DNA of 64,000 bases, from positions 2,852,001-2,916,000 of the forward strand of contig NZ_QUMQ01000001.1 of NCBI RefSeq assembly GCF_003387075.1, written 5' to 3'. Each line of letters begins with the position of its first letter. The stretch's first letter is position 1. Both the position numbers and the translations under genes were made by a program. Source of the DNA: Asanoa ferruginea (GTDB taxonomy: Bacteria; Actinomycetota; Actinomycetes; Mycobacteriales; Micromonosporaceae). Positions 1 through 64,000 of this stretch are shown here, piece after piece. Under the pieces are notes generated by a model, which saw only the letters and a program-made list of their open reading frames with translations, had not been told where the DNA came from and did no database searches.

Positions 1-1
1 G

Positions 2-556
2 CTCGACCAGTTCGAGGTCAAGGCGACGTTCTGCCTGGTCGGCGAGATGGCGGCGCAGTATCCGGAGTTGGTCAAGGAGATCGTCGACCGCGGGCACACG
101 CTCTGCAACCACACCTGGAACCACGACACCACGCTCGGCACCAAGTCGAAGGCCGCGATCCGGGCCGACCTGGTGCGCACCAACGACGCGATCCACAAGG
201 CGGTGCCGGACGCCAAGATCTCCTACTTCCGGCACCCGGGCGGCGCCTGGACCCCGGCCGCCGTCGAGGTGGCCAAGGAGCTGGGCATGTCGGCGCTGCA
301 CTGGACGGTGGACCCGGTGGACTGGACCGTGCCGGGGGAGAAGGCCATCGAGAAGGTGGTCGAGAAAGACACCGTGCAGGGCTCGATCGTGCTGATGCAC
401 GACGCCGGCGGCCCGCGCGACGGCACGGTCGCCGCGCTCAAGAAGATCCTGCCGGACCTACAGGAGAAGCAACTCGCGCTCGCCGCTCTGCCGCCCGGGG
501 TCGATCCGCCCAAGCTGCACGGTCGGGATCTGCCCCTGCACCCCGGACAGGACTGA
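2..556 (+). CDS. Polysaccharide deacetylase (NodB domain), 5' truncated by window edge
   Basis: This is the C-terminal part of a NodB-homology carbohydrate esterase (CE4 family), which removes N-acetyl groups from a surface or cell-wall polysaccharide. The open frame enters from the left edge in frame 2, so the first methionine at 47 is internal. Visible motifs in order are KATFCLVGEMA, the metal-binding H-x3-H block (CNHTWNHDT, near 103-130), the R-x-P-G loop (FRHPGGAWTP, near 230-255), DPVDW, and the late His motif in VLMHDAGG (near 388-411). The signal peptide or anchor and the first catalytic Asp motif lie outside the window. It ends 16 bp before mshD. The family call is firm; the exact substrate cannot be told. 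Confidence 0.9.
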   Translation, partial: LDQFEVKATFCLVGEMAAQYPELVKEIVDRGHTLCNHTWNHDTTLGTKSKAAIRADLVRTNDAIHKAVPDAKISYFRHPGGAWTPAAVEVAKELGMSALHWTVDPVDWTVPGEKAIEKVVEKDTVQGSIVLMHDAGGPRDGTVAALKKILPDLQEKQLALAALPPGVDPPKLHGRDLPLHPGQD

Positions 557-572
557 CGGCTAACGTGATCAC

Positions 573-1499
573 GTGACCAACGTGGAGCGGCTCGCCCGTC
601 TGGAGGCCGCCGACATCGCGGCGGTGCTCGACCTCGCCTCGCAGGCCGGTGACACCGACGGGGCCTACCCGTTCTCCGAGCACGTGGTGCTGCACATCCG
701 GCACGGCGGCGAGCAGGCCGCGGTGCACCTGGCCGTCCGCGACCCCGACGGGTCGCTGGTCGGCTACGCGCACGTCGACACCACCGACGAGGTCGAGGGC
801 GCGGCCGCCGAACTCGTCGTGCACCCGCTGCGCCGCCGGCACGGCCTGGGCCGGGCGCTGGTCAACGCGGCGATCGAGGTGGCCGACGCGGCCGGGTCGC
901 GGTCACTGCGGCTGTGGGCGCACGGCGACCATCCGTCGGCCGGGGCCCTCGCCGTCGAACTCGGCTTCACCCGGGCCCGGGTGCTGTTCCAGATGCGCCG
1001 CTCGCTGTTCGCGCCGCTGCCCGAGCGCGACCTGCCGCCGGGGGTCACCCTGCGCGCCTTCGAGCCCGGCCGCGACGACGAAGACTGGGTGCGGGTCAAC
1101 GCCCGGGCCTTCGCGCACCACCCCGACCAGGGCCGATGGACCATCGACGACCTGCGGATCCGGATGGCCGAGCCGTGGTTCGACCCGGCCGGCTTCCTGC
1201 TCGCGGTCGACGCCGCCAGCGGTGCGCTGCTCGGCTTCCACTGGACCAAGGTGCACGGCGAGGGCGGACACGAACACGACCCGATCGGTGAGGTGTACGT
1301 GCTCGGGGTCGACCCCGACGCGCACGGTCGCGGGCTGGGCGGCGCGCTGACCCTCGCCGGGCTGCGCTACCTGCGGTCGGCCGGGCTCGATCAGGCGATG
1401 CTCTACGTCGACGAGTCCAACACCGCCGCGGTCAAGCTCTACACCGGGCTCGGGTTCGCGGTGTGGGCGACGGATGTGAGCTACCGCCGCTCACAGTGA
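573..1499 (+). CDS. mshD: Mycothiol synthase (mycothiol acetyltransferase)
   Basis: MshD acetylates Cys-GlcN-Ins with acetyl-CoA in the last step of mycothiol synthesis in the cytoplasm. The 308-residue protein has two tandem GNAT domains, as MshD should. The N-terminal half has the acetyl-CoA loop RRRHGLGRAL, and the C-terminal half has VDPDAHGRGLGGALT and ends with the typical DESNTAAVKLYTGLGF. The GTG start has no Shine-Dalgarno sequence but is preceded by TAACGT at 561-566 with a 6-nt gap, so the mRNA is probably leaderless. The last 9 bp overlap the convergent gene. An mshD beside phosphate-uptake genes is also known in mycobacteria (Rv0819-Rv0820). mshA of the same pathway is in this window at 28352-29752. 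Confidence 0.95.
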   Translation: MTNVERLARLEAADIAAVLDLASQAGDTDGAYPFSEHVVLHIRHGGEQAAVHLAVRDPDGSLVGYAHVDTTDEVEGAAAELVVHPLRRRHGLGRALVNAAIEVADAAGSRSLRLWAHGDHPSAGALAVELGFTRARVLFQMRRSLFAPLPERDLPPGVTLRAFEPGRDDEDWVRVNARAFAHHPDQGRWTIDDLRIRMAEPWFDPAGFLLAVDAASGALLGFHWTKVHGEGGHEHDPIGEVYVLGVDPDAHGRGLGGALTLAGLRYLRSAGLDQAMLYVDESNTAAVKLYTGLGFAVWATDVSYRRSQ

Positions 1500-1994
1500 C
1501 CGGCCATATTCGGCGAGCGCGCCGATCAGGCTGACGAACGCGGCTATCACCAACCACGTGCGTACGTGGTTCCAGCGAACCCATTTCGCTTCGAACGCGA
1601 CGCGTACGCCATGTGGGTCGGTCATCCGGTCTGGATCCGATCCGGCCAGCAGCGCGTTGTTGAGCGGGATGTTGATGCCGAACGTGACGGCGAGTTGCGC
1701 TGCGTAGAGGACGGCGGCGGCAGTGATCCACCACACGGTCCGCCCGCCGGTGTTGAGGGCCAGCGCGACGAGGGTGAACAGCAACGCGCCGCCGAACGAG
1801 AACGCGAACAGGCCATTGAGGATCTTGATGTTGATCTGCCGCATCGCCAGCACGAAGGTGCGGTCGTCGGTGTCGGCCAGGCCGCGCATCACCGCGACGG
1901 AGAACGTGTAGAAAAGCCCGGCGGCCAGGCCCGTCGCCAGCGTCGCCAGCGCGAGGAGGCCGCCGCGGGCGGTCAGCACGTCTGTCATGCCCAT
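1491..1994 (-). CDS. DUF1772 (anthrone oxygenase-like) membrane protein
   Basis: This small integral membrane protein (about 167 residues) has four hydrophobic segments, including GGLLALATLATGLAAGLFYTFSVAV, FSFGGALLFTLVALAL, WWITAAAVLYAAQLAVTFGINIPLNNAL and the C-terminal TWLVIAAFVSLIGAL. The pattern GLFYTFSVAVMRGL, the NIPLNNAL motif and the C-terminal FEAKWVRWNHVRTW segment are typical of DUF1772. The family includes fungal anthrone oxygenases, but most bacterial members have no known substrate. I chose the ATG at 1994 rather than the upstream start at 2087 because GGGAC lies just before it and the hydrophobic region begins soon after; the extra N-terminus would run into the pstS leader. 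The gene is convergent with mshD (9-bp overlap) and divergent from pstS. Confidence 0.75.
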   Translation of the reverse strand: MGMTDVLTARGGLLALATLATGLAAGLFYTFSVAVMRGLADTDDRTFVLAMRQINIKILNGLFAFSFGGALLFTLVALALNTGGRTVWWITAAAVLYAAQLAVTFGINIPLNNALLAGSDPDRMTDPHGVRVAFEAKWVRWNHVRTWLVIAAFVSLIGALAEYGRSL

Positions 1995-2121
1995 CAGTGT
2001 CCCGGCGGGGCGGCGCGCATGACCATCGCTGAGGCGCTCGGCCGCATACGCGAGCGTCTGCGGCGGGTTAACGGAATCGACATCCATGGCTCAGCAGGTA
2101 GCCACCTTCGCGGCCGGAGCT

Positions 2122-2143
2122 GTTCACCGCGCGTTCACTCGGG
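2122..2143 (+). promoter_or_regulatory. PHO box (PhoP-type operator) upstream of pstS
   Basis: Two adjacent 11-nt direct repeats, GTTCACCGCGC and GTTCACTCGGG, match the streptomycete PHO-box pattern (GTTCACC repeated every 11 nt) bound by PhoP-type regulators under phosphate limitation. A -10-like TACCTAT sits at 2158-2164, so the box covers the expected activator position. A third GTTCAAC at 2200 is out of the 11-nt phase and is not counted. The leader (1995-2267) also holds a perfect 12-nt palindrome, GTAGCCGGCTAC (2182-2193), of unknown role, and a GC-rich fold near 2207-2228. Confidence 0.8.
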
Positions 2144-2267
2144 TCCGGGGAGTCGGCTACCTATCCCTCTTAACTTCCCTGGTAGCCGGCTACACGTCGG
2201 TTCAACCCGGGGGCTCCGGCGCCCGGGATCCTACCGAGAAAACCCGTTTCGAAGGGATATCCCTCAG

Positions 2268-3377
2268 GTGAAGCTCCAGCGGCACGGCCTCATCGCCTGC
2301 CTCGCTCTGACGGCGGCAATCACGCTCAGCGCGTGCGGCTCCGACAACGAGTCGCCCAGCACGCCGGCGGCGAGCGGCGGCGCCTCGACCGCGGCAGCCG
2401 ACTGCGCTTCGGGCACGCTCAACTTGTTTGGCTCCTCGGCCCAGAAGAACGCCATGGACGAGTGGCGCAAGGCCTACCAGACGCAGTGCAGCGGCACGAC
2501 GATCAACTACGAGCCCAACGGCTCGGGCGCTGGTATCCAGTCGTTCATCGCCGGCACGGCCGACTTCGCGGGTTCCGACTCGGCGCTCAAGGACGACGAG
2601 CAGCCGAAGGCCGACGCCCGGTGCGCCTCCGGCCCGGCGATCCACCTCCCGATGGTGATCGGCCCGATCGCGGTCGCCTACAACCTCCCCGGCGTCGACG
2701 GCCTGCAGCTCAAGCCCGACACCCTGGCGAAGATCTTCAACGGCTCCATCAAGAAGTGGGACGACCCGGCGATCAAGGCCGACAACGCGAGCGCCACGCT
2801 CCCGTCGACCGCGATCCAGACCGTGCACCGTTCCGACGAGTCGGGCACGACCGACAACTTCACCAAATACCTGAGCACCGTCGCCGCGTCCGACTGGACC
2901 TTCGGCAACGCCAAGGCCTGGAAGGCCCCGGGCGGCACCGGCTCCAAGGGCTCCGACGGCGTGGCCGGCTCGGTGAAGAGCACCGAAGGCTCGATCGCCT
3001 ACATGGAGTGGTCGTTCGCGGAGAACGGCGGCCTGTCCAAGGCCAAGATCCAGAACGGCAACGGTGAGTTCACCGAGCTGACCGCCGAGGCGGCCGGCAA
3101 GACCATCGCGGGCGCCGAGGTCACCGGCACCGGCGACGACCTGAAGCTGAAGATCGACTATGCCACCAAGACCCCGGGTGCCTACCCGATCGTCCTGGCG
3201 ACGTACGAGGTCGTCTGCAGCAAGGGCACCCCGGCCGACAAGCTCGCGCTGGTCAAGGGCTTCCTGACCTACGCGGCCAGCGCCGAGGGCCAGGGCTCGC
3301 TGACCGAGCTTGGCTACGCGCCGCTGCCGTCCGAGGTCCAGACCAAGGTTCAGGCCTCGATCAAGAACCTGGCCTGA
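2268..3377 (+). CDS. pstS: Phosphate ABC transporter, substrate-binding lipoprotein PstS
   Basis: This extracytoplasmic phosphate-binding protein (369 residues) delivers phosphate to PstCA. The N-terminus is a lipoprotein signal: basic start, hydrophobic stretch and lipobox LSAC with the modified Cys at residue 23. The PBP-like II domain follows, with phosphate-site motifs GSGAGIQSF, DFAGSDSAL, HRSDESGTTDNFTKYL and a GTGSKGSDGVAGSVKSTEGSIAY region. The true start is the GTG at 2268, preceded by GAAGGGA at 2251-2257; the frame is open further upstream, but that stretch covers the PHO box and palindrome. It is first in pstSCAB, 45 bp before pstC with no terminator between. Confidence 0.95.
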   Translation: MKLQRHGLIACLALTAAITLSACGSDNESPSTPAASGGASTAAADCASGTLNLFGSSAQKNAMDEWRKAYQTQCSGTTINYEPNGSGAGIQSFIAGTADFAGSDSALKDDEQPKADARCASGPAIHLPMVIGPIAVAYNLPGVDGLQLKPDTLAKIFNGSIKKWDDPAIKADNASATLPSTAIQTVHRSDESGTTDNFTKYLSTVAASDWTFGNAKAWKAPGGTGSKGSDGVAGSVKSTEGSIAYMEWSFAENGGLSKAKIQNGNGEFTELTAEAAGKTIAGAEVTGTGDDLKLKIDYATKTPGAYPIVLATYEVVCSKGTPADKLALVKGFLTYAASAEGQGSLTELGYAPLPSEVQTKVQASIKNLA

Positions 3378-3422
3378 ACGACCTAGGAACCTAACCGAAC
3401 CGAAGACGAAACGAGCGAGCAG

Positions 3423-4541
3423 ATGGCCGACAGGCACTCCCGCTCGGCCGACGTCAACACCGGGGGGCCGGGCGTGACTTCCAGTCACGCCCGGCCCGCC
3501 GGTGCAACGGCGTCGACCGGCGTTCTCGACGGGCAACCGGGTGGCAACGCCCCGGTGCCGCCAGACTTCCGCACCAACGGTGGTGGCCTGGGCGGCGGCG
3601 GAGCACTGCCGCGGCGCAAGGGCTTCGGCGCCGAGTCCGTGTTCCGTGCCACGACCCTGGCCGCCGGCACGATGGTGCTGATCATCATCGTGGCGATCAC
3701 CGTCTTCCTGATCGCGAAGGCGGTTCCCGCCCTTCGCGCCGACGACGCCAACTTCCTGACGACCAAAGAGTGGTTCGCCAACGACACGCCGGCTCGCTTC
3801 GGCATCGCGGCGCTCGCCTACGGCACGGTCATCACCGCGGTGATCGCCCTGGTCGTCGCCGTGCCGATCGCGCTCGGCATCGCGCTCTACCTCTCGCACT
3901 ACGCGCACAAGCGGATCGCGACCACGCTCGGGTTCCTGATCGACCTGCTGGCCGCCGTGCCCAGTGTGGTGTTCGGCCTCTGGGGCCTGATCGTCTTCGT
4001 CCAGCCGGTCCGCGACTTCTCGGTCTGGCTCAACAAATACTTCAGCTGGCTGCCGCTGTTCGGCGGCGACGGGCCGTTCGGCCGCTCCCTGATGCTCGGT
4101 GGGCTGGTCCTGGCGATCATGGTGCTGCCGATCATCACCTCGCTGTCCCGCGAGGTGTTCATGCAGACACCGACCGCCAACGAAGAAGCGGCCTGGGCAC
4201 TCGGTTCGACCAAGTGGGAAATGATCCGCACCGCGGTCCTGCCCTACGGGCGGCCCGGCGTGATCGCCTCCGTGATGCTCGGCCTCGGCCGCGCGCTCGG
4301 CGAGACCATCGCGCTGGCGATGACCCTCGGCTTCCTCAACGAGATCTCGCCCAACCTGATCAAGAACGGCGGCAACACGATCGCCGCCAACATCGCCAAC
4401 GGCTTCGGCGAGGCCGGCGAGATCGGCCGCGGCGCGCTCATCGCGTCCGGTCTGGTGCTCTTCACGATCACCCTCATCGTCAACATGATTGCCCGGGCGA
4501 TCATTTACCGGCGTCGCGAGTTCACGGAGTCCGCCGCATGA
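3423..4541 (+). CDS. pstC: Phosphate ABC transporter permease PstC
   Basis: This is one of the two membrane subunits of the Pst importer (372 residues, about six transmembrane segments). A hydrophilic, low-complexity N-terminal extension of about 70 residues precedes the first membrane helix (TMVLIIIVAITVFLIAKAV). The EAA-type loop that contacts PstB is NEEAAWALGSTKWEMIRTAVLPYGRPGV, followed by GLGRALGETIALAMTLGF. A perfect 15-bp hairpin lies in codons 15-25. Its stop overlaps, as ATGA, the start of a 25-residue mini-ORF that in turn overlaps the pstA start. The family identity is secure; the N-terminal extension is not conserved in the family as I know it. Confidence 0.94.
   Translation: MADRHSRSADVNTGGPGVTSSHARPAGATASTGVLDGQPGGNAPVPPDFRTNGGGLGGGGALPRRKGFGAESVFRATTLAAGTMVLIIIVAITVFLIAKAVPALRADDANFLTTKEWFANDTPARFGIAALAYGTVITAVIALVVAVPIALGIALYLSHYAHKRIATTLGFLIDLLAAVPSVVFGLWGLIVFVQPVRDFSVWLNKYFSWLPLFGGDGPFGRSLMLGGLVLAIMVLPIITSLSREVFMQTPTANEEAAWALGSTKWEMIRTAVLPYGRPGVIASVMLGLGRALGETIALAMTLGFLNEISPNLIKNGGNTIAANIANGFGEAGEIGRGALIASGLVLFTITLIVNMIARAIIYRRREFTESAA
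3465..3497. repeat. Perfect 15-bp palindromic hairpin inside the 5' end of pstC
   Basis: The left arm (3465-3479, GGGCCGGGCGTGACT) and right arm (3483-3497) are exact reverse complements around a 3-nt loop (TCC). The arm reads the same way on either strand, giving GPGVTSSHARPAG in pstC and a near-identical peptide on the opposite strand. That symmetry is expected of an inserted palindromic repeat rather than of selected protein sequence. It lies in the poorly conserved N-terminal extension, where an insertion would be tolerated. In the mRNA it would fold very stably about 40 nt after the start codon. Confidence 0.7.
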
Positions 4542-4615
4542 GCGAGCGAAGCGAGCGCAGCCGGCTCAGCCGCCAGGGGTCGTGCGCCCCCGAGCGAAGC
4601 GAGGGAATCGCATGA
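4538..4615 (+). CDS. Bridging mini-ORF (MSERSER repeat family) between pstC and pstA
   Basis: This 25-codon frame begins in the ATGA that ends pstC (ATG 4538-4540, TGA 4539-4541) and ends in the ATGA that starts pstA (ATG 4612-4614, TGA 4613-4615). It starts MSERSERSRLS and ends PERSEGIA. The 12-mer GAGCGAAGCGAG occurs at both ends (4544-4555 and 4592-4603). The same kind of element, in three tandem units, joins two genes at 50600-50839. A ribosome that finishes pstC could re-initiate on the mini-ORF and then on pstA, so its likely role is translational coupling; a function for the peptide itself is not evident. GAGGGAA at 4601-4607 would be the pstA ribosome-binding site. Confidence 0.5.
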   Translation: MSERSERSRLSRQGSCAPERSEGIA

Positions 4616-5700
4616 CCGCAACTGCTGTCAACACCGGGTTGCCGGCTCCGGGTCAGAACCCGAAGCTGCGCACGAAGAAGCTGCCCAACATCGGGCTGCT
4701 CGGCATCGCGATCGTGGCGCTCGGCCTGTCGGCCGCGGTCGTCCTCGGCACCGGCATCGGCAACTGGGTGCTCGTCCTGGTCGTCGGGCTGGCCTTCTAC
4801 CTGATCGGCGTCTTCATCGCGGTGCAGGCGGTCGAGGGCCGCCGCGCCGCGCGCAACCGCACCTGGAGCGCGCTGATCCACTCGGCGTTCGTGCTCGCGT
4901 TGCTGCCGCTGGTGTCGGTCGTGTGGACCCTGGTCTCCAAGGGCGCCGACCGGCTCGACGGCGACTTCTTCAACTCGTCGATGAACAACATCGGTGCCCG
5001 CGACCCCAACGGCGGCGCCTACCACGCGATCATCGGCACGCTGGAGCAGGTCGGCATCGCGGCGCTGATCACCATCCCGCTGGGCGTCCTCGGCGCGATC
5101 TACATCGTCGAATACGGCCGCGGCCGCTACACCTTCATCATCCGGTTCTTCGTCGACGTCATGACGGGCATCCCGTCGATCGTCGCCGGCCTGTTCGTCC
5201 TGGCGTTCTGGGTGCTGATCGTGTCGCCGTGGTTCAACGACGGCAAGCCGGCCTTCTCCGGCTTCGCGGCCGCCCTGGCGTTGAGCGTACTGATGTTGCC
5301 GACGATCGTGCGGTCGACGGAGGAGATGCTGCGCCTGGTGCCCGCACCGCTGCGCGAAGGGTCCTACGCCTTGGGCGTGCCCAAGTGGAAGACGATCCTG
5401 AAGATCGTCATCCCGACGGCCCTGCCCGGCATCGTCACCGGCATCATGCTGTCGATCGCCCGCGCGGCCGGCGAGACCGCTCCCGTGCTCCTGGTCGCGG
5501 GCGGCAGCGCCGCGATCAACTTCAACCCCTTCGCGGCGCAGCAGGGCTCGCTGTCGCTCTTCGTGTTCCAGCAGGCCGGCGACGCCTCGCGCTTCGCTCC
5601 CGCCCGGGCCTGGACGGCAGCGCTCACCCTGGTGGTGCTCGTCCTGGTCCTGACCATCGCGGCGAAGCTGCTCGCCCGCCGCAACCGCATCCCTCGCTAG
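4612..5700 (+). CDS. pstA: Phosphate ABC transporter permease PstA
   Basis: This is the second membrane subunit of the Pst phosphate importer (362 residues). Three hydrophobic segments precede the transport domain (GLLGIAIVALGLSAAVVLG, WVLVLVVGLAFYLIGVFIAV, IHSAFVLALLPLVSVVWTLV). The core permease follows, with the EAA loop REGSYALGVPKWKTILKIVIPTALPGIVTGIMLSIARAAGETAPVLL split over its two halves, and a final helix near the C-terminus. I chose the ATG at 4612 over the upstream in-frame start at 4489 because the latter would overlap pstC and read the repeated mini-ORF DNA out of frame. The gene ends 18 bp before pstB. Confidence 0.94.
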   Translation: MTATAVNTGLPAPGQNPKLRTKKLPNIGLLGIAIVALGLSAAVVLGTGIGNWVLVLVVGLAFYLIGVFIAVQAVEGRRAARNRTWSALIHSAFVLALLPLVSVVWTLVSKGADRLDGDFFNSSMNNIGARDPNGGAYHAIIGTLEQVGIAALITIPLGVLGAIYIVEYGRGRYTFIIRFFVDVMTGIPSIVAGLFVLAFWVLIVSPWFNDGKPAFSGFAAALALSVLMLPTIVRSTEEMLRLVPAPLREGSYALGVPKWKTILKIVIPTALPGIVTGIMLSIARAAGETAPVLLVAGGSAAINFNPFAAQQGSLSLFVFQQAGDASRFAPARAWTAALTLVVLVLVLTIAAKLLARRNRIPR

Positions 5701-5718
5701 CAACCTGAAGGACTGAAA

Positions 5719-6495
5719 ATGGCCAAGCGTGTCGAAGCGACCGGGGTCACCGCCTACTACGGCTCGTTCAAGGCGATCGACAACATCAACCTGAGCGTCG
5801 AGCCGAAGACCGTGACCGCGCTGATCGGGCCGTCGGGCTGCGGCAAGTCGACGTTCCTGCGTTCGATCAACCGGATGCACGAGGTGCTGCCGGGTGCCCG
5901 GGTCGAGGGCAGCCTGACGGTCGACGACGAGAACATCTACGACAAGGATGTCGACGTCACCGCCGTACGCCGGATGATCGGCATGGTCTTCCAGCGTCCC
6001 AACCCGTTCCCGACTATGTCGATCTTCGACAACGTCGTCGCGGGTCTCAAGCTCAACGGGGTGCGGCGCAAGTCGGTCCTGGCGGACGCGGCCGAGAAGG
6101 CGCTGCGCTCGGCCAACCTGTGGGACGAGGTCAAGGACCGGCTCGGCAAGCCCGGCGCGGGCCTGTCGGGTGGTCAGCAGCAGCGGTTGTGCATCGCGCG
6201 GACGATCGCGGTCGAGCCGCAGGTCGTGTTGATGGACGAGCCCTGCTCGGCGCTCGACCCGATCTCCACGCTGGCGATCGAAGACCTGATGTTCAAGCTG
6301 AAGGACCGCTACACGATCATCATCGTGACGCACAACATGCAGCAGGCGGCGCGCGTCTCCGACCGCACGGCGTTCTTCTCCATCGAGCGCACGGGCGACC
6401 CCGGCCGCCTGATCGAACACGACTCGACGCAGAAGATCTTCAGCAACCCGAGCCAGAAGAAGACCGAGGACTACATCACCGGCCGCTTCGGCTGA
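5719..6495 (+). CDS. pstB: Phosphate ABC transporter ATPase PstB
   Basis: This 258-residue cytoplasmic ATPase drives phosphate import through PstCA. It has Walker [10 protein letters not shown] (near residue 38), the Q-loop in VFQRPNPFP, the ABC signature LSGGQQQR, Walker [14 protein letters not shown] and the H-loop in [11 protein letters not shown]. The length and the phosphate-specific [10 protein letters not shown]-type segment fit PstB. The ATG is preceded by GAAGGACTGAAA. It is the last gene of pstSCAB, and a strong terminator follows. phoU is not here but at 40134-40802, next to the likely cognate two-component system. Confidence 0.97.
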
Positions 6496-6508
6496 GCTTT
6501 CCTCAAGG

Positions 6509-6539
6509 TTCGGCCCGCGACAGCCGGTCGCGGGCCGAA
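6509..6539 (+). terminator. Terminator hairpin after pstB
   Basis: A perfect 13-bp stem (6509-6521 with 6527-6539, arm TTCGGCCCGCGAC) and a 5-nt loop lie 14 bp after the pstB stop. No T-run follows, as is common in high-GC actinobacteria. The next gene's -10-like TAGGAT (6540-6545) begins at once after the stem. Confidence 0.75.
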
Positions 6540-6552
6540 TAGGATCCGGGCG

Positions 6553-8637
6553 ATGTCCACAACCCACCCGGAGCTGCGGCTGGCCCGATTCGCCGCCGCA
6601 GCGCTCGCGGTGGGGTTCGGCTTCGGCGGCCTGGTCGGCATCATCAACAGCGCCGAGCCGGTCACACACCGACTGGTGGCGCTCGCCCTGCTGAGCGCGT
6701 TGGTCGGCCTGCACCTGCGCACCTGCGTCCGCCCGGCCGACGGCAGCCGCCCGGCGGCGTGGCGGTCGACGCTCGCGGTCCAAGCGCTGCTGACCGGCGT
6801 CGGCATGATCTGGTTCGCCGACACCTGGTACGGCAACTCCGGCTTCCTGGCCGCCGCCCTGCTGCTGTTGATCCGGCCGCCGTCGCTGGCCTGGGCTCTT
6901 TCTGGGCTCGTCGTGGTCGCGCAGTTCGCCGCCGCCGTGCCGGTCCGGCCTACGGTCGGCGAGGCGCTCTATCTCGCGGTGGGCCACACCGCCTTTGTCG
7001 GGATCGCGCTGTATGCGGTCGCCCGGCTGGCCGACCTGGTGACCGATCTGCGGGAGACCCGGCTCGAGTTGGCCGCGGTCGAGGTCGCCCGGCAGCGCTT
7101 GGCCTTCGGGCGGGAGCTCAACGAGCGGGTCGGCGCCAGCATGCGCCGGCTGATCCAGCACGGCGAGGCCATCCTGGCTCGGCCGGACGCCATGGGTGCG
7201 CGGTTGGAGCTCGACCGGTCGCTCACGATGGCTCGCGCGGCGCTGAATGACGCGCGCTCGGTCGCGCACGGCCACCGCGTGGCCGACGGCGACCGCGTGG
7301 CAGGCGGCGACCGCGTGGCGGGCGGCGACCGCGTGGCGGAGGGCGACCGCGTGGCGGAGGGCGCCCGCGCGGCTGACGGCGACCGCGTCGGGCACGACCA
7401 CCGTGACGACGGCGCGGTGCGAGGCCATCCCGCGGCGGATCTCGGCACCGCGGGCGTGGCGGCCGTCGCGGCCTTAGCGGTCGTGCTCATGATCGTTCCC
7501 ACCGAGGTGCGTTGGGCGGCCCGGGTCGGCCTGTCCGGCGGCGAGTGGGCCCTGCTGACGGTCGCACTGGCCGGCTTCGTCGCCTGCTACCTCGTCGGCT
7601 GCCTGCCGCCGCGCGACGGCGCCCGCCCCCGCTGGTGGCCGGCCGTCCTGCCGGCCGCCGCCGCACTGGCCGTGGCGCCGCTGGCCGCGTTCACGTTCCA
7701 GGTGTGGCACGTGGCCTACTTCCTGCCGGGCCTCACCCTGGTCCTGCTGCGCGGCCCGGCGCGCTGGCTGGTCAGCGTGCCGCTGATCGCTCTCGACCTG
7801 GTGCTCTACGCGTGGGACGCCAACCTGGGCGACCCGACCGTCCTGGGCCAGGCCTACGAGCTGGTGTGGTCGGGCGAGCGGGCGTTGCTGGTGTTCGCGC
7901 TGGCCAGCATGGCCGGCCTGACGGCCCGACTGGTGACCGCGCGAAAAGAGCTGGCCCGCGCCGCCGTCGTGCACGAGCGGCTGCGGTTCGCCCGCGACCT
8001 GCACGACCTGTTCGGCTTCGGCCTCTCCGTACTCGTGCTGAAAAACGAACTGGCCCTGCGCCTGCTGACCCGGGATGCCACGCGCGCCCGCGCCGAACTA
8101 GCGGAAGGCGTCGACGTCGCCCGGCAGTCGCTGGCCGAACTCGAGTCGGTGGCAGTGGGCTACCGCACGATGACGGTCGACGCCGAGGCCCGCATTGCCC
8201 GCACGGTGTTGACCGACGCGGGCATCGAGGTCACGGGCGAGGTGACACCGGGACCGCTGGACCCGCAAACCGACACGGTCCTCGCGATCGTGCTCCGCGA
8301 GGGAGTCACCAACGTGCTGCGGCACAGCGCCGCACGCCGGTGCACGCTGGCGGTCGAGCGCACCGCCACCGACGTGCTGCTGCGCATCACCAACGACGGT
8401 GCCGGGAAGGCCGGCGAGCCGGGGATGGGCCTGGCAAGTCTCACCAGTCGCCTAGCTGCCCTGGGCGGCCGCCTGACCGCACAGGCAGACAAGGACGGCT
8501 TCACGCTCGTGGCGACGATCCCGCTACAACCAGCCCTGGTCGGTCGCGATGCGGATCGCGTCGACGCGGTTGCGCGCGTCGAGCCGGGTGATCGCCGACG
8601 AGAGGTAGTTGCGCACCGTACCCACGCTGAGAAATAG
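6553..8637 (+). CDS. Sensor histidine kinase (NarL/DesK class) with duplicated sensor module
   Basis: This 694-residue membrane kinase appears to be built from two similar halves. Residues 1-165 hold about five membrane segments. Residues 167-236 look like a dimerisation/phosphoacceptor helix pair, but the phosphoacceptor position reads GRELNERVG with Asn190, where the second copy has ARDLHDLFG with His484. Residues 239-280 are seven hexapeptide repeats (GDRVAG-like). Residues 296-455 are a second membrane region, and 470-660 form the HisKA_3 helix and ATPase domain (N-box REGVTNVLRHS, NDGAG, GMGLASL). The last 35 or so residues are read through the antisense end of the convergent regulator gene and are unlikely to be functional. 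A TAGGAT 7 nt before the ATG suggests a leaderless mRNA. The convergent regulator at 8524-9129 is the likely partner. Confidence 0.85.
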   Translation: MSTTHPELRLARFAAAALAVGFGFGGLVGIINSAEPVTHRLVALALLSALVGLHLRTCVRPADGSRPAAWRSTLAVQALLTGVGMIWFADTWYGNSGFLAAALLLLIRPPSLAWALSGLVVVAQFAAAVPVRPTVGEALYLAVGHTAFVGIALYAVARLADLVTDLRETRLELAAVEVARQRLAFGRELNERVGASMRRLIQHGEAILARPDAMGARLELDRSLTMARAALNDARSVAHGHRVADGDRVAGGDRVAGGDRVAEGDRVAEGARAADGDRVGHDHRDDGAVRGHPAADLGTAGVAAVAALAVVLMIVPTEVRWAARVGLSGGEWALLTVALAGFVACYLVGCLPPRDGARPRWWPAVLPAAAALAVAPLAAFTFQVWHVAYFLPGLTLVLLRGPARWLVSVPLIALDLVLYAWDANLGDPTVLGQAYELVWSGERALLVFALASMAGLTARLVTARKELARAAVVHERLRFARDLHDLFGFGLSVLVLKNELALRLLTRDATRARAELAEGVDVARQSLAELESVAVGYRTMTVDAEARIARTVLTDAGIEVTGEVTPGPLDPQTDTVLAIVLREGVTNVLRHSAARRCTLAVERTATDVLLRITNDGAGKAGEPGMGLASLTSRLAALGGRLTAQADKDGFTLVATIPLQPALVGRDADRVDAVARVEPGDRRREVVAHRTHAEK
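7267..7392 (+). repeat. Seven in-frame 18-bp tandem repeats in the kinase linker
   Basis: Seven consecutive 18-bp units, with two adjacent identical ones (7303-7320 and 7321-7338: GGCGGCGACCGCGTGGCG), encode GDRVAG/GDRVAE hexapeptides. An eighth unit (7393-7410) is diverged. The array links the degenerate first histidine-kinase module to the second membrane region. Its unit length keeps the frame on gain or loss of copies, so repeat number probably varies between strains. Confidence 0.9.
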
Positions 8638-9129
8638 CGTCGCGGCGATCTCCTCGGGTCCGGCGCCGGTCGCGGCCAGGCGCAGCACGTCGATCTCCCG
8701 TGCCGGCAACGGACTGTCCGGCGTCTCCAGCGCCGCGAGCGCGAGCTGCGGGTCGACCACCCGCTCGCCCGCGGCGACTTTCCGGATCACGTCGATCAGC
8801 GTCTGCGGCACCGAGTGCTTGAGCACGAAACCGGCAGCGCCGGCGGCGAGGGCCCGGCGCAGATGGCCAGGCCGAGACAGGCCGGTCAGGATCACGGTCC
8901 GGCAGGAGGGCACCCGGTCGCGCAACAGACCGGCGCCGGAGATGCCGTCCAACCCGGGCAGGTCGATGTCGAGCAGAGCGACGTCGGGTCGCGCGCGGGC
9001 GGCAGCGTCGACGATCTCGTCACCACGCTCCACAGTGGCCACGACGGCGAGATCGTCCTCCAGCTCCAGCACCGCCGCCAACGATTCGCGCAGCAGTCGA
9101 ACGTCCTCGGCGATCATCACTTTGATCAT
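8524..9129 (-). CDS. NarL/LuxR-family response regulator
   Basis: This 201-residue two-component response regulator is predicted to bind DNA when phosphorylated. The receiver domain has the acidic pair in MIAEDVRLL, the phospho-acceptor Asp54 in LLDIDLPG, Thr82 in VILTG and Lys104 in FVLKH. The C-terminal LuxR-type helix-turn-helix (LPAREIDVLRLAATGAGPEEIA to GTVRNYLSSAI) is DesR-like. The ATG has GAGGAA just upstream. The gene converges on the duplicated-sensor kinase, and the two reading frames overlap by 114 bp, which is much more than the other convergent pairs here. Pairing with that kinase is inferred from position and class. Confidence 0.9.
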   Translation of the reverse strand: MIKVMIAEDVRLLRESLAAVLELEDDLAVVATVERGDEIVDAAARARPDVALLDIDLPGLDGISGAGLLRDRVPSCRTVILTGLSRPGHLRRALAAGAAGFVLKHSVPQTLIDVIRKVAAGERVVDPQLALAALETPDSPLPAREIDVLRLAATGAGPEEIAATLFLSVGTVRNYLSSAITRLDARNRVDAIRIATDQGWL

Positions 9130-9234
9130 GTGAGTTCCTCATACGGGGTCGCTGAGCGGCGCACTACCAGCCGGATAGCTGGACCGGAACTCTATCCACA
9201 GGCCCGAAATACGGGCGCCGGAAGGGAAATGACG

Positions 9235-9789
9235 ATGCGCAGGATCATCGCCTCGACATACTCGACGCTTGACGGGTTCATCGACAACCCGCACCTGTGG
9301 TCGATGCGCTACAACAGCCCCGACGCCATGAAATACGCGCTCGACCTCGCGCTCGGCGCCGACGCGCTGTTGCTGGGTCGGGTCACCTATGAGGGCATGG
9401 CCCAGGCGTGGCCCAACATGGGCGGCAACCCCTATGGCGACCACGTCAACAGCATCGAGAAATACGCCGTCTCGTCGACCCTGCGCGAGCCCGCCGACTG
9501 GAAGAACTCCAGCATCATTCCGGCCGACGAGCTGCACGAGCGGGTGACCGAGCTGAAGAGCGCCCCCGGCAAGGACATCCTGATCTGGGGCAACGGCCGG
9601 CTCACCGACGACCTGGCCGCGCACGGGCTGCTCGACGAATACCGCGTCTGGGTCTACCCGGTCATCAAGGGCAGCGGGCAGCCGCTCTTCGGCCCAGACA
9701 GCGTCACCGCGATCGAGCACGTCGACACCACGACGTTCGAGTCGGGTGTCGTCGTGCTCACCTACAAGGTCAGCCGCCCACTCGGATGA
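9235..9789 (+). CDS. Dihydrofolate reductase-family (RibD C-terminal domain) protein
   Basis: This 184-residue single-domain protein of the RibD-C/DHFR-like fold starts MRRIIASTYSTLDGFIDNP and has the typical GRVTYEGMAQAWP, YAVSSTL and DILIWGNGRLTDDL segments, then the C-terminal LDEYRVWVYPVIKGSGQPLF. Members are NADPH-dependent reductases, mostly of unknown substrate; this is not classical FolA. The ATG at 9235 sits 7 nt after AAGGGA, whereas the ATG at 9229 is only 1 nt from it, so 9235 is preferred. The last 20 bp overlap the convergent nitrobindin gene. Confidence 0.85.
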   Translation: MRRIIASTYSTLDGFIDNPHLWSMRYNSPDAMKYALDLALGADALLLGRVTYEGMAQAWPNMGGNPYGDHVNSIEKYAVSSTLREPADWKNSSIIPADELHERVTELKSAPGKDILIWGNGRLTDDLAAHGLLDEYRVWVYPVIKGSGQPLFGPDSVTAIEHVDTTTFESGVVVLTYKVSRPLG

Positions 9790-10366
9790 GCCGCGCGGAC
9801 AGGTGCGGCGACATCGACTGGCCGACGGCGGCCATGTCCTGCGCGTAGAGAAGGGCGCCCTCGACGATGCCGAAGAGGCGGTGACCGGCCGTGACCTCTT
9901 TGGCCGTCGGGGTGCGCAGGACCAGGTCGGTCGCCATCTCGACGCGCGTGCCCTCGATCTGGCCGATGTGCATCTCCATGATGCCGCTCGGCGTCGTGAA
10001 CAGGACCTCGAGCTCGCCGGTGCCCTTGCCGTCGACGATCACCGGGCGCCACCAACCGGTCTCCCGGCCCGCGGGCCTGACCGGCAGGTTCTCCTCGCTG
10101 ATCACCCAGGCGCGCGACTCGTAGTAGAGGAACGGCCGCCCGTCGTGGGTGATTTTGATTTCCTGGCCGTAGTCGAAGTCGTCGATCGTCGGGAATCCAC
10201 CACGACCGCGGCCGCGCCAGAGCCCGATGTAGGGCAGCAGCGGCTGCAACGCGGGGTGCAGGTCGGGGCCCTCGCGCAGGTCGTAGGTCTCCACGAAGGG
10301 ATAGGGCTCCACCGGCGGGGCGTTGAGCCACGGCGGTGGAGCGATCGGGTTCTCGTCGGTCACCAT
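9770..10366 (-). CDS. Nitrobindin-like / FABP-family haem protein (peroxynitrite isomerase family)
   Basis: This 198-residue protein of the bacterial nitrobindin (DUF1794/THAP4-like) family forms a ten-stranded beta-barrel that can bind ferric haem and has been linked to peroxynitrite isomerisation. The family's GxWxGxG motif is present as GLWRGRGRGGFPTIDDF, as are GRPFLYYESRAW, GWWRPV, and the C-terminal His region SPHLSARLIRV that supplies the axial haem ligand in family members. Its ATG overlaps the stop of a 34-residue membrane protein upstream (TGGTGA/ATGGTG), so the two are probably co-translated. Confidence 0.85.
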   Translation of the reverse strand: MVTDENPIAPPPWLNAPPVEPYPFVETYDLREGPDLHPALQPLLPYIGLWRGRGRGGFPTIDDFDYGQEIKITHDGRPFLYYESRAWVISEENLPVRPAGRETGWWRPVIVDGKGTGELEVLFTTPSGIMEMHIGQIEGTRVEMATDLVLRTPTAKEVTAGHRLFGIVEGALLYAQDMAAVGQSMSPHLSARLIRVGG

Positions 10367-10464
10367 CTGCCCCTTGCTATGCGTGCTGCCAGGTAGACCA
10401 GACCACCCGCCAGCGCGCCGAAGCCCGCCACCAGCAGGCTCACGAACCCGATCTCGGTCACCAC
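10360..10464 (-). CDS. 34-residue single-span membrane protein
   Basis: This short frame starts GTGGTGACC and reads VTEIGFVSLLVAGFGALAGG and onward to a basic end (ARIARGRW). One hydrophobic helix is followed by positive charge, so it would sit in the membrane with its C-terminus in the cytoplasm. The start is the GTG at 10464 or 10461, with AGGATC about 9 nt upstream. The stop overlaps the ATG of the nitrobindin-like gene, which argues for real translation and coupling. Only 23 bp separate it from the divergent DsrE gene. No function can be assigned. Confidence 0.55.
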   Translation of the reverse strand: MVTEIGFVSLLVAGFGALAGGLVYLAARIARGRW

Positions 10465-10487
10465 GGGAACGATCCTATGCTGAGCCA

Positions 10488-10850
10488 ATGGCTCGTACGT
10501 TGATCGTCAAGGTCACCGCCGGGGCGGACGCGCCGGAGCGGTGTGCCCAGGCCTTCACCGTCGCCGCCACGGCCGTGGCCGCCGGCGCCGACGTCTCATT
10601 GTGGCTGACCGGCGAGTCGGCCTGGTTCGCGCTCCCCGGCCGGGCGGCCACCTTCGAACTGCCCCACTCGGCACCGCTCGAAGACCTGCTCGCTGCCGTG
10701 CTGGCCGGCGGCCGGGTCACCCTCTGCACCCAGTGCGCCGCGCGCCGGGAGATAACCGAGACAGACCTCATTCCGGGTGTACGCATCGCGGGCGCGGCCG
10801 CCTTCGTCGAGGAGTGCCTGGCCGACGGCGTGCAGGCGCTGGTCTACTGA
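10488..10850 (+). CDS. DsrE-family small protein with CxxC motif
   Basis: This 120-residue single-domain DsrE/DsrF-like fold has a beta-alpha-beta start (RTLIVKVTAGADAPERCAQAF), the GADVSLWLTGESAWFAL loop and a CTQC motif near residue 80. Family members act in sulfur relay or as small oxidoreductases; the CxxC supports a thiol role here, but the partner is unknown. TATGCT at 10476-10481 with a 6-nt gap to ATG indicates a leaderless start and excludes longer upstream versions of the frame. The stop overlaps the next ATG (TGATG), so it is co-translated with the methyltransferase. Confidence 0.8.
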   Translation: MARTLIVKVTAGADAPERCAQAFTVAATAVAAGADVSLWLTGESAWFALPGRAATFELPHSAPLEDLLAAVLAGGRVTLCTQCAARREITETDLIPGVRIAGAAAFVEECLADGVQALVY

Positions 10851-11479
10851 TGGCCACCAAAGACTGGGTGCGCTGGCACGCCGAGTACGCCGATCCGAAC
10901 TCGGCTTTTTCGCAGCGGTTGCTGGTCGTGCAGGCACAGATCCGAGCGGCGCTCGATGCGGCCCCGCCCGGCCCGATCCCGGTCGTGAGCATGTGCGCGG
11001 GGGAGGGGCGCGACCTGCTCGGCGTGTTGGCCGACCATCCGCGGGCCGCCGACGTGTCGGCCCGACTCGTCGAGCTCGACCCCCTGTTGTCCGACCGGGC
11101 CCGGGCCGCGGCCACGCCGTTGCCGTCGACGATCGAGGTGGTCACCGCCGACGCCGGGTGGACCGATCCCTACGTCGGTGCGGTGCCGGCGCGACTGGCG
11201 CTGTTCTGCGGCGTCTTCGGCAACATCTCCGACGCCGACGTGGCCGCCACGGTGGCTGCGGCGCCGTCGTTCGTGCAGCCCGGCGGCGTGGTCATCTGGA
11301 CCAGGAATCGGCGGGAGCCGGATCTGGTGCCGCAAATCTGCGAGTGGTTCGAGTCGGCCGGGTTCGAGACGATGTTCGTTTCGCCGAAGGACGCCGGCTG
11401 GGGGGTCGGCGTGCATCGGTTCGCCGGCGCGACGCGACCCCTCGAAGCCGGCCGGAGACTGTTCACCTTCCAGCGTTGA
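10850..11479 (+). CDS. Class I SAM-dependent methyltransferase
   Basis: This 209-residue Rossmann-fold protein has the SAM-binding motif VVSMCAGEGRDLLGVL, an acidic turn LVELDPLLSDRA, and VTADAGWTDPYVG. A GVFGNISDADV segment, typical of an actinobacterial group annotated only as methyltransferase or SAM-dependent protein, follows. The substrate is not known. It is translationally coupled to the upstream DsrE gene (1-bp overlap), so they probably act together. A symmetric terminator follows at once. Confidence 0.8.
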   Translation: MATKDWVRWHAEYADPNSAFSQRLLVVQAQIRAALDAAPPGPIPVVSMCAGEGRDLLGVLADHPRAADVSARLVELDPLLSDRARAAATPLPSTIEVVTADAGWTDPYVGAVPARLALFCGVFGNISDADVAATVAAAPSFVQPGGVVIWTRNRREPDLVPQICEWFESAGFETMFVSPKDAGWGVGVHRFAGATRPLEAGRRLFTFQR

Positions 11480-11502
11480 ACCCGGGCCACCAGGGCCCGG
11501 GT
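11480..11502. terminator. Bidirectional terminator between convergent genes
   Basis: A 9-bp stem (11480-11488 ACCCGGGCC with 11494-11502) and a 5-nt loop lie immediately after the methyltransferase stop. The hairpin is followed by CCAAAA and lies 17 bp from the end of the convergent MFS gene, so it probably serves both. Confidence 0.7.
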
Positions 11503-11519
11503 CCAAAACGTGTGGTGGG

Positions 11520-12947
11520 TCAGGCGCGGGCCTTCTTCGGCAGCAGGAAGCCGATGGCGAAGGTCACCGCGGTCAGGCCGAAGGCGATCAGCGTGACTCG
11601 CTCGACGCCCACGTCGAGGTGGCTGAAGAAGACCGTGCCGAGGATGGCGACGCCGAGCGCCGAGCCGAGTTGCTGCAACGACTCGAGGATGCCCGACGCC
11701 GAGCCGACCTCGTGGTCACGCACCTCGCCCATGATGATGTCGAAGAGCGGCACGAAGATCATGCCCATCCCGATGCCGTAGACCAGCAGCGGCGCCAGCA
11801 ACTCGCGAACGCCCAGGCCGTCGATCTGGAGCATCGCGTAGAGGGCGCCGATGCCGACCAGCATCAAGGCGAGTCCGATGTGGAGGATGTGCCGGCCGAG
11901 CCGGTTGATCATCGTGCTGCCGAAGCCGGAGCCGATGAACGCGCCCACCGCCCACGCCGCCATCGTCAGGCTGGCCTTCATCGGGCTGTAGCCGAGCACG
12001 AGCTGAAGGAACATCCCGACGGCGAGCGAGAACCCGGCGATCGAACCGAAGAACACGATCACGAACAGCACACCTGAGGCGTACGACCGGCGCGTGAACA
12101 CCGCCAGCTCGACCAGCGGGTGCCGACCCGAGCCGGTCCGGCGGAGCTGCCGCCGCGCGAACGCACCGAACACCGGCACCGACGCGGCCATCATCGCCAA
12201 CGTCCACAGCGGCCAGCCAAGTTCGCGCCCTTGCACCAGCGGGAACACCAGCAGCACCATGCCGGCCGCGGCGGTGAGCGCGCCGGTCACGTCGAGGCGG
12301 GTCCGGGTGCGGGTCGGTGCCGCCGTGGGCAGCGCGGCCCGGCCGGCGAGCAGGGCGAAGATGCCGAGCGGCAGGTTGATCGCGAAGACCATCCGCCAGC
12401 CGCTTCCGAACAGGTCGGCGTCGATCAGGGCGCCGGCGACGACCGGGCCGAGGATCGTGGCGAAGCCGATGATCGGGCCGAACGTGCCGAACGCCTTGCC
12501 GATCTCGCGCGGCGGGAAGAGGTCGCGGATCAGCCCGAAGCCCTGCGGGATCATCACCGCCGCGAACAGGCCCTGCACCACCCGGGCGGCGATCAGGCTC
12601 TCCGGCGACCAGGCCGCCGCGCAGAGCAGCGAGGCGCAGACGAAGCCGACCACGCCGACCAGCAGCACCCGGCGCCGCCCGAACATGTCGCCCAGCCGGC
12701 CGCCGGTGAGCAGCCCGACGGCGAGCGCCAGCGTGTAGGAGGCCGCGATCCACTGCAGGCTCGTGAAGCTGCCGCCGAGCGACGCCTGGATCGCCGGCGC
12801 GCCGACGTTGACCACCGTGGTGTCGAGCAGATTCATGATCGTCGCGGCCAGGATCGCGAAGAGCCCGAGCCAGCGGCGCGGCTGAGCGGCCGGAGTCGCG
12901 GGCGCTGCCGCCGGGGCGGCGGTGGGTTCGAGGACAACGGTGCTCAC
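11520..12947 (-). CDS. MFS drug-type efflux transporter, DHA2 (EmrB/QacA) family
   Basis: This 475-residue permease is predicted to have about 14 membrane segments. Family motifs seen are LDTTVVNVGAPAI (motif D1), GGRLGDMFGRRRVLL (motif A), ARVVQGLFAAVMIPQGFGLI (motif B-like) and LGPVVAGALIDADLFGSGWRMVFAINLPLG. DHA2 members export hydrophobic toxic compounds with proton antiport. The GTG start has GGAGG 7 nt upstream. A divergent TetR gene and three matching inverted repeats in the shared promoter imply that the pump is repressed until a ligand binds the regulator. Confidence 0.92.
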   Translation of the reverse strand: MSTVVLEPTAAPAAAPATPAAQPRRWLGLFAILAATIMNLLDTTVVNVGAPAIQASLGGSFTSLQWIAASYTLALAVGLLTGGRLGDMFGRRRVLLVGVVGFVCASLLCAAAWSPESLIAARVVQGLFAAVMIPQGFGLIRDLFPPREIGKAFGTFGPIIGFATILGPVVAGALIDADLFGSGWRMVFAINLPLGIFALLAGRAALPTAAPTRTRTRLDVTGALTAAAGMVLLVFPLVQGRELGWPLWTLAMMAASVPVFGAFARRQLRRTGSGRHPLVELAVFTRRSYASGVLFVIVFFGSIAGFSLAVGMFLQLVLGYSPMKASLTMAAWAVGAFIGSGFGSTMINRLGRHILHIGLALMLVGIGALYAMLQIDGLGVRELLAPLLVYGIGMGMIFVPLFDIIMGEVRDHEVGSASGILESLQQLGSALGVAILGTVFFSHLDVGVERVTLIAFGLTAVTFAIGFLLPKKARA

Positions 12948-12966
12948 GGCAACCTCCGAAGCGGAG

Positions 12967-13052
12967 CGGAATGAACTGTTCCGAACCCAGACTAGCAGAG
13001 CGGAATAATCCGTTCCATAGTTTGAAGCAGCAGAACAGAACTCTTCGTTCCG
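12967..13052. promoter_or_regulatory. Three-operator array between the MFS pump and its TetR regulator
   Basis: Three 17-nt sites share the pattern CGGAA-N7-TTCCG: 12967-12983 (CGGAATGAACTGTTCCG), 13001-13017 (CGGAATAATCCGTTCCA) and 13036-13052 (CAGAACTCTTCGTTCCG). Spacing from start to start is 34 and 35 bp. The third site covers the expected -35 of tetR, whose -10-like TAGCGT is at 13062-13067. The first lies close to the MFS start codon, so binding could shut off both genes. Confidence 0.75.
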
Positions 13053-13075
13053 CGAGGGTGGTAGCGTTGTGTGTC

Positions 13076-13729
13076 ATGACGACCGTCCCGCTGAGCGGCC
13101 GGCGAGCCCAGGCCGCACGCAACGACGCGGTGATCCTCGACGCCGCCCGCGACGTGTTCATCGCTGACCCGTCCGCGCCGATCTCCGCCGTGGCGCACAA
13201 GGCCGGCGTCGGGATCAGCGCGCTCTACCGCCGCTACCCGAGCAAAGAGGAACTGCTGGCCAAGCTCTGTCTCGACGGCCTGTTGCTCTACAACGAGATC
13301 GCCGAAGAGGCCAACGCCGCGCTCGACGCCGGCACCGATCCGGCCGAGGCGTTCGGGACCTTCATGGTCCGGGTCGTCGACGCCGACACACACTCGCTGA
13401 CCCAGCGGCTGGCCGGCACCTTCCAGCCCACCGAGGAGCACACCCGCGGCGCGATCCGGGCCGGCGAGCTCAACCAGCGACTCTTCGACAGCCTGCACGC
13501 GGCCCACGCCGTCCGGCCCGACTTCGCCTTGGCCGACCTCGGCCAGATCTTCGAGATGATCGCGGCCATCCGCTTCGGCGACGACGAACGCCGCGGCCAA
13601 CTCCGCCGCCGCTACCTGGCGCTGGTCATGGCCGGCATCTTCCAGCCCGACGCCGGTCCGCTGCCCGGCCCGGCGCCCTACATCGGCGAGTTCGCCGGCC
13701 GCTGGACCAAGGTCACCGACGCTCAATAA
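13076..13729 (+). CDS. TetR/AcrR-family repressor, likely of the divergent MFS pump
   Basis: This 217-residue regulator has an N-terminal TetR helix-turn-helix (AARNDAVILDAARDVFIADPSAPISAVAHKAGVGISALYRRYPSKEELL) and a helical ligand-binding domain. The frame is open upstream to 12971, but that part would run through the operator array. The ATG at 13076 is preceded by TAGCGT (13062-13067) with an 8-nt gap, consistent with a leaderless transcript. Autoregulation and control of the pump are inferred from the three shared operators. The inducer is unknown. Confidence 0.9.
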   Translation: MTTVPLSGRRAQAARNDAVILDAARDVFIADPSAPISAVAHKAGVGISALYRRYPSKEELLAKLCLDGLLLYNEIAEEANAALDAGTDPAEAFGTFMVRVVDADTHSLTQRLAGTFQPTEEHTRGAIRAGELNQRLFDSLHAAHAVRPDFALADLGQIFEMIAAIRFGDDERRGQLRRRYLALVMAGIFQPDAGPLPGPAPYIGEFAGRWTKVTDAQ

Positions 13730-13749
13730 CGGCGACCTATCATTTGAAG

Positions 13750-14178
13750 GTGTCGGATTCCTCGCTTGCCGAAGTTCTCCGCGCGCGGGGCCTCCGGCTG
13801 ACCGCGCAGCGGCAACTCGTTCTGGAAGCCGTCTACCAACTGGGCCACGCCACGCCCGAGCAGGTGCACAACGCCGTGCGGGAGACCGCCGCCGGTGTGA
13901 ACATCACCACGATCTACCGCACCCTGGAACTGCTCGAGGACATCGGGTTGGTTACCCATACGCACCTCTCGCACGGTTCGCCGACCTACCACGCGGCGGG
14001 CGGGCATCAGCACGTCCACCTCGTGTGCCGGTCGTGCGGTGAGGTGACCGAGGTTGACCCGGCGGTGTTGCAGCCGCTGGTCGACCAGTTGGCCGCCGAC
14101 CGCGGCTTCCGGGTCGACGTCGGGCACGTGGCGCTGTTCGGCGACTGCGGCGGCTGTGAGGGGCAGGAGCAGGGATGA
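13750..14178 (+). CDS. Fur-family metalloregulator (Fur/Zur/Nur-like)
   Basis: This 142-residue repressor has a winged helix (LRARGLRLTAQRQLVLEAVYQLGHATPEQVHNAV, then TTIYRTLELLEDIGLV) followed by the metal-binding and dimer domain, with HVHLVCRSCGEVTEVD and a terminal CGGC that form the structural Zn site. The metal sensed cannot be decided from sequence alone. Linkage to a ygfZ-type gene recalls streptomycete nickel regulator loci, but that is only suggestive. I prefer the GTG at 13750 to the TTG at 13744 because TATCAT (13738-13743) would leave exactly a 6-nt leaderless gap to it. The stop overlaps the next ATG (ATGA). Confidence 0.85.
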   Translation: MSDSSLAEVLRARGLRLTAQRQLVLEAVYQLGHATPEQVHNAVRETAAGVNITTIYRTLELLEDIGLVTHTHLSHGSPTYHAAGGHQHVHLVCRSCGEVTEVDPAVLQPLVDQLAADRGFRVDVGHVALFGDCGGCEGQEQG

Positions 14179-15260
14179 TCGACACACCCGGTGCGATCGC
14201 TGTTGAGGCGATCGACGAAGAGAGTGCGGACCATGGCGTGGCCGCGCACTACGGCGACCCCAACCGCGAGCAGCGGCTGCTGGCCACCGATGTCGGGCTG
14301 GTCGACCGCTCCAACCGCGGGATCATCGCCGTGCCGGGCGAAGAGCGGGCCTCCTGGCTGCACACGCTGACCACCCAGCACCTCGCCGACCTCCACGCCG
14401 GGCAGGGCAGCGAGTTGCTGGTGCTGTCGCCGCACGGGCACGTCGAGCAGCACGCGGTGGTCGCCGAAGACGGCACCACCACCTGGCTCGACACCGAGCC
14501 GGGCGCCACCGCGGGTCTCCTCAAATACCTGGAGATGATGCGGTTCTTCACCAAGGTCGACCCGCGCGACGCGAGCGCCGAATACGCCATGTTCTCCCTG
14601 ATCGGCCCCCACGCGGTCGGCGCCGCTGCGAAGCTCGACGAGAGCCTGGGCAGCCTGCGCGAGCCCGACGCGGTCGCCGTGCCGGCCGCCAAGTTCTCCG
14701 CCGGCGACGCGCCGGCCCGACCGACCACGATCTATGACACCCGCCCGCTGCCCGGCGGCGGCTTCGCCCGGCGCACCGCGCTCGGCGTCGACTTCCTGGT
14801 GCCCCGCGACCAGTTCGCCAGCACCACCGCCCGCGCGCTCGACCTGGGCATCGCGCCAGCCGGCCTGTGGGCCTACGAGGCCACCCGGGTCGCCGCCCGC
14901 ATCCCGCGGCTCGGCTGGGAGACCGACCACCGCACGATTCCCGCCGAGGTCGACCTGATCGCGCCGGCCGTGCACCTCGACAAGGGCTGCTACCGCGGCC
15001 AGGAGACGGTCGCCCGGGTGCACCACCTCGGCCGCCCGCCGCGCCGCCTGGTGCTGCTCCACCTCGACGGCATCACCACCGACCAGCCGCCGGCCCGGCA
15101 CACCGAGGTGACCGTCGACGGCCGCACGGTCGGCTTCGTCGGCACCGCGGTGCGCCACCACGAACTCGGCGCGGTCGCGCTGGCCGTGCTCAAGCGCAAC
15201 GTCGCCGACGACGCGACCCTCCAGGTCGGCGAGTCCACGGCGGCGATCGACCAGCCGTAA
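14175..15260 (+). CDS. ygfZ: YgfZ/GcvT-like folate-binding protein
   Basis: This 361-residue protein has the GcvT fold but carries the YgfZ signature K-G-C-Y-x-G-Q-E (DKGCYRGQETVARVHHLG) near residue 275. YgfZ/IBA57 proteins use tetrahydrofolate to support assembly or repair of certain [4Fe-4S] enzymes. The N-terminal segment (VGLVDRSNRGIIAVPGEERASWLHTLTTQHL) matches the family. It is coupled to the upstream Fur-type gene by a 4-bp overlap, which may tie Fe-S maintenance to metal status; that is an inference. Confidence 0.88.
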   Translation: MIDTPGAIAVEAIDEESADHGVAAHYGDPNREQRLLATDVGLVDRSNRGIIAVPGEERASWLHTLTTQHLADLHAGQGSELLVLSPHGHVEQHAVVAEDGTTTWLDTEPGATAGLLKYLEMMRFFTKVDPRDASAEYAMFSLIGPHAVGAAAKLDESLGSLREPDAVAVPAAKFSAGDAPARPTTIYDTRPLPGGGFARRTALGVDFLVPRDQFASTTARALDLGIAPAGLWAYEATRVAARIPRLGWETDHRTIPAEVDLIAPAVHLDKGCYRGQETVARVHHLGRPPRRLVLLHLDGITTDQPPARHTEVTVDGRTVGFVGTAVRHHELGAVALAVLKRNVADDATLQVGESTAAIDQP

Positions 15261-15282
15261 GGGGTCGTTCTACTATCGCGCC

Positions 15283-16122
15283 ATGACAACAACGACGTTG
15301 ATCACGGTGGCGCCTACCGGGGCTGAGTCGGCCAAGGCTGACGTGCCGGCCCTTCCGGTCACGCTCGATGAGCTGGTGGTGACCGCCAAGGAATGTGCGG
15401 CGCTGGGCGCCTCGGTGATCCACGTGCACATCCGTGACGAGCACGCCCGGCCGACGCTCGACCTCGGCCGGCTGCGGGAGACCGTCACCGCGCTGCGCGA
15501 GTCGACCGACCTGATCGTGCAGCTCTCCAGCGGTGGCGCGACCACCGACCCCGAAGCCGACCGGCTGCGGGTGCTCGACGCCGGCCCCGACATGGCCTCC
15601 TGCACGATGGGCACGGTCAACTTCGGCGACGACGTGTTCCTCAACCGCTGGGAGTTCATCGTCGACCTGCACACCCGGATGCAGGAGCGGGGCATCGTCC
15701 CTGAATACGAGATCTTCGACCTCGGCCACCTCGCCGCGCTGGAGCGGCTGCTCGGCAAGCACGGGCTGCCAGCCGGCGGGCACGTGCATGTCGACTTCGT
15801 GATGGGCGTGCCGGGCGGGATGCCGGGCACCACCGCCGCTCTGGTCGCCTGCGCCAACGAGGTGCGCAACCTGCCGGCGGGCACCACGTTCTCGGCGACC
15901 GGCATCGGCCGCACGGCGATCCCGGTGCTGCTGGCGTCGCTGTCGGCCGGCGGGCACCTGCGGGTCGGCATGGAAGACACCGTCACCTACGCCAAGGGCC
16001 GCCCGGTCGAGTCCAACATGCAGCTCGTCGCCCGCGCGGTCGGCTTCGCGCAACTCGCCCAGCGCCCGCCGATGACCCCGCTCGACGCGCGTGAGCTGCT
16101 CGGTCTCAAGACCAACCGCTGA
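15283..16122 (+). CDS. BKACE (beta-keto acid cleavage enzyme, former DUF849)
   Basis: This 279-residue TIM-barrel enzyme condenses a beta-keto acid with acetyl-CoA and cleaves it to acetoacetate and a new acyl-CoA. Family marks are the start TLITVAPTGAES, the zinc-binding HVHIRDEHARPTLDL, LSSGGATTDPEADRL, and the His pair in GHVHVDFVMGVPGGMPG. The substrate is unknown. TACTAT at 15271-15276 and a 6-nt gap to ATG point to a leaderless mRNA with its own promoter, although only 22 bp separate it from ygfZ. Confidence 0.88.
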   Translation: MTTTTLITVAPTGAESAKADVPALPVTLDELVVTAKECAALGASVIHVHIRDEHARPTLDLGRLRETVTALRESTDLIVQLSSGGATTDPEADRLRVLDAGPDMASCTMGTVNFGDDVFLNRWEFIVDLHTRMQERGIVPEYEIFDLGHLAALERLLGKHGLPAGGHVHVDFVMGVPGGMPGTTAALVACANEVRNLPAGTTFSATGIGRTAIPVLLASLSAGGHLRVGMEDTVTYAKGRPVESNMQLVARAVGFAQLAQRPPMTPLDARELLGLKTNR

Positions 16123-16143
16123 GCCGAGAGGTACCGTCGCGCC

Positions 16144-17094
16144 ATGGGCAAGTTCTACGAAGGCGGCGTACGCCTCGCTGAGGTCGTTCGTTCCGGCTTC
16201 CCGGAGGGCTACCACCACGGTTCCGTGGTGGTCCTCGACGCGACCGGCACCGCCGTCGCGACCGCGGGCGATGTCGAGTCGCCGATGTTCCCGCGTTCGT
16301 CCAACAAGCCCATGCAGGCGGTCGGCATGCTCCGCGCGGGCCTGCGGCTCGGTGACCCGGCCGACCTCGCGCTCGTCTGCGCCAGCCACTGGGGTCAGGA
16401 CATCCACGTCGACCGGGTCGCGGCGCTGCTGTGGAAGGCCGGGCTCGACGAGTCGGCGCTGGGCTGCCCGCCCGACATGCCGCTCGACCCGGCCGCGGCC
16501 GCCGACGTGATCCGGGCCGGTGGCGGGCCGTCGCGCATCCAGATGAACTGCTCCGGCAAGCACACCGGCATGCTGCTGACCTGCCAGGCCGCCGGATGGC
16601 CGATCGAGGGCTACCTGCAACCCGAACACCCGCTGCAAAAGGCGCTGGCCGCCGCGGTCGCCGACGTCGCCGGCGAGGAGATCGTGGCCACCGCCGTCGA
16701 CGGTTGCGGCGCGCCGCTGCTCGGGCTGTCCTTGACCGCGCTGGCCCGGGGCTTCCTGCGGCTGGTCGACGGCACAGTGGAGGCCAGCCCCGCCGACGCG
16801 ATGCGGGCGCATCCCGACCTGGTCTCCGGCCGCGACACGACCGAGAGCAACCTGATGCGGGCCATCCCCGGGATGCTCGTGAAAGCTGGTGCGGAAGGGG
16901 TCATGGCGGTTGCCGTGCCCGGCGCCGGGGCGGTGGCGATCAAGATGGACGACGGCGCGCACCGGGGCAACCGGCCGGTGCTGGTGTCGGCGCTGCGCCG
17001 GATCGGCGTCACCGGCGCCGCTCTGGAAGAGACCGCTGACGTGCCGATTCTCGGCGGGGGAGCGCGAGTGGGAGAACTGCGCAGCCTTTGGTGA
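16144..17094 (+). CDS. L-asparaginase II-family protein (thermolabile/rhizobial AnsA type)
   Basis: This 316-residue protein belongs to the asparaginase family unrelated to E. coli AnsA/B. Signature segments are RSGFPEGYHHGSVVVLD, FPRSSNKPMQAVGMLRAGL, LVCASHWGQDIHVDRVAALL, NCSGKHTGMLLTCQAAGWP and VDGCGAPLLGLSLTALARGF. It is expected to hydrolyse asparagine to aspartate and ammonia in the cytoplasm. TACCGT at 16132-16137 with a 6-nt gap precedes the ATG, so it is probably leaderless and independently transcribed from BKACE, 21 bp upstream. Confidence 0.88.
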   Translation: MGKFYEGGVRLAEVVRSGFPEGYHHGSVVVLDATGTAVATAGDVESPMFPRSSNKPMQAVGMLRAGLRLGDPADLALVCASHWGQDIHVDRVAALLWKAGLDESALGCPPDMPLDPAAAADVIRAGGGPSRIQMNCSGKHTGMLLTCQAAGWPIEGYLQPEHPLQKALAAAVADVAGEEIVATAVDGCGAPLLGLSLTALARGFLRLVDGTVEASPADAMRAHPDLVSGRDTTESNLMRAIPGMLVKAGAEGVMAVAVPGAGAVAIKMDDGAHRGNRPVLVSALRRIGVTGAALEETADVPILGGGARVGELRSLW

Positions 17095-17107
17095 GACTCA
17101 TGACACT

Positions 17108-17159
17108 GCTAACTGCTGTTAGCGTTTCGCTTGCAGGAGCTAGCAGACGGAGCTACCGT
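17108..17159 (+). promoter_or_regulatory. Promoter with inverted repeat before the XRE regulator
   Basis: GCTAAC-TGCT-GTTAGC (17108-17123) is a perfect 6-bp inverted repeat and a plausible autoregulatory operator. A -35-like TTGCAG (17131-17136) and a -10-like TACCGT (17154-17159) are 17 bp apart. The predicted transcript would begin at or within 1-2 nt of the ATG at 17167. Confidence 0.5.
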
Positions 17160-17166
17160 CGTACGC

Positions 17167-17766
17167 ATGCCCTCGAAAGATCTGCCCCGCGATGTCGGCG
17201 GGTTCATCCGCGATCTGCGGCGTAACGCGCAGATCTCGCTCCGCCAGCTCGCCGAGCAGGCGGGCGTCAGCAACCCCTACCTGAGCCAGGTCGAGCGCGG
17301 GCTGCGCAAGCCCAGCGCCGAGGTGCTCCAACAGCTCGCCAGCGCACTGCGGGTCTCCACCCCGGTGATGTATCTGCGCGCCGGCCTGCTCGAGGAGAAG
17401 GAGGGGTATGGCGTGCTGACCGCGATCGCCGCCGACTCCGAGCTCACGATCGCGCAGAAGCAGTCGCTCAGCCAGATCTACGAGACGTTCCGCCGCGAGA
17501 ACGCGCGGCACGCCGAAGCGGAAGCGGAGACGGCCAAGCAGGCCGAAGCCGCGAGCGAGGCGGCCGCCCAGGCCGCGCGCGCCGCCGACGCCGCTGCCGC
17601 CGCGGCCGGTCGTGCCGCCGGCGGGGCCACCGAGGCCCCGACCGGCTGGCCCGGCGACACCGAAGCCACCCCAACACCGCCGGCGAAGAGCCGGCCGGTG
17701 GTCAAGAAAACGGCCAAGAAGGCCGTGAAGAAGGCGGCACCAAGGGCCGCCGAGGAGGAGAACTGA
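17167..17766 (+). CDS. XRE-family transcriptional regulator with Lys/Ala-rich tail
   Basis: This 199-residue protein has a lambda-repressor-type HTH (GGFIRDLRRNAQISLRQLAEQAGVSNPYLSQVERGLRKPSAEVLQQLASAL), a middle helical part, a long Ala/Glu-rich segment likely to be coiled coil, and a C-terminal tail of KKTAKKAVKKA type. It corresponds by order and domains to M. tuberculosis Rv0474, which precedes hbhA. The Lys/Ala tail resembles that of mycobacterial HBHA itself and could bind DNA or acidic polymers. The ATG at 17167 is chosen from the -10 spacing. Its stop overlaps the next ATG by 1 bp. Confidence 0.87.
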   Translation: MPSKDLPRDVGGFIRDLRRNAQISLRQLAEQAGVSNPYLSQVERGLRKPSAEVLQQLASALRVSTPVMYLRAGLLEEKEGYGVLTAIAADSELTIAQKQSLSQIYETFRRENARHAEAEAETAKQAEAASEAAAQAARAADAAAAAAGRAAGGATEAPTGWPGDTEATPTPPAKSRPVVKKTAKKAVKKAAPRAAEEEN

Positions 17767-18329
17767 TGTCCCAGCCGAAGACGACCCGCATTCCGGCTCC
17801 GTTGTACGCGGCCGCCGGCGCCGGGGAGATGGCGTTCCGCCAGCTGCTCAAGCTGCCGGCCTACGCCAACGACCTGGGCGACAAGGCCGCCAACAACGGC
17901 GCGGAGCTTCGTCAGCAGGTGATCACCACGACCGCCGAGCTGCAGAAGCGGGCCACCGCGGCCTACCGGCAGGCCAACGAGCGCGCGGTCAAGCTGCGCA
18001 AGGAAGACCTCGACATGGACCGGCTGCGCGACCTCGCGATGCGCCAGGCCGGTCAGTTCGCGGTCGGCGCGCAGGAGCTGCAGGAGCGGGCGATCTCGTT
18101 CTACACCCAGCTCATCGAGCGCGGCGAGAAGGTCGTGGGCACCGGTGTGGTGCAGGCGGCCGACACGGTGCAGGCCGACATGATCGAGACCGAGAAGCCG
18201 GTCAAGCCGGAGAGCAACGGGCACGTAACCAGCAACGGCCACGGCACGATCGGCTCCGGCGAGACCAAGCCGATCGCCAAGAAGACCGTCTCCCCGCCGA
18301 AGAAGAACACCACCCCCAACACCAAGTAG
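17766..18329 (+). CDS. HBHA-like helical surface/lipid-associated protein
   Basis: This 187-residue mostly helical protein starts with the HBHA-type segment IPAPLYAAAGAGEMAFRQLL, then a long amphipathic region (GAELRQQVITTTAELQKRATAAYRQANERAVKLRKEDLDM) and QERAISFYTQLIERGEKVV, matching the coiled-coil core of heparin-binding haemagglutinin. The tail is less regular than in mycobacteria (KPIAKKTVSPPKKN). In mycobacteria HBHA is an adhesin and interacts with lipid inclusions; a non-pathogen would more likely use the structural or lipid role. Coupling to the XRE gene by a TGATG overlap mirrors Rv0474-Rv0475. Confidence 0.75.
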   Translation: MSQPKTTRIPAPLYAAAGAGEMAFRQLLKLPAYANDLGDKAANNGAELRQQVITTTAELQKRATAAYRQANERAVKLRKEDLDMDRLRDLAMRQAGQFAVGAQELQERAISFYTQLIERGEKVVGTGVVQAADTVQADMIETEKPVKPESNGHVTSNGHGTIGSGETKPIAKKTVSPPKKNTTPNTK

Positions 18330-18345
18330 GGGTACGCGTCGCGAA

Positions 18346-18377
18346 AGAGGGGACCGACCGGCTGGTCGGTCCCCTCT
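18346..18377. terminator. Strong hairpin terminator after the HBHA-like gene
   Basis: A perfect 14-bp stem (18346-18359 with 18364-18377, arm AGAGGGGACCGACC) with a 4-nt loop lies between the HBHA-like gene and the convergent AlaX gene, 17 bp from the former and 15 bp from the latter. It probably ends transcripts from both sides. Confidence 0.85.
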
Positions 18378-18391
18378 CGCGTGCTCGAACG

Positions 18392-19129
18392 TCAGTCGGC
18401 GATGCGGACGCGTACCCGCCGATTGGCCTTGCCCTTGCTTTCGACCTTGACGACCTGGATCCGGCCGATCTGGCGGGTCGACGCGACGTGGGTGCCGCCG
18501 TCGGCCTGCACGTCGAGCCCGACGATGTCGACGATGCGGATCTCCTGCTCGTCGGCGGGGATCAGGTTGGACTGGGTGCGGATGATGTCGGGCAGCGCCA
18601 GCGCGTCGTCGCGCGGCAGCACCTTGACCGCGACCGCCCGGTCGGCGGTGACCTCGGTGTTGACCAGCTCTTCCAGCTTGATCTTGAAGTCTGGTGGCAC
18701 CTCGGGCAGGTTGAAGTCCATCCGCGCCTCGCCGGGCTCCATGTTGCCGCCGGTGACCAGCGCGCCGAAGTCGCGGAACACCACGCCGCAGAGCACGTGC
18801 AGCCCGGAGTGGGTGCGCATCAGCATCGTGCGGCGGCCGTCTTCGACCGCACCGGTGACCGCGGTGCCGACCGGCGGCAACGGGTCGCCCTCGGCGGGCA
18901 GCAGGTAGAGATCGTCACCCTTGCGGGTGCCGACGATCCGGGTCTGGGTGCCCTGCCAGAGCAGCGTGCCGTGGTCCGGCGGCTGGCCGCCGCCACCGGG
19001 GTAGAAGGCCGATCGGTCGAGCACGATGCCCTCGTCGGGCGACGAGTGCAGCACCGTGCACTCCCACTCGCGCAGCGTCGGGTCGATCAGGTCGAGACGG
19101 TGTGTGCGGCCATGTTCGGAAACGCCCAT
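18392..19129 (-). CDS. Alanyl-tRNA editing protein, AlaX family
   Basis: This 245-residue trans-editing hydrolase should clear Ser or Gly mischarged on tRNA-Ala. It resembles the editing half of AlaRS: FYPGGGGQPPDHG near the N-terminus, the first zinc-binding pair in RTHSGLHVL (HxxxH), and the second site in LDVQADGGTHVAST. In the second site the usual Cys of CxxxH is missing (AxxxH pattern), while the final His is kept. TAGTCT (19138-19143) lies 8 nt before the ATG and no good ribosome-binding site is seen, so it may have a leaderless promoter inside the upstream gene's end. It is last in a three-gene minus-strand group. Confidence 0.85.
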   Translation of the reverse strand: MGVSEHGRTHRLDLIDPTLREWECTVLHSSPDEGIVLDRSAFYPGGGGQPPDHGTLLWQGTQTRIVGTRKGDDLYLLPAEGDPLPPVGTAVTGAVEDGRRTMLMRTHSGLHVLCGVVFRDFGALVTGGNMEPGEARMDFNLPEVPPDFKIKLEELVNTEVTADRAVAVKVLPRDDALALPDIIRTQSNLIPADEQEIRIVDIVGLDVQADGGTHVASTRQIGRIQVVKVESKGKANRRVRVRIAD

Positions 19130-19140
19130 GACCGGGCAGA

Positions 19141-20034
19141 CTACTCCGGCGCGTTGAGGAACTCGGAGATCCGGGCGCGCAGATCGGACCGCTCGGTCCA
19201 GACCACGCCCGGCCGGTCGTAGACGTGCAGCGTGGCATTGGGCAACACGGCCGCGAGCCGCTCGGCGACCGCGACCGGGTGCAACTCGTCGCCGGCGCTG
19301 CCGATCACCAGCGTGCGGGCGGTGACCCGGCCCAGCCGGGTCGGATCGGCGATCGCCACCTCGTCGGCCAGCGAGGCCAGGTCGGCGGCGAGGCCGTCGC
19401 GCATCAACTGGTCGATCCGCTGCCGCAGGTAGGCCCAGATGGCCGGGGTGCCGCGCAGGTTGGGCGGGATCTCGGTGGAGATCGCGTCGGCGACCGCGGA
19501 GACGTCACCCGCCTCGACAGCGGCGGCCAGGGTGGCCAGCCGGCTCTTGACCGCGGCTGGCCGCGGCAGGTCGAGCACGGCGGGCAGGAAGAAGACCAGC
19601 CGGTCGAACCGGTCGGGACTGTCGGCGACGAGCCGGGTCAGCGCGCCGGCGCCGAGGCTCACCCCGAGCGCCCGGGTCGCCCCCGAGAGGTCGGAAATGG
19701 CCCGCAGGTCACGGGCCAGGTCGGCGTAGGTCCACGGCCCTTTTGGTGCGTCGGAGCGACCGTGGCCGCGGAACTGGAAGAACACCTTGCGCCCGTCGAC
19801 GGCGCTGCCCAGCGGGCGGGTCACCGCGATGCCGCTGGCCAGCCCGTGCGCGAACACGGTGGTCGGGGTGCCGGTGCCGGTGACGAGCCGCTCGAGGCGG
19901 ACGCCATGTGGTGTCGCCACCAGTTCTGTCTCCGGCTCGGGCAGCGTCGGGCGCCCGCTGCGGGGTGCGCTCGGGCCGGGGCCGTAGGTCCGCGGGCCAC
20001 CGTCGGGCGGTGGTGGCCAGCGGAAATCCCTCAC
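19141..20034 (-). CDS. Alpha/beta hydrolase
   Basis: This 297-residue alpha/beta-hydrolase has the nucleophile elbow GVSLGAG, an oxyanion-hole region TTVFAHGLASG, and a catalytic Asp candidate in GSAGDELHPV. The His expected near the C-terminus is less clear. About 45 N-terminal residues rich in Pro and Gly precede the fold. The GTG start overlaps the stop of the DUF2516 gene (GTGA), so translation is coupled. The substrate is unknown. Confidence 0.82.
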   Translation of the reverse strand: MRDFRWPPPPDGGPRTYGPGPSAPRSGRPTLPEPETELVATPHGVRLERLVTGTGTPTTVFAHGLASGIAVTRPLGSAVDGRKVFFQFRGHGRSDAPKGPWTYADLARDLRAISDLSGATRALGVSLGAGALTRLVADSPDRFDRLVFFLPAVLDLPRPAAVKSRLATLAAAVEAGDVSAVADAISTEIPPNLRGTPAIWAYLRQRIDQLMRDGLAADLASLADEVAIADPTRLGRVTARTLVIGSAGDELHPVAVAERLAAVLPNATLHVYDRPGVVWTERSDLRARISEFLNAPE

Positions 20035-20345
20035 CAGAAGCCTTTGCCGTCGGTCAGGTCTTTGAGCCCGACACGCACGTCGAGCAGGTAGACGAGCGCC
20101 GCGCCGATGCCGACCAGCCGGAACAGGCTGAACGTGCCGAACGGGAGCAATGACAGCAGGAGGCAGATGCCCAGGATGGCCAGCCAGCCGCCCTTGGGCA
20201 GGGTGCCGATCGCTGGGAAGGCGTCGGTGCGTTGGGTGAGGCAGTGCACGAACGCCACGCCGATCAGCACCAGCGAGAGAACCAGGAAGAAAATGCTGAT
20301 GCCGTTGAGGACATCGTCATAGAAGATGGGCGCGCTCGTGGGCAT
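20031..20345 (-). CDS. DUF2516 family membrane protein
   Basis: This 104-residue protein has three hydrophobic segments (GISIFFLVLSLVLIGVAFVHCL, GWLAILGICLLLSLLPFGTF, LVGIGAALVYLLDV) and matches the actinobacterial DUF2516 family, including the TQRTDAFPA loop. The start at 20345 is supported by TACGCT (20358-20353 on this strand) 7 nt upstream; the open frame to 20492 is rejected. It is first in the group DUF2516 - alpha/beta hydrolase - AlaX. In Mycobacterium a small membrane gene also follows hbhA (Rv0476), though here it is on the other strand. Confidence 0.8.
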   Translation of the reverse strand: MPTSAPIFYDDVLNGISIFFLVLSLVLIGVAFVHCLTQRTDAFPAIGTLPKGGWLAILGICLLLSLLPFGTFSLFRLVGIGAALVYLLDVRVGLKDLTDGKGFW

Positions 20346-20386
20346 GCCCCTAAGCGTACTTCCGCGACGGCGTGTGCCGCCCGCCG

Positions 20387-20593
20387 TCAGCGCTCGGGGA
20401 TGTAGCGCCACGGCGGGTCGCTGCCAGGCGCGTCGTCGGCGACGTAGGTCTGGGTGACCTTCACGTCGCCGTCGGGCCCGGTCCAGCGCCATTCGTGGGT
20501 CAGCGGGCTCGGCGGCAGGTCGTCGGTGATCGGCACCTCAATCTGAGTGCCATCCTGCGGGCCGCCGATGACCGGAATCCACGCTTTTGCCAT
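20387..20593 (-). CDS. Small hypothetical protein (68 residues)
   Basis: This soluble 68-residue protein, MAKAWIPVIGGPQDGTQIEV to WRYIPER, has a GGPxDG start and a run of beta-type residues. It resembles small proteins common in actinobacteria, but I know no function for it. GGAG lies immediately before the ATG and GATGAT stands 6 nt upstream, so the start may be leaderless. No neighbour gives a clear context. Confidence 0.6.
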   Translation of the reverse strand: MAKAWIPVIGGPQDGTQIEVPITDDLPPSPLTHEWRWTGPDGDVKVTQTYVADDAPGSDPPWRYIPER

Positions 20594-20641
20594 GCTCCGA
20601 TCATCGCTGGGCGATCTGCACGGCGCAGCAAAATCGCCCTG

Positions 20642-21037
20642 TTATCCCGGGGGTTGGCTCACGCGCGAGGCCAACTTCTTGGGCGCCATGATGCGGTAGC
20701 TCTCCGTCAGCAACTCGCCAACCTCGACCCAGTCGGTGCGCCGGCTGAACGTGATGCCGACCACGTTGGTGCCCCAGTCGGCTCTGAAGTAGGGCGGCCC
20801 TTGGCTGGCAAAGGCCGCGACCTCGTCATCGGGCGCCCGGAAGGTCATCACGACCAGCGGCTTCCCGCGCGCCCGCGGGTGGTCGGGGTCAAGGGTGTGC
20901 ACGTGGGCGAACGTGCGCTGGCGGATCCGCCAACGCACGCCGACCCAGGCTGGCTCTTCGTAGGTCTCAGGCAGCCCGAGACAGACCGGCCGGAGCCGAT
21001 CAAGAATCTGCGGTGGCACGTCGCCGGGCGCGGACAC
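20642..21037 (-). CDS. MmcQ/YjbR-like protein
   Basis: This 131-residue protein of the MmcQ/YjbR (CyaY-like fold) family has CLGLPETYEEPAWVGVRWRIRQRTFAHV, KPLVVMTFRAPDDEVAAF and the C-terminal DWVEVGELLTESYRIMAPKKL. These proteins are often annotated as DNA-binding, but the biochemical role is not settled. The GTG at 21037 lies 6 nt after TACGGT (minus strand, 21049-21044). That fixes the start and shows that the divergent promoter is shared with the GNAT gene. Confidence 0.82.
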   Translation of the reverse strand: MSAPGDVPPQILDRLRPVCLGLPETYEEPAWVGVRWRIRQRTFAHVHTLDPDHPRARGKPLVVMTFRAPDDEVAAFASQGPPYFRADWGTNVVGITFSRRTDWVEVGELLTESYRIMAPKKLASRVSQPPG

Positions 21038-21083
21038 GGAAAGACCGTAGCGCCGGCCTCTGACACTTCCGTAGCCTCGGCCC

Positions 21084-21566
21084 ATGCCGAAGGTCACCCT
21101 CCGCCCGGCTTCAGACGACGACGCCTCGGCGATCGCGTCGATCTGGCAATCGGGCTGGGCCGACGGCCATCTCGGCAACGTGCCGGATGCGTTGGTCGCG
21201 GTCCGGACGCCGGAGTCTTTCCAGGTCCGGGCCGTCGAAGGGGTGGCGCACACGACGGTCGCCGTCGTCGGGGGCGTGGTAGCCGGGTTCGTGATGGTGG
21301 TCGATGACGAGGTCGAGCAGGTGTACGTGGGCCGGGCGCATCGGGGTTCCGGCGTCGCGGCTCTGTTGCTCGCGGAGGCCGAGCGGTTGGTCGCGGCCGA
21401 GGGGTATCGGGAGGCCTGGCTCGCGGTGGTGGCGGGCAACGCCCGCGCCCGCAGCTTCTACGAACGAAGCGGCTGGTCCGACGCGGGCGTCTTCGACTAC
21501 CCGGCCAACACGGCCGACGGCCCAATCCCGGTGCCTTGCCACCGCTACGTAAAGCCAGTCGGCTAA
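21084..21566 (+). CDS. GNAT-family N-acetyltransferase
   Basis: This 160-residue single GNAT domain has LRPASDDDASAIASIWQSGW at the N-terminus, the acetyl-CoA-binding stretch VGRAHRGSGVAALLLAEAERLV, and NARARSFYERSGW near the end. The substrate is unknown. TAGCCT (21072-21077) with a 6-nt gap precedes the ATG. It is divergent from the YjbR-like gene and followed by a terminator. Confidence 0.88.
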   Translation: MPKVTLRPASDDDASAIASIWQSGWADGHLGNVPDALVAVRTPESFQVRAVEGVAHTTVAVVGGVVAGFVMVVDDEVEQVYVGRAHRGSGVAALLLAEAERLVAAEGYREAWLAVVAGNARARSFYERSGWSDAGVFDYPANTADGPIPVPCHRYVKPVG

Positions 21567-21580
21567 CCCGGACAACGAAA

Positions 21581-21612
21581 GCGCCCCGCACCTCCGAAGA
21601 GATGCGGGGCGC
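21581..21612. terminator. Terminator between the GNAT gene and the LPXTG ORF
   Basis: A 10-bp stem (21581-21590 GCGCCCCGCA with 21603-21612) and a 12-nt loop lie between two convergent genes, 14 bp after the GNAT stop and 7 bp from the end of the minus-strand LPXTG frame. It is likely bidirectional. Confidence 0.75.
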
Positions 21613-21619
21613 CTTGGCC

Positions 21620-21766
21620 TCACAACGATGATCGCCGGCCAAACCTGCGAACTAGCGACCCGAGTACCACGGCGCCGAGGGCCACGCCGAGCAGCGACAA
21701 CACGTCGGCTCCGGTGGTGGGTAGCGGCTCACCATCCGGCGACGGCGACGTTGCTGGGCCGTGCAT
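21620..21766 (-). CDS. LPXTG sorting-signal segment, in frame after a UGA stop
   Basis: This 48-codon frame begins with ATG directly after the UGA of the secreted-protein gene (stop 21769-21767, ATG 21766-21764) and is in the same frame. It encodes a short Pro/Ser linker, LPTTG, a hydrophobic helix (ADVLSLLGVALGAVVLGSLV) and a basic tail (RRFGRRSSL): a textbook sortase sorting signal. Alone it has no signal peptide and would make no sense. Read with the upstream gene it gives a normal 230-residue wall-anchored protein. The options are stop-codon readthrough, a recent nonsense mutation, or re-initiation. No sortase gene is in the window. Confidence 0.7.
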   Translation of the reverse strand: MHGPATSPSPDGEPLPTTGADVLSLLGVALGAVVLGSLVRRFGRRSSL

Positions 21767-22312
21767 TCACGGATTAAGAACGATCGGGCCCGAGGTGGCC
21801 CCGTCGCGAGTCGCCTCGAACTCCACCGTCCAGGAGGTCGCGAAGCTGATCCCAGAGCACCGCTCGTCCGCTGCGAGTTGGAGAAGCACCGCATCCTGGA
21901 GCTTGACGTTGTTGAGCTGGTTGTCGTTGGCGATCACCGGTCCCGTTGTGCCGGGTTCGTAGGTGACGGCTGAAAGCATGCTGGCGCAGTAGCCCGCGTC
22001 GGTACCCCCGGTGATGTGGCCGCCGAGGATTGCGCTCGGCGTGATCTTCTTGATTCGGGCGTTGACGGTGTTGCTGGCGGGGTTCGAGACCTGGATGTTC
22101 ACGCTGCCCTTCTCTCCTGGCAGCAGCGAGAGCTGCCCGGGGCCGCGGCCGAGCCACGAACCGTTGACCGTGACGGAGTTGAAGGTCTCGGCGGTACCAG
22201 TCGCGTTTGCGGTGCCTGTCCGAGAGAACACCGCCCAAGCGGTGCCTGCAGCGGCGAGGACGCCCGCGGCGGCGAGGGTGGCGGCAAGGATTCGCTTCGA
22301 ACGCTTCTGCAA
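21767..22312 (-). CDS. Secreted small beta-rich protein (precedes in-frame LPXTG anchor)
   Basis: This 181-residue protein has a signal peptide (KRSKRILAATLAAAGVLAAAGTAWAVFS) followed by a GTANATG stretch, LLPGEKGSVNIQVSNPASNTV, and two late Cys in GYCASM and ERCSG. The layout (signal, Trp, sG-a-a motif, LxPG, NP, paired Cys) is shared with the two proteins at 23169 and 23657, so they are probably one family of small exported surface proteins. Function is unknown. The start is TTG with AGGAGAA 6 nt upstream. The stop is UGA followed directly by the LPXTG segment in frame. Confidence 0.75.
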   Translation of the reverse strand: MQKRSKRILAATLAAAGVLAAAGTAWAVFSRTGTANATGTAETFNSVTVNGSWLGRGPGQLSLLPGEKGSVNIQVSNPASNTVNARIKKITPSAILGGHITGGTDAGYCASMLSAVTYEPGTTGPVIANDNQLNNVKLQDAVLLQLAADERCSGISFATSWTVEFEATRDGATSGPIVLNP

Positions 22313-23168
22313 CGGAGTTCTCCTAGTGCGTGCCGGCGTCCGGGCCGGCTATGTATTCGGGGAGGGTGCCGCGGCGCATACCGGATGTTTCTGCCCAGTT
22401 GCGGCGACGAGGGAAACTATGCCGGAAGCGGACGAGATCGCAGCATAGAGAACACGGTTTGTGATTGCTCGCCGACAAGCGGTTCTGCCGGTCGAACTAG
22501 TCGAATGGCGCCGCCGGACCGGATGACCCCGAATAGGTGACGGGCGAATAATGCGATTATTGCTCGATGAGCCCGCCGCATTCGGCGCGCTTAATCGCGA
22601 CTATTGCTCGTCGAATAGCACCGAGAATTGCTCGCCGCGACGCCGCGGCGAGGCGGCCGGACGGTGGACCGCGAGAAGAACTCGCAAAGGCCGAAGATCC
22701 AGCGAAGTGCCAGGTCAGTGGCGCTATGGACGTACTCCGCTGGTGGTGGCAATGAGCCATGTGCTAGCCAGGTGTTTTCGCAGGTCAGAGCACTTTTGGC
22801 GATCACAGAACGCGGCTAAAGGGGACTTAACGGGCATAGCGGATCGCTCTAAGGGGTTAAGCCGTCAGGGCTTAGTTCGGGAATTTGTGCACAGAGAAGC
22901 TCGGACGGTTGCTTGTTGAGTGGAAAGCAAGATCTCGGGCATTGTTGTTCTCGGCGCCGGACCGCCTCCACCGGGCCGGCGCCATCGAGATTTTCTCTCG
23001 CCCCAATTAAGCCCCGCTTTGAAAGGACCATCCGCCGATGCGCGCGTTCACGAAGCGGGCCGTCGCCACTGCTGACAGCGCGGCCGGGCGACCAATTGTC
23101 ACTCCGGCCAACCACGCGGCCTGACCGCCGAGCCGTTTGAAACCGCACTCGGTAGGAGCGAACGTCCC
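22313..23168. other. Gene-poor 856-bp block upstream of divergent surface-protein genes
   Basis: No convincing gene fills this stretch. It is visibly less GC-rich than its neighbours in parts (22440-22620 and 22740-22920). It holds four copies of ATTGCTCG (22464, 22559, 22603, 22627), a CTAAAGGGGAC (22816-22826) whose reverse complement recurs before bldC, a small hairpin TAAGCC/GGCTTA (22858-22874), and near the right end a possible 28-codon frame. It probably contains the promoters of both surface-protein transcription units. Confidence 0.6.
23038..23124 (+). CDS. Possible 28-residue leader or gene remnant
   Basis: This frame begins at an ATG with GAAAGGA about 10 nt upstream and reads MRAFTKRAVATADSAAGRPI to a TGA 44 bp before the next gene. 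The first residues look like the start of a signal peptide (basic, then AVATA), but no hydrophobic core follows. It may be a deletion remnant of another member of the adjacent secreted family or a short leader peptide. Support is only the ribosome-binding site and position. Confidence 0.25.
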   Translation: MRAFTKRAVATADSAAGRPIVTPANHAA

Positions 23169-23651
23169 ATGCGCAACATCTCCCAGCGCACCGCCGTCAT
23201 CACCCTGGTCGTCGTCATCGTCGCCGGCATCGCCAGCGTGGCGTGGGCGGCATGGTCGGTCACGGGAAACGCCACGGCGACCGTGACCGCGTCGGAGGTG
23301 ACCGCGCTTCAGGCGACCGCCACGCCGACGGGGCATCTCTTCCCGGGCGGCAGCGCGGCCATCGAGGTCAGCGTCACCAATCCCAACGACTTCGCCGTCG
23401 AGGTGCAGTCGTTCTCGAAGGATCCGCGGGTGACGGTCGACGCGGCGCACGCCAAAGCGGGATGCACCGCCGCCAGCGTCCGCCTGAAGCCGACGAAGAC
23501 CGCGATCGCCCAGCGGGTCGACGGTGACGGCGGCACGAAGAGCTTCGTCGTCGAAGACGCCGTCGAGATGCTCGACAACGCGCCGCAGTCCTGCCAGGGC
23601 GCGTCCTTCGAGATCACGCTCGCGCTGGCCGGCGTGAGCCTCCCGGACTGA
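23169..23651 (+). CDS. Secreted/membrane-tethered small beta-rich protein
   Basis: This 160-residue protein has an N-terminal signal or anchor helix (RTAVITLVVVIVAGIASVAWAAWSVTG), then NATATVTASEV, an LFPGGSAAIEVSVTNPNDFAVEVQS segment and Cys residues in AGCTAAS and QSCQGAS. It shares the plan of the proteins at 21767 and 23657. The W-S-V-T-G-N-A-T pattern after the helix recalls exported filament-type proteins with SipW-like signals, but no such peptidase is nearby. GTAGGAGCG precedes the ATG. It is the first gene of a tight four-gene unit. Confidence 0.72.
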   Translation: MRNISQRTAVITLVVVIVAGIASVAWAAWSVTGNATATVTASEVTALQATATPTGHLFPGGSAAIEVSVTNPNDFAVEVQSFSKDPRVTVDAAHAKAGCTAASVRLKPTKTAIAQRVDGDGGTKSFVVEDAVEMLDNAPQSCQGASFEITLALAGVSLPD

Positions 23652-23656
23652 AGCTC

Positions 23657-24139
23657 GTGAAACTGATTACGGCGCTGAGCGCCGCCGCGCTGGCGCTCAC
23701 CCTGGTGGGCGTGGCGGCCGGTTCGGCCGCACAACCGGCCGGGGCCGACCTACGCCTTTCCGGCGTGGGCCGGCCCTGGCCGGGCGCCGGGCCAGACCAA
23801 CCGCGGACCTTCACCGTGGAGGCCACACCGGTCTCCGGCTTCTACCCGGGCGCCGAGCGGTCGGTCCCGGTCCTGGTGCGCAACCCCTACCCGTTCGACC
23901 TGCGGATCACCAGCCTCGGCGGCGAGGTGGCCGACAGTTCCCGCCGGGACTGCCCGGCCGGCCCCGCCAACCTGGCCGCCGGTCCGCACCAGGGCGAGCT
24001 GCCCATGACGTTGCGCGCACTCGAGGCGCGCGAAGCCGGTTCGATCCCGTTCCGGATGCCCATTTCGGTGACCGACCAATGCGTGGGGGTCACCTTCACC
24101 ATCCGGATCACCGGTGTAGCCACGAAGGTGAACAAGTGA
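23657..24139 (+). CDS. Secreted small beta-rich protein
   Basis: This 160-residue protein has a clear signal peptide (KLITALSAAALALTLVGVAAGSAAQPAGA) and a mature part with GFYPGAERSVPVLVRNPYPFDLRITSLG and two Cys (RDCPAG and DQCVG), the same PG...NP...C...C plan as its neighbours. Without an anchor helix it should be released or held by a partner. It starts at GTG, 5 bp after the preceding stop. Its own stop overlaps the next GTG (GTGA), so the unit is translationally coupled. Confidence 0.7.
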   Translation: MKLITALSAAALALTLVGVAAGSAAQPAGADLRLSGVGRPWPGAGPDQPRTFTVEATPVSGFYPGAERSVPVLVRNPYPFDLRITSLGGEVADSSRRDCPAGPANLAAGPHQGELPMTLRALEAREAGSIPFRMPISVTDQCVGVTFTIRITGVATKVNK

Positions 24140-25317
24140 AGCGACTGATCGCCACCTCTCCGGCCGTGCTCGGCGGAATCGCGGCCGTCACCCTGGTCGC
24201 CGGTGCCGGCGCGGCCATCGCCGCCTGGCGCGTGCAGAGCGAAGAGGTCGTGCTGACCGCCGGGACCGCGACGCTGTCCCAGGGCAACAAGCCGGTGGTC
24301 GCGGCAAAAGGCAACCTGGTCACGGTCTCCTGGACGCCCAACACGTTCGGCGAGCGCAAGGTCGACAGCTACCGGATCAAGCGGTACGACCTGAGCGGCA
24401 CCGCACAGCAGCCACACGGGGGCTGCGAGGAAAACGTGGCCAAGGAGACCTGCACCGACGCGCAGGTGCCGGTCGGCTCGTGGCGCTACACGGTGGTGCC
24501 GGTCAAGGCCGGCTGGACCGGGCCGGAGAGCGAGAAGAGCGACGCCGTCCTCGTCGCGGCCGACGGCAAGGTGGTGGTGATTCCGGCACCACTGGTCGAC
24601 AAGGCCGCCGGCCCGGCCGCCGGGCCCGCGGTCGTGCAGCTCGGCGATCCCGCCGACCCGGCTGTCGCGACCACCGACCTGGCCAACCAGCCGCCGGCGT
24701 GGACGCTTCAGCCCGGCGCAGACGGTGTGCTCGGCAAGGACGACACACTGACCTACGGCGGGAGTGCGGCGGTCGACCCCAAGACGATCATCAAGGACTG
24801 GGACGGCAAGGCGCGCGACGTCACCGTGGCGGCCAAGGCAGCCGACCCTGGCCACTCGGCGGTGCTGACCGTCGACGACGGCACGACGCGGGTGTTCGGG
24901 CCGCTGGCGGTGCCCGACTCGACGGTCGCGGCCGACACCACCTTCACCGCCACCCTGGCCGCGGTCGACGGTCGGATCGTCGTGACCCTCGGCGCGCCGC
25001 AGGTGGCGCCGGCACCCGACGAGGCGGCGCCCGCGCCCGCTCAGCCCACCGAGACCAGCCCGGGACAGCCGGTCCAGGAACCCGAGACGACCGCGCCGGC
25101 CGAGCCGCCCAGCCAGGAAGCACCGGCACCCACCGAGTCGGCCGGCAGCGGCACCGAAAGCGAACCGGCCGGCCCGCCGGCCAGCGACGGCGGCGGCGCC
25201 ACCGAGGGTGAGCCGGACACGCCGCTGACCGACACCTCAGCGACCGGGACGCCGCCGGCCGCCGAGGTCACCCCGACGGCGACCGGTGACCCGGCCGTCG
25301 TGCTCGTCTCCGCGTGA
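24136..25317 (+). CDS. Exported protein with fibronectin-III-like domain and Pro-rich tail
   Basis: This 393-residue protein starts with an exported helix (AVLGGIAAVTLVAGAGAAIAAW). A domain similar in pattern to fibronectin type III follows (VTVSWTPNTFGERKVDSYRIKRYDL ... GSWRYTVVPVKAGWTGPESEKSDAVLV). A further beta-rich part with DDGTTRVFGPLAVPDSTVAADTTFTATL comes next, and then about 110 residues of Pro/Glu/Ala/Thr-rich spacer with no LPXTG or end helix. It is probably a cell-surface protein whose spacer spans the wall. It overlaps its neighbours on both sides by 4 bp or less. Confidence 0.68.
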   Translation: MKRLIATSPAVLGGIAAVTLVAGAGAAIAAWRVQSEEVVLTAGTATLSQGNKPVVAAKGNLVTVSWTPNTFGERKVDSYRIKRYDLSGTAQQPHGGCEENVAKETCTDAQVPVGSWRYTVVPVKAGWTGPESEKSDAVLVAADGKVVVIPAPLVDKAAGPAAGPAVVQLGDPADPAVATTDLANQPPAWTLQPGADGVLGKDDTLTYGGSAAVDPKTIIKDWDGKARDVTVAAKAADPGHSAVLTVDDGTTRVFGPLAVPDSTVAADTTFTATLAAVDGRIVVTLGAPQVAPAPDEAAPAPAQPTETSPGQPVQEPETTAPAEPPSQEAPAPTESAGSGTESEPAGPPASDGGGATEGEPDTPLTDTSATGTPPAAEVTPTATGDPAVVLVSA

Positions 25318-25787
25318 TGACCGCCGCGGTCGACGAAGATGTGACGACCCGTGACCTGACCAGCCGTAACCTGGCGCAGGTCCGGAGCGGTGTTAACGGT
25401 GTGCAGCTCACGCCGAAGAAGATCCTCGCGCTTATGCTCGGGATCGGCCTGCCCGTGGTGATCTCAGCGGGCTGGGCGCTCGGCCAGCGTGGGCCGACCG
25501 AGACCGCCGAGGGCGGGGCCGGTGCGATGGGCACCGCGCCCGAGGAGCAGGTGCCTTCGCCGGCCGCGCAGCAAGACGTCTACGACGACGGGCCGGTTGT
25601 GGTTCCGATGGTGAGCACCGCTGCTACGGCGACGCCCACGCCGTCGGCCGAGGCGAAGACCTCGCCGGGGCCGCACCCGACCACCGGCGCGACCCCGCTG
25701 CCTGAAGACGAGACGCCGAGTCCGGAGCCAAGCCCCTCGGATCCGGAGCCGACGGTCGAGCCGAGCGTGCCGGCGACCGACCGCTAA
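25317..25787 (+). CDS. Single-span membrane protein with Pro/Thr-rich exterior
   Basis: This protein of about 156 residues has a cytoplasmic N-terminus, one membrane helix (ILALMLGIGLPVVISAGWALG near residues 43-63) and an acidic Pro/Ser/Thr-rich extracellular tail with repeated TPxP, PSPEPSPSDPEP-type runs. No domain is recognised. The start is the ATG at 25317, overlapping the preceding stop (TGATG), or the GTG at 25314. It ends the four-gene unit begun at 23169 and may hold the exported partners at the membrane; that is inference. Confidence 0.65.
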   Translation: MTAAVDEDVTTRDLTSRNLAQVRSGVNGVQLTPKKILALMLGIGLPVVISAGWALGQRGPTETAEGGAGAMGTAPEEQVPSPAAQQDVYDDGPVVVPMVSTAATATPTPSAEAKTSPGPHPTTGATPLPEDETPSPEPSPSDPEPTVEPSVPATDR

Positions 25788-25843
25788 AGCCGAAACCAGG
25801 CAAATCGCCCACCGAGCAAGCCGGCCGCCCGTACGGTCAGCTC

Positions 25844-26731
25844 ATGGGTCTGGTCTTGGCGATCGTTTCGGCGATCTGCTACGGATCGGCCTCGGTGTTT
25901 CAGGCGATGGCCGCCCGCCGGGCACCCGCCGGTGGCGAAGAGGTCGACGCCAAGTCGCTGGTCAAGGTTGTCGCGCAGTGGCGCTACATCCTGGGTCTGG
26001 GGCTCGACGGGCTCGGCTTCGTCTTCCAGTTCATCGCGCTGCGCAGCGTGCCGATCTTCCTCGTGCAGGCGGCCCTGGCGGCCAGCCTCGCGGTGACCGC
26101 CGTGATCGCCATCCCGCTGCTCAAGCTCCGGCTCGGTGCCGTCCAGTGGGGCGCGGTCGGTGGCGTCTGCGTCGGTCTCGCGCTGCTCGGTGTCTCGGCC
26201 GGCCGGGAGAACGCCGACCAGCCCTCGTGGTCGTTCCGGATCGGGGTGACGATCGCCGTACCCGTGCTGGCCCTGATCGGTCTGGCCGCCCTCAAGCTCA
26301 AGGAGCCGGTCCGGGCCGCCAGCCTCGGCCTGGTCGGCGGCCTGTTCTTCGGCATCGTGGCGCTCGCCGCGCGGTCGATCTCCGACGTCGAGTGGACGAA
26401 GTGGTTCACCGGGCCGGAGCTCTACACGCTGGTGGTCGCGGGCGGCCTGGCGTTCGTGTTCTACACGATCGGCCTCCAGCGGGCCTCGGTCACCACGGTG
26501 ACCGCCGGCCTGGTGATCGGCGAGACGGTGCTCCCGTCGGTAGTCGGCGTGATCGCCCTGGGCGACACCACCCGGCGCGGCTTCATTCCGGTCGCGGTGG
26601 TCGGCTTCGCGCTCGCGATCGCGTCCAGCCTGATGCTGGCCAAGTACGGCAGCTTGGAAGAGCCGGACGAGCCCGACGAGCCGGCCGCACCGGCGACGGG
26701 CCCTGGGACCGCCGAGTTGCAGGCGGACTAG
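25844..26731 (+). CDS. DMT/EamA-type transporter
   Basis: This 295-residue membrane protein has about ten predicted helices in two related halves, starting GLVLAIVSAICYGSASVFQAMAARRA. A DMT-typical VPIFLVQAALAASLAVTAVIAIPLLKLRL is present, and the second half ends with the TVTAGLVIGETVLPSVVGVIALGD pattern. The substrate is unknown. TACGGT (25832-25837) with a 6-nt gap precedes the ATG. The final TAG lies inside the left end of a small inverted-repeat element, so the original C-terminus may have been different. Confidence 0.85.
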   Translation: MGLVLAIVSAICYGSASVFQAMAARRAPAGGEEVDAKSLVKVVAQWRYILGLGLDGLGFVFQFIALRSVPIFLVQAALAASLAVTAVIAIPLLKLRLGAVQWGAVGGVCVGLALLGVSAGRENADQPSWSFRIGVTIAVPVLALIGLAALKLKEPVRAASLGLVGGLFFGIVALAARSISDVEWTKWFTGPELYTLVVAGGLAFVFYTIGLQRASVTTVTAGLVIGETVLPSVVGVIALGDTTRRGFIPVAVVGFALAIASSLMLAKYGSLEEPDEPDEPAAPATGPGTAELQAD

Positions 26732-26895
26732 GCCGTGTCCTGCCGCTCATCGCGGCCTGCGCCGGGCCCAGCTGCCGCCTGGCGGCGTCCCGGGATCACC
26801 GAGATACAACACCGGTATCCCGGCAATCCCGGGCCACCACCAGACAACATCTGGACTCCGTCTCGGCTCACGACGATCGACAGGACACGGCCTAG
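26728..26895. mobile_element. MITE-like element with 15-bp perfect terminal inverted repeats
   Basis: The left end CTAGGCCGTGTCCTG (26728-26742) and right end CAGGACACGGCCTAG (26881-26895) are exact reverse complements. The next 25-30 bp inward pair imperfectly (about 60 percent), so the 168-bp element is a partly symmetric palindrome. There is no coding capacity. Ends of this GGCCGTGTCC type with a CTAG target resemble IS5-family termini (recalled, not searched). The outer CTAG supplies the TAG stop of the EamA gene on the left and the TAG stop of the convergent peptidase gene on the right. Confidence 0.75.
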
Positions 26896-27593
26896 ATCTG
26901 CCGGGCACCCAGCGGCCGGTGCACCCCGGGCTCGACCCGGTAGGCGTCGGCGCCCGGCACCGAGGTGACCGCCTCGGCCAGGTCGGTGCCCACGTAGTGC
27001 AGGCCGGTGCCGTCGTCGGTGGCATACCCCGAGGGCAGCGTCCCGTCGTCGATCAACCGCTGGAAAAGGGCACGCCGCGGCTGCGTCGTCAGATCATGGT
27101 GTACGCCGTTGCTGTAGGGCAGGAAGCCCAGCGCGTCGGTCACCGGGTCGAGGTCGTCGGAGAACGAGTCGGTGGTGCCGCCCAGGTGCCAGCAGATGCT
27201 GCCCGCGCTGCCGCCGCCGAGCACCACCCCGGCCGCCCAGCACTCGCGGAGGATCTCGTCGAGCCGGTGCGCCCGCCAGACGGCCAGCAGGTTGACCACG
27301 CTGCCGCCGCCGACCCAGATCAGGTCCTGCGACAGCAGGAAGGCCCGCACGTCGCGGACGTTGGGCTGGGGAAACAGCGCCAGATGGCTGCCGTCGACGT
27401 CGGCGAGCACGGCGGCCACGCTGGCGATGGCGGCCGGGTCGTCGCCGACCGCGGTGGGGACGAAGCAGACCTTGGGGCGGCGGGCGCCGGTCAGCGAGAT
27501 CGCGTGGTCGAGCAGCGCGCTGCGCCGGCCCGGCGGTGTGGAAGCCGGGCGGAGATTCGGTGAGACTGCGAAGATCTGCTGCGGACGGGACAC
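26892..27593 (-). CDS. Peptidase E-like (S51 family) serine peptidase
   Basis: This 233-residue cytoplasmic protein has the S51 nucleophile motif GGGSAGSICW with the active Ser, preceded by DLIWVGGGSVVNLL, and a His in GVHHDL. PepE cleaves Asp-Xaa dipeptides; some homologues are cyanophycinases, but the short length and GSAGS context fit PepE-like enzymes. The GTG start has GATGAT 6 nt upstream on its strand and no ribosome-binding site, so it may be leaderless. Its stop codon lies in the right repeat of the MITE-like element. Confidence 0.85.
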   Translation of the reverse strand: MSRPQQIFAVSPNLRPASTPPGRRSALLDHAISLTGARRPKVCFVPTAVGDDPAAIASVAAVLADVDGSHLALFPQPNVRDVRAFLLSQDLIWVGGGSVVNLLAVWRAHRLDEILRECWAAGVVLGGGSAGSICWHLGGTTDSFSDDLDPVTDALGFLPYSNGVHHDLTTQPRRALFQRLIDDGTLPSGYATDDGTGLHYVGTDLAEAVTSVPGADAYRVEPGVHRPLGARQI

Positions 27594-27851
27594 GCGGTGA
27601 TCATCTCAGAGAGGCAACCGGCGGGGCTGACGACGCCCACCCCCGTAAGCGTCGCCCGCCCTCCGCCGGTGTCAGGCGGCCGCCGTCCCCCAACGGCAGG
27701 GCCACCATTCCCCCAAATGCGTCGCTCGTCGCCGGCCTTGCGGCCTGCGGCTTCCCCCGAAACCCCTTCGAGCGTGGCGCCGGTAATTACGGTAGTTCTT
27801 CTCGTGATCGAGGGACAAGCAAGATTCCTGTCTCGCCCATCACATCGGTCC

Positions 27852-28358
27852 TTACCGTTGATCCGGGCCAAAGAGATGTGCGAATGCCTGGAGGTTGGCC
27901 AGCGACTCGCCGCGCTTGACCCGCCACTCCCACTCGCGCCGGATCGCTGTGCCGAAGCCGATTTCCAGCATGGTGTCGAAGGATTCGTCGGCGTAGGTGA
28001 GCACCGCGCCGAGGAGCCGGTCGAGCTCGTCTTCGTTGACTCCTGCGAGGCCGACCCGGCCGGTCAGATAGACGTCGCCCACCACGTCGATGGAGAAGGC
28101 GACCCCATACATCCGGGCGTTGCGCTGGAGCAGCCAGGCCCACAGCTCTTCGCGGCGCTCGTCGGGCTGGCGCATCACGAACGCCTCGACGCGTAAGGCG
28201 TGCTCGCCGACGATCAGGTTGCAGCTCGTCTTGAGCTTGTGGGTGCCGGGCAGGGTCACCACGTAGGACAGCTCACCGGTCGGCTCGATGGCAAGCTCCC
28301 GCTCCGCGCAGACCCGCTCGATCAAGGCCGCGATTTCAGAGGGCGACGAGCTCACCAC
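27852..28358 (-). CDS. YbjN domain protein
   Basis: This 168-residue soluble protein of the YbjN family (a type III secretion chaperone-like fold) has the usual [25 protein letters not shown] segment. Its GTG start is interleaved with the mshA stop (TGG TGA read in the mshA frame), so it is co-translated downstream of mshA, as Rv0487 follows mshA in M. tuberculosis. The molecular role is unknown; linkage to mycothiol synthesis is conserved. Confidence 0.85.
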
Positions 28359-29752
28359 GCGGTCGTGCCCGCGCCCAATGCCGCTGCTTCGCCCTCGAGC
28401 CGGGCGGTCAGCCGCTCCCGATGCTCTGTCACCGCCCCACCGTAAACCGCGAGCAGCCCGCTCGCCGTGCGCGACCAGGAGAACTCGCTGGCGTGCGCGA
28501 CGGCACCGCCGGACAGGTCGGCGCGGCGGCCGGGCGCGGCCAGCAGGCCGCCCAGGGCCCGGGCCCAGTCGTCAGGGTCGTGCCCGTCGACCAGCAGGCC
28601 GCTGATCCCGTCGCGGACGGCGGTGACCAGGCCGCCGACGGCGGCGGCGACGACCGGGGTGCCGCAGGCCTGCGCCTCGAGCGCGACCAGGCCGAACGAC
28701 TCGTTGTAGGAGGGGACCGCGACCAGGTCGGCGGCCCGGTAGACGTCGGCCAGGTCGGAGCCGGTCTGCGGCGGCAGGAAGCGGATCGTGTGGCTGATGC
28801 CGAGCGACGCGGCCAGCTCGATCAGCGCGGTCGGCCGGTCGAGGCCGGTGCCGCTCGGGCCGCCGACGATCACCACGGTCAGGTCGCGGGCGATCTCGGG
28901 GTCGCGGGCGTGCAGCGCGGCGGCCGCGGCGAGCAGCACGTCGGGCGCCTTCAGCGGCTGGATCCGGCCGACGAACGCGACGACGTAGCCCCGCTCCGGC
29001 AGGCCCAGGTGGCGCCGGGCGGCGAGCTGGTCGCCGGGGGTGAAGCGGTCGAGGTCGACGCCGGGCTCGACGACGCTGACCTGGTCGGGGTCGGCGCCGT
29101 AGCGGTTGATCAGGTCGCGGGCCTCGAACGTCGTGTTGGCCACCAGCCGGTCGGCCTCGGCGACCACCTGCTCCTCGCCGACCACCCGGGCCAGCGGCTC
29201 GGGCCGGTCGCCGGACGCGAGCTGCGCGTTCTTGACCTTGGCGAGGGTGTGCGCGGAGTGCACCAGCGGCACGCCCCAGCGTTCCCGGGCGAGCCAGCCG
29301 ACCTGGCCGGAGATCCAGTAGTGCGAGTGCACCAGGTCGTAGTAACCGGGCGCGTGGGCCGCTTCGGCCCGCAGCACGCCGGTGGCGAACGCGCACATCT
29401 GCGCCGGCAGGTCTTCCTTGGCCAGGCCCTCGAACGGGCCCGAGATGACGTGGCGGACGGTCACGCCGGGCGCCATCTCCACGGTGTGCGGCAGCCCGCC
29501 GGAGGTGGCCCGGGTGAAGATCTCGGTCTCGACACCGGCTTCGGCGAGCCGGCGGGCGACTTCGGTGACGTAGACGTTCATCCCGCCCGCGTCGCCCGTG
29601 CCGGGCTGGTCGAGCGGCGAGGTGTGAACGGACAGGGTCGCGATGCGTCGGGGGAGCGGCCAGGGCTGGGAACCTCGCTGCCGGACGACGCCGGACGGCG
29701 CCTGCACCACATGTGCTCCCTTCGCGACGGGCCCAGATCGTTGGGCGCCCAT
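28352..29752 (-). CDS. mshA: D-inositol-3-phosphate glycosyltransferase MshA
   Basis: MshA transfers GlcNAc from UDP-GlcNAc to inositol 3-phosphate, the first step of mycothiol synthesis. The 466-residue GT4-type enzyme has the acceptor-site start [53 protein letters not shown] and the [17 protein letters not shown] donor motif. I chose the ATG at 29752, preceded by GGGGGAGAGG with an 8-nt gap, over starts up to 29818. The Ala/Gly-rich N-terminal 35 residues vary in the family. It leads the mshA-ybjN pair, which is divergent from the SDR gene. Confidence 0.95.
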
Positions 29753-29880
29753 GGATAAAACCTCTCCCCCAGGCGACATCTTCCCCACGCACGAGTGGCT
29801 ACGCCTACCTAGCGGCATACAGACGTGACGGACTTCATCCGACCGTGAGCCACGACACGTGATGCGAGAGGATTGCGGGC

Positions 29881-30690
29881 ATGCCGATCGCCATCGTCAC
29901 CGGTGCGTCCAGCGGGATCGGGGCGGCTTCCGCCCGCCGGCTGGCGGCCGAAGGGTTCACCGTCGTCCTCGCCGCCCGCCGCGCCGACCGCCTCGAAGAG
30001 GTTGTGACACAAATCACCGATGCCGGCGGGTCCGCCGTCGCCGTGCCCTGCGACGTCACGTCCGACGAGTCGGTCGCCGAACTCGCGACGGCCGTCGCCG
30101 ACCTCGCCGAGTCGGCCGGCCGCGAGGAGTCGGGGCCCGACGAGCGGGTCACCCTGCTGGTCAACAACGCCGGTGGCGCGATCGGCCTCGACCCGGTCGA
30201 GAGCGGCTCGGTCGACGACTGGCGTTGGATGCACGAGGTCAACGTGCTCGGCACGTTGCGGGTGACCAAGGCGCTGCTGCCGCTGCTGGCGGCGTCCGAG
30301 GCCGGCACGATCGTGATGCTCAGTTCGACGGCGGGCTTCATCGTGTACGAGGGCGGCGGCGGCTACAGCGCCGCCAAGCACGCGATGACCGCGATGACCG
30401 GCACCCTGCGCCTCGAACTCGCCGGCCGGCCGGTGCGGGTGATCGAGGTCGACCCCGGGATGGTGCGCACCGACGAGTTCGCGACGAAGCGGTTCCGGGG
30501 CGACACGGCGCGGGCCGAGGCGGTTTACGCCGGCGTGGAGATGCCGCTGACCGCCGACGACATCGCCGACTGCGTCGCCTGGTGCGCGACCCGCCCGCAA
30601 CACGTCAACATCGACCGCCTGGTCGTCCGCCCGCTGGCCCAAGCGGCGCAGCACAAGGTGGCCAAGGGACCCATCGGTAGGCAGAACTGA
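29881..30690 (+). CDS. Short-chain dehydrogenase/reductase
   Basis: This 269-residue classical SDR has the cofactor motif [20 protein letters not shown], catalytic Ser in LSSTAGF and YSAAK. An Arg after the second strand (AARRADRL) favours NADP(H). The C-terminal part ([31 protein letters not shown]) is of the YdfG/serine-dehydrogenase-like type, so a 3-hydroxy acid or amino-acid substrate is possible. GAGAGG lies before the ATG. The TGA overlaps a CTG that is the only plausible upstream start for the following methyltransferase. Confidence 0.88.
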
Positions 30691-31484
30691 CCCGCCCCGA
30701 GGGGAAGCCGACCCGCGGCACGACCAATCAAAACCGGCTGCGCCGCGTCGACAACTGGATCGCGGCCCACGCGGCCGGCGCGCTGCACGATGCCGCCGAC
30801 CCGCTGGTGATCGACCTGGGCTACGGCGAGACCCCGGTGACGGCGGTCGAGCTGCGGGCCCGGTTGGCCCGGGTGCGGCCCGACGTCCGGGTGGTCGGCC
30901 TGGAGATCGACCCCGAGCGAGTGGCCGCCGCCGCACCGGCCGCCGACCCGCCCGGCCTGACCTTCGCCCGCGGCGGCTTCGAGCTGGCCGGGCTGCGGCC
31001 CACGGTGGTGCGGGCGCTCAACGTGCTGCGCCAATACGACGAGGCCCAGGTCGCGCCGGCCTGGGCGACGATGACCGGCGGGCTGGCGCCGGGCGGGCTG
31101 CTGGTCGAGGGCACCTGCGACGAGTTGGGCCGGCTGGCCGCGTGGATCTGTCTCGACCACACCGGCCCCCGCTCGCTCACCCTGGCCGCCCGGCTGTCCA
31201 CTCTCGACACTCCGGCCACGCTGGCGGAACGGCTGCCCAAGGCGCTGATCCACCACAACGTGCCCGGCGAGCCGGTGTATGACCTGCTGCGCGCCCTCGA
31301 CGACGGATGGCGCGACGCGGCTCCCTACGCGACGTTCGGTGCCCGGCAACGCTGGCGCCGGGCGGTGGCGGCGGTCAAGGCCGGCGGCTGGCCGGTGCTC
31401 GACGGGCCGGCGCGCTGGCGGCTGGGCGAGCTGACAATCGCCTGGCCAGCGGTATCCCCGTCAATGCCTGCAAAATTCTCTTAA
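30687..31484 (+). CDS. SAM-dependent methyltransferase-like protein (possible CTG start)
   Basis: The Rossmann core begins LVIDLGYGETPVTAVELRARLARVRPDVRVVGLEIDPERVAAA, a group of actinobacterial class I methyltransferase-like proteins. The first GTG (30807) would cut the fold at its first strand. The conserved-looking lead (NRLRRVDNWIAAHAAGALH) is encoded upstream in the same frame, back to a stop at 30678. No ATG, GTG or TTG lies between, so the likely start is the CTG at 30687, which overlaps the SDR stop as CTGA. With it the product is 265 residues. The substrate is unknown. Confidence 0.65.
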   Translation: MTRPEGKPTRGTTNQNRLRRVDNWIAAHAAGALHDAADPLVIDLGYGETPVTAVELRARLARVRPDVRVVGLEIDPERVAAAAPAADPPGLTFARGGFELAGLRPTVVRALNVLRQYDEAQVAPAWATMTGGLAPGGLLVEGTCDELGRLAAWICLDHTGPRSLTLAARLSTLDTPATLAERLPKALIHHNVPGEPVYDLLRALDDGWRDAAPYATFGARQRWRRAVAAVKAGGWPVLDGPARWRLGELTIAWPAVSPSMPAKFS

Positions 31485-31564
31485 GCGGACAGCGCCACCT
31501 AAATCACCACAGCCTCGTTGGGACGTTCGACAACAACCCATCACACAGACGGGGAGGACAGGCT

Positions 31565-31909
31565 GTGCGTAACCGGCTGTCCCTCATTCTTGCCGCCCTC
31601 GCACTCCTGGTGCCGGTCTTCGCGCTGACCAGCGTCGCGGCGCAGGCCGCGCCAGCGGCGCGCGTGGCCGCGGCTCCCAAGGATTGCCCGGCGGGCTCGA
31701 CGCAGCAGGACTACTACTGCACGCCGACCGAGACCCCGGTGGCCACGCCCACCGAGGCTCCGGAGACGCCGCAGCCCACGCCGACATTGCCGCAGACCGG
31801 TGCCAAGGCCGGCACGCTGGCCGGGATCGGCGGCGGCGCGCTGGCGGTCGGCGCGGTCATCGCGCTCTGGGCCGTGGCATCGCGCCGGCGGCACCGCTTC
31901 GAGGCCTGA
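31565..31909 (+). CDS. Small LPXTG-anchored wall protein
   Basis: This 114-residue protein has a signal peptide (RNRLSLILAALALLVPVFALTSVAAQA), a short mature part with two Cys (DCPAG and YYCTP), a Thr/Pro/Glu spacer, and a sorting signal: LPQTG, a hydrophobic helix and RRRHRFEA. Sortase would attach it to peptidoglycan. The GTG is preceded by GGGGAGGAC at 31551-31559. The mature region is only about 30 residues plus spacer, so it is a tiny surface protein of unknown role. Confidence 0.82.
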   Translation: MRNRLSLILAALALLVPVFALTSVAAQAAPAARVAAAPKDCPAGSTQQDYYCTPTETPVATPTEAPETPQPTPTLPQTGAKAGTLAGIGGGALAVGAVIALWAVASRRRHRFEA

Positions 31910-31973
31910 GGTTCGAGCAAGGAGCACAACACCCCCAGCCCGGTGCGTACCCGGGGGTCCAGTGGGGGTTACC

Positions 31974-32012
31974 GAAGAGGGCTCGCGCGCGCAAGCGCCG
32001 CGGGCCCTCTTC
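31974..32012. terminator. Terminator between the LPXTG gene and murB
   Basis: Outer arms GAAGAGGGC (31974-31982) and GCCCTCTTC (32004-32012) are perfectly complementary around a very GC-rich interior. It lies 4 bp from the murB stop and 64 bp after the LPXTG gene, so it can serve both convergent genes. Confidence 0.7.
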
Positions 32013-32016
32013 CAGC

Positions 32017-33105
32017 TCACAGCGTGCAGTTGACCAGCACGGGTTCGGGGTGCAGGGTCACGCCGAACCGCTCGTGCACCCCGTCGCGGATCTCCCGGGC
32101 CAGGTCGAGGAGCGCCGCGGTGCTGCCCGGGCCGCGGTTGGTGAGCGCCAGCGTGTGTTTGCCGGAGATCGCCACCCCGCCCCGGCCGCCGTAGCCCTTG
32201 GTGAAGCCCGACTTGTCGATCAGCCAGGCGGCGCTGACCTTGACCAGCCCGCCCGGGCCGGGCCACGACGGCGGGTCGGCGATGCCGGCGGCACGGGTCC
32301 GCAGGCATTCGAAGGCGGCCGCGTCGAGCACCGGGTTGGTGAAGAACGAGCCGACCGACCAGGTGTCGTGGTCGACCGGGTCGAGCACCATGCCCTTGCC
32401 GGCGCGCAGCGCCCGCACCGCGGCCCGGGCCTCGGCCAGCGGCACCCGGTCGCCCTGCGCCACCGCGAGCGCCTTGGCCAACTCGGCGTAGCGCACCGGG
32501 GTCGACTCGCCGGAGCGGCCCAGCCGGAAGTCGACCGATAGCACCACCCAGCGGTCGCTGTGCTTGAAGACGCTGGTGCGGTAGGCGAACCGGCACTCCG
32601 CCGGCGTCATCCGGTGCACCGCGTCGTCGAGCCGGTCGTAGACCTCGACGCTGTCGATCGTCTCGGCGACCTCTTGGCCGTAGGCGCCGACGTTCTGGAT
32701 CGGCGTCGCGCCGGCCGAGCCGGGGATGCCGGACAGGCACTCGACGCCCGACCAGCCGGCGTCGACGGCGGTGGCCACGAAGTCGTCCCAGGGCTCGCCG
32801 GCGGCCACCCGGACGATGACCTCGGTCTGCGTCGACGAGACCACCTCGGCGCCGCGGGAGCGGATCAGGAGCACCGGACCGGGGACGCCCGCGTCGCCGA
32901 TGACGACGTTGCTGCCGCCGGCCAGGATCAGCGCGGGTACGCCGTCGCGCGCGGCCGCGCGTACGAAATGAACGATTTGTTCCGGATCTTCCGCCGTGTG
33001 CACCTGACTCGCCGGGCCACCCAGACGCAGCGTGGTGAAGTCGGCCAGCGCGCGTGGAGCGAGCGGGCCGGCTGCGGTGGGAGGTTCGTGGCTAACGTCT
33101 GGCAC
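32017..33105 (-). CDS. murB: UDP-N-acetylenolpyruvoylglucosamine reductase
   Basis: MurB is the FAD- and NADPH-dependent enzyme that makes UDP-MurNAc for peptidoglycan. Visible motifs are ADFTTLRLGGPASQV, the FAD-binding ALILAGGSNVVIGDAGVPG, GIPGSAGATPIQNVGAYGQE, FAYRTSVFKHSDRW, and the late SVGSFFTNPVLD with the catalytic Ser. The GTG at 33105 follows TAGGGT (33118-33113 on this strand) with a 7-nt gap, so a leaderless start (362 residues) is preferred to the longer frame beginning at 33162. The gene is divergent from a maleylpyruvate-isomerase-like gene. Confidence 0.94.
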   Translation of the reverse strand: MPDVSHEPPTAAGPLAPRALADFTTLRLGGPASQVHTAEDPEQIVHFVRAAARDGVPALILAGGSNVVIGDAGVPGPVLLIRSRGAEVVSSTQTEVIVRVAAGEPWDDFVATAVDAGWSGVECLSGIPGSAGATPIQNVGAYGQEVAETIDSVEVYDRLDDAVHRMTPAECRFAYRTSVFKHSDRWVVLSVDFRLGRSGESTPVRYAELAKALAVAQGDRVPLAEARAAVRALRAGKGMVLDPVDHDTWSVGSFFTNPVLDAAAFECLRTRAAGIADPPSWPGPGGLVKVSAAWLIDKSGFTKGYGGRGGVAISGKHTLALTNRGPGSTAALLDLAREIRDGVHERFGVTLHPEPVLVNCTL

Positions 33106-33176
33106 GCTGTTCACCCTAGGCTGAGAGCCTCCGGCATCTGTGGCGACGGTCCGGCTGGGCACCTAAGGAGCACCCG

Positions 33177-33938
33177 ATGACCAGACTGCACGGCACCAAG
33201 GACTTCTGGCTCGGAGGGCTGCGCGCCGAGGCGGCCGCGTTCGCGGCGGCGGTGGCGCAGGCGCCAGCCGACGCCCCGGTGCCGTCCTGCCCCGGGTGGA
33301 CCGTCACCGATCTCGTGCACCACGTCGGCGGCTGCTACGAATATGTCACCTGGCTGTTCGAGCGCGGTGGCACCGACCGGCCCGACCCGACCCGGGCGCC
33401 CGCCGGCCCGCCGGCCGACGAGGTGGCGCTGGCCTGGTGGCAGATGCGCTACGACACGTTGCTCTCCACTCTGGACGCCACCGACCCGGAAGCTCCGATG
33501 TGGAACTGGGCGCCGCAGACCAAGCGGGCCGGCTTCTGGCACCGGCGGATGGCCCACGAGACCGCGGTGCACCGGTGGGACGCGCAGATGGCCACCGGGG
33601 CGAGCGAGCCGATCGAGGCGAAGCTGGCCGCCGACGGGATCTCCGAGGTGCTCGACACCTGGCTGCCGGCGGGACGCCGGCAGACCGGCGATCGCCCGCA
33701 CGGCGTCGTGCAGCTCCTGGCCGCCGACGCCGACCAGGAATGGCTGGTGCGGTTGCGCGGCGAGGGCGTCGCGCTGCTCGACACCGACACCATCCTCGAC
33801 GGCGAGGAGCCACCGGCCCGGGTGCACGCCGAGGGCACCGCGAGCGATCTGCTGCTGGCGCTCTACGGCCGCGTGGGTTTCGATGTGCTTGTGGTCAGCG
33901 GCGACCCGACGCTACTGACGGCGTTACGCACGGGGTGA
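33177..33938 (+). CDS. Maleylpyruvate isomerase-family (mycothiol-dependent, DinB-like) protein
   Basis: This 253-residue protein has an N-terminal MDMPI helical-bundle domain (SCPGWTVTDLVHHVGGCYEYVTWLFERG, with metal-ligand His) followed by MAHETAVHRWDAQMATG and a C-terminal SCP2-like part (ASDLLLALYGRVGFD). Family members use mycothiol as cofactor or transfer partner, which fits the mycothiol genes in this window. The specific reaction is unknown. AAGGAG at 33164-33169 precedes the ATG. The stop is 4 bp before the LacI gene. Confidence 0.85.
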   Translation: MTRLHGTKDFWLGGLRAEAAAFAAAVAQAPADAPVPSCPGWTVTDLVHHVGGCYEYVTWLFERGGTDRPDPTRAPAGPPADEVALAWWQMRYDTLLSTLDATDPEAPMWNWAPQTKRAGFWHRRMAHETAVHRWDAQMATGASEPIEAKLAADGISEVLDTWLPAGRRQTGDRPHGVVQLLAADADQEWLVRLRGEGVALLDTDTILDGEEPPARVHAEGTASDLLLALYGRVGFDVLVVSGDPTLLTALRTG

Positions 33939-33942
33939 TCTT

Positions 33943-34971
33943 TTGACCAGGGCGAAGAACGGCACGCGGGAACGACCGACGCTGGAGGCGGTGGCGCAGC
34001 GCGCCGGCGTGTCCCGGGCCACCGTCTCGCGCGTGGTCAACGGCTCGACCACGGTCGCCGAGCCGATCCAGGAGGCCGTCCGGCGGGCCGTCCGCGAGCT
34101 GGGCTACGTGCCCAACCTGGCCGCCCGCAGCCTGGTCACCCAGCGCACCGACTCGGCGGCGCTGATCCTGCCGGAGACACCGACCCGGGTGTTCTCCGAT
34201 GACCCGTTCTTCCACGGCATCATCCGCGGCGTCTCGATGGAGCTCGACGGCGCCGACAAGCAACTCGTGCTGCTGATCGCCGGCTCGACCGCGGGCCACG
34301 ACCGGGTCGAGCGCTACACGATGAGCCGACACGTCGACGGCGTCATGTTCGCCTCGATGCACGGCGCCGACCCGCTGCCGGCCGCGCTGATCCGGATGGG
34401 CATCCCGGTCGTCTGCAGCGGCCGCCCGCTGGGCCGCACCACGGTCGAGGTGCCCTACGTCGACGTCGACCAGATCGGCGGCGTGGTCTCCGCGGTGCGC
34501 CACCTGCTCGACTCGGGGCGCAAGCGGATCGCGACGATCTCCGGCCCGCAGGACATGGTCGCCGGCATCGACCGGCTGACCGGCTACCGGCAGGCGCTGC
34601 GCGACTCCGACCGGCGGTCGATCGTGGCGATCGGCGACTTCACCCGCGAGTCGGGCACGGTCGCGATGCGGCAACTCCTCGACGACGACCCCAAGCTCGA
34701 CGCGGTGTTCGCCGCCTCCGACCTGATGGCACACGGCGCGCTCAAGGCGCTGCACGAGGCCGGCCGCCGGGTGCCCGACGACGTCGCGGTGATCGGCTTC
34801 GACGACATCGAGATGGCGCGCTACACCGAGCCACCGCTGACCACCGTGCGCCAGCCGATCCAGCAGATCGGCCGCGAGATGGCCCGCCTGCTGATGCGAC
34901 TGGTCGCGGGCGAAGACATCGAGCCGGTGACCATGCTCCCCACCGAGCTGATCATCAGAGAATCCGCTTAG
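33943..34971 (+). CDS. LacI/GalR-family transcriptional regulator
   Basis: This 342-residue regulator has an N-terminal LacI HTH (PTLEAVAQRAGVSRATVSRVVNGSTTVAEPIQEAVRRAVRELGYVPNLAARSL) and a periplasmic-binding-protein-like effector domain ending VIGFDDIEMARYTEPPLTTVRQPIQQIGREM. The start is TTG, with GGGGTGA just upstream, only 4 bp after the preceding stop. No sugar-uptake genes are adjacent, so it probably acts elsewhere on the chromosome. Confidence 0.92.
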   Translation: MTRAKNGTRERPTLEAVAQRAGVSRATVSRVVNGSTTVAEPIQEAVRRAVRELGYVPNLAARSLVTQRTDSAALILPETPTRVFSDDPFFHGIIRGVSMELDGADKQLVLLIAGSTAGHDRVERYTMSRHVDGVMFASMHGADPLPAALIRMGIPVVCSGRPLGRTTVEVPYVDVDQIGGVVSAVRHLLDSGRKRIATISGPQDMVAGIDRLTGYRQALRDSDRRSIVAIGDFTRESGTVAMRQLLDDDPKLDAVFAASDLMAHGALKALHEAGRRVPDDVAVIGFDDIEMARYTEPPLTTVRQPIQQIGREMARLLMRLVAGEDIEPVTMLPTELIIRESA

Positions 34972-35034
34972 CGCTCCGGTGCAACGGATTGACGCCGGCC
35001 CACGTTCTTAGCGTCGTGGATCGATGGAGTCGGC

Positions 35035-35550
35035 GTGGACGCTGAGACGCGGCACGACTTCACCGTGTTCGTCGCCAACCGGTCGGCGGGCCTGTTCCGG
35101 TTCGCGATGGGGCTGACCGGGCACCCCCACCAGGCCGAAGACCTGCTGCAATCGGCGCTGGCCAAGGCCTACCGGCACTGGGGGCGGGTGCGGCACGGCA
35201 ACCCGGAGGCCTACCTGCGGCAGGCGATGTGCCGCGAGCAGATCGACTGGTTCCGCCGGCCCAGTTGGGGACGGGAACTGCCGAGCGAGCGGCTGCCCGA
35301 GCGGCGGGTCGGCGACGGCACCGCGACCGTCGACCTGCGGCTCGCGTTGCGCCAGGCGCTCGGCCGGCTCAGCCCCAAGCACCGGGCGGTGCTGGTGCTG
35401 CGCTACCTCGAGGACCTGCCCGACGACGAGATCGCCTCGCTGCTCGGCTGCCGGCCGGCGACCGTGCGTAGCCTGGCCGCCCGCGGCCTGGAGCGGCTGC
35501 GGGTGCTCTGCCCGGAACTCGCGCCGCGGCTGACCGAGGAGCGGCGATGA
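35035..35550 (+). CDS. ECF sigma factor, actinobacterial SigE-family subgroup
   Basis: This 171-residue sigma-70 family factor has region 2 (FVANRSAGLFRFAMGLTGHPHQAEDLLQSALAKAYRHW) and region 4 (LRQALGRLSPKHRAVLVLRYLEDLPDDEIASLLGCRPATVRSLAARGLERLR). This is the short actinobacterial group usually annotated as SigE family; it is not proven orthologous to streptomycete SigE. The GTG has GGAG 5 nt upstream and a TAGCGT at 35009-35014. It is coupled by ATGA to a membrane protein that is its probable modulator. Confidence 0.88.
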   Translation: MDAETRHDFTVFVANRSAGLFRFAMGLTGHPHQAEDLLQSALAKAYRHWGRVRHGNPEAYLRQAMCREQIDWFRRPSWGRELPSERLPERRVGDGTATVDLRLALRQALGRLSPKHRAVLVLRYLEDLPDDEIASLLGCRPATVRSLAARGLERLRVLCPELAPRLTEERR

Positions 35551-36719
35551 GCACCGAGCTGCGCCGCGCCCTGTGGGAGCTCACCGACGTGCCACCGCCG
35601 CCCGACCTGGCCGGCAACGCGATCCGGCTCGCCGAGCGGCGGCGCCGCAGGCGGATCGCTGTCGGCGCCGCGGCGGTGGTCGTGCTGGCGGTCGCCATCG
35701 CGGTGCCGTTGCGGCCGGAAGGCAAGAGCGTGCCGGTGCCGATCGCGCCGACGCCGTCGATCAGCTCGCCGGTCGAGCCCACCGAGGCGCCGGCCGAGCC
35801 CACCGAGGCGCCGGTCGAGGTGCCGGAGCCGCCGGCCGGTGCCGGCCCGCCCAAGGTCGCCGCGTTCGCCTACGCGGGCGTGCTGCCGCAGACGTCGACC
35901 AACGGGGAGCCGATTACCTCCGACCAGGCCTTCTCCTACGTGCTGGATCGGTACACCGGGGCGTACGTGAAGATCCCTTATCGGGTCGCTGTGCCGTCGC
36001 CGGACGGGAAGCGGTTCTTCGTGGGCAATGGTGGGCTAGGCGGGATCATCGACGGCGCACGGGGTTCGCTGCGCCAGGTCGACGCCTACTCCGGCTACAC
36101 CGTCGGGGTCGACTGGTCGCCGGACGGCCGGCGGATCCTGCTCAGCAACGCCGGCGTCAACGGTCCGGGCGGGTTCACGGTGGTCGACGCGACGACGCTG
36201 GAGGCCGGGCCGTTCGTGCGGGTGCCCGACCTGGATGAGCGCAACGCGCGGGGCCTCGGCTTCTTCTGGGCCGCCGACGGGCGGAGCGTCGGGCTCACCC
36301 TCACGGTCTCGGAGGGCGAGGCCAGCACCGGGAAGACGGTCGGCATCCGCTTCTACGACCTGCGCGGGAAAAAGCTGCGGACGCTCGGGTTCACCGGCAC
36401 CGAAGCGGTCCGGACCTCGGCCGACGTGTCACCGGACGGCAAGCGGGCGGTGGCGGCACCCGCTTGGGGCGACGACGGGATCCGGATCGTCGACCTGCGC
36501 ACCGGCGAGGTGACCGCGGAGTTCCCCGGGAAGGAGGTCGTCGGCTGGTATGACGACGCCCACCTCGTGCTCCGCGACCCGGTGATGCTGCGGCTGTTCG
36601 ACCTCCGCGGGCGGGAGGTGCGCAGGATCCGGGGCCCGGAGGACCTGTTGTCCGGAGCGGCGGTGCACCTGGTGAGGGCGAAGGGGCTGCCGGCGGCGTC
36701 AGCCCGCTATGCGTTCTAG
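35547..36719 (+). CDS. Membrane protein with extracytoplasmic beta-propeller (PD40-like), possible sigma modulator
   Basis: This 390-residue protein has a short cytoplasmic N-terminus (about 36 residues), one membrane helix (IAVGAAAVVVLAVAIAVPL), a repeat-rich Pro/Glu linker (EPTEAPAEPTEAPVEVPEPP) and a region with repeated PD40/WD40-like blades: SPDGKRFFV, SPDGRRILL, AADGRSVGL, SPDGKRAVA. The 4-bp overlap with the sigma gene suggests an anti-sigma or sensing role through the short cytoplasmic tail, but no ZAS motif is present. The last 21 bp overlap the convergent MFS gene. Confidence 0.75.
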   Translation: MSTELRRALWELTDVPPPPDLAGNAIRLAERRRRRRIAVGAAAVVVLAVAIAVPLRPEGKSVPVPIAPTPSISSPVEPTEAPAEPTEAPVEVPEPPAGAGPPKVAAFAYAGVLPQTSTNGEPITSDQAFSYVLDRYTGAYVKIPYRVAVPSPDGKRFFVGNGGLGGIIDGARGSLRQVDAYSGYTVGVDWSPDGRRILLSNAGVNGPGGFTVVDATTLEAGPFVRVPDLDERNARGLGFFWAADGRSVGLTLTVSEGEASTGKTVGIRFYDLRGKKLRTLGFTGTEAVRTSADVSPDGKRAVAAPAWGDDGIRIVDLRTGEVTAEFPGKEVVGWYDDAHLVLRDPVMLRLFDLRGREVRRIRGPEDLLSGAAVHLVRAKGLPAASARYAF

Positions 36720-37925
36720 CTGCCGGGTGACCAGGGCGCGTCGGGCGGCCTCGCGGTCGCGGGCCGGGCCGGTCAGCAGATGGCCGGCCGCGGCGACCAG
36801 GCCGATCGAGCCGACGATGATCCAGTGCCAGCTGCCGAGGTGGTCGAGGCTGAGGCCGCCCAGCGCCGGGGTGAGGAACGCGGCCGCCGGGAAGGTCAGG
36901 TTGAACACCGACTGGTAGCGGCCCCGCAGTTCTTCGGGGGAGAGCTCGGCGTTGACCTCGGCGTTGGGCGGCGCGGCCAGCATCGAGCCGACCGTCCAGA
37001 TGATCGCGGCGAGCAGGTAGACGGCCAGGTGGTCGGCGAAGGCCAGCGCGCCGAAGCCGATGCCGATCAGGCCGAGCGCGGTGGCCAGCACGGTGTGCTT
37101 GCGGCGGCCGTCGATCAGCGGTGGCACGAAAAGCTGGCCGACCACGATCAGCGCGGCGCTGATCGCGACCACCGTCCCGTACGCGGCCGGGCTCAGCCCG
37201 TCGGCCCGCATCGCCAGCGGCATGATCGTCGAGGTCTGGGTGGAGAGCGCGGCCAGCAGGAACGTCAGCCCGACGAAGACCAGGTAGGTGCGGTCGGTGA
37301 GCGCGGTGATCAGGCCGCCGCGGTTCTGCGCCAAACCGCCGCCGCGCCGGAACGTCTCCGGCACCTTCCAGGCGATCACGACAGCGGTGATCACGGTGGC
37401 GCCCGCGTCGGCCAGGAACAGCGCGAGATAGCTGACCTGTGCGAGCAGGCCGGCGAGCAGCCCGGCCGCGGCCATGCCGAGGTTGAACGACCAGAACTGG
37501 AGGTTGAACGCGCGCGACCGGCGGTTGGCCGGCACCACGTCGACGATCGCGGCGACGAACGCCGGCATCGGCATCGAGTGCACCAGGCCGAGCGCGACCG
37601 TGAGCACCGCGATCAGCGGCAAGTGATGGGCGAACGCGAGGGCGGCCATCAGCGCGGCGGCCGCGGTGTGCGACCAGAGCAGGGTGGCCCGCCGTCCCCA
37701 GTGGTCGGCGAGCACCCCGCCGAGCAGCGTGCCGGCGATGCCGCCGAGCCCGTAGCCGCCGACGACCAGGCCGGCCAGGCTCGCCGAGGCGCCGCGCTCG
37801 TCGGTCAGGTAGACCGACATGATCAGCATCGCGAACGCGCCGACCCGGTTGATCAGCATGCCGGACCACAGGTACCAGTAGGTGCCGGGCAGGCCGCCCG
37901 CGGTGTTCCGCAACCAGCCCCGCAA
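36699..37925 (-). CDS. MFS transporter, 12-helix type (tandem paralogue 1)
   Basis: This 408-residue permease starts RGWLRNTAGGLPGTYWYLWSGMLINRVGAFAMLIMSVYL and has motif A LLGGVLADHWGRRATLL. It is related throughout to the next gene upstream (37965-39236): the same N-terminal pattern, LSPEELRGRYQSVF against LAPASVRGRYQGVF, and the same end helices. The start is TTG with GGGAGA upstream. MdtH/YqgE-like drug or metabolite exporters have this form; the substrate is unknown. Confidence 0.88.
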   Translation of the reverse strand: MRGWLRNTAGGLPGTYWYLWSGMLINRVGAFAMLIMSVYLTDERGASASLAGLVVGGYGLGGIAGTLLGGVLADHWGRRATLLWSHTAAAALMAALAFAHHLPLIAVLTVALGLVHSMPMPAFVAAIVDVVPANRRSRAFNLQFWSFNLGMAAAGLLAGLLAQVSYLALFLADAGATVITAVVIAWKVPETFRRGGGLAQNRGGLITALTDRTYLVFVGLTFLLAALSTQTSTIMPLAMRADGLSPAAYGTVVAISAALIVVGQLFVPPLIDGRRKHTVLATALGLIGIGFGALAFADHLAVYLLAAIIWTVGSMLAAPPNAEVNAELSPEELRGRYQSVFNLTFPAAAFLTPALGGLSLDHLGSWHWIIVGSIGLVAAAGHLLTGPARDREAARRALVTRQLERIAG

Positions 37926-37964
37926 GTCCGGTCTCCCTCAGTTAAGAAGCTTTACGGAGGGACG

Positions 37965-39236
37965 CTACGAAGCGGCGGAGGTCGGCGCCAGCGTGTCGCT
38001 CATCACGGAGGTCGGTTGAACGGCGCGGCGGGCCGCCGCGATCTCGGCCGCCCGCCGTTCGCGGCTCGGCCCGGCCGCCAGGGTGATCGCCGCGGCCAGG
38101 AAGCCGATCAGCGCGCAGCCCACCCAGAGGGCGGTGTTGCCGAGTTGGTCGCGGACGAAGCCGCCGGCCACCGGTGCGGTGAATCCGGCGATCGACCACG
38201 ACAGCGCGAAGACGCCCTGGTAGCGGCCGCGGACCGAGGCCGGCGCCAGGTCGGCGATGGTCGCCGCGTTCGACGGTGAATAGACCATCTCGCCGAGCGT
38301 CCAGACCAGCACCGTCATCGCGTAGAGCCAGGCGCTGCCGGCGAACGCGGTCAGCCCGAAGCCGACGCCCTGCACGATCGCGCCGACCGCGAGCACCCGG
38401 GTCCGGCTGTGCCCGCCGATCAGCTTCGGGATGAACAACTGGCCGAGCACGATCAGCACCCCGTTGAGCGCGATCACCCAGCCGAAGGTCGACGAGGACA
38501 GGCCGTCGTCGGTCATCGCGATCGGCAGCATCGAGATGTGCTGGAGGAAGACCATCGCGGCCAGCAGGTTGACGAACGTGAAGAGCAGGAACACCCGGTC
38601 GCGGAGCACCACGCGCAGGCCACCGCCGCCGGGCATGGCCAGGTGTCCGCCGATCGGCCGGGTCTCGCGCACCTTGGTCAGCACAATCGCCGCGGTGAGC
38701 AGCGTCGCCGACGCGTCGACCACGAAAAGCAACAGATAGTCGAGGTGGGCGGCGAAGCCACCGACGATCGCCGAGAAGGCGAAGCCCAGGTTGATCGCCC
38801 AGTAGTTGAGCGAGAACGCCCGGACCCGGTCACGGTCGGGCACCACGTCGACCATCATCGCGGCGAACGCGGGCCGGGCCGCCTCGGCGAAGGCGCCGAG
38901 CGCGAAGGCGACGCCGGCGATCATCAGGAACGGTCGGGAGAAGCCGAGCAGCAGCATCATGCTCGCGCCGCCGACGTGTGCGAGCAACAGCGTCGGTCGC
39001 CGGCCCCAGCGGTCGGCCAGGACGCCGCCGACCATCGTGCCGACCCCGCCGCCGGCGCTCCAGAGGCCCACCACGAGGCCGGCCTGGATGTCGCTGAAGC
39101 CGCGTTCCTTGGTCAGGTAGACGGTGAGAAAGATGAGGACGAAGCCGCCGAGCCGGTTGACCAGCGTGCCGCACCACAGATACCAAAACGTTTTCGGCAG
39201 TCCACCCGCCGTTTCGCGCAACCAGCCGCGTACCAA
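37965..39236 (-). CDS. MFS transporter, 12-helix type (tandem paralogue 2)
   Basis: This 423-residue permease begins with TTG and RGWLRETAGGLPKTFWYLWCGTLVNRLGGFVLIFLTVYLTKERGFSD, with motif A MVGGVLADRWGRRPTLLLAHVGG. It lies 39 bp upstream of its paralogue in the same direction, so the two were probably formed by local duplication and are likely co-transcribed. About 15 extra C-terminal residues distinguish it. No regulator is adjacent. Confidence 0.88.
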   Translation of the reverse strand: MVRGWLRETAGGLPKTFWYLWCGTLVNRLGGFVLIFLTVYLTKERGFSDIQAGLVVGLWSAGGGVGTMVGGVLADRWGRRPTLLLAHVGGASMMLLLGFSRPFLMIAGVAFALGAFAEAARPAFAAMMVDVVPDRDRVRAFSLNYWAINLGFAFSAIVGGFAAHLDYLLLFVVDASATLLTAAIVLTKVRETRPIGGHLAMPGGGGLRVVLRDRVFLLFTFVNLLAAMVFLQHISMLPIAMTDDGLSSSTFGWVIALNGVLIVLGQLFIPKLIGGHSRTRVLAVGAIVQGVGFGLTAFAGSAWLYAMTVLVWTLGEMVYSPSNAATIADLAPASVRGRYQGVFALSWSIAGFTAPVAGGFVRDQLGNTALWVGCALIGFLAAAITLAAGPSRERRAAEIAAARRAVQPTSVMSDTLAPTSAAS

Positions 39237-39387
39237 GACCGAGCCCCCCGGGGTAATGACCGCCGAACCACAGCGGCCTTACGCAACCTAAGTTGTGTGG
39301 ACCTTGGAAGTCACCTGCATTTCGACATGGCCCACGTCACCCCGGGTGGGGTGCGGGCCGGTCAACCGGCTGCGCGAGGATGGCTTC

Positions 39388-40137
39388 ATGACTGTGGGGA
39401 CGTTGGTGCTGCTCCGGCACGGCGAGAGCGAGTGGAACGCGAAGAACCTCTTCACCGGGTGGGTCGACGTCGACCTGACCGACAAGGGCGAGACCGAGGC
39501 CCGTCGCGGCGGTGCGCTGCTGCGCGAGCATGACCTGCTGCCGGACGTGCTGCACACCAGCGTGCTGCGCCGCGCGATCCGCACCAGCGAGCTGGCGCTG
39601 GGCGAGGCCGGCCGCTCCTGGATCCCGGTGCGCCGGTCCTGGCGGCTCAACGAGCGCCACTACGGTGCGCTCCAGGGCAAAAACAAGAAGCAGACGCTCG
39701 AGGAGTACGGCGAGGAGCAGTTCATGCTCTGGCGCCGGTCCTACGACGTGCCGCCGCCGCCGATCGACCCGACCGACGAGTGGGCGCAGACCGGCGACCC
39801 GCGCTACGCGGAGCTGCCGCCCGAGCTGATGCCGCGCACCGAGTGCCTCAAGGACGTGCTCGTGCGCACGCTGCCCTACTGGTATGACGCGATCGTGCCC
39901 GACCTGCTGGCCGGTAAGACCGTGCTGGTCGCCGCGCACGGCAACTCGCTGCGGGCCGTGGTCAAGCACCTCGACGGCATCTCCGACACGGCGATCGCCA
40001 AGCTCAACATCCCGACCGGGATCCCGCTGCGCTATGACCTGGACGCCAACCTGCGTCCGCTCACGCCCGGTGGCGCCTACCTGGACCCGGAGGCCGCCGC
40101 CGAGGCAGCGGCCGCCGTGGCCAACCAGGGACGTTAG
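39388..40137 (+). CDS. gpmA: 2,3-bisphosphoglycerate-dependent phosphoglycerate mutase
   Basis: This 249-residue glycolytic enzyme interconverts 3- and 2-phosphoglycerate. The phospho-His motif is [26 protein letters not shown], followed by [34 protein letters not shown] and the second His in [20 protein letters not shown]. The length is standard. The ATG at 39388 has GAGGA upstream; the frame to 39295 is not needed. In mycobacteria gpm1 also lies next to senX3-regX3. It overlaps the convergent phoU by 4 bp. Confidence 0.96.
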
Positions 40138-40802
40138 TTCGAGTTCGACGAAAGACCCGGCTGTTCGCCGGTCACCAGGTAGATCACGTGGTGGCCGGCG
40201 TTCACCGCGTGGTCGGCGAAGCGCTCGTAGAAGCGGCCGAGCAGGGCGCCGTCGATCGCGGTCTCCGCGCCGTAGGGCCAGTCGGGGCTGAGCATGACCT
40301 TGAACAGCTCGACGTGCAGGGCATCCATCGCGTCGTCGTCGGTTTCGAGCTCAGCGGCGCCGACCGCGTCGAGCTTCGAGAGCACGTCGCCGATCTTCGC
40401 GGCCATCTTGTCGGCCACGGCCGCCTTGGCCGTGAAGACCGGCCGCAGCTCGGCCGGAACGGCCGGCGACGGGTGGCGGCGCAGGGCGGTCTTGGCGACG
40501 TGGTCGGCGAGGTCGCCCATCCGCTCCAGGTCGGCGGCCACCTGAAGCGCGGTGATCAACACCCGCAGGTCGCTCGCGACCGGCGCCTGGCGGGCCATGA
40601 GATCGGTCACCCGGTCTTCGACCTGGTGGTAGAGCGCGTCGACGTCGGCGTCCCGGGAGATCACGTCTTCGGCGGCGGCCCGGTCGGCGAGCAGCAACGC
40701 GGTCGTCGCTTCACCCATCGCGGTGCGCACCGCCTCCGCCATGTCGACCAACAGTTGGCTGACGATGTGCAGGTCAGCGCGGAACTCTTCGCGCAAGGCC
40801 AT
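40134..40802 (-). CDS. phoU: Phosphate-signalling protein PhoU
   Basis: This 222-residue six-helix protein has two PhoU repeats. It starts [25 protein letters not shown], with the metal-binding-type motifs [16 protein letters not shown] and [14 protein letters not shown] in the first half and [16 protein letters not shown] and [22 protein letters not shown] in the second. PhoU links Pst transport to the kinase so that the Pho response is off in high phosphate. It is divergent from the senX3-type kinase, and PHO-box-like motifs lie between. GGAG precedes the ATG. Confidence 0.95.
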
Positions 40803-40887
40803 CTCGGTGCTCCTGGAAAACGGTGTGTCGGTGATGAATCAGGGATGACCGGAGGGTAATGTCCGGCCGGACGTTGAGCTATGTCCG

Positions 40888-40946
40888 GTTCACCGTAGGT
40901 GTATGTCACAGAACACCAGTAAACGGTGCTAGGCCGGCCGGTGAAC
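40888..40946. promoter_or_regulatory. PHO-box-like motifs between phoU and the senX3-type kinase
   Basis: GTTCACCGTAG stands on the + strand at 40888-40898, followed in phase by a degenerate GTGTATGTCAC. On the minus strand GTTCACC occurs at 40946-40940, with GTTTACT two 11-nt steps further on. This opposed pair fits PhoP-type control of both phoU and the kinase genes, though the second repeats are weak. Confidence 0.5.
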
Positions 40947-41017
40947 ATTGCGCGATCTGCGCCCGGTTTGCCCGGCCCGACCAGCGTGTTCGTAAACAAT
41001 GACCCTACGATCGCCTC

Positions 41018-42313
41018 GTGGAATGGGCGATCGTTGCTGGCGCGTGCGTCGTCAGCCTGCTGGCGGGTCTCACCGCCGGGTCGCTGATCCCGCGCTTCAG
41101 GCGACGGGGGTCAGCGGCAGTGGCCGCTACCCGCGCCACCGGCGACGGAAGGCAGGCGATCGCCATCGACCGGCAAGATCCGCAACCGGGGTTGGGTCGC
41201 AAAAGCCTCGATTCGCTGCGGGTCGGCGTGGTCGTGCTCGGCGCCGACGACACCGTCGTCCTGGTCAACCCGGCCGCCCGCGCGATGGGGCTGCTCCGCT
41301 CGGCGGGCACCCCTGGGAGCCTGGTCGCGCACCCGATCATCCGTACCCTGGCCGGCCAGGTCCGTCGCTCCGGCGTCCGCCGCGAGGTCGAGCTCGACCT
41401 GCCGCGCGGCGACGGCAGCGCTTCCGACCCGCTCGGCGTACACCTGCGTGCCGTCGGTCTTGGTGGCAATTTCGTGGCGGTCGAGGCGGCCGACGTGACC
41501 GAGGCACACCGGGTCAGCCGGGTGCGCCGGGACTTCGTCGCCAACGTCAGCCACGAGCTCAAGACCCCGATCGGCGCGCTGCAACTGCTCGCCGAGGCGC
41601 TGCTCGACGCGACCGACCCGACCAACGTCGGCCCGATGCCGGGCGCCGGCCCCGAGGAAGACGTCGCCGCCGCCCGGCGGTTCGCGTTGCGGATCCAGCA
41701 CGAGTCGACCCGGCTCGGCCGGCTGGTCAACGAACTGCTCGACCTGGCCCGCCTCCAGGGCGCTGACCCGCTGCCCGATCCCGAGCCGGTCTCGGTCGAC
41801 TGGGTGGTCGCCGAGGTGATCGACCGCACCCGCACCACCGCGTCGGCCCGCGACATCGAGGTCGTGGTCGAGGGCAAGCGCGGGCTGACCGTCTACGGCA
41901 ACGACAGCCAGGTCGCCACCGCCATCGCCAACCTGGTCGAGAACGCGATCGCCTACTCGAAGGAACAAACCAAGATCGTCATCACGACCGCGCTCGACGA
42001 CGACGCGGTCGTGCTCTCGGTGACCGACCAGGGCATCGGCATCGCCCCGGACGAGGTCGACCGGATCTTCGAGCGGTTCTACCGTGCCGACCGGGCCCGG
42101 TCCCGGGCCACCGGCGGCACCGGCCTAGGTCTGGCCATCGTCAAACACATCGCCACCAACCATGGCGGACGCATCGACGTAGTCAGCACACTCGGGGAGG
42201 GGTCGACGTTCACCCTCCGGCTCCCGGCGAGCCCGCCGGACGCCGCCCTCCCGCTACCCCCGTCAATTGAGATCGTGACTGGATCGGTCGAGTCGAGCCG
42301 GTCCGAGCGGTAA
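41018..42313 (+). CDS. senX3: Phosphate-sensing histidine kinase (SenX3/PhoR type)
   Basis: This 431-residue membrane kinase has an N-terminal helix (WAIVAGACVVSLLAGLTAGSLI), a PAS-like region (SLRVGVVVLGADDTVVLVNPAARAMGLL), HisKA with the phospho-His in VANVSHELKTPIGALQLL, and an ATPase domain (ANLVENAIAYS, TDQGIGIAPDEVDRIFERFYR, GTGLGLAIVKHIA). Order and domains match SenX3-RegX3 of mycobacteria and PhoR-PhoP of streptomycetes. TACGAT (41006-41011) with a 6-nt gap before the GTG implies a leaderless transcript. The regulator follows 13 bp later. Confidence 0.92.
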   Translation: MEWAIVAGACVVSLLAGLTAGSLIPRFRRRGSAAVAATRATGDGRQAIAIDRQDPQPGLGRKSLDSLRVGVVVLGADDTVVLVNPAARAMGLLRSAGTPGSLVAHPIIRTLAGQVRRSGVRREVELDLPRGDGSASDPLGVHLRAVGLGGNFVAVEAADVTEAHRVSRVRRDFVANVSHELKTPIGALQLLAEALLDATDPTNVGPMPGAGPEEDVAAARRFALRIQHESTRLGRLVNELLDLARLQGADPLPDPEPVSVDWVVAEVIDRTRTTASARDIEVVVEGKRGLTVYGNDSQVATAIANLVENAIAYSKEQTKIVITTALDDDAVVLSVTDQGIGIAPDEVDRIFERFYRADRARSRATGGTGLGLAIVKHIATNHGGRIDVVSTLGEGSTFTLRLPASPPDAALPLPPSIEIVTGSVESSRSER

Positions 42314-42326
42314 GGAAGGAAAGTCC

Positions 42327-43010
42327 GTGGCCCGCGTGCTCGTGGTCGAGGACGAAGAGTCGTTCTCCGATGCCCTCTCATACATGCTCCGCAAGGAGGG
42401 TTTCGAGGTTTCGGTCGCACCGACCGGCACCTTGGCGCTGACCGAGTTCGACCGGACCGGCGCCGACATCGTCCTGCTCGACCTGATGCTGCCCGAGATG
42501 TCGGGCACCGAGGTCTGCCGCCAGCTCCGCCAACGCTCGAAGGTGCCGATCATCATGGTCACCGCGCGCGACAGCGAGATCGACAAGGTGGTCGGCCTGG
42601 AGATCGGCGCCGACGACTATGTCACCAAGCCCTACTCGCCGCGCGAGCTGGTCGCCCGGATCCGGGCGGTGCTGCGCCGGCACGGCACGGAGGTCACCGA
42701 GCCCGACACGCCGACCCTGGCCGCCGGCCCGGTCCGGATGGACGTCGAGCGCCACGTGGTGACGGTCGACGGCTCGGCCGTGCAGTTGCCGCTCAAGGAG
42801 TTCGAGCTGCTCGAACTGCTGCTGCGCAACGCCGGCCGGGTGCTGACCCGCGGCCAGCTGATCGACCGCGTCTGGGGCGCCGACTACGTCGGTGACACGA
42901 AGACCCTCGACGTGCACGTCAAGCGGCTGCGCTCGAAGGTCGAGCCCGAACCGTCGACCCCGCGCTTCATCGTCACCGTGCGCGGCCTGGGCTACAAGTT
43001 CGAGCCGTAG
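42327..43010 (+). CDS. regX3: OmpR-family response regulator RegX3/PhoP type
   Basis: This 227-residue regulator has a receiver with ARVLVVEDEESFSDALSYMLRKEGF, the phospho-Asp in ADIVLLDLMLPEMSG, and DDYVTKPYSPRELVARIRAVLRR. Its winged helix ends VWGADYVGDTKTLDVHVKRLRSKVEPEPSTPRFIVTVRGLGYKFEP. It is expected to bind PHO boxes such as the one before pstS. A strong ribosome-binding site (GGAAGGAAAG) precedes the GTG. One base separates its stop from the stop of the convergent conserved gene. Confidence 0.95.
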   Translation: MARVLVVEDEESFSDALSYMLRKEGFEVSVAPTGTLALTEFDRTGADIVLLDLMLPEMSGTEVCRQLRQRSKVPIIMVTARDSEIDKVVGLEIGADDYVTKPYSPRELVARIRAVLRRHGTEVTEPDTPTLAAGPVRMDVERHVVTVDGSAVQLPLKEFELLELLLRNAGRVLTRGQLIDRVWGADYVGDTKTLDVHVKRLRSKVEPEPSTPRFIVTVRGLGYKFEP

Positions 43011-43011
43011 G

Positions 43012-43887
43012 TCAGCTCTTCTTGGGCGGGGTGGCCGGCTCGCGGCCGCCGTGGAGCTCGCGGGCCAGCGGCAGGCGGCGCTTCGGGTCGGCCGGGTGGG
43101 GTGCGACCACGCCGCGGCGGGCGCGGGCGGCGCACAGCTCGGCCAGCTTGGCGTAGGCCGACTTGCCGATCAGGGCGACCAGCTCCGGCTCGTAGGACTG
43201 CCACATCGGCTCGCGGCCCACGTGGGCGTCTGGCGACGACGTGCACCACCAGTGCAGGTCGTGGCCCCCGGAGCCCCAGCCACGCCGGTCGAACTCGGTC
43301 AGCGTGGTGATCAGGATCTTGGTGTCGTCGGGGCGCTTGTGCCAATCCTGGTCGCGGCGGACCGGGAGCTGCCAGCACACGTCGGGCTTGTATTCCAGCG
43401 GGTGCACGCCGTCGCGCAGGGCCTGGGCGTGCAGCGCGCAGCCGCCGCCGGCCGGGAAGTCGGCGTCGTTGAGGAACACGCACGGGCCGTCTTCGCCCTG
43501 GGTGGCGGTGCGCCGGGCCGGCGTCTTGCCGTCGACCGTGTCCATCTCGGTGTAGTTCTTGAACCCGCGGCGGTAGTGCTGCCAGGTCTCCGGCGTCAGC
43601 TTCTTGGCCGCGGCACGCACCCGGGACTCGTCGTCGGAGTCGGTGAAGAACGCGCCGTGCGAGCAGCAGCCGTCTTCGGCCCGGCCCTCGATGATGCCGT
43701 GGCAGCCCTTGCCGAAGATGCACGTCCAGCGGGAGAGCAACCAGGTGAGGTCGGCGCGGATGAGGTGTTTGGGGTCCTCCGGATCGAAGAACTCCACCCA
43801 TTCCCGCGGAAAGTCGAGGTCTACCTCGCGGCTGCGCGGGTCGTCGGCCGAGTCGACGAGAACGCGAAGTTGGTTGCGTGCTGGCAC
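43012..43887 (-). CDS. Conserved actinobacterial Cys/His-rich protein (Rv0495c-like)
   Basis: This 291-residue soluble protein of unknown function has many Cys and His in a conserved-looking pattern: [62 protein letters not shown] and [11 protein letters not shown]. The pattern suggests a metal or Fe-S site. By position it matches Rv0495c, between regX3 and ppx in M. tuberculosis. The GTG start follows TAGTCT (43899-43894 on this strand) with a 6-nt gap. Its linkage to phosphate and polyphosphate genes may be functional. Confidence 0.8.
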
Positions 43888-43960
43888 CCGACAAGACTAC
43901 GCCCGAATAGGCCGCGAGCCTTCGTGCCGCACGGTAACCCGCGCCCCATAAGGTGCGCCT

Positions 43961-44905
43961 ATGAGGCTGGGCGTGCTCGACGTCGGTTCCAACACCGTGC
44001 ACCTGCTGCTGGTGGACGCGCATCATGGTGCGCACCCGTGGCCGGCGCACTCGGAGAAGGCGGTGTTGCGGCTCGCCGAGCAGATCGGTCCGGACGGCGC
44101 GCTCACCGACGCGGGGTCCGACGCGCTGGTCAAAGCCGTGCACGACGCCCAGGTCAGCGCCAAGAAGCTGAAGGCCGACGACCTGCTCGCTTTCGCGACC
44201 TCCGCGGTGCGCGACGCGACCAACGCCCGCGACGTGCTGGCCCGGGTGCGCAAGGAGACGGGGGTACGCCTCCAGGTGCTCTCCGGAGCCGACGAGGCCC
44301 GGGCCACCTTCCTGGCCGTACGCCGGTGGTTCGGTTGGTCGGCGGGTCGGCTCCTGGTCCTCGACATCGGCGGCGGCTCGCTGGAAATCGCGGCCGGCAT
44401 CGACGAGACGCCGGACCTGGCGATGTCGCTGCCGCTGGGTGCCGGGCGGCTCAGCCGGGAGCTGCTCGGCGTCGACCGCGACACCTCTTCCCCACCGTCG
44501 CCGAAGGCCGTCGACGAGCTTCAGCACTACGTCGAGAAGCAGCTCGACGGTGCCGTCGCGAAGCTCGCCGACGCCAAGTGGGACCGCGCGGTCGCCACCT
44601 CGAAGACGTTCCGCACCCTGGCCCGGCTCGCCGGCGCCGCGCCGTCCCGGCAGGGGCTGTGGGAGCCGCGCGCGCTGCCGGTGCACGGCCTGCGTCAGGT
44701 GCTCGGCTTCATCCGGCTGATCCCGCCGCGCCAGGTCTACGAGCTGGAGGGGGTCAGCGCCAGCCGGTCGCACCAGCTGCTGGCCGGTGCCGTGGTGGCC
44801 GAGGCGGTGCTCCGGAAGCTCCAGATCGAGTCCGTCGACATCTGCCCGTGGGCACTGCGGGAAGGTGTGATCTTACGGCGTCTCGATCAGCTTGAATCGG
44901 CATAA
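43961..44905 (+). CDS. ppx: Exopolyphosphatase (Ppx/GppA family)
   Basis: This 314-residue ASKHA-fold phosphatase has phosphate-binding loops RLGVLDVGSNTVHLLLVD and LLVLDIGGGSLEIAAG, with LLAFATSAVRDATN and VLSGADEARATFLAVRRWFG between. Ppx/GppA enzymes degrade polyphosphate or pppGpp; the short actinobacterial type (as Rv0496) lacks the C-terminal HD domain, as here. TAAGGT (43949-43954) and a 6-nt gap precede the ATG. Its neighbourhood with senX3-regX3 and phoU supports a role in phosphate storage. Confidence 0.93.
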   Translation: MRLGVLDVGSNTVHLLLVDAHHGAHPWPAHSEKAVLRLAEQIGPDGALTDAGSDALVKAVHDAQVSAKKLKADDLLAFATSAVRDATNARDVLARVRKETGVRLQVLSGADEARATFLAVRRWFGWSAGRLLVLDIGGGSLEIAAGIDETPDLAMSLPLGAGRLSRELLGVDRDTSSPPSPKAVDELQHYVEKQLDGAVAKLADAKWDRAVATSKTFRTLARLAGAAPSRQGLWEPRALPVHGLRQVLGFIRLIPPRQVYELEGVSASRSHQLLAGAVVAEAVLRKLQIESVDICPWALREGVILRRLDQLESA

Positions 44906-44966
44906 ACGAGGGATTTGCGGTGGCTCGTCCGAGTGAGTGGAGCCACGTAGGGCTACCCTGACAGTC

Positions 44967-45767
44967 GTGACCTCGCGCACCCCCGTACTCCTGTCAAGCT
45001 CTTCGGTCTTCCCCGAGCCGACCGCGGCGGCCTTCGAGATGGCCGCGGCGCTGGGCTACGACGGCGTCGAAGTCATGGTCTGGACCGACGCGGTGAGCCA
45101 GGATGCCGGCGCCCTTCGCGGGCTGGCCGCCCACTACGGCGTGCCGGTGCTCTCCGTGCACGCGCCCTGCCTGCTGGTCACCCAGCGGGTCTGGAGCTCC
45201 GACCCGTGGGAGCGGCTGCGCCGCGCGGCCGAGCTGGCCGAGGCGGTGGAGGCGCCGACCGTCGTCGTGCACCCGCCCTTCACCTGGCAGCGCGACTATG
45301 CCCGGTCGTTCCAGCCGGGGCTGGAGCGGATCGCACACAAGCACAGCGACCTGACCTTCGCGATCGAGAACATGTTCCCCGTACGCATGGCGGGTCGCGA
45401 GTTCGTGCCCTACCAGCCCGGCTGGAACCCGACCGAGGCCGGTTTCGGCGCCTACACGCTCGACCTGTCGCACTGTGCCGCGTCGCGCACCGACGCGCTG
45501 GCCATGGCCGACTCGATGGGCGACGGGCTCAAGCACGTGCACCTGGGCGACGGCAGCGGCGAGGGGCGCGACGAGCACCTGGTGCCCGGGCGCGGCAACC
45601 AGCCCTGCGGCGAGCTGCTCGAGTCGCTGGCCGGGCGGGGTTTCCGCGGCTCGATCGCCGTGGAGGTCAACACCCGGGGCGCCAAGAGCCGCGCGGTCCG
45701 CGAGGCAGATCTTCGGGCCGCGCTCGAGTTTGCCCGCCAGCACCTCCCGGCACCGGCGAAGGTCTAG
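44967..45767 (+). CDS. Sugar phosphate isomerase/epimerase-like TIM barrel (Rv0498-like)
   Basis: This 266-residue protein of the AP-endonuclease-2/xylose-isomerase-like TIM-barrel family has metal-site residues in [72 protein letters not shown] and [12 protein letters not shown]. The substrate is unknown. The GTG at 44967 follows TACCCT (44954-44959) with a 7-nt gap, which excludes the longer frame from 44937. Its TAG lies in a CTAG shared with the convergent CGNR gene. Confidence 0.87.
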
Positions 45768-46297
45768 ACGCCAGCTAGCGTGGCCCGCTTGCGGGCCCGG
45801 TGCGCCGCCACGTGCGAACGGGTGGCGCAGCGTTCCGAGCAGAACCGCCGGCAGTTGTTGGACGACGTGTCCAAGTAGACGTTGCCGCACCGGTCGTCGG
45901 CGCAGACACCGAACCGGGCGCTGCCGTGGGTGGTCAGCCAGACGGCCAGGCCCCAGACGGCGGCGGCGAGGTATTCGGAGCTGGCCGACGCGCCGCGGCT
46001 GGTGACGTGCATATGCCAGTCGCTGGCGTCATGGCCGGAGATGCGCGGCTGGACCGGATGGTCTTTGAGAAGCGTGTTGATCTCGTTGACGGCCTCGGTG
46101 TCGCGACCGGCGCTGCCGAGCAGGAAGACGTCGCGCAGCCGCTTCTGAGCACGCCGGAACGCCGCCACATCACGCTCGGTGACCTCGTCGCGCATCCAGA
46201 CGTTGTCGGAGGTGAAAACGGCCCGCAGGTCGTCGATCCCCTCCATGGGGGCGTTGACCAGGTCAACGGCGGTGCGCGCGTACGCATCGAAGTTCAC
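45764..46297 (-). CDS. CGNR zinc-finger protein (ABATE-type)
   Basis: This 177-residue protein has an N-terminal ABATE-like stress-sensing domain ([16 protein letters not shown] onward) and a C-terminal CGNR zinc finger ([40 protein letters not shown]). The finger probably binds nucleic acid. The GTG at 46297 follows TACGGT (46309-46304 on this strand) with a 6-nt gap, so the longer frame to 46363 is rejected. The last base pairs, CTAG, are shared with the stop of the convergent gene. Confidence 0.88.
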
Positions 46298-46434
46298 CCG
46301 ACAACCGTAGACGACGCGCAACCCGGGTGCCTCGTCCGTCGGGTCACTCTGCGACGGTGCCACTCCGCTAAGCGATCATGGTGGGCTCCGACGCTCGCCG
46401 AGAACCACGCGTCCGTGGGCGTTACGCTGCCGTC

Positions 46435-47355
46435 ATGCTCCGATCGGTCATCCTTGCCGCGTCCCGGTCATCCCGGGTCGAGCGGCTCGTCGAGACGGCT
46501 CCGCTGACCCGCGACGTCGTCCACCGCTTCATCGCCGGCACCACGGCCGATGACGCTCTGCACGCCACCCGCGACCTGGTCGGCGACGGCCTGCGGGTCA
46601 CCCTCGACCACCTCGGTGAGGACACCGTCACCCCCGAGCAGGCGACCGGGATCAAAGCCGAATACCTCGCGCTGCTGACCGCCCTCTCCGGGGCCGGCCT
46701 GACCCCCGCGGCCGAGGTCAGTGTCAAGCTCTCGGCCCTCGGCCAGAAGTTCGACGAGCAGCTCTCCTACGACCTCGCGCGGCAGATCTGCGCCGCGGCG
46801 GCCGACGCCGGCACGACGGTGACCCTCGACATGGAGGACCACACCACGACCGACTCGACGTTGGAGATCCTCGCGAAGCTCCGGCTCGACTACCCGGGCA
46901 CCGGTGCCGTGTTGCAGGCCTACCTGCGCCGCACCGAGGCCGACTGCCGCGAGCTGGCCGGGCTGGGCTCCCGGGTGCGGCTCTGCAAGGGCGCCTACAA
47001 GGAACCCGAGTCGGTGGCGTTCCAGTCGGCGGTCGACGTCGACAAGTCCTATGTGCGCTGCATGAACATCCTGATGTCGGGCGAGGGCTACCCGATGCTG
47101 GCCACCCACGACCCGCGGCTGATCGCGATCGGCGAAGACCGGGCCCGCTGGTTCGACCGGGCGCCCGACGCGTTCGAGTTCCAGCTCCTGCACGGGGTGC
47201 GCCCCGACGAGCAGCACCGGCTGGCGGCGGAGGGCTACACCGTGCGGGTCTACGTGCCCTACGGCGACGACTGGTACGGCTACATGATGCGCCGTCTCGC
47301 CGAGCGCCCGGCCAACCTGCTGTTCTTCGCCCGCGCGATGAAGTCGCGAAAGTAA
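46435..47355 (+). CDS. Proline dehydrogenase
   Basis: This 306-residue monofunctional FAD enzyme oxidises proline to pyrroline-5-carboxylate. It has the PRODH barrel segments VSVKLSALGQKFDEQL, VTLDMEDHTTTDSTLEIL, GAVLQAYLRRTEADCREL, RVRLCKGAYKEPESVAFQ, LATHDPRLIAI, FEFQLLHGVRPDEQHRL and VRVYVPYGDDWYGYMMRRLAERPAN, whose Arg pair contacts the substrate. TACGCT (46423-46428) with a 6-nt gap fixes the ATG at 46435. No P5C dehydrogenase is adjacent. In mycobacteria this position is held by proC rather than putB. Confidence 0.93.
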   Translation: MLRSVILAASRSSRVERLVETAPLTRDVVHRFIAGTTADDALHATRDLVGDGLRVTLDHLGEDTVTPEQATGIKAEYLALLTALSGAGLTPAAEVSVKLSALGQKFDEQLSYDLARQICAAAADAGTTVTLDMEDHTTTDSTLEILAKLRLDYPGTGAVLQAYLRRTEADCRELAGLGSRVRLCKGAYKEPESVAFQSAVDVDKSYVRCMNILMSGEGYPMLATHDPRLIAIGEDRARWFDRAPDAFEFQLLHGVRPDEQHRLAAEGYTVRVYVPYGDDWYGYMMRRLAERPANLLFFARAMKSRK

Positions 47356-47408
47356 CTCATCCGAACGGCTGATCCCTCGATCGGGTGGACGGCCTTAATC
47401 TCCCCCGG

Positions 47409-48719
47409 ATGGCTGAGCAAACAGGTGCGCCGGCACCACGCCGGCGATGGCCCGTGTGGCTCCCCATCGGCCTGGTGGTCGCGCTGGTGCTGTGTGTCGC
47501 GCCAGTCGCGGTGGGTGTTCTTGTCCTGCGTGGGCTCGACAGCCCGGCCTGGACGGTGACCCCGGCCGCCAAGGCGGAGCCGGCGCCCAGCCCGGTGGCC
47601 GGCGACGACACCCGGGTCACCGCAGCCTGGCTGCGCCAACGGATCGGCGACGCGCTGACGGCACAGGGCGCCGCGCTGCTCAAGGGCGACCAGGCCGGTT
47701 TCCTCGCCGTGGCCGACCCCGCCAGCCCGGCGGCCGCGGCGCTGCGCGAGCAGTTCGGGTCGCTGCGGGCCATGAAGGTCACCCGCTGGGCGGCCACCGC
47801 CGACGCCATCCCGTCGTCGGTCGGTGCCAACAAGTGGCGCACCCTGGTCGAGGTCGACCACTGCTTCGTCGAGCCCGATTGCCAGCCGATGACGATCACC
47901 TACGGCACGGTCTGGACCGACACCGCGGCCGGGCTCAAGCTGGTCGGCGTCGAGCCGTCGATGTCGACCTACGACGGCCCCCGCCCCTGGGAGGTCGACC
48001 CGATGGTGGTGGCGACCGGCAAGCGAGTCATGGTGGCCACCACGCCGGCCCTGCGGGGGCAACTCAAGACCGTGCTGGCCGAGGCGGAGAAGGCCGCGGT
48101 GGTGGCCGACCGCTACACGGTGGGCGGGCCGCCGCCGGCGCACTACGAGGTGTTCTACGCGGGCGTGGCGGAGTGGAAACGCTGGTTCGGCGGCAAGCGG
48201 CCGTCGTGGACCGCCGGCTATGCCCTGCCGGTCGGCGGGCGCCAGATCGACGTGGTGATCAACGCGGCCGCGCCGCATCGCAACGACCTCGACGATCTGC
48301 TCCGGCACGAGATGACGCACGCCTCGACGATGCCGCCGACGGGCTTCCCGGCGTCGGCCTGGTGGCTGGTCGAGGGGATCGCCGAACTCGCCGGCTCCGG
48401 TGGCGCGTCGCCGCAGAGCTATGAAGGCATCCAAGAGGTGCGCAAGCTGGTCAAGGAGCGCAACTGGACCGGCCCGCTCCAGGACCTCAAGATCGCCGAC
48501 AACGCCGCCGACTGGGAGGTGGCCGGCGCCTACGGCATCGGTTATCTGGCCGTCCGGCAGCTCGCGGAGCGGTTCGGCGAGGCCGACGTGCTGGCCTTCC
48601 TGAAGGCGCTCACGCACGACCGGATCGAGATCAACGAGGCGAGCCAGCAGGTCTTCGGCGAGCCGTGGTCGCTGCTCAATGATCAATGCGTGGCCGCCGT
48701 ACGGGCCGCCGCCAGATGA
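47409..48719 (+). CDS. Membrane-anchored peptidase MA-like metallohydrolase
   Basis: This 436-residue protein has one N-terminal membrane helix (WLPIGLVVALVLCVAPVAVGVLVL) and a large extracytoplasmic part. The zinc motif is HEMTH (LLRHEMTHASTM) with a downstream Glu in WWLVEGIAEL, the gluzincin (peptidase MA) arrangement. A VDHCFVEPDCQPMTITYG segment with two Cys lies in the first half. The natural substrate is unknown. TAATCT (47396-47401) with a 7-nt gap makes the ATG at 47409 the likely start rather than the GTG at 47385. Confidence 0.82.
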   Translation: MAEQTGAPAPRRRWPVWLPIGLVVALVLCVAPVAVGVLVLRGLDSPAWTVTPAAKAEPAPSPVAGDDTRVTAAWLRQRIGDALTAQGAALLKGDQAGFLAVADPASPAAAALREQFGSLRAMKVTRWAATADAIPSSVGANKWRTLVEVDHCFVEPDCQPMTITYGTVWTDTAAGLKLVGVEPSMSTYDGPRPWEVDPMVVATGKRVMVATTPALRGQLKTVLAEAEKAAVVADRYTVGGPPPAHYEVFYAGVAEWKRWFGGKRPSWTAGYALPVGGRQIDVVINAAAPHRNDLDDLLRHEMTHASTMPPTGFPASAWWLVEGIAELAGSGGASPQSYEGIQEVRKLVKERNWTGPLQDLKIADNAADWEVAGAYGIGYLAVRQLAERFGEADVLAFLKALTHDRIEINEASQQVFGEPWSLLNDQCVAAVRAAAR

Positions 48720-48903
48720 TCTTGGAGTTTTAGCCCGTCTGAGATGTCCCCTTTAGGGGTAAATTTCGGGAAAACTCGGTGAGTTGGCTTGACGAACCAT
48801 GATCAAAGCGGTGAAGGCATCGCGCCGGTAACAACCGCACCGCTACCGTACTAGCTACACGCGCGTTGACGGCGCGCGCCGGGGATGGATTGGTTGGTGA
48901 GCC
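48720..48903 (+). promoter_or_regulatory. Leader and promoter region of bldC
   Basis: This 184-bp region holds a near-palindrome CCCCTTTAGGGG (48748-48759) inside an AT-richer stretch, two TTGACG -35-like hexamers (48789-48794 and 48866-48871) and a TACTAGCT near 48848. GTCCCCTTTAG (48746-48756) is the exact reverse complement of an 11-mer at 22816-22826. The bldC start has only a weak GGTGAG upstream. Confidence 0.45.
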
Positions 48904-49110
48904 ATGGCATCACCACAGGCCGACAGGCTGTCGGAGGTCAAGTTCCTGACGGTCGCTGAAGTAGCGACCCTGATGCGGGTGTCGAAGATGACGGTCTACC
49001 GCTTGGTGCATTCCGGTGATCTCACCGCGGTGCGCGTCGGTCGATCGTTCCGGGTTCCGGAACACGCCGTGAACGAATACCTACGCGGCGCCTTCCAAGA
49101 GTCCGCATAA
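48904..49110 (+). CDS. bldC: Developmental regulator BldC (MerR-like)
   Basis: This 68-residue MerR-type winged-helix protein has the excisionase-like core VKFLTVAEVATLMRVSKMTVYRLVHSGDLTAVRVGRSFRVPEHAVNEYL, nearly the whole protein. BldC binds DNA as head-to-tail oligomers on direct repeats and delays entry into development in streptomycetes. Position before bS22 and galE2 matches Rv0500A of M. tuberculosis. A hairpin terminator follows. Confidence 0.95.
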   Translation: MASPQADRLSEVKFLTVAEVATLMRVSKMTVYRLVHSGDLTAVRVGRSFRVPEHAVNEYLRGAFQESA

Positions 49111-49111
49111 G

Positions 49112-49163
49112 AGCGACTGGGGAGCCGACCGTGGGGCCTTCGGGTCCCGCGGTCGGGGTCGCT
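49112..49163 (+). terminator. Terminator after bldC
   Basis: Nested arms AGCGAC/GTCGCT (49112-49117 with 49158-49163) and CCGACCG/CGGTCGG (49125-49131 with 49150-49156) enclose a GC-rich loop, followed by TTT. It starts 1 bp after the bldC stop. Confidence 0.65.
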
Positions 49164-49326
49164 TTGGTTGGCGAGACGGTCAACGCGTACCCTGGATCGC
49201 GATTCTGACTGTGCCGTGGTGCAATGCGCCCGAGGCCAGCACGGATCCGAAGTCAGCTGGCCGTCGGCCTTCACGTCCCCGTGACGTCCGACGCATGTCG
49301 CACGTTCACTGGGAGAGGGCTGTCGT

Positions 49327-49428
49327 ATGGGCTCGGTGGTCAAGAAGCGCCGCAAGCGTATGGCCAAGAAGAAGCACCGCAAGCTGCTGCGCAAGACCCG
49401 CGTCCAGCGTCGTCGTCTCGGTAAGTGA
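49327..49428 (+). CDS. Small ribosomal subunit protein bS22 (AURKAIP1/COX24-like), 33 residues
   Basis: This very basic 33-residue protein starts [19 protein letters not shown] and ends RRRLGK, the form of the actinobacterial AURKAIP1/COX24-domain protein seen as bS22 in mycobacterial ribosomes. It sits between bldC and the galE2-like gene exactly as Rv0500B does. No ribosome-binding site is evident (AGAGGG at 49315-49320 is the nearest). The high Lys/Arg content fits binding to 16S rRNA near the decoding region. Confidence 0.92.
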
Positions 49429-49541
49429 CGTCGTCCCGGGCCTGAGGTCTGAGTTCGGGCCGCCGGCCCGGACCTGACGTCTAGACCTGCGGCACGGCGC
49501 GTCCGCGCGGCACCCTCCTGAGTTTCGAACCGGAGGCCAAC

Positions 49542-50603
49542 GTGAGGTCGCGACCAACAGGCTCGGTTGTCGTCACCGGCGTCAGCCGGTTTCTTGGTGC
49601 GCACGTGGCCGCTCGGCTAGCCGCCGACGGCCGCATCGGCCGTGTCGTAGGGCTCGATCCGCACGCGCCGCCACCGGAGTTCGCCCACCTGCTCGACGGG
49701 GTCGAGCAGGTGCGCGGCGACGCCGGTTCGGCCAGCACGGTGATCGCCGACCTCGAAGCCGAGGCGGTGGTGCACCTGGCGCTGGCCACCGCGCCCGACC
49801 CGCAGAACGGGGGTCGGGCGGCGATGAAAGAGCAGAACGTCATCGGCACGATGCACCTGCTGGCCGCCTGCCAGAAGGCACCCCGGCTGCGCAAGCTGGT
49901 GATGCGCTCGTCGACGGCGGCCTACGGTGCGTCGTTCCGCGACCCGGCGGTCTTCACCGAAGACACCGAGCCGCGCGAGGTGCCACGCGGTGGGTTCGCC
50001 CGCGACATCCTCGACATCGAGGGCTACGTCCGCGGCTTCCGCCGCCGCCGCACCGACGTGACCGCCACCGTGCTGCGGTTCACCCCGTTCATCGGGTCCG
50101 GCACCGACACGATGCTGACCCGCTATTTCGCGCGCCCCGTGGTGCCGACGGTGCTCGGCCGCGACCCGCGCCTACAGTTCCTGCACATCGACGACGCGAT
50201 CGAGATCGTGCACCGGGCGGTGCTCGACGACCATCCCGGCACGTTCAACGTCGCCGGCGCGGGCGTGCTCTCGCTGTCGCAGGCCATCCGCCGCGCCGGC
50301 CGCATCCCGATGCCGGTCCTCGAGCCGGGCCTGTCCGCGGCCTCCAACCTGGTCCGCAACCTCGGTCGCAGCGGCTACGGCCTCGACCAGGTTGACCTGT
50401 TCGTGCACGGCCGGGTGGTCGACACCACCAAACTGGTGCAGGAGTTCGACTACACGCCGCGCACCACCGCCGACGCGTTCGACGACTTCGTCGCCGGCCA
50501 CCGCGGGGGAGCGGTGCTCCGGCGCGAGCAGCTCGCACTCGCGGAGCGGGCCATCCTCGACGGCATCCGCCAGGCCCGCGCGACGGTGCAGGAGAAGCCA
50601 TGA
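49542..50603 (+). CDS. NAD-dependent epimerase/dehydratase (GalE2-like)
   Basis: This 353-residue extended SDR has the dinucleotide motif SVVVTGVSRFLGAHVAARLAADG, which deviates from the usual GxxGxxG (GVSRFLG), then VVHLALA, MRSSTAAYGAS, and FARDILDIEGY in place of a clear YxxxK. It is therefore uncertain that it is a catalytically normal epimerase. It matches the Rv0501 (galE2) position. GGAGG stands 6 nt before the GTG. Its stop overlaps the start of the tandem MSERSER mini-ORF (ATGA). Confidence 0.82.
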   Translation: MRSRPTGSVVVTGVSRFLGAHVAARLAADGRIGRVVGLDPHAPPPEFAHLLDGVEQVRGDAGSASTVIADLEAEAVVHLALATAPDPQNGGRAAMKEQNVIGTMHLLAACQKAPRLRKLVMRSSTAAYGASFRDPAVFTEDTEPREVPRGGFARDILDIEGYVRGFRRRRTDVTATVLRFTPFIGSGTDTMLTRYFARPVVPTVLGRDPRLQFLHIDDAIEIVHRAVLDDHPGTFNVAGAGVLSLSQAIRRAGRIPMPVLEPGLSAASNLVRNLGRSGYGLDQVDLFVHGRVVDTTKLVQEFDYTPRTTADAFDDFVAGHRGGAVLRREQLALAERAILDGIRQARATVQEKP

Positions 50604-50839
50604 GCGAGCGGAGCGAGCGACCCAGCCGGCTCAGTGAGCCCGAGCTCATGCCCCGCCTCGCGGAGCGAGGCATTTGCATGAGCGAGCGCGGCGAGCGACC
50701 CAGCCGGCTCAGTGAGCCCGAGCTCATGCCCCGCCTTGCGGAGCGAGGCATCTGCGTGAGCGCGCGCAGCGAGCGAATCAGCAAGCTCAGGATTTTGTCG
50801 CGGGCCGGCCGCGCCCAGCGAAGCGAGGCACACGCATGA
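50600..50839 (+). CDS. Bridging mini-ORF built of three tandem MSERSER units
   Basis: This 79-codon frame starts in the ATGA that ends the epimerase gene and ends in the ATGA that starts the acyltransferase gene (ATG 50836, TGA 50837-50839). It consists of two near-identical 78-bp units (50600-50677 and 50678-50755, each MSERxERPSRLSEPELMPRL...) and a diverged third unit of 80 bp. Units begin with ATG, ATG and GTG. The same design, with one unit, links pstC and pstA. The peptide is Ser/Glu/Arg-rich and probably unstructured. Coupling of flanking genes is the likely role. Confidence 0.5.
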   Translation: MSERSERPSRLSEPELMPRLAERGICMSERGERPSRLSEPELMPRLAERGICVSARSERISKLRILSRAGRAQRSEAHA

Positions 50840-51909
50840 CGACAGACGACCAGGGTCGCGCCGATCGGCCACCGAAGAAGACCACCCGCAAGGCGGTCCG
50901 CCGGGCGCCGGCGCAGAAGACCAACGGATCCAGCCGCATCGGTCTGCCGGCCGGCGGGTTCACCGTCGACCCGCCGGCGCCCAACGGCGCGGGTCCGGCC
51001 GGTCACCAGCACAACGGGCACAAGCCCGAGCCCGGCCCGCTGCCGCCCGCGGTGGCCGACCAGCCCGGCGACGTCTGGGACAACCGGGTCGCCAACGGGC
51101 TGGCGTTCCTGCGCCGCCGGCTGGCCGGCGACTACGAGGTCGACGAGTTCGGCTTCGACCCGGACCTCACCGACAAGGTGTTCCTGCCGCTGCTGCGGCT
51201 GCTCTACCGGGATTGGTTCCGCACCGAAGTATTCGGCGTCGAAAATCTCCCGGTCGACGGCCCGGCGCTGGTGGTCGGCAACCACTCGGGCACGGTCGCG
51301 CTCGACGCGGTCATGCTGGCCACCGCCCTCAACGATCGCACCCCCAACCACCGGCACCTCCGCCTGCTCGGCGCCGACCTGGTGTTCCGGATGCCGATCG
51401 TGTCGGAGCTGGCCCGCAAGTCGGGCGGCACCGTCGCGTGCAACCCCGACGCCGAGCGGCTCCTGAGCAACGGCGAGCTCGTCGGCGTCTTCCCCGAGGG
51501 CTTCAAGGGCGTCGGCAAGCAATACGCCCAGCGCTACAAACTCCAGCGCTTCGGCCGCGGCGGCTTCGTCTCGGCGGCGCTGCGCACCGGCACCCCGATC
51601 GTTCCGGCCGCGATCGTCGGCGCGGAGGAGATCTACCCGATGCTGGCCGACATCAAGCCGCTGGCCCGGCTGCTCGGCATCCCTTATTTCCCGGTGACGC
51701 CGACGTTCCCGTGGCTGGGCCCGCTGGGCATGGTGCCGCTGCCGAGCAAGTGGCTGATCGAGTTCTCCCCACCGATCCCGACCGCGCACCTCCAGGACCA
51801 GGCCGACGACCCGCTGGTCGTCTTCAACCTGGCCGACCAGGTTCGCGAGACCATCCAGCAGACCCTGCACACCCTGCTCGAACGCCGCCCCGACCCGTTC
51901 GGCCGCTGA
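50836..51909 (+). CDS. 1-acylglycerol-phosphate acyltransferase-like protein (Rv0502-like)
   Basis: This 357-residue protein has a Lys/Pro-rich disordered N-terminus of about 90 residues and a PlsC-type acyltransferase domain. Motifs are GNHSGTVALDAVML (the HX5D box has an extra residue here), GADLVFRMP, FPEGFKGVGKQYAQRYKLQRFGRGGF and IVPAAIVGAEEIYPM. It is expected to esterify a lipid or glycolipid precursor at the membrane. The ATG is embedded in the end of the mini-ORF, and GAAGCGAGG just upstream can serve as ribosome-binding site. Confidence 0.85.
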   Translation: MTTDDQGRADRPPKKTTRKAVRRAPAQKTNGSSRIGLPAGGFTVDPPAPNGAGPAGHQHNGHKPEPGPLPPAVADQPGDVWDNRVANGLAFLRRRLAGDYEVDEFGFDPDLTDKVFLPLLRLLYRDWFRTEVFGVENLPVDGPALVVGNHSGTVALDAVMLATALNDRTPNHRHLRLLGADLVFRMPIVSELARKSGGTVACNPDAERLLSNGELVGVFPEGFKGVGKQYAQRYKLQRFGRGGFVSAALRTGTPIVPAAIVGAEEIYPMLADIKPLARLLGIPYFPVTPTFPWLGPLGMVPLPSKWLIEFSPPIPTAHLQDQADDPLVVFNLADQVRETIQQTLHTLLERRPDPFGR

Positions 51910-52680
51910 CCCGCGCCCCGCACTGCGGCGTGCAAGCTGGTGGCGGCCAAGGCGCGGCGCTCGCCGCGCCGTGGCGAGTCCTCGGTGTGTCGGAGGCGCG
52001 ACCGGTTGAGCCACCCCGGCTGGGCGTGGGCCGCGGTGATCGTCTGTGGCTGGTCGACATCGGCAGCGCTCGTCGCTTGATCGTCTGCAGCTCATCGGCA
52101 ATCGGCGCGGCGTGTCGTGCGGACCTAACACACATGATCATGGTCGAAGCCTGGCGTCGTGCAGATCAGCTGCAAACGATCAACCGCATCCCAGGGCCCG
52201 AGGCCCATTGGCCCACCCGCTGAGCGTGGGCGCGCGTCCACACGGCGATCTGCGGCGGCCAGTCTGTCGAAGCAGAGATCACCTCAACAGATTGGCCGCC
52301 CCAGATCCGTTGTGCTGGTGACGCGAGCATCGCTGCGAGGCCGACAGTCAGCGCAGTAGCCCGAGCAGGGAGCCGAGCGCCTTAAACGGCGTCATCGCCT
52401 GTCCGTGGCGCTGCCGGTCTGCCCCCGCATACCTACGCAGATCGGGCGACGAGACCCGACAACCGCCGAGGCCTATGCCGAACGCGCCGCAGGCGAGCCC
52501 ACCGGGCTCAGCCACCGCGAGTTCCGATCGCGAAGACCGGCCGATGGACCGTGTCCCGCGGACCGCGCCGGTAGACGCCTCCCGGACCCAAGCCGCAACC
52601 GACAAGGAAGCCCGACCGATCGTGGGACTGCGGCAACAGATCGGCTGAGCCGCTCCGGCACCAGAGCCGGCGGGCGCACG
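51910..52680. other. Gene-poor, apparently degraded interval
   Basis: No convincing gene was found. An imperfect 18-bp inverted repeat (GATCGTCTGCAGCTCATC at 52079-52096 and its 16/18 complement at 52164-52181) and repeats of GATCGTCTG (52039 and 52079) are present, with less regular codon-position GC than the flanks. It may be a scar of an old insertion or deletion between the acyltransferase and the SerB-like gene, which are near neighbours in related genomes. Confidence 0.45.
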
Positions 52681-52785
52681 ATGGACCTGGCCCGTTGGTC
52701 GATCGTGTCGGCCGGCGTCTGGTGGGCGGCCTTCACCGTGCTGCCGCTGCTCAACCGGCGCGGCGCCGGCGCCGCACGGCCATGA
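52681..52785 (+). pseudogene. Possible 34-residue remnant of an MFS transporter
   Basis: From ATG 52681 the frame reads DLARWSIVSAGVWWAAFTVL followed by PLLNRRGAG and a stop. The RWS...WWAxFTxxPLL pattern resembles an internal segment of UMF1/Atg22-type MFS permeases, cut on both sides. The last 35 bp overlap the convergent SerB-like gene. It could instead be a real one-helix peptide. Confidence 0.3.
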
Positions 52786-53626
52786 CCGTCGTGATCGCGC
52801 CCGCGACCAGCCCGGCGGCCAGGGTTGACGGCACAGCCACCTTGGCGGCCTTGCGGCCCGTGCGGAAGTCGCGGATGTCCCAGCCGCGCTCGCGGGCCGT
52901 GCGATAAAGCCCACTGTCAGGGTTGACCGCCACCGCGTTGCCGACCGCGCTCAGCATCGGCAGGTCGTTGACCGAGTCGCTGTAGGCGGTGCATCGGCGC
53001 AGGTCGAGGCCCTCGACGTTGGCGAGTTGGGCGATCGCGTCGGCCTTGGCCGGGCCGTGCATCAGGTCGCCGACCAGGCGGCCCGTGTAGGCGCCGTCGA
53101 TCACCTCGGCCACCGTGCCGATCGCGCCGGTCAGGCCGAGGCGTTGGGCGATGATCCGGCCGATCTCCACCGGCGCGGCGCTGACCAGCCAGACCCGCTC
53201 GCCGGCGTCGAGATGCAATTGCGCGAGCGCGCGGGTGCCCGACCAGATCCGGGGCGCCATCAGCTCGTCGAAGATCTCCTGGGTCAGGCGTTCGATGTCG
53301 TCGACCCGCCAGCCCTCGATGAACGCCAGGGCGACCTTCTTGGCGTTGGACATGTCGCCCGCGTGCTCGGCCGCGAGCAGCCGGTAGCGGGCCTGCTGCC
53401 AGGCGAACCTGGCCAGGTCAGTGGTGGTGAAATAGCGGCGCGCGGCCAGGCCGCGGGCGATCCAGTAGATCGAGGCACCCTGCAACATCGTGTTGTCGAT
53501 GTCGAAGAACGCGGCCGCGCTCTTGTCGATGTCGACCTCGAGCGCCGCTTCGACCTCGGCCTGGGCCCAACCGGCGGTGTGGCCGTGTGCGTCGGTGCTG
53601 ATGGTCAGTCGGTGCTCCGATGCCAC
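52751..53626 (-). CDS. HAD-IB phosphatase, SerB1-like, with C-terminal membrane helix
   Basis: This 291-residue protein has an HAD-IB domain: nucleophile motif AAFFDIDNTMLQGAS, VWLVSAAPVEIGRIIAQRLG, GPAKADAI and CTAYSDSVNDLPMLSAVGNAVAVNPD. A C-terminal hydrophobic segment (STLAAGLVAGAITTVMAV) with a poly-Arg end may tether it to the membrane. These enzymes dephosphorylate phosphoserine or lysophospholipid-type substrates; the position matches Rv0505c (serB1). The GTG has GGAGG 8 nt upstream. Confidence 0.88.
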   Translation of the reverse strand: MASEHRLTISTDAHGHTAGWAQAEVEAALEVDIDKSAAAFFDIDNTMLQGASIYWIARGLAARRYFTTTDLARFAWQQARYRLLAAEHAGDMSNAKKVALAFIEGWRVDDIERLTQEIFDELMAPRIWSGTRALAQLHLDAGERVWLVSAAPVEIGRIIAQRLGLTGAIGTVAEVIDGAYTGRLVGDLMHGPAKADAIAQLANVEGLDLRRCTAYSDSVNDLPMLSAVGNAVAVNPDSGLYRTARERGWDIRDFRTGRKAAKVAVPSTLAAGLVAGAITTVMAVRRRRRAG

Positions 53627-53722
53627 GCAGATACCTCCGATTTGCCCGGCGGCGGCGGCGCCGCCGACAAGTCACCGCCTCATGCGAGGGTATCCGCCCG
53701 AAGGCACCTCTTCAGCGATCGA

Positions 53723-53747
53723 GGCGTTCCCCGAGGTGGAGAACGCC
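53723..53747 (-). terminator. Hairpin downstream of the RsbN-like gene
   Basis: The stem GGCGTTC (53723-53729) with GAACGCC (53741-53747) and an 11-nt loop lies 18 bp beyond the end of the minus-strand DUF5667 gene, and before the minus-strand SerB-like gene begins. Confidence 0.5.
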
Positions 53748-53764
53748 CCGATCGTGGTAGGCCG

Positions 53765-54868
53765 TCAGGGGACGAGGCCGCCGAGAAGGTCGCCGAGGTC
53801 TTCGACGACGTTGCCGTCGTGGCTCGGCGTCGGGGTCGGCGACGTGGGTGCCGGGCTGGACGCCGGCCGGTCGGCCGAGCCAGGTGCGGCAGGCGTGTCG
53901 GACGAGCCCGGCTTCGGGTCGCTCTTCTCCGGCCGGACGTCGTTGGCCTCGCCGGAGCCGCCGTTCTGCGACCTGCCAGCCGGTGCGTCGGCGGGAGCGC
54001 TGCCCGCCGGGCAGGCACCCGGCAGCGGGCCCAGGGCGTCGGCGCGGGTGGACGCCTCGGCGCCGCACTTGAGCGCGCGGCGCAGTTCGTCGCCGCGCTT
54101 CTCGACCGAGAGCAACAGACCGCCCGACTTCAGCGCCCGCTCGTGGCGGGCCTCGGTGGTGCCGTCGATCAGGCTGCCGACGTCGGTGCGCTGCTTCTTG
54201 AGGAAGGCGTCGATCGCGTCGAGCGCGGCCGTGTCCTTCCGCTGCGTCGCGGCCGTGGTGAGCAGCTTGACGCCCTCGGTCGTGTTGGCGTCCATGTCGT
54301 CGAGCGCCCGGGCGAACCCGTCGCCGTCGCTGACCGCGCGTGCCTCGGAGAGGCGGTTGCGGGCGAAGTCGAGGAACAGCTGACCCTTGGACAGGTCGGA
54401 GCTGGCGAGCGCGAGTTGCGCCCGTTCGGTCGAGCGTTTGACACCGTAGAGCGCATCGCCCGGCACCGCGTTTTCGCTGGCCGCGGACATGCCCGAGATC
54501 GCGATCGCGCCGACGGCGACGCCGGCCAGGATCGCGCCGCGGGTGCGCAGCCGGCGGGCCCGTTGCTTCGGCGCGGTGGCCGCGGCCCGGAACGCCTCGA
54601 GGTCGACGGTCGCGCCGGTGTCGGCTATGTTGCCGATCCCTTCGCGCTCGGCCGCGGCGACGAGCATTGCCCGCAGGCTCATCCGGAACTCGGGATCGAC
54701 GTCAACGTCGACCGAGTGCTTGAGCGCCGACACCCGATGCCCGATAGCCACGACATCGGCGAGATCATCGTCGACCGAAGACCGTACGTGGTGACGACGG
54801 CCGCCGTGGGCCTCGTCGAGAAGCTGGGCGAAGCGCTCGGCGCGCCGCCGATGGAAAAGGACGGAGTT
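53765..54868 (-). CDS. DUF5667 protein, RsbN-like anti-sigma candidate
   Basis: This 367-residue protein has a cytoplasmic N-terminus of about 100 residues, one membrane helix (TRGAILAGVAVGAIAISGMSAA) and the DUF5667 extracytoplasmic region beginning SENAVPGDALYGVKRSTERAQLALASSD, then a Pro/Ser-rich acidic tail. It lies directly downstream of the BldN-type sigma gene, as rsbN does in streptomycetes, where RsbN is the membrane anti-sigma factor of BldN. The N-terminal part would hold the sigma factor. GGGAGG with an 8-nt gap supports the GTG at 54868. Confidence 0.8.
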   Translation of the reverse strand, partial: NSVLFHRRRAERFAQLLDEAHGGRRHHVRSSVDDDLADVVAIGHRVSALKHSVDVDVDPEFRMSLRAMLVAAAEREGIGNIADTGATVDLEAFRAAATAPKQRARRLRTRGAILAGVAVGAIAISGMSAASENAVPGDALYGVKRSTERAQLALASSDLSKGQLFLDFARNRLSEARAVSDGDGFARALDDMDANTTEGVKLLTTAATQRKDTAALDAIDAFLKKQRTDVGSLIDGTTEARHERALKSGGLLLSVEKRGDELRRALKCGAEASTRADALGPLPGACPAGSAPADAPAGRSQNGGSGEANDVRPEKSDPKPGSSDTPAAPGSADRPASSPAPTSPTPTPSHDGNVVEDLGDLLGGLVP

Positions 54869-54995
54869 CACCGCGGGCACCTCCCTTCGCTGGTTACGAC
54901 AGTGATGCCGGGGCAGATGCCTTTCGGATCCACCACCGGTCGCATCGAGTCCAACGGTCGAAAGGCACGAGAAGTTACGGGGCGGAGGCCACCGC

Positions 54996-56009
54996 TCACG
55001 GTTGGAACCCGTCCGGCAGGAGGCGGGCGAGCGCGCGCACGGCACGGTATTGCAGTGCCTTGATCGCCCCCTCGTTCTTGCCCATCGCCTGCGCCGTCTC
55101 GGCCACCGAGAAGCCCTGGAGGAACCGCAGCACGATGCATTCCTGCTGCTCAGGGTTGAGTTGCTTGACGGCGGTCAGCAGGGCGACGTTGGTGATGTGA
55201 TCGACCACCGCCGCTTCCGGGCTGCCTTCCGGGCCGCGGTCTTCGCGGTCGGCGTCGAGCACGTCGCCGGTGGTCACCTCGAGCCGGTAGCGGCCCGACT
55301 TGAAGTGGTCGGCGACCAGGTTGCGGGCGATCGTGACCAGCCAGGCGCCCAGGTCGCGGCCCTGCCAGGTGAAGCTGCCGATGCGCTTGAGGGCGCGCAG
55401 GAACGTGTCTGACGTCAGGTCTTCGGCGAGTTGCCGGTTGCCGACCCGGAAGTAGACGAACCGGAAGACGGTGTCGACGTAGCGGTCATAGATCAGCCCG
55501 AACGCCTCGGCCTCGCCGGCCTGGGCCCGCTCGACCAGCGCCCACACCTCGGTGGCCGGGTCGGACGGGTCGGGTCGGGACGGGAACGGCGCGGGTGTGC
55601 CGCCGGAGCCGCCGGTGCGCTGCTCGGTGATCGGCGGCACGACCGGAACGGCGGGGATGACGGCGGTCTCGCCGCTCTCCGCCGGGCTCTGGCCGACGCC
55701 GGGCTGTGCCGGCATCGTCGGCCGGTTGGGCGTGCCGACCCGGCCGCCGTTGACCTGCTTGCTGTTGCTGCCGGGGCCAACGGGTCGCCCGGGAACGTCG
55801 GTGTGCGGCTTGTTGCGGATCCGCCGGGCGCCCCCGTCGGCGACGGTGCCGTCGCCACGCCAGGTGGATCCGTCCTCTCGGATGTCGAGAGTCCGCATCT
55901 CGTGGAGCAAAGACCGGCGCAGTGCGGTCAGGCCGGCGTTGAGTGCGAGCCGGGCGTCGAGAAGCTCGCGGCTCATCAGACCCTCGCCGGCGTAGCTGTA
56001 GGCCGTCAC
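54996..56009 (-). CDS. bldN: ECF sigma factor BldN
   Basis: This 337-residue ECF sigma factor has the BldN signature in region 2 (ERAQAGEAEAFGLIYDRYVDTVFRFVYFRVGNRQLAEDLTSDTFLRALKRIGSFTWQGRDLGAWLVTIARNLVADHFKSGRYRLEVTTGDVLDAD) and region 4 (NPEQQECIVLRFLQGFSVAETAQAMGKNEGAIKALQYRAVRALARLLP). A long N-terminal extension of about 145 residues, Pro/Gly-rich, precedes it; streptomycete BldN is also made with a pro-sequence, though a shorter one. The GTG at 56009 has AGGAGG upstream. BldN controls aerial development genes in streptomycetes. Confidence 0.92.
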   Translation of the reverse strand: MTAYSYAGEGLMSRELLDARLALNAGLTALRRSLLHEMRTLDIREDGSTWRGDGTVADGGARRIRNKPHTDVPGRPVGPGSNSKQVNGGRVGTPNRPTMPAQPGVGQSPAESGETAVIPAVPVVPPITEQRTGGSGGTPAPFPSRPDPSDPATEVWALVERAQAGEAEAFGLIYDRYVDTVFRFVYFRVGNRQLAEDLTSDTFLRALKRIGSFTWQGRDLGAWLVTIARNLVADHFKSGRYRLEVTTGDVLDADREDRGPEGSPEAAVVDHITNVALLTAVKQLNPEQQECIVLRFLQGFSVAETAQAMGKNEGAIKALQYRAVRALARLLPDGFQP

Positions 56010-56447
56010 TTGCCGCCCTCCTGGCCGCGTGCCGATGAATCGTGCAGCCACGAGTTGGCACTCGGACATAGGTGCTCATGAAGCGCGTCTATGGGCACAG
56101 CGGCCTCCTCGGGGATGAGGGGTGTGACTCACATACAAAAGGGGTGAGCCGACCCAAGGATGATAGGGCCAACATCACCCACGTGTGGGGAGTCCGTTAC
56201 ACAGAGCCGAAGTATTTCCCGATACCACCTGAACGTGTCGCACATCTTGTCCGCTACCGCACCTAAGCCACTCGCCGGAGCGAGGACCGTCACCTGCGGA
56301 AAGCGGGCGACACGCCGAATCGCGACACGCCGATGTGCGAGGGGCGGTTTGCCCGATCGGCGACACGCGGGTGCATGGTCGGTTCGCGCTTTCAGTCCCG
56401 TCGGTGGGATCGCGACGCACACTCGCACAACGCCGCTAACGCCACCC
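56010..56447. promoter_or_regulatory. Divergent region between bldN and the acyl-CoA synthetase gene
   Basis: This 438-bp region has no gene. It contains the palindrome TGTGA-C-TCACA (56123-56133), CCCAC-GT-GTGGG (56178-56189) and an AT-rich ACATACAAAAGG between 56131 and 56142, all better placed for bldN (minus strand) than for the plus-strand gene. These are operator candidates; I do not recognise a BldD or WhiB site with confidence. Confidence 0.45.
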
Positions 56448-58028
56448 ATGGCGACATTCGGCAGCACTGTGCCAGACTCTGCGTCCGTGGTGGACAGCCG
56501 TTCCGACACACTTGCCGACCGGGTGGCGGCGGCCGCTGCCGCGACACCCGATAAGCCCGCGTTGATCTGGCACGACACGACGCTCACCTGGGGTGAGCTC
56601 GACCGTCGCGTCAATGCCGCCACGACCGCGCTCATCGGGCTCAACCTCCCGACCGGCGCTCGGGTTGCGCTCGCGCTGCCGAATTCTCCGCGCTATGCCG
56701 TCGCGCTCTTCGCCGTGCTGCGCGCCGGGCTGGTCGCGGTGCCGGTCAACCCGCAATACACGGCCCGCGAACTCGGCCATGTGCTCGCCGACTCGGGCGC
56801 GTCGGTGCTCGTCGCCAGCCCCGATGCGGCCCGGCTGGTCGAGCGCGTCCGGGGAGACCTGCCGGAGTTGGCGCGCGTACTCGAAAAACTGCCGGAAGAT
56901 GGTCCGACCGGTCCGCCGGCCGCGGCCAGCACCGGCGACGGTGCGTTGGCCGTGCTGCTCTACACCTCGGGCACCGAGGGTCGCCCGAAGGGCGCGATGC
57001 TCAGCCACCGCGCGCTGATGGCCAACCACGCGCAGGTCGACGGGATCACGCCGACGGTGGTCGGTCCCGACGACGTCGTGCTGCTGGCGCTGCCGCTGTT
57101 CCACGCCTACGGGCTCAACTCGGGGCTGGGCGCGGTCGCCTACCACGGCGCGACCGGGGTGCTGATCGAGCGCTTCGACCCGGCCGACTCGCTCGCCGTC
57201 ATCGCCCGCCATTCGGTGACCGGGCTGGTCGGCGTGCCGTCGATGTTCCAGGCCTGGTCGCTGCTGCCCGACCTCGGCGAGTCGATGGCGACGGTGCGGG
57301 TCGCGGTCTCCGGCGCGGCGCCGCTGGACAGCGAGACCGCGGCGCGGTTCACCCGGGCGACTTCACACCCGGTCTTCGTGGGGTACGGGTTGACCGAGAC
57401 CGCGCCGGTCGTCACGTCCACACTGGCCAGCCCGGAGCCGAAGGCAGGGTCGATCGGGCGGCCGATCCCGGGTGTCGAGGTGCGACTGGTCGCGCCCGAC
57501 GGCTCCGAGGTGTCGGACCCCTCCGATGTAGACGCTGACGAGTTCGACCTCGAGGTTGGCGCGCCGGAGACCGACCCTGGCGAGATCGTGGTGCGCGGCG
57601 CCAACCTGTTCGACGGCTACTGGCCCGACGGGCGCGACGGTCCCGACGCCGACGGCTGGTGGGCGACGGGCGACATCGCCTACGCCGACGCCGATGGCGA
57701 CCTCTTCCTGGTCGACCGCCGGGGAGAGCTGATCATCGTGAACGGGTTCAACGTCTACCCTCGTGAGGTGGAACAGGTGCTCGAGTCGCATCCCGGTGTC
57801 GCCGAGGCGGCGGTGATCGGGGTGCCGCATCCCTACACCGGGCAGACCGTCAAGGCTTTCGTGGTGCGCACGCCGGGCACCGACGTCGACCCGGAAGACC
57901 TGCTCCGGCACGCCGAGCAGAACCTGGCCCGGTTCAAGATGCCGACCGCGCTCGAGTTCGTCGGCGAGTTGCCGCACTCGGCGATCGGCAAGGTGCGCAA
58001 GGCCGAGCTGCGGGGCGACGGTGCCTAG
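56448..58028 (+). CDS. Acyl-CoA synthetase (AMP-binding enzyme)
   Basis: This 526-residue adenylate-forming enzyme has the P-loop LLYTSGTEGRPKGAMLSH, LPLFHAYGLNSGLGAVAY, GYGLTETAPV, WWATGDIAYADADGDLFLVDRRGELIIVNGFNVYPREVEQVLESHPGV and a C-terminal Lys in SAIGKVRKAEL. It should activate a fatty or other carboxylic acid as acyl-AMP and acyl-CoA. I chose the ATG at 56448 because the ANL domain begins soon after; GTG 56469 is possible. The stop overlaps the glutaredoxin-like start by 8 bp. Confidence 0.88.
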   Translation: MATFGSTVPDSASVVDSRSDTLADRVAAAAAATPDKPALIWHDTTLTWGELDRRVNAATTALIGLNLPTGARVALALPNSPRYAVALFAVLRAGLVAVPVNPQYTARELGHVLADSGASVLVASPDAARLVERVRGDLPELARVLEKLPEDGPTGPPAAASTGDGALAVLLYTSGTEGRPKGAMLSHRALMANHAQVDGITPTVVGPDDVVLLALPLFHAYGLNSGLGAVAYHGATGVLIERFDPADSLAVIARHSVTGLVGVPSMFQAWSLLPDLGESMATVRVAVSGAAPLDSETAARFTRATSHPVFVGYGLTETAPVVTSTLASPEPKAGSIGRPIPGVEVRLVAPDGSEVSDPSDVDADEFDLEVGAPETDPGEIVVRGANLFDGYWPDGRDGPDADGWWATGDIAYADADGDLFLVDRRGELIIVNGFNVYPREVEQVLESHPGVAEAAVIGVPHPYTGQTVKAFVVRTPGTDVDPEDLLRHAEQNLARFKMPTALEFVGELPHSAIGKVRKAELRGDGA

Positions 58029-58263
58029 GGTCGCGCTGGTCACCCGCACCGACTGCCACCTGTGCGTCGCGGCCCGGGCGGCGCTCGACCGGGTCACCGC
58101 GCGCACCGGTGAGCCGTGGACCGAGCTCGACGTGAGCGACGACATCGAGCTCGAACGCGACTACGGCGACCGGCTGCCGGTGGTGCTGCTCGACGGCGCC
58201 GAGCACGGCTACTGGCAGGTCGAGGAAGATCGTTTGACCAGAGATCTAGAGTCGACCTCGTGA
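58021..58263 (+). CDS. Glutaredoxin-family protein
   Basis: This 80-residue thioredoxin fold has the redox motif CHLC (RTDCHLCVAARAALDRV), RLPVVLLDG with the cis-Pro, and a short C-terminal helix (DRLTRDLESTS). In a mycothiol organism it may act as a mycoredoxin-like reductase, but the motif differs from the usual Mrx1 CxYC. It matches Rv0508 by position near hemA. It overlaps genes on both sides (8 bp and 4 bp), so it is translated in a coupled set of three. Confidence 0.88.
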   Translation: MPRVALVTRTDCHLCVAARAALDRVTARTGEPWTELDVSDDIELERDYGDRLPVVLLDGAEHGYWQVEEDRLTRDLESTS

Positions 58264-58907
58264 CGCGTACGCACCTGGTCTGGGACTGGAACGGCACCCT
58301 GCTCAACGATTTCGACCTGGTGGTCGCGGCGACCAACCACGCGCTCGCCACGGTCGGCGGCCCGCCGGTGACCGCCGACGACCATCGGCGCAACTTCATC
58401 CGCCCGGTCGCCGACTTCTACGCGGCGGTGCTCGGGCGCGCGGTCGACGCCGACGAGTTCGACCAGCTCGACGTGATCTTCCACGACGCCTACCGGGCCC
58501 GGCTGACCACCTGCGCGCTGGCCGACGACGCGATGACCGCCATGCGGTCCTGGGTCGGCACCCAGTCGCTGCTGTCCATGTGGTTCCACGACGACCTGGT
58601 GCCCGCGGTGACGGCGTTCGGCCTCGACGGGCGGTTCCGCCGGGTCGACGGGCTGCGGCCCACCCTCGGCGGCGACCGCGCCTACAAGGCCGACCACCTC
58701 AAGGAGCACCTGGCCGCCCTCGGTCTCGACGGCGCCACCGTGGTGCTGATCGGCGACTCGATCGACGACGCCGACGCGGCCCGCTCGGCCGGTGCCGCGT
58801 GCGTGCTCTACACCGGCGGGTTCACCGACGAGGTGCGGCTGCGCGCGTCAGGGCACCCGGTGGCCGGCACCCTCACCGAGGCGGTCGGGCTCGCCGCCGA
58901 GCTCTGA
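58260..58907 (+). CDS. HAD-family hydrolase (phosphoglycolate phosphatase-like)
   Basis: This 215-residue HAD enzyme has DxD motif VWDWNGTLLNDFDLV, in which Trp stands between the two Asp, TLGGDRAYKADHLKEHL with the Lys, and VLIGDSIDDADAARSAGAACVLYTGGF. The cap region is of the helical C1 type. The substrate may be phosphoglycolate or another small phosphate ester. The GTG start overlaps the glutaredoxin stop (GTGA). Confidence 0.87.
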   Translation: MTRTHLVWDWNGTLLNDFDLVVAATNHALATVGGPPVTADDHRRNFIRPVADFYAAVLGRAVDADEFDQLDVIFHDAYRARLTTCALADDAMTAMRSWVGTQSLLSMWFHDDLVPAVTAFGLDGRFRRVDGLRPTLGGDRAYKADHLKEHLAALGLDGATVVLIGDSIDDADAARSAGAACVLYTGGFTDEVRLRASGHPVAGTLTEAVGLAAEL

Positions 58908-59552
58908 TCAGCCGCGCAAGTAGGCGAGCACGGCCAGCACCCGGCGGTGCTGCTCCTCGTCGGGTGGCAATTGCAGCTTGGTGAAGATGTTGCGCACGTG
59001 CTTCTCCACGGCGCCGTCGCTGACCACCAGCTTGCGGGCGATCGCGGTGTTGGACATCCCTTCGGCCATCAGCCCGAGCACCTCGCGCTCGCGGGCGGTC
59101 AGCTCGCGCAGCGGGTCGTCGCGGCGGCGCCGGACCAGGAGCTGGGCGACCACCTCGGGGTCGAGCACCGTGCCGCCGCTGGCCACCCGGCCGAGCGCGT
59201 CGAGGAACTCGGTGATCGCCGCCACCCGGTCCTTCAGCAGGTAGCCGACCGCGCCGGCCCGGTCGGCCAGCAGGTCGTCGGCGTAGGAGACCTCGACGTA
59301 TTGGGAGAGCACCAGCACCGGGGTGCCGGGCACCAGGCGGCGCGCCTCGACCGCGGCCTTGAGCCCCTCGTCGGTGTGCGACGGCGGCATCCGCACGTCG
59401 ACGATCGACACGTCTGGCTTCTCCCGGACGATGGCCTCGACCAGGCTCGGGCCGTCGCCGACCGCGGCGGCCACGTCATGGCCGTGCTCGGTCACGAGCC
59501 GGACCAGGCCCTCGCGGAGGAGTACTGCGTCGTCGGCGATCACAATGCGCAC
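58908..59552 (-). CDS. NarL/LuxR-family response regulator (LiaR/DesR-like)
   Basis: This 214-residue regulator has a receiver with RIVIADDAVLLREGLVRLV, phospho-Asp in VSIVDVRMPPSHTDEG, and AVGYLLKDRV. The LuxR-type HTH is LTAREREVLGLMAEGMSNTAIARKLVVSDGAVEKHVRNIFTKLQL. The GTG start follows TAGGCT (59564-59559 on this strand) with a 6-nt gap, so it has its own leaderless promoter immediately after a terminator that ends the kinase gene. It probably partners the kinase upstream. Confidence 0.92.
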   Translation of the reverse strand: MRIVIADDAVLLREGLVRLVTEHGHDVAAAVGDGPSLVEAIVREKPDVSIVDVRMPPSHTDEGLKAAVEARRLVPGTPVLVLSQYVEVSYADDLLADRAGAVGYLLKDRVAAITEFLDALGRVASGGTVLDPEVVAQLLVRRRRDDPLRELTAREREVLGLMAEGMSNTAIARKLVVSDGAVEKHVRNIFTKLQLPPDEEQHRRVLAVLAYLRG

Positions 59553-59567
59553 CGTTAGAGCCTAGTG

Positions 59568-59599
59568 AAAAGGGCCCCTTGTCGATAAGGGGCCCTTTT
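59568..59599 (-). terminator. Intrinsic terminator between sensor kinase and response regulator
   Basis: A perfect 13-bp stem (59568-59580 with 59587-59599, arm AAAAGGGCCCCTT) and a 6-nt loop, flanked by A and T runs, give a classic rho-independent form on both strands. It stands 9 bp after the kinase stop and 15 bp before the regulator start on the minus strand. Confidence 0.88.
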
Positions 59600-59608
59600 T
59601 GCGGGGAT

Positions 59609-60916
59609 TTACACCGGAAGAGTGGCCTGAATCAGCGTCGGGCCGCCGGCCGGACTGGTCACCGCGAGCCGGCCGCCGGCCGCATGCACCCGGTCGGCCA
59701 GGCCGGCCAGGCCGTGGCCCTTGGAGACGTGTGCCCCGCCCTCGCCGTCGTCGGAGATCTCCACCCGGAGCGAGTCGCCCTCGCGGGTCACCGCGATCCG
59801 GCAGATCTCCGCCCGGCTGTGCTTGGCGACGTTGGTCAGCGACTCGGCGACCACGAAGTAGGCGGCGCTCTCCAGGGCCGGGTCGAGCCGGCCGGACGGG
59901 GTGCCCAGCGCCGGGTCGATGGCCAGGTCGATCGGGATCACACCGCGGCCGGCGAGCGCGGCCAGGGCGCTGGGCAGGCCACGGTCGACCAGGATCGGCG
60001 GCGCGATGCCCCGGGACAGCGAGCGCAACTCGCTGAGCGTCTCGCGGGTCTGGGTGAGCGCCTCGTCGATCGTCCGGCGGGCCGCGTCGGGGTCGTTGTC
60101 GAACTGTTGCTGAAGCCGGCCGAGGTCCATGGCCAGCCGGACCAGTCGCTGCTGCGGGCCGTCGTGGATGTCACGCTCGAGCCGGCGCAGAGCGGTCGCC
60201 TCGGCCGAGACGGCGGCGCGCCGCTGCCCCTCGAGGGTCGTGATCTTGCTGCGCATCTCGGCAACGCCGGTCAGCATCGTCTTGCCGAAGCTGGCTTGGA
60301 GCAGGGCCGCGCCGCGCACCACGATCGGCAGGCTGAGCAGGAAGAACACCCCGATGGCGGTGTAGAGCAGGAGCCGCGGGCCGGTGCCGCTGCCGAGGCC
60401 CAGCAGGGTGTTGAGGTCGACCTCGTCGGGGTTGCGCGGAATCGCCCAGTCGTAGGCCCAGTAGGTGATGCCGCCCAGCGCGCCCGCCCACCAGACGATG
60501 GTGAGCACGAACGCGACGATCGACAGGGCGAACTTGACGATCGCGTGCACCGCGTCGAGCCATGACTGGCTGTCGCCGACGACCGACATCACCCGGCGGA
60601 AGAGGCCGGAGCCGGGCTCGGCGGTGCGGTATTCGGGACGGACCCGGGCGAGCCCGAGCACCGGGCCGATCGCCATCCGGTCGAGGTCGGCGAAGACCCG
60701 GGCGAGCAGCAGCGCGCCGGCCATCACCGGCAGGCCGATGCCGGTCACGATCAGGCCGGCGCTGAGCACGATGCCGACCAGCACCGCGACAAATCCGGCG
60801 ATCGCGAGCGGGAAACCCACGATGACGTACGCCGAATCGGTCATTAACTGGCGAATGATGCCGCGGTGAGCCGCGGGTGCGGTTCCCACGGGGCTGGAAA
60901 CGACGGCTGTGGTCAT
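59609..60916 (-). CDS. Sensor histidine kinase with PspC/DUF-type sensor domain (LiaS-like class)
   Basis: This 435-residue kinase has an N-terminal sensor region with four to five helices (SAYVIVGFPLAIAGFVAVLVGIVLSAGLIVTGIGLPVMAGALL, then FALSIVAFVLTIVWWAGALGG and LLLYTAIGVFFLLSLPIVV). HisKA_3 has the phospho-His in LRRLERDIHDGPQQRLVRLAMDLG, and the ATPase domain has VVAESLTNVAKHS, SDDGEGGA and GHGLAGLADRV. The ATG at 60916 lies 7 nt after TAGCGT (60929-60924 on this strand), which argues against the start at 60934. It is separated from its regulator by a strong terminator. Confidence 0.9.
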   Translation of the reverse strand: MTTAVVSSPVGTAPAAHRGIIRQLMTDSAYVIVGFPLAIAGFVAVLVGIVLSAGLIVTGIGLPVMAGALLLARVFADLDRMAIGPVLGLARVRPEYRTAEPGSGLFRRVMSVVGDSQSWLDAVHAIVKFALSIVAFVLTIVWWAGALGGITYWAYDWAIPRNPDEVDLNTLLGLGSGTGPRLLLYTAIGVFFLLSLPIVVRGAALLQASFGKTMLTGVAEMRSKITTLEGQRRAAVSAEATALRRLERDIHDGPQQRLVRLAMDLGRLQQQFDNDPDAARRTIDEALTQTRETLSELRSLSRGIAPPILVDRGLPSALAALAGRGVIPIDLAIDPALGTPSGRLDPALESAAYFVVAESLTNVAKHSRAEICRIAVTREGDSLRVEISDDGEGGAHVSKGHGLAGLADRVHAAGGRLAVTSPAGGPTLIQATLPV

Positions 60917-61091
60917 GTCATCGACGCTATTCATCCGCCCCGCTCACCCCCATCCCGGCAACTTGCCTCTTCAGGGTAGGGCTGTCCGTACCCCCGATCG
61001 GTACCTGCGGCTCGTGAGTGGTGGCACAAGTCCGTTTTACGCAATAATCGGCTCAGGGGATAGGCGGTTGTCGAGCGACCAAGATCGCGAT

Positions 61092-61120
61092 TTGTGCACG
61101 AGTTCACAAGCGCCTAGGCT
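61092..61120 (+). promoter_or_regulatory. Rex operator overlapping the rex-hemA-hemC promoter
   Basis: TTGTGCACGAGTTCACAA (61092-61109) matches the Rex operator consensus TTGTGAA-N4-TTCACAA except at two positions of the left half. Its first six bases form a -35-like TTGTGC, exactly 17 bp before TAGGCT (61115-61120). Rex bound here, as at low NADH/NAD+ ratio, would block transcription of its own operon, as in streptomycetes. Confidence 0.82.
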
Positions 61121-61216
61121 GAGTCCCCGACGAATCCCGTTAACACAGCCGGTCACCGCGCTTTGCTGCGGGCCCCCCGCTCGCGGGCCAGCCGGACGAT
61201 CGCACCACGGAGTCGC

Positions 61217-61972
61217 ATGAGCCAGCACCGCCCTGGAGGCCCCAACGGACGGTCCGGCGGCGTGCCCGCCCTCCCGGACCTGCCCGAGGCGACGGTGGCC
61301 CGCCTGCCCGAATATCTTCGTGCGCTGCACCACATCGCCGAAGTGGGAAGCGACACCATCTCGAGTGAAGGGCTCGCCACGGCGGCCGGCGTCAATTCGG
61401 CGAAACTGCGCAAAGACCTTTCACATCTCGGGTCGTACGGGACGCGTGGTGTTGGTTATGACGTGGCCCTGCTGATTGATCAGATCGAGTTCACCCTGGG
61501 GTTGGATCAGCGGCGCGCCGTCGCACTGGTCGGCGTCGGCAACCTCGGTCACGCGCTCGCCGGCTATGCGGGTTTTGCCAGTCGCGGTTTCCGCATCGCG
61601 GCGCTCTTCGACGCCGACCCCGAGCGGGTGGGCGAGCCGATAAACGGCCTCAACGTGTTGCACATCTCCGAGCTGGCGACCGTGGCCGCCGCCGAGTCGA
61701 TCGCGATCGGCGTCATCGCCACCCCGGCCGCCGCCGCGCAAGACGTCGCCGACGCCCTGGTCGCGGCCGGCGTCACCAGCATCCTCAACTTCGCGCCGTG
61801 CGTGCTTTCGGTTCCCGAAGGGGTAGACGTCCGCAAGGTCGACCTTGCGATCGAGTTGCAGATCCTCTCCTTCCACGAACACCGCAAGTCGGCGCTGACC
61901 GCCCTGCCGGGCGGATACGGGAGCCCGAACGGGCTCGCGGCGACCGGAACGGAAGAGGCGGTGGGCACATGA
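61217..61972 (+). CDS. rex: Redox-sensing transcriptional repressor Rex
   Basis: This 251-residue NADH-sensing repressor has an N-terminal winged helix (PEATVARLPEYLRALHHIAEVGSDTISSEGLATAAGVNSAKLRKDLSHLGSYGTRGVGYDV) and a Rossmann domain (VALVGVGNLGHALAGYAGFASRGFRIAALFDADPERVG). It represses respiratory and haem genes when the NADH/NAD+ ratio is low. The ATG at 61217 has GGAG 5 nt upstream. It is the first gene of rex-hemA-hemC, and its stop overlaps the hemA start by 4 bp. A 97-bp leader separates it from the predicted promoter. Confidence 0.95.
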   Translation: MSQHRPGGPNGRSGGVPALPDLPEATVARLPEYLRALHHIAEVGSDTISSEGLATAAGVNSAKLRKDLSHLGSYGTRGVGYDVALLIDQIEFTLGLDQRRAVALVGVGNLGHALAGYAGFASRGFRIAALFDADPERVGEPINGLNVLHISELATVAAAESIAIGVIATPAAAAQDVADALVAAGVTSILNFAPCVLSVPEGVDVRKVDLAIELQILSFHEHRKSALTALPGGYGSPNGLAATGTEEAVGT

Positions 61973-63276
61973 GCCTGATCGTGGTTGGCGCTTCCTACAA
62001 GACCACGCCGGTCGCCGTGCTGGAGCGGCTCGTGATTCCGGCGGCAGACCTCACCCGCACACTCGAGCAGCTTCTGGCGCAGCCCTACGTCCGCGAGGCC
62101 GTGGTCCTGTCCACCTGCAACCGGGTCGAGATCTACGCCGCGGTCAGCGGTTTCCACGGCGGCCTGGGCGACATCTGCACCGTGCTCGGCGAACGCGCCG
62201 GCTCCGCGCCGGCCGAGCTCGCCACCCACCTCTACGTGCACCACGACGCCGCCGCGGTCGAGCACACCTTCCGGGTCGCCACCGGGCTCGACTCGATGGT
62301 GATCGGCGAGGCGCAGATCCTCGGCCAGCTCCGTGACGCCTACCACGTCGCCACCGAGGCCGACAGCGCCGGCCGCACGCTCCACGAGCTGATGCAGCAG
62401 GCGCTGCGGGTCGGCAAGCGGGCACACGCCGAGACCGGCATCGACAAGGCCGGCCAGAGCGTGGTGACCGCGGCCCTCGACCTCGCCGCTTCGCACTTCC
62501 CCGGCGGCCTCGCCGACCGCCCCGCGCTGGTCGTCGGCGCCGGCGCGATGGGCGCCCTGTCGGTCGCCACGCTGTCCCGGATCGGCGTCGGCCCGGTCTC
62601 GGTGACCAACCGCGGCGCCGACCGCGCGGTCCGGCTGGCCGCGGCCTACGGCGCCTCCGCCGTTCCGATCGCCGAGCTCGCCAGCAAGCTGGCCGAGGTC
62701 GACCTGGTCGTCGCCGCCACCACGTCCACCGAGCCGGTGCTGACCCGCGAGACGGTCGCGGCAGCCCTGCCCGGCCGCACCGGTCCGCTGGTCCTGCTCG
62801 ACCTCGCGGTGCCGCGCGATGTCGCACCCGATGTCGCCGGCCTGCCCGGTGTCGTCGTGATCGACATCGACACCCTGGCCGCCGAGCTGCGCGCCGGCCA
62901 CCACGCCGCCGACGAGGTCGCGGTCGAGGGCATCGTCGAGGCCGAGGTCGAGTCGTTCGTGGGCTGGCTGCGCGGCGCCGAGATCGCGCCGACCGTGGCC
63001 GCCCTGCGCACCCAGGCCGACGAGGTCGTCGCCGCCGAGCTGGCCCGCTTGCGGCAACGCCGACCCGACCTGAGCGAGGAGCAGCGGTCCGAGGTGGCGC
63101 ACACCGTCCACCGGGTGGTCCGCCGGCTGCTGCACACGCCGACCGTCAAGGTCCGGCAGCTCGCCGCCGCCCCCGGCGGCGACCAATACGCCACGCTGCT
63201 CCGGCAGCTCTTCGACCTCGAGGTCCCACAGACCGCGCTGGTCGACGACGTCCCACCGTTGGGAGACCCCACATGA
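61969..63276 (+). CDS. hemA: Glutamyl-tRNA reductase
   Basis: This 435-residue enzyme reduces glutamyl-tRNA to glutamate-1-semialdehyde, the first committed step of C5-pathway haem synthesis. It has the start [20 protein letters not shown], the active-site Cys in [30 protein letters not shown], the NADPH fold [30 protein letters not shown] and the dimerisation helices at the end. The ATG at 61969 overlaps the rex stop (ATGA). Its stop overlaps hemC likewise, so the three are co-translated. Confidence 0.97.
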
Positions 63277-64000
63277 CCCCGCTGCGCCTCGGCACCCGGG
63301 GCAGCAAGCTGGCGCTGGCCCAGTCCGGCCTCGTCGCGGCCGCGTTCACGGCGGCCACCGGCCGGCCCGTCGAGCTGGTGGAGATCACCACCGCCGGCGA
63401 CCGGTCGACCGCGCCGGTCGCCCAGCTCGGCGTCGGAGTGTTCGTCTCCGCACTGCGCGACGCGCTGGTGGAGCGCCGGATCGACGTCGCCGTGCACTCC
63501 TACAAAGACCTGCCGACCGCCGTGCCTGCGGCGCTGCACATCGCCGCCATCCCGCTGCGCGAAGACCCGCGCGACGCACTGGTGGCGCGCGACGGCCGCA
63601 CGCTCACCGACCTGCCCGACGGCGCGCTCGTCGGCACCGGCGCGGTGCGGCGGATCGCCCAGCTCAACGCTTTGCGGCTGCCCCTGCGGGTGACGCCGAT
63701 CCGGGGCAACGTCGACACCCGGATCCGGCGCGTCCTCGGCCCGGAAGCCGACCTTGACGCCGTCGTCCTCGCCCGGGCCGGGATCGCCCGCCTCGGGCGT
63801 GCCGACGAGATCACCGAAACGCTCGACCCGATGCTGATGCTGCCCGCGCCAGCACAGGGTGCGCTGGCGGTTGAGTGCCGCCACGACGACCATGACCTGG
63901 TCGAAGAGCTCGGCGCGCTCGACGACGGACCGACCCGGGCCGCGGTCACCGCGGAACGGGCCTTGCTGGCCACGCTGGAGGCCGGCTGCAGTGCGCCGGT
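63273..64000 (+). CDS. hemC: Porphobilinogen deaminase (hydroxymethylbilane synthase), 3' truncated
   Basis: This is the first 242 or so residues of HemC, cut by the window end. It polymerises four porphobilinogens into hydroxymethylbilane. Seen are [86 protein letters not shown] and [13 protein letters not shown]. The Cys that carries the dipyrromethane cofactor is present in EAGCSAPV at the very edge. GTGAVRR replaces the more usual GTSSxRR. It overlaps hemA as ATGA. Confidence 0.97.

Follow-up and report, generated by a model that had tools for sequence, protein, structure and literature searches.

The window, by which is meant the whole 64,000-nucleotide stretch of DNA analysed here, carries on its minus strand (22312-21767) a gene for an exported protein of 181 residues, which begins at a TTG codon with a GGAG visible by eye upstream and ends ...GPIVLNP-TGA, the stop occupying 21769-21767. 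The codon directly after this UGA is an ATG (21766-21764) in frame with the gene, and the frame runs on past the stop for 48 codons (21766-21623), reading MHGPATSPSPDGEP-LPTTG-ADVLSLLGVALGAVVLGSLV-RRFGRRSSL, until it is closed by a TGA at 21622-21620 (Table 1). A preliminary description of the same DNA had reported an NP-UGA end followed by an in-frame ATG and 47 codons that encode LPTTG, a hydrophobic helix and RRFGRR; that reading is confirmed, the total being 48 codons when the ATG is counted.

Table 1. Coordinates of the exported-protein gene, its stop and the segment behind it
Feature	Position in window	Strand	Basis
Signal peptide, residues 1-27 (QKRSKRILAATLAAAGVLAAAGTAWA-), TTG start	22232..22312	-	Sequence; very similar in 6/6 Asanoa
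Mature secreted domain, two invariant Cys, predicted beta-sandwich	21770..22231	-	15-member alignment; AlphaFold2 model
UGA stop with A at +4, putative site of readthrough (leaky stop)	21766..21769	-	UGA-A context; same in A. siamensis
Pro/Ser/Thr-rich linker MHGPATSPSPDGEP, in frame after stop	21725..21766	-	Sequence
LPTTG sortase motif	21710..21724	-	Sequence; TIGR01167 above cut-off
Hydrophobic helix ADVLSLLGVALGAVVLGSLV, 20 residues	21650..21709	-	Sequence
Basic tail RRFGRRSSL, then stop TGA 21622-21620	21623..21649	-	Sequence
Terminator-like hairpin GCGCCCCGCA...TGCGGGGCGC, then T-run	about 21581..21612	-	By eye

The leader resembles those of SipW-dependent (TasA/CalY-like) proteins, and the SipW-type signal model TIGR04088 gives weak matches in two of 15 family members (best E 0.81). 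For the secreted domain the AlphaFold2 model has a pLDDT of 86.7 and a pTM of 0.79; a fold search with the predicted domain returned generic beta-sandwiches, TasA not being among the 50 matches listed, and a PDB sequence search with the secreted protein gave weak matches only, the best at E 0.076. On the plus strand at 23169-25787 lies a divergent run of proteins, secreted or membrane-bound, that have leaders of a similar type (160, 160 and 412 aa), together with a 157-aa membrane protein. Two genes of this run (23169 and 24079) are conserved beside the anchored-family gene in all six Asanoa genomes, and the run probably belongs to the same surface system as the gene at 22312-21767.

Two further features lie close to the stop. 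Directly before CCG-UGA stand the codons GTT CTT AAT (21773-21781, minus strand), three T-ending codons in a row, each accounting for 3-6% of its codon family in the window; 3 of 57 window ORFs have at least three A/T-ending codons in their final four, and the T-ending run is absent from the A. siamensis gene. A hairpin similar to the one in Table 1 is seen by eye in the four unanchored Asanoa, at most about 20 bases after the stop of the domain.

Several searches bear on whether the tail is a genuine sorting signal. It scores about 16.1 bits (16.0-16.1) against the NCBIfam LPXTG anchor model TIGR01167, whose cut-off is 15.9, and 15 bits against Pfam PF00746, below the 20-bit cut-off of that model; TIGR01167 matches four of six family tails at E up to 1, the best at 0.0011. 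A detector that requires L/I-P/A-x-T/S-G, a hydrophobic stretch and two basic residues recovers 7/7 anchors of this family, and when run over 379,980 six-frame codons from ten 19-kb relative loci it found 12 sites, six of which are anchors of this family; the remaining six include one strict LPXTG, within an open frame of 141 codons. Given this background in the ten relative loci, an LPXTG arising by chance is unlikely. A profile built from the window tail and five related tails, i.e. from six of the seven anchors, finds the tail in the window's genome at E 4.8e-16 (a 48-aa open frame), the next match there standing at E 0.07 in a 168-aa frame. The same genome holds ten matches over cut-off to the sortase family PF04203. 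Sequencing error is also unlikely, because the genome is a single contig and the anchor lies behind a stop in six other assemblies (one in frame, five in the +1 frame).

Recurrence of the anchor among relatives

Six Asanoa genomes were compared, namely that of the window (G000), A. ishikariensis (G001), A. iriomotensis (G002), A. hainanensis (G003), G004 and A. siamensis (G005). The preliminary description had proposed a comparison of orthologues. The UGA and the in-frame anchor are kept in A. siamensis; the anchor is present in only two of the six species and the other four are without any. At the same locus and with the same layout, the A. siamensis gene reads ...TITGKAL-TGA-RSPLWPEPLPATGSDIFGLLTFGIAAVGLGAFARWRARTRTELG in frame, the TGA being followed by RSPLWPEP-LPATG, a helix and an R-rich tail. 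The gene also occurs in a second genus, g17, where it was found at E up to 1e-5 in five of at least 11 genomes searched, and all five genomes with the gene encode LPVTG, a helix and a basic tail in a +1 frame that overlaps the stop. A stop codon separates the sorting signal from the exported domain in the window and in A. siamensis, and in g17 the separation comes with a change to the +1 frame. This layout and its recurrence are directly visible in the genomes.

Anchors were sought in three frames across 30 family loci, seven of which have one, always behind a stop, and a detector search found an anchor in none of 40 further regions. A fused form, in which domain and anchor are uninterrupted, was seen neither in the 30 family loci nor in the 40 further regions; the preliminary description had held that uninterrupted frames in nearly all relatives would speak against a readthrough arrangement, and no such relative appeared. 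Among the 30 loci, no family member has a sense codon at the position of the UGA, and most end there. When the anchor profile was run over 354 family genomes, its seven best matches were these seven anchors, in frames of 44-48 aa, the next being at E 2.1e-6 in a frame of 604 aa. In a class-wide search 19 of 394 genomes had the family, a count that includes the genome of the window. In the 16 loci inspected from that search (four others were skipped as short) no LPXTG anchor was found behind the stop, and its single loose match, L147, was set aside since it looks like the N-terminus of another protein.

The preliminary description had also considered a single recent nonsense mutation that detached the anchor. 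This was not borne out: as the main reading, a young mutation private to the window's gene is rejected in view of the anchors behind stops in A. siamensis and g17 and the absence of fused forms from the loci and regions examined.

Candidate recoding sites in Asanoa and g17

In both anchored Asanoa genes, those of the window and of A. siamensis, the stop is UGA-A, a count of two genes only, against none of the four unanchored orthologues, which end in UGA-C, UGA-C, UGA-U and UAG-G. UGA-A terminates 4 of 70 UGA-ending coding-like ORFs of the Asanoa loci, and as one of these is the A. siamensis gene itself, 3 of 69 others remain; it is also the stop of a paralogue without an anchor in the window (23169-23651). 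For E. coli, UGA followed by A is described in PMC5289835 as particularly prone to misreading by tRNA-Trp. The anchors of the window and A. siamensis are 58% identical in DNA, with 19, 11 and 22 changes by codon position, and both keep the motif, the helix and the basic tail. A frame-specific test on this pair counted 16 amino acid changes where 19.4 were expected, with P 0.066 for the frame of the anchor and 0.72 and 0.64 for the two others, a result that is suggestive, and only suggestive, of in-frame selection. The RNA after the stop was folded for six sequences from four genes, none of which folded better than shuffles; no Shine-Dalgarno-like stimulator was recognised by eye, and no relevant Rfam family was found in the post-stop regions. 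Judged by its sequence, the Asanoa site looks like one of UGA readthrough.

A different decoding of the same codon, in which UGA specifies selenocysteine in Asanoa and the protein is extended when selenium is available, is highly improbable. It stays as a minor rival because tRNA-Sec is present in 6/6 Asanoa (in the window's genome at G000:C1:2103618-2103709, L152, 76.7 bits, called tRNA-SeC(tca) by ARAGORN; the others are L154-L158), and a search of the five g17 genomes with the +1 layout gave no match at E up to 1e-10. However, the four Asanoa without an anchor have tRNA-Sec just the same, neither post-stop region has an Rfam SECIS match up to E 10 (a search in which bacterial SECIS elements may be too variable for the models), no homologue with a sense codon in place of the UGA was seen, and the site is a linker and not an evident redox site.

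In g17 the region before the stop reads ACG TTT CAG GCT GTT CGC TGA in four of the five genomes and ACG TTT CAA GCT GTC CGG TGA in the fifth. Only about six codons separate the 0-frame UGA from the nearest stop before it in the +1 frame, and UUU_C, conserved in 5/5, sits five codons before the UGA. Across 67 coding-like ORFs of five 19-kb g17 loci, 11 of 772 Phe codons are TTT, and three of the 11 are the shift site, leaving 8 of 769 elsewhere, in an ORF set that missed the anchored gene in two of the five loci. The unanchored homologues L054-L056 have TTC GAG at the position of the shift site, and in the 24 loci compared TTC is used for every other Phe up to 25 codons from the stop; a TTT near the end of an ORF is also found in one other gene (in G215 and G218), six codons before its stop. 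As the five g17 genomes are related, their shared TTT does not represent five independent events. In bacteria, according to PMC5009743, UUU_Ynn is 'especially prone to +1 frameshifting'. Two g17 sequences folded for a stimulatory structure gave z-scores of -1.04 and 0.01. By its sequence, the g17 site looks like a programmed +1 frameshift.

Selection on the g17 anchors was assessed in several ways; the tests, with about 40 codons to work on, are weak and gave mixed outcomes. In 9 of 10 pairs the anchor matches or exceeds the gene body in DNA identity, and in several pairs this identity drops right after the stop of the anchor (G089-G218: 0.93-1.00, then 0.67, 0.63 and 0.00); no such drop follows the anchor in the closest pair, G089-G215, and the identity of G217 recovers further downstream. 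Indels within the anchors are multiples of three, and in the +1 frame the second codon position takes the fewest changes (20, 7 and 18 minimum changes by position; P 0.04). Over the whole anchor, the four pairs with G221 have fewer amino acid changes than random placement would give (P 0.002-0.022); G217 shows no shortage of amino acid change against its three closer relatives (P about 0.8), with an NG86 dN/dS for the anchor of 1.7-2.2 over about 39 codons. When the test is confined to the gapless block, the four G221 pairs give P values of 0.03, 0.095, 0.21 and 0.049 in the anchor frame, two of which are not significant; for G089-G221 the value of 0.03 in the anchor frame stands against 0.80 and 1.0 in the others, and the tendency in the main frame is the opposite one (P near 1). 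In the wider pairs the g17 anchors change in the manner of coding sequence; in pairs with G217 this is less clear.

A separate mini-protein offers another explanation for a coding segment behind a stop: ribosomes would re-initiate after the UGA and produce a free LPXTG membrane peptide of 44-48 residues, which may be a sortase decoy or a sortase substrate in its own right. The preliminary description had listed re-initiation at the adjacent ATG, and in the window the TGA-ATG junction makes this possible, even though no ribosome-binding site is apparent by eye before that ATG. It does not carry over to A. siamensis, where re-initiation would give no working motif because no start codon lies between the UGA and LPATG, the only candidate being the TTG that encodes the L of LPATG itself. 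In g17 an ATG or GTG between stop and motif is found in only two of five genomes; a +1-frame CTG is present in 5/5, but CTG is a rare start. Re-initiation also leaves the conserved UUU_C without a reason. For prokaryotes, termination-reinitiation between overlapping genes is described as widespread (PMC6728339), and stand-alone LPXTG membrane proteins of about 50 aa with their own ATG do exist in g44 and g24. Taken together, these points make a mini-protein unlikely as the product of the segment, without making it far-fetched.

The stand-alone proteins comprise L113-L117 from five g44 genomes and L118-L119 from two g24 genomes (e.g. MSQPQVIG...LPLTG-helix-RSGRY), and a second tiny hydrophobic ORF lies close behind them. 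Their short-frame matches to the anchor searches were rejected as further cases of an anchor behind a stop.

Among the three options of the preliminary description, readthrough that yields two forms is the one best supported, by the A. siamensis layout, by UGA-A in both Asanoa genes and by the g17 anchor behind a shift-prone codon. Frameshifting seems to do the same job in g17 as readthrough in Asanoa.

History of the locus

A tree of five neighbouring genes joins A. siamensis to A. iriomotensis with a support of 100 and places the window's species elsewhere, so that the two anchored Asanoa are not sister species. The tree of the gene itself differs: here the A. siamensis gene groups with the G004 gene and a g7 gene (96/89, 99/94), and the window and g17 genes lie apart from this supported branch, in one larger group without settled branching. 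The window protein is 32-48% identical to its Asanoa orthologues (G001-G005), with a nearly identical leader, and the neighbouring genes are 96-97%, 85-87%, 75-84%, 69-78% and 62-69% identical to those of the window. As gene tree and species tree disagree, the mature domain of this surface protein seems to diversify quickly or to be exchanged as alleles, inside more conserved flanks. By this account the anchor was either kept from an ancestor and cleanly lost several times, or gained more than once and each time behind a stop; the anchor lies behind the stop under either history, which suggests that the stop is part of the design.

A rival reading takes the anchor for a relic, once fused to the domain, then severed by a nonsense or frameshift mutation and persisting by inertia. 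The four Asanoa species without an anchor fit such decay, as does an anchor dN/dS above 1 for G217 against its close relatives, and A. siamensis possesses two decayed extra copies of the gene (L023 and L120), one with a degenerate anchor (TRGPDVIGLLTFRLTAVGL), both copies being incomplete because their contigs end there. However, neither the anchor profile nor the detector searches found a fused member, and at least two lineages (the A. siamensis gene on the one hand, the window gene and g17 on the other) would have had to be cut at the end of the domain. The g17 anchors, moreover, are at least as conserved as the gene body in nine of the ten pairs noted above. In a neutral simulation, an intact anchor survived a random change of 26% of sites in about 2.3% of runs and a change of 40% in at most 0.15%, and the observed anchors differ by 26% (G089-G221) and 42% (G000-G005). 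Persistence by inertia is accordingly rated as quite improbable.

Proposed mechanism and comparison with known systems

The reading put forward here is that translational recoding, by UGA readthrough in Asanoa and by a +1 frameshift in g17, would produce a minor, wall-anchored isoform of a subunit that is mostly released; the comparison of genomes gives it a probability of roughly two in three. The case is carried by two Asanoa genes and one g17 clade, in which the shift site and the stop context are conserved. The majority of ribosomes would terminate at the UGA, and their product would be secreted and released. A minority would decode the UGA, the A that follows it making Trp the most likely reading, and so add the complete LPXTG sorting signal, whereupon a sortase, one of the ten in the genome, would join the extended protein to the cell wall. 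In g17 the same split would be reached by a +1 ribosomal frameshift at UUU_C. A leaky stop would set a low ratio of wall-bound to free subunits, and the few anchored molecules perhaps hold or seed an assembly of the free ones. Recoding, its rate, the use of a sortase and the role of the anchored form are what we infer from sequences of this kind.

A literature search of open-access papers returned, among the matches listed, no report of sortase anchoring controlled by recoding. One match, PMC6180393, is a genome paper in which frameshifting appears only as the citation of a phage case, and another, PMC3711429, is a general survey.

The recoding model would have consequences beyond this gene. 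Whether a protein is anchored to the wall is usually regarded as settled by its gene, which either encodes a sorting signal or does not. If the model is true, the choice to anchor would be made at each translation event, so that growth phase, tRNA or the state of a release factor could shift the balance between wall-bound and free protein. To our knowledge, no cellular gene family has so far been seen to exchange one recoding mode for another with the same targeting outcome, and this one would be the first. That recoding-gated wall anchoring is a real regulatory principle here, with selection keeping a sortase signal behind a leaky stop and a fixed anchored minority drawn from one gene, appears to us slightly better than an even bet. 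Furthermore, the family contains relatives with and without the anchor as matched sets, and apparently two recoding modes that lead to a single outcome, so that how recoding evolves and what a fixed ratio of anchors to subunits is worth become directly testable, and this in harmless soil bacteria. Ordinary gene calling stops at the stop codon, and proteins of this kind would be missed by it.

Surface proteins in free and anchored forms are known from other bacteria. In Listeria, a premature stop before the LPXTG of internalin A reportedly truncates the protein (PMC5131979, among others), and the truncated form is said to be released; those stops are loss mutations of a fused gene, whereas no fused form was found in the present family. 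The long and short chaplins of Streptomyces are LPXTG-anchored and free surface subunits that work together and are encoded by separate genes; here, by contrast, one gene would make both forms. Readthrough of a UGA in phage Q-beta yields A1, a minor extended form of the coat protein, and the present proposal is like it in having a minor extended structural subunit, although the Q-beta extension is a large phage-protein domain and not a wall anchor.

An exchange of recoding modes also has a known precedent, in the retroviral gag-pol genes, where the same extension is reached by a frameshift in HIV and by UAG readthrough in Moloney MuLV; unlike these viral genes, the family described here is a cellular one of bacterial surface proteins, and what is appended is a sorting signal. 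For RF2 and antizyme, PMC5009743 states that no such replacement is known. The same source gives YopN-TyeA and a rhizobial ICE as bacterial cases of +1 frameshifting at a UUU shift site (PMC5009743), whose function and extension are unrelated to a wall anchor. In the peroxisomal proteins MDH1x and LDHBx, and in fungal metabolic enzymes, functional UGA readthrough is described as exposing a hidden C-terminal targeting signal (PMC5133446, PMC4207609). The likeness to MDH1x and LDHBx is that a leaky UGA would hide a complete C-terminal sorting signal and a minor extended form would be sent elsewhere. Unlike those eukaryotic proteins, which are directed to the peroxisome, the destination here would be the bacterial cell wall, the system is known from genomes alone, and a variant that reaches the same signal by frameshifting seems to exist.
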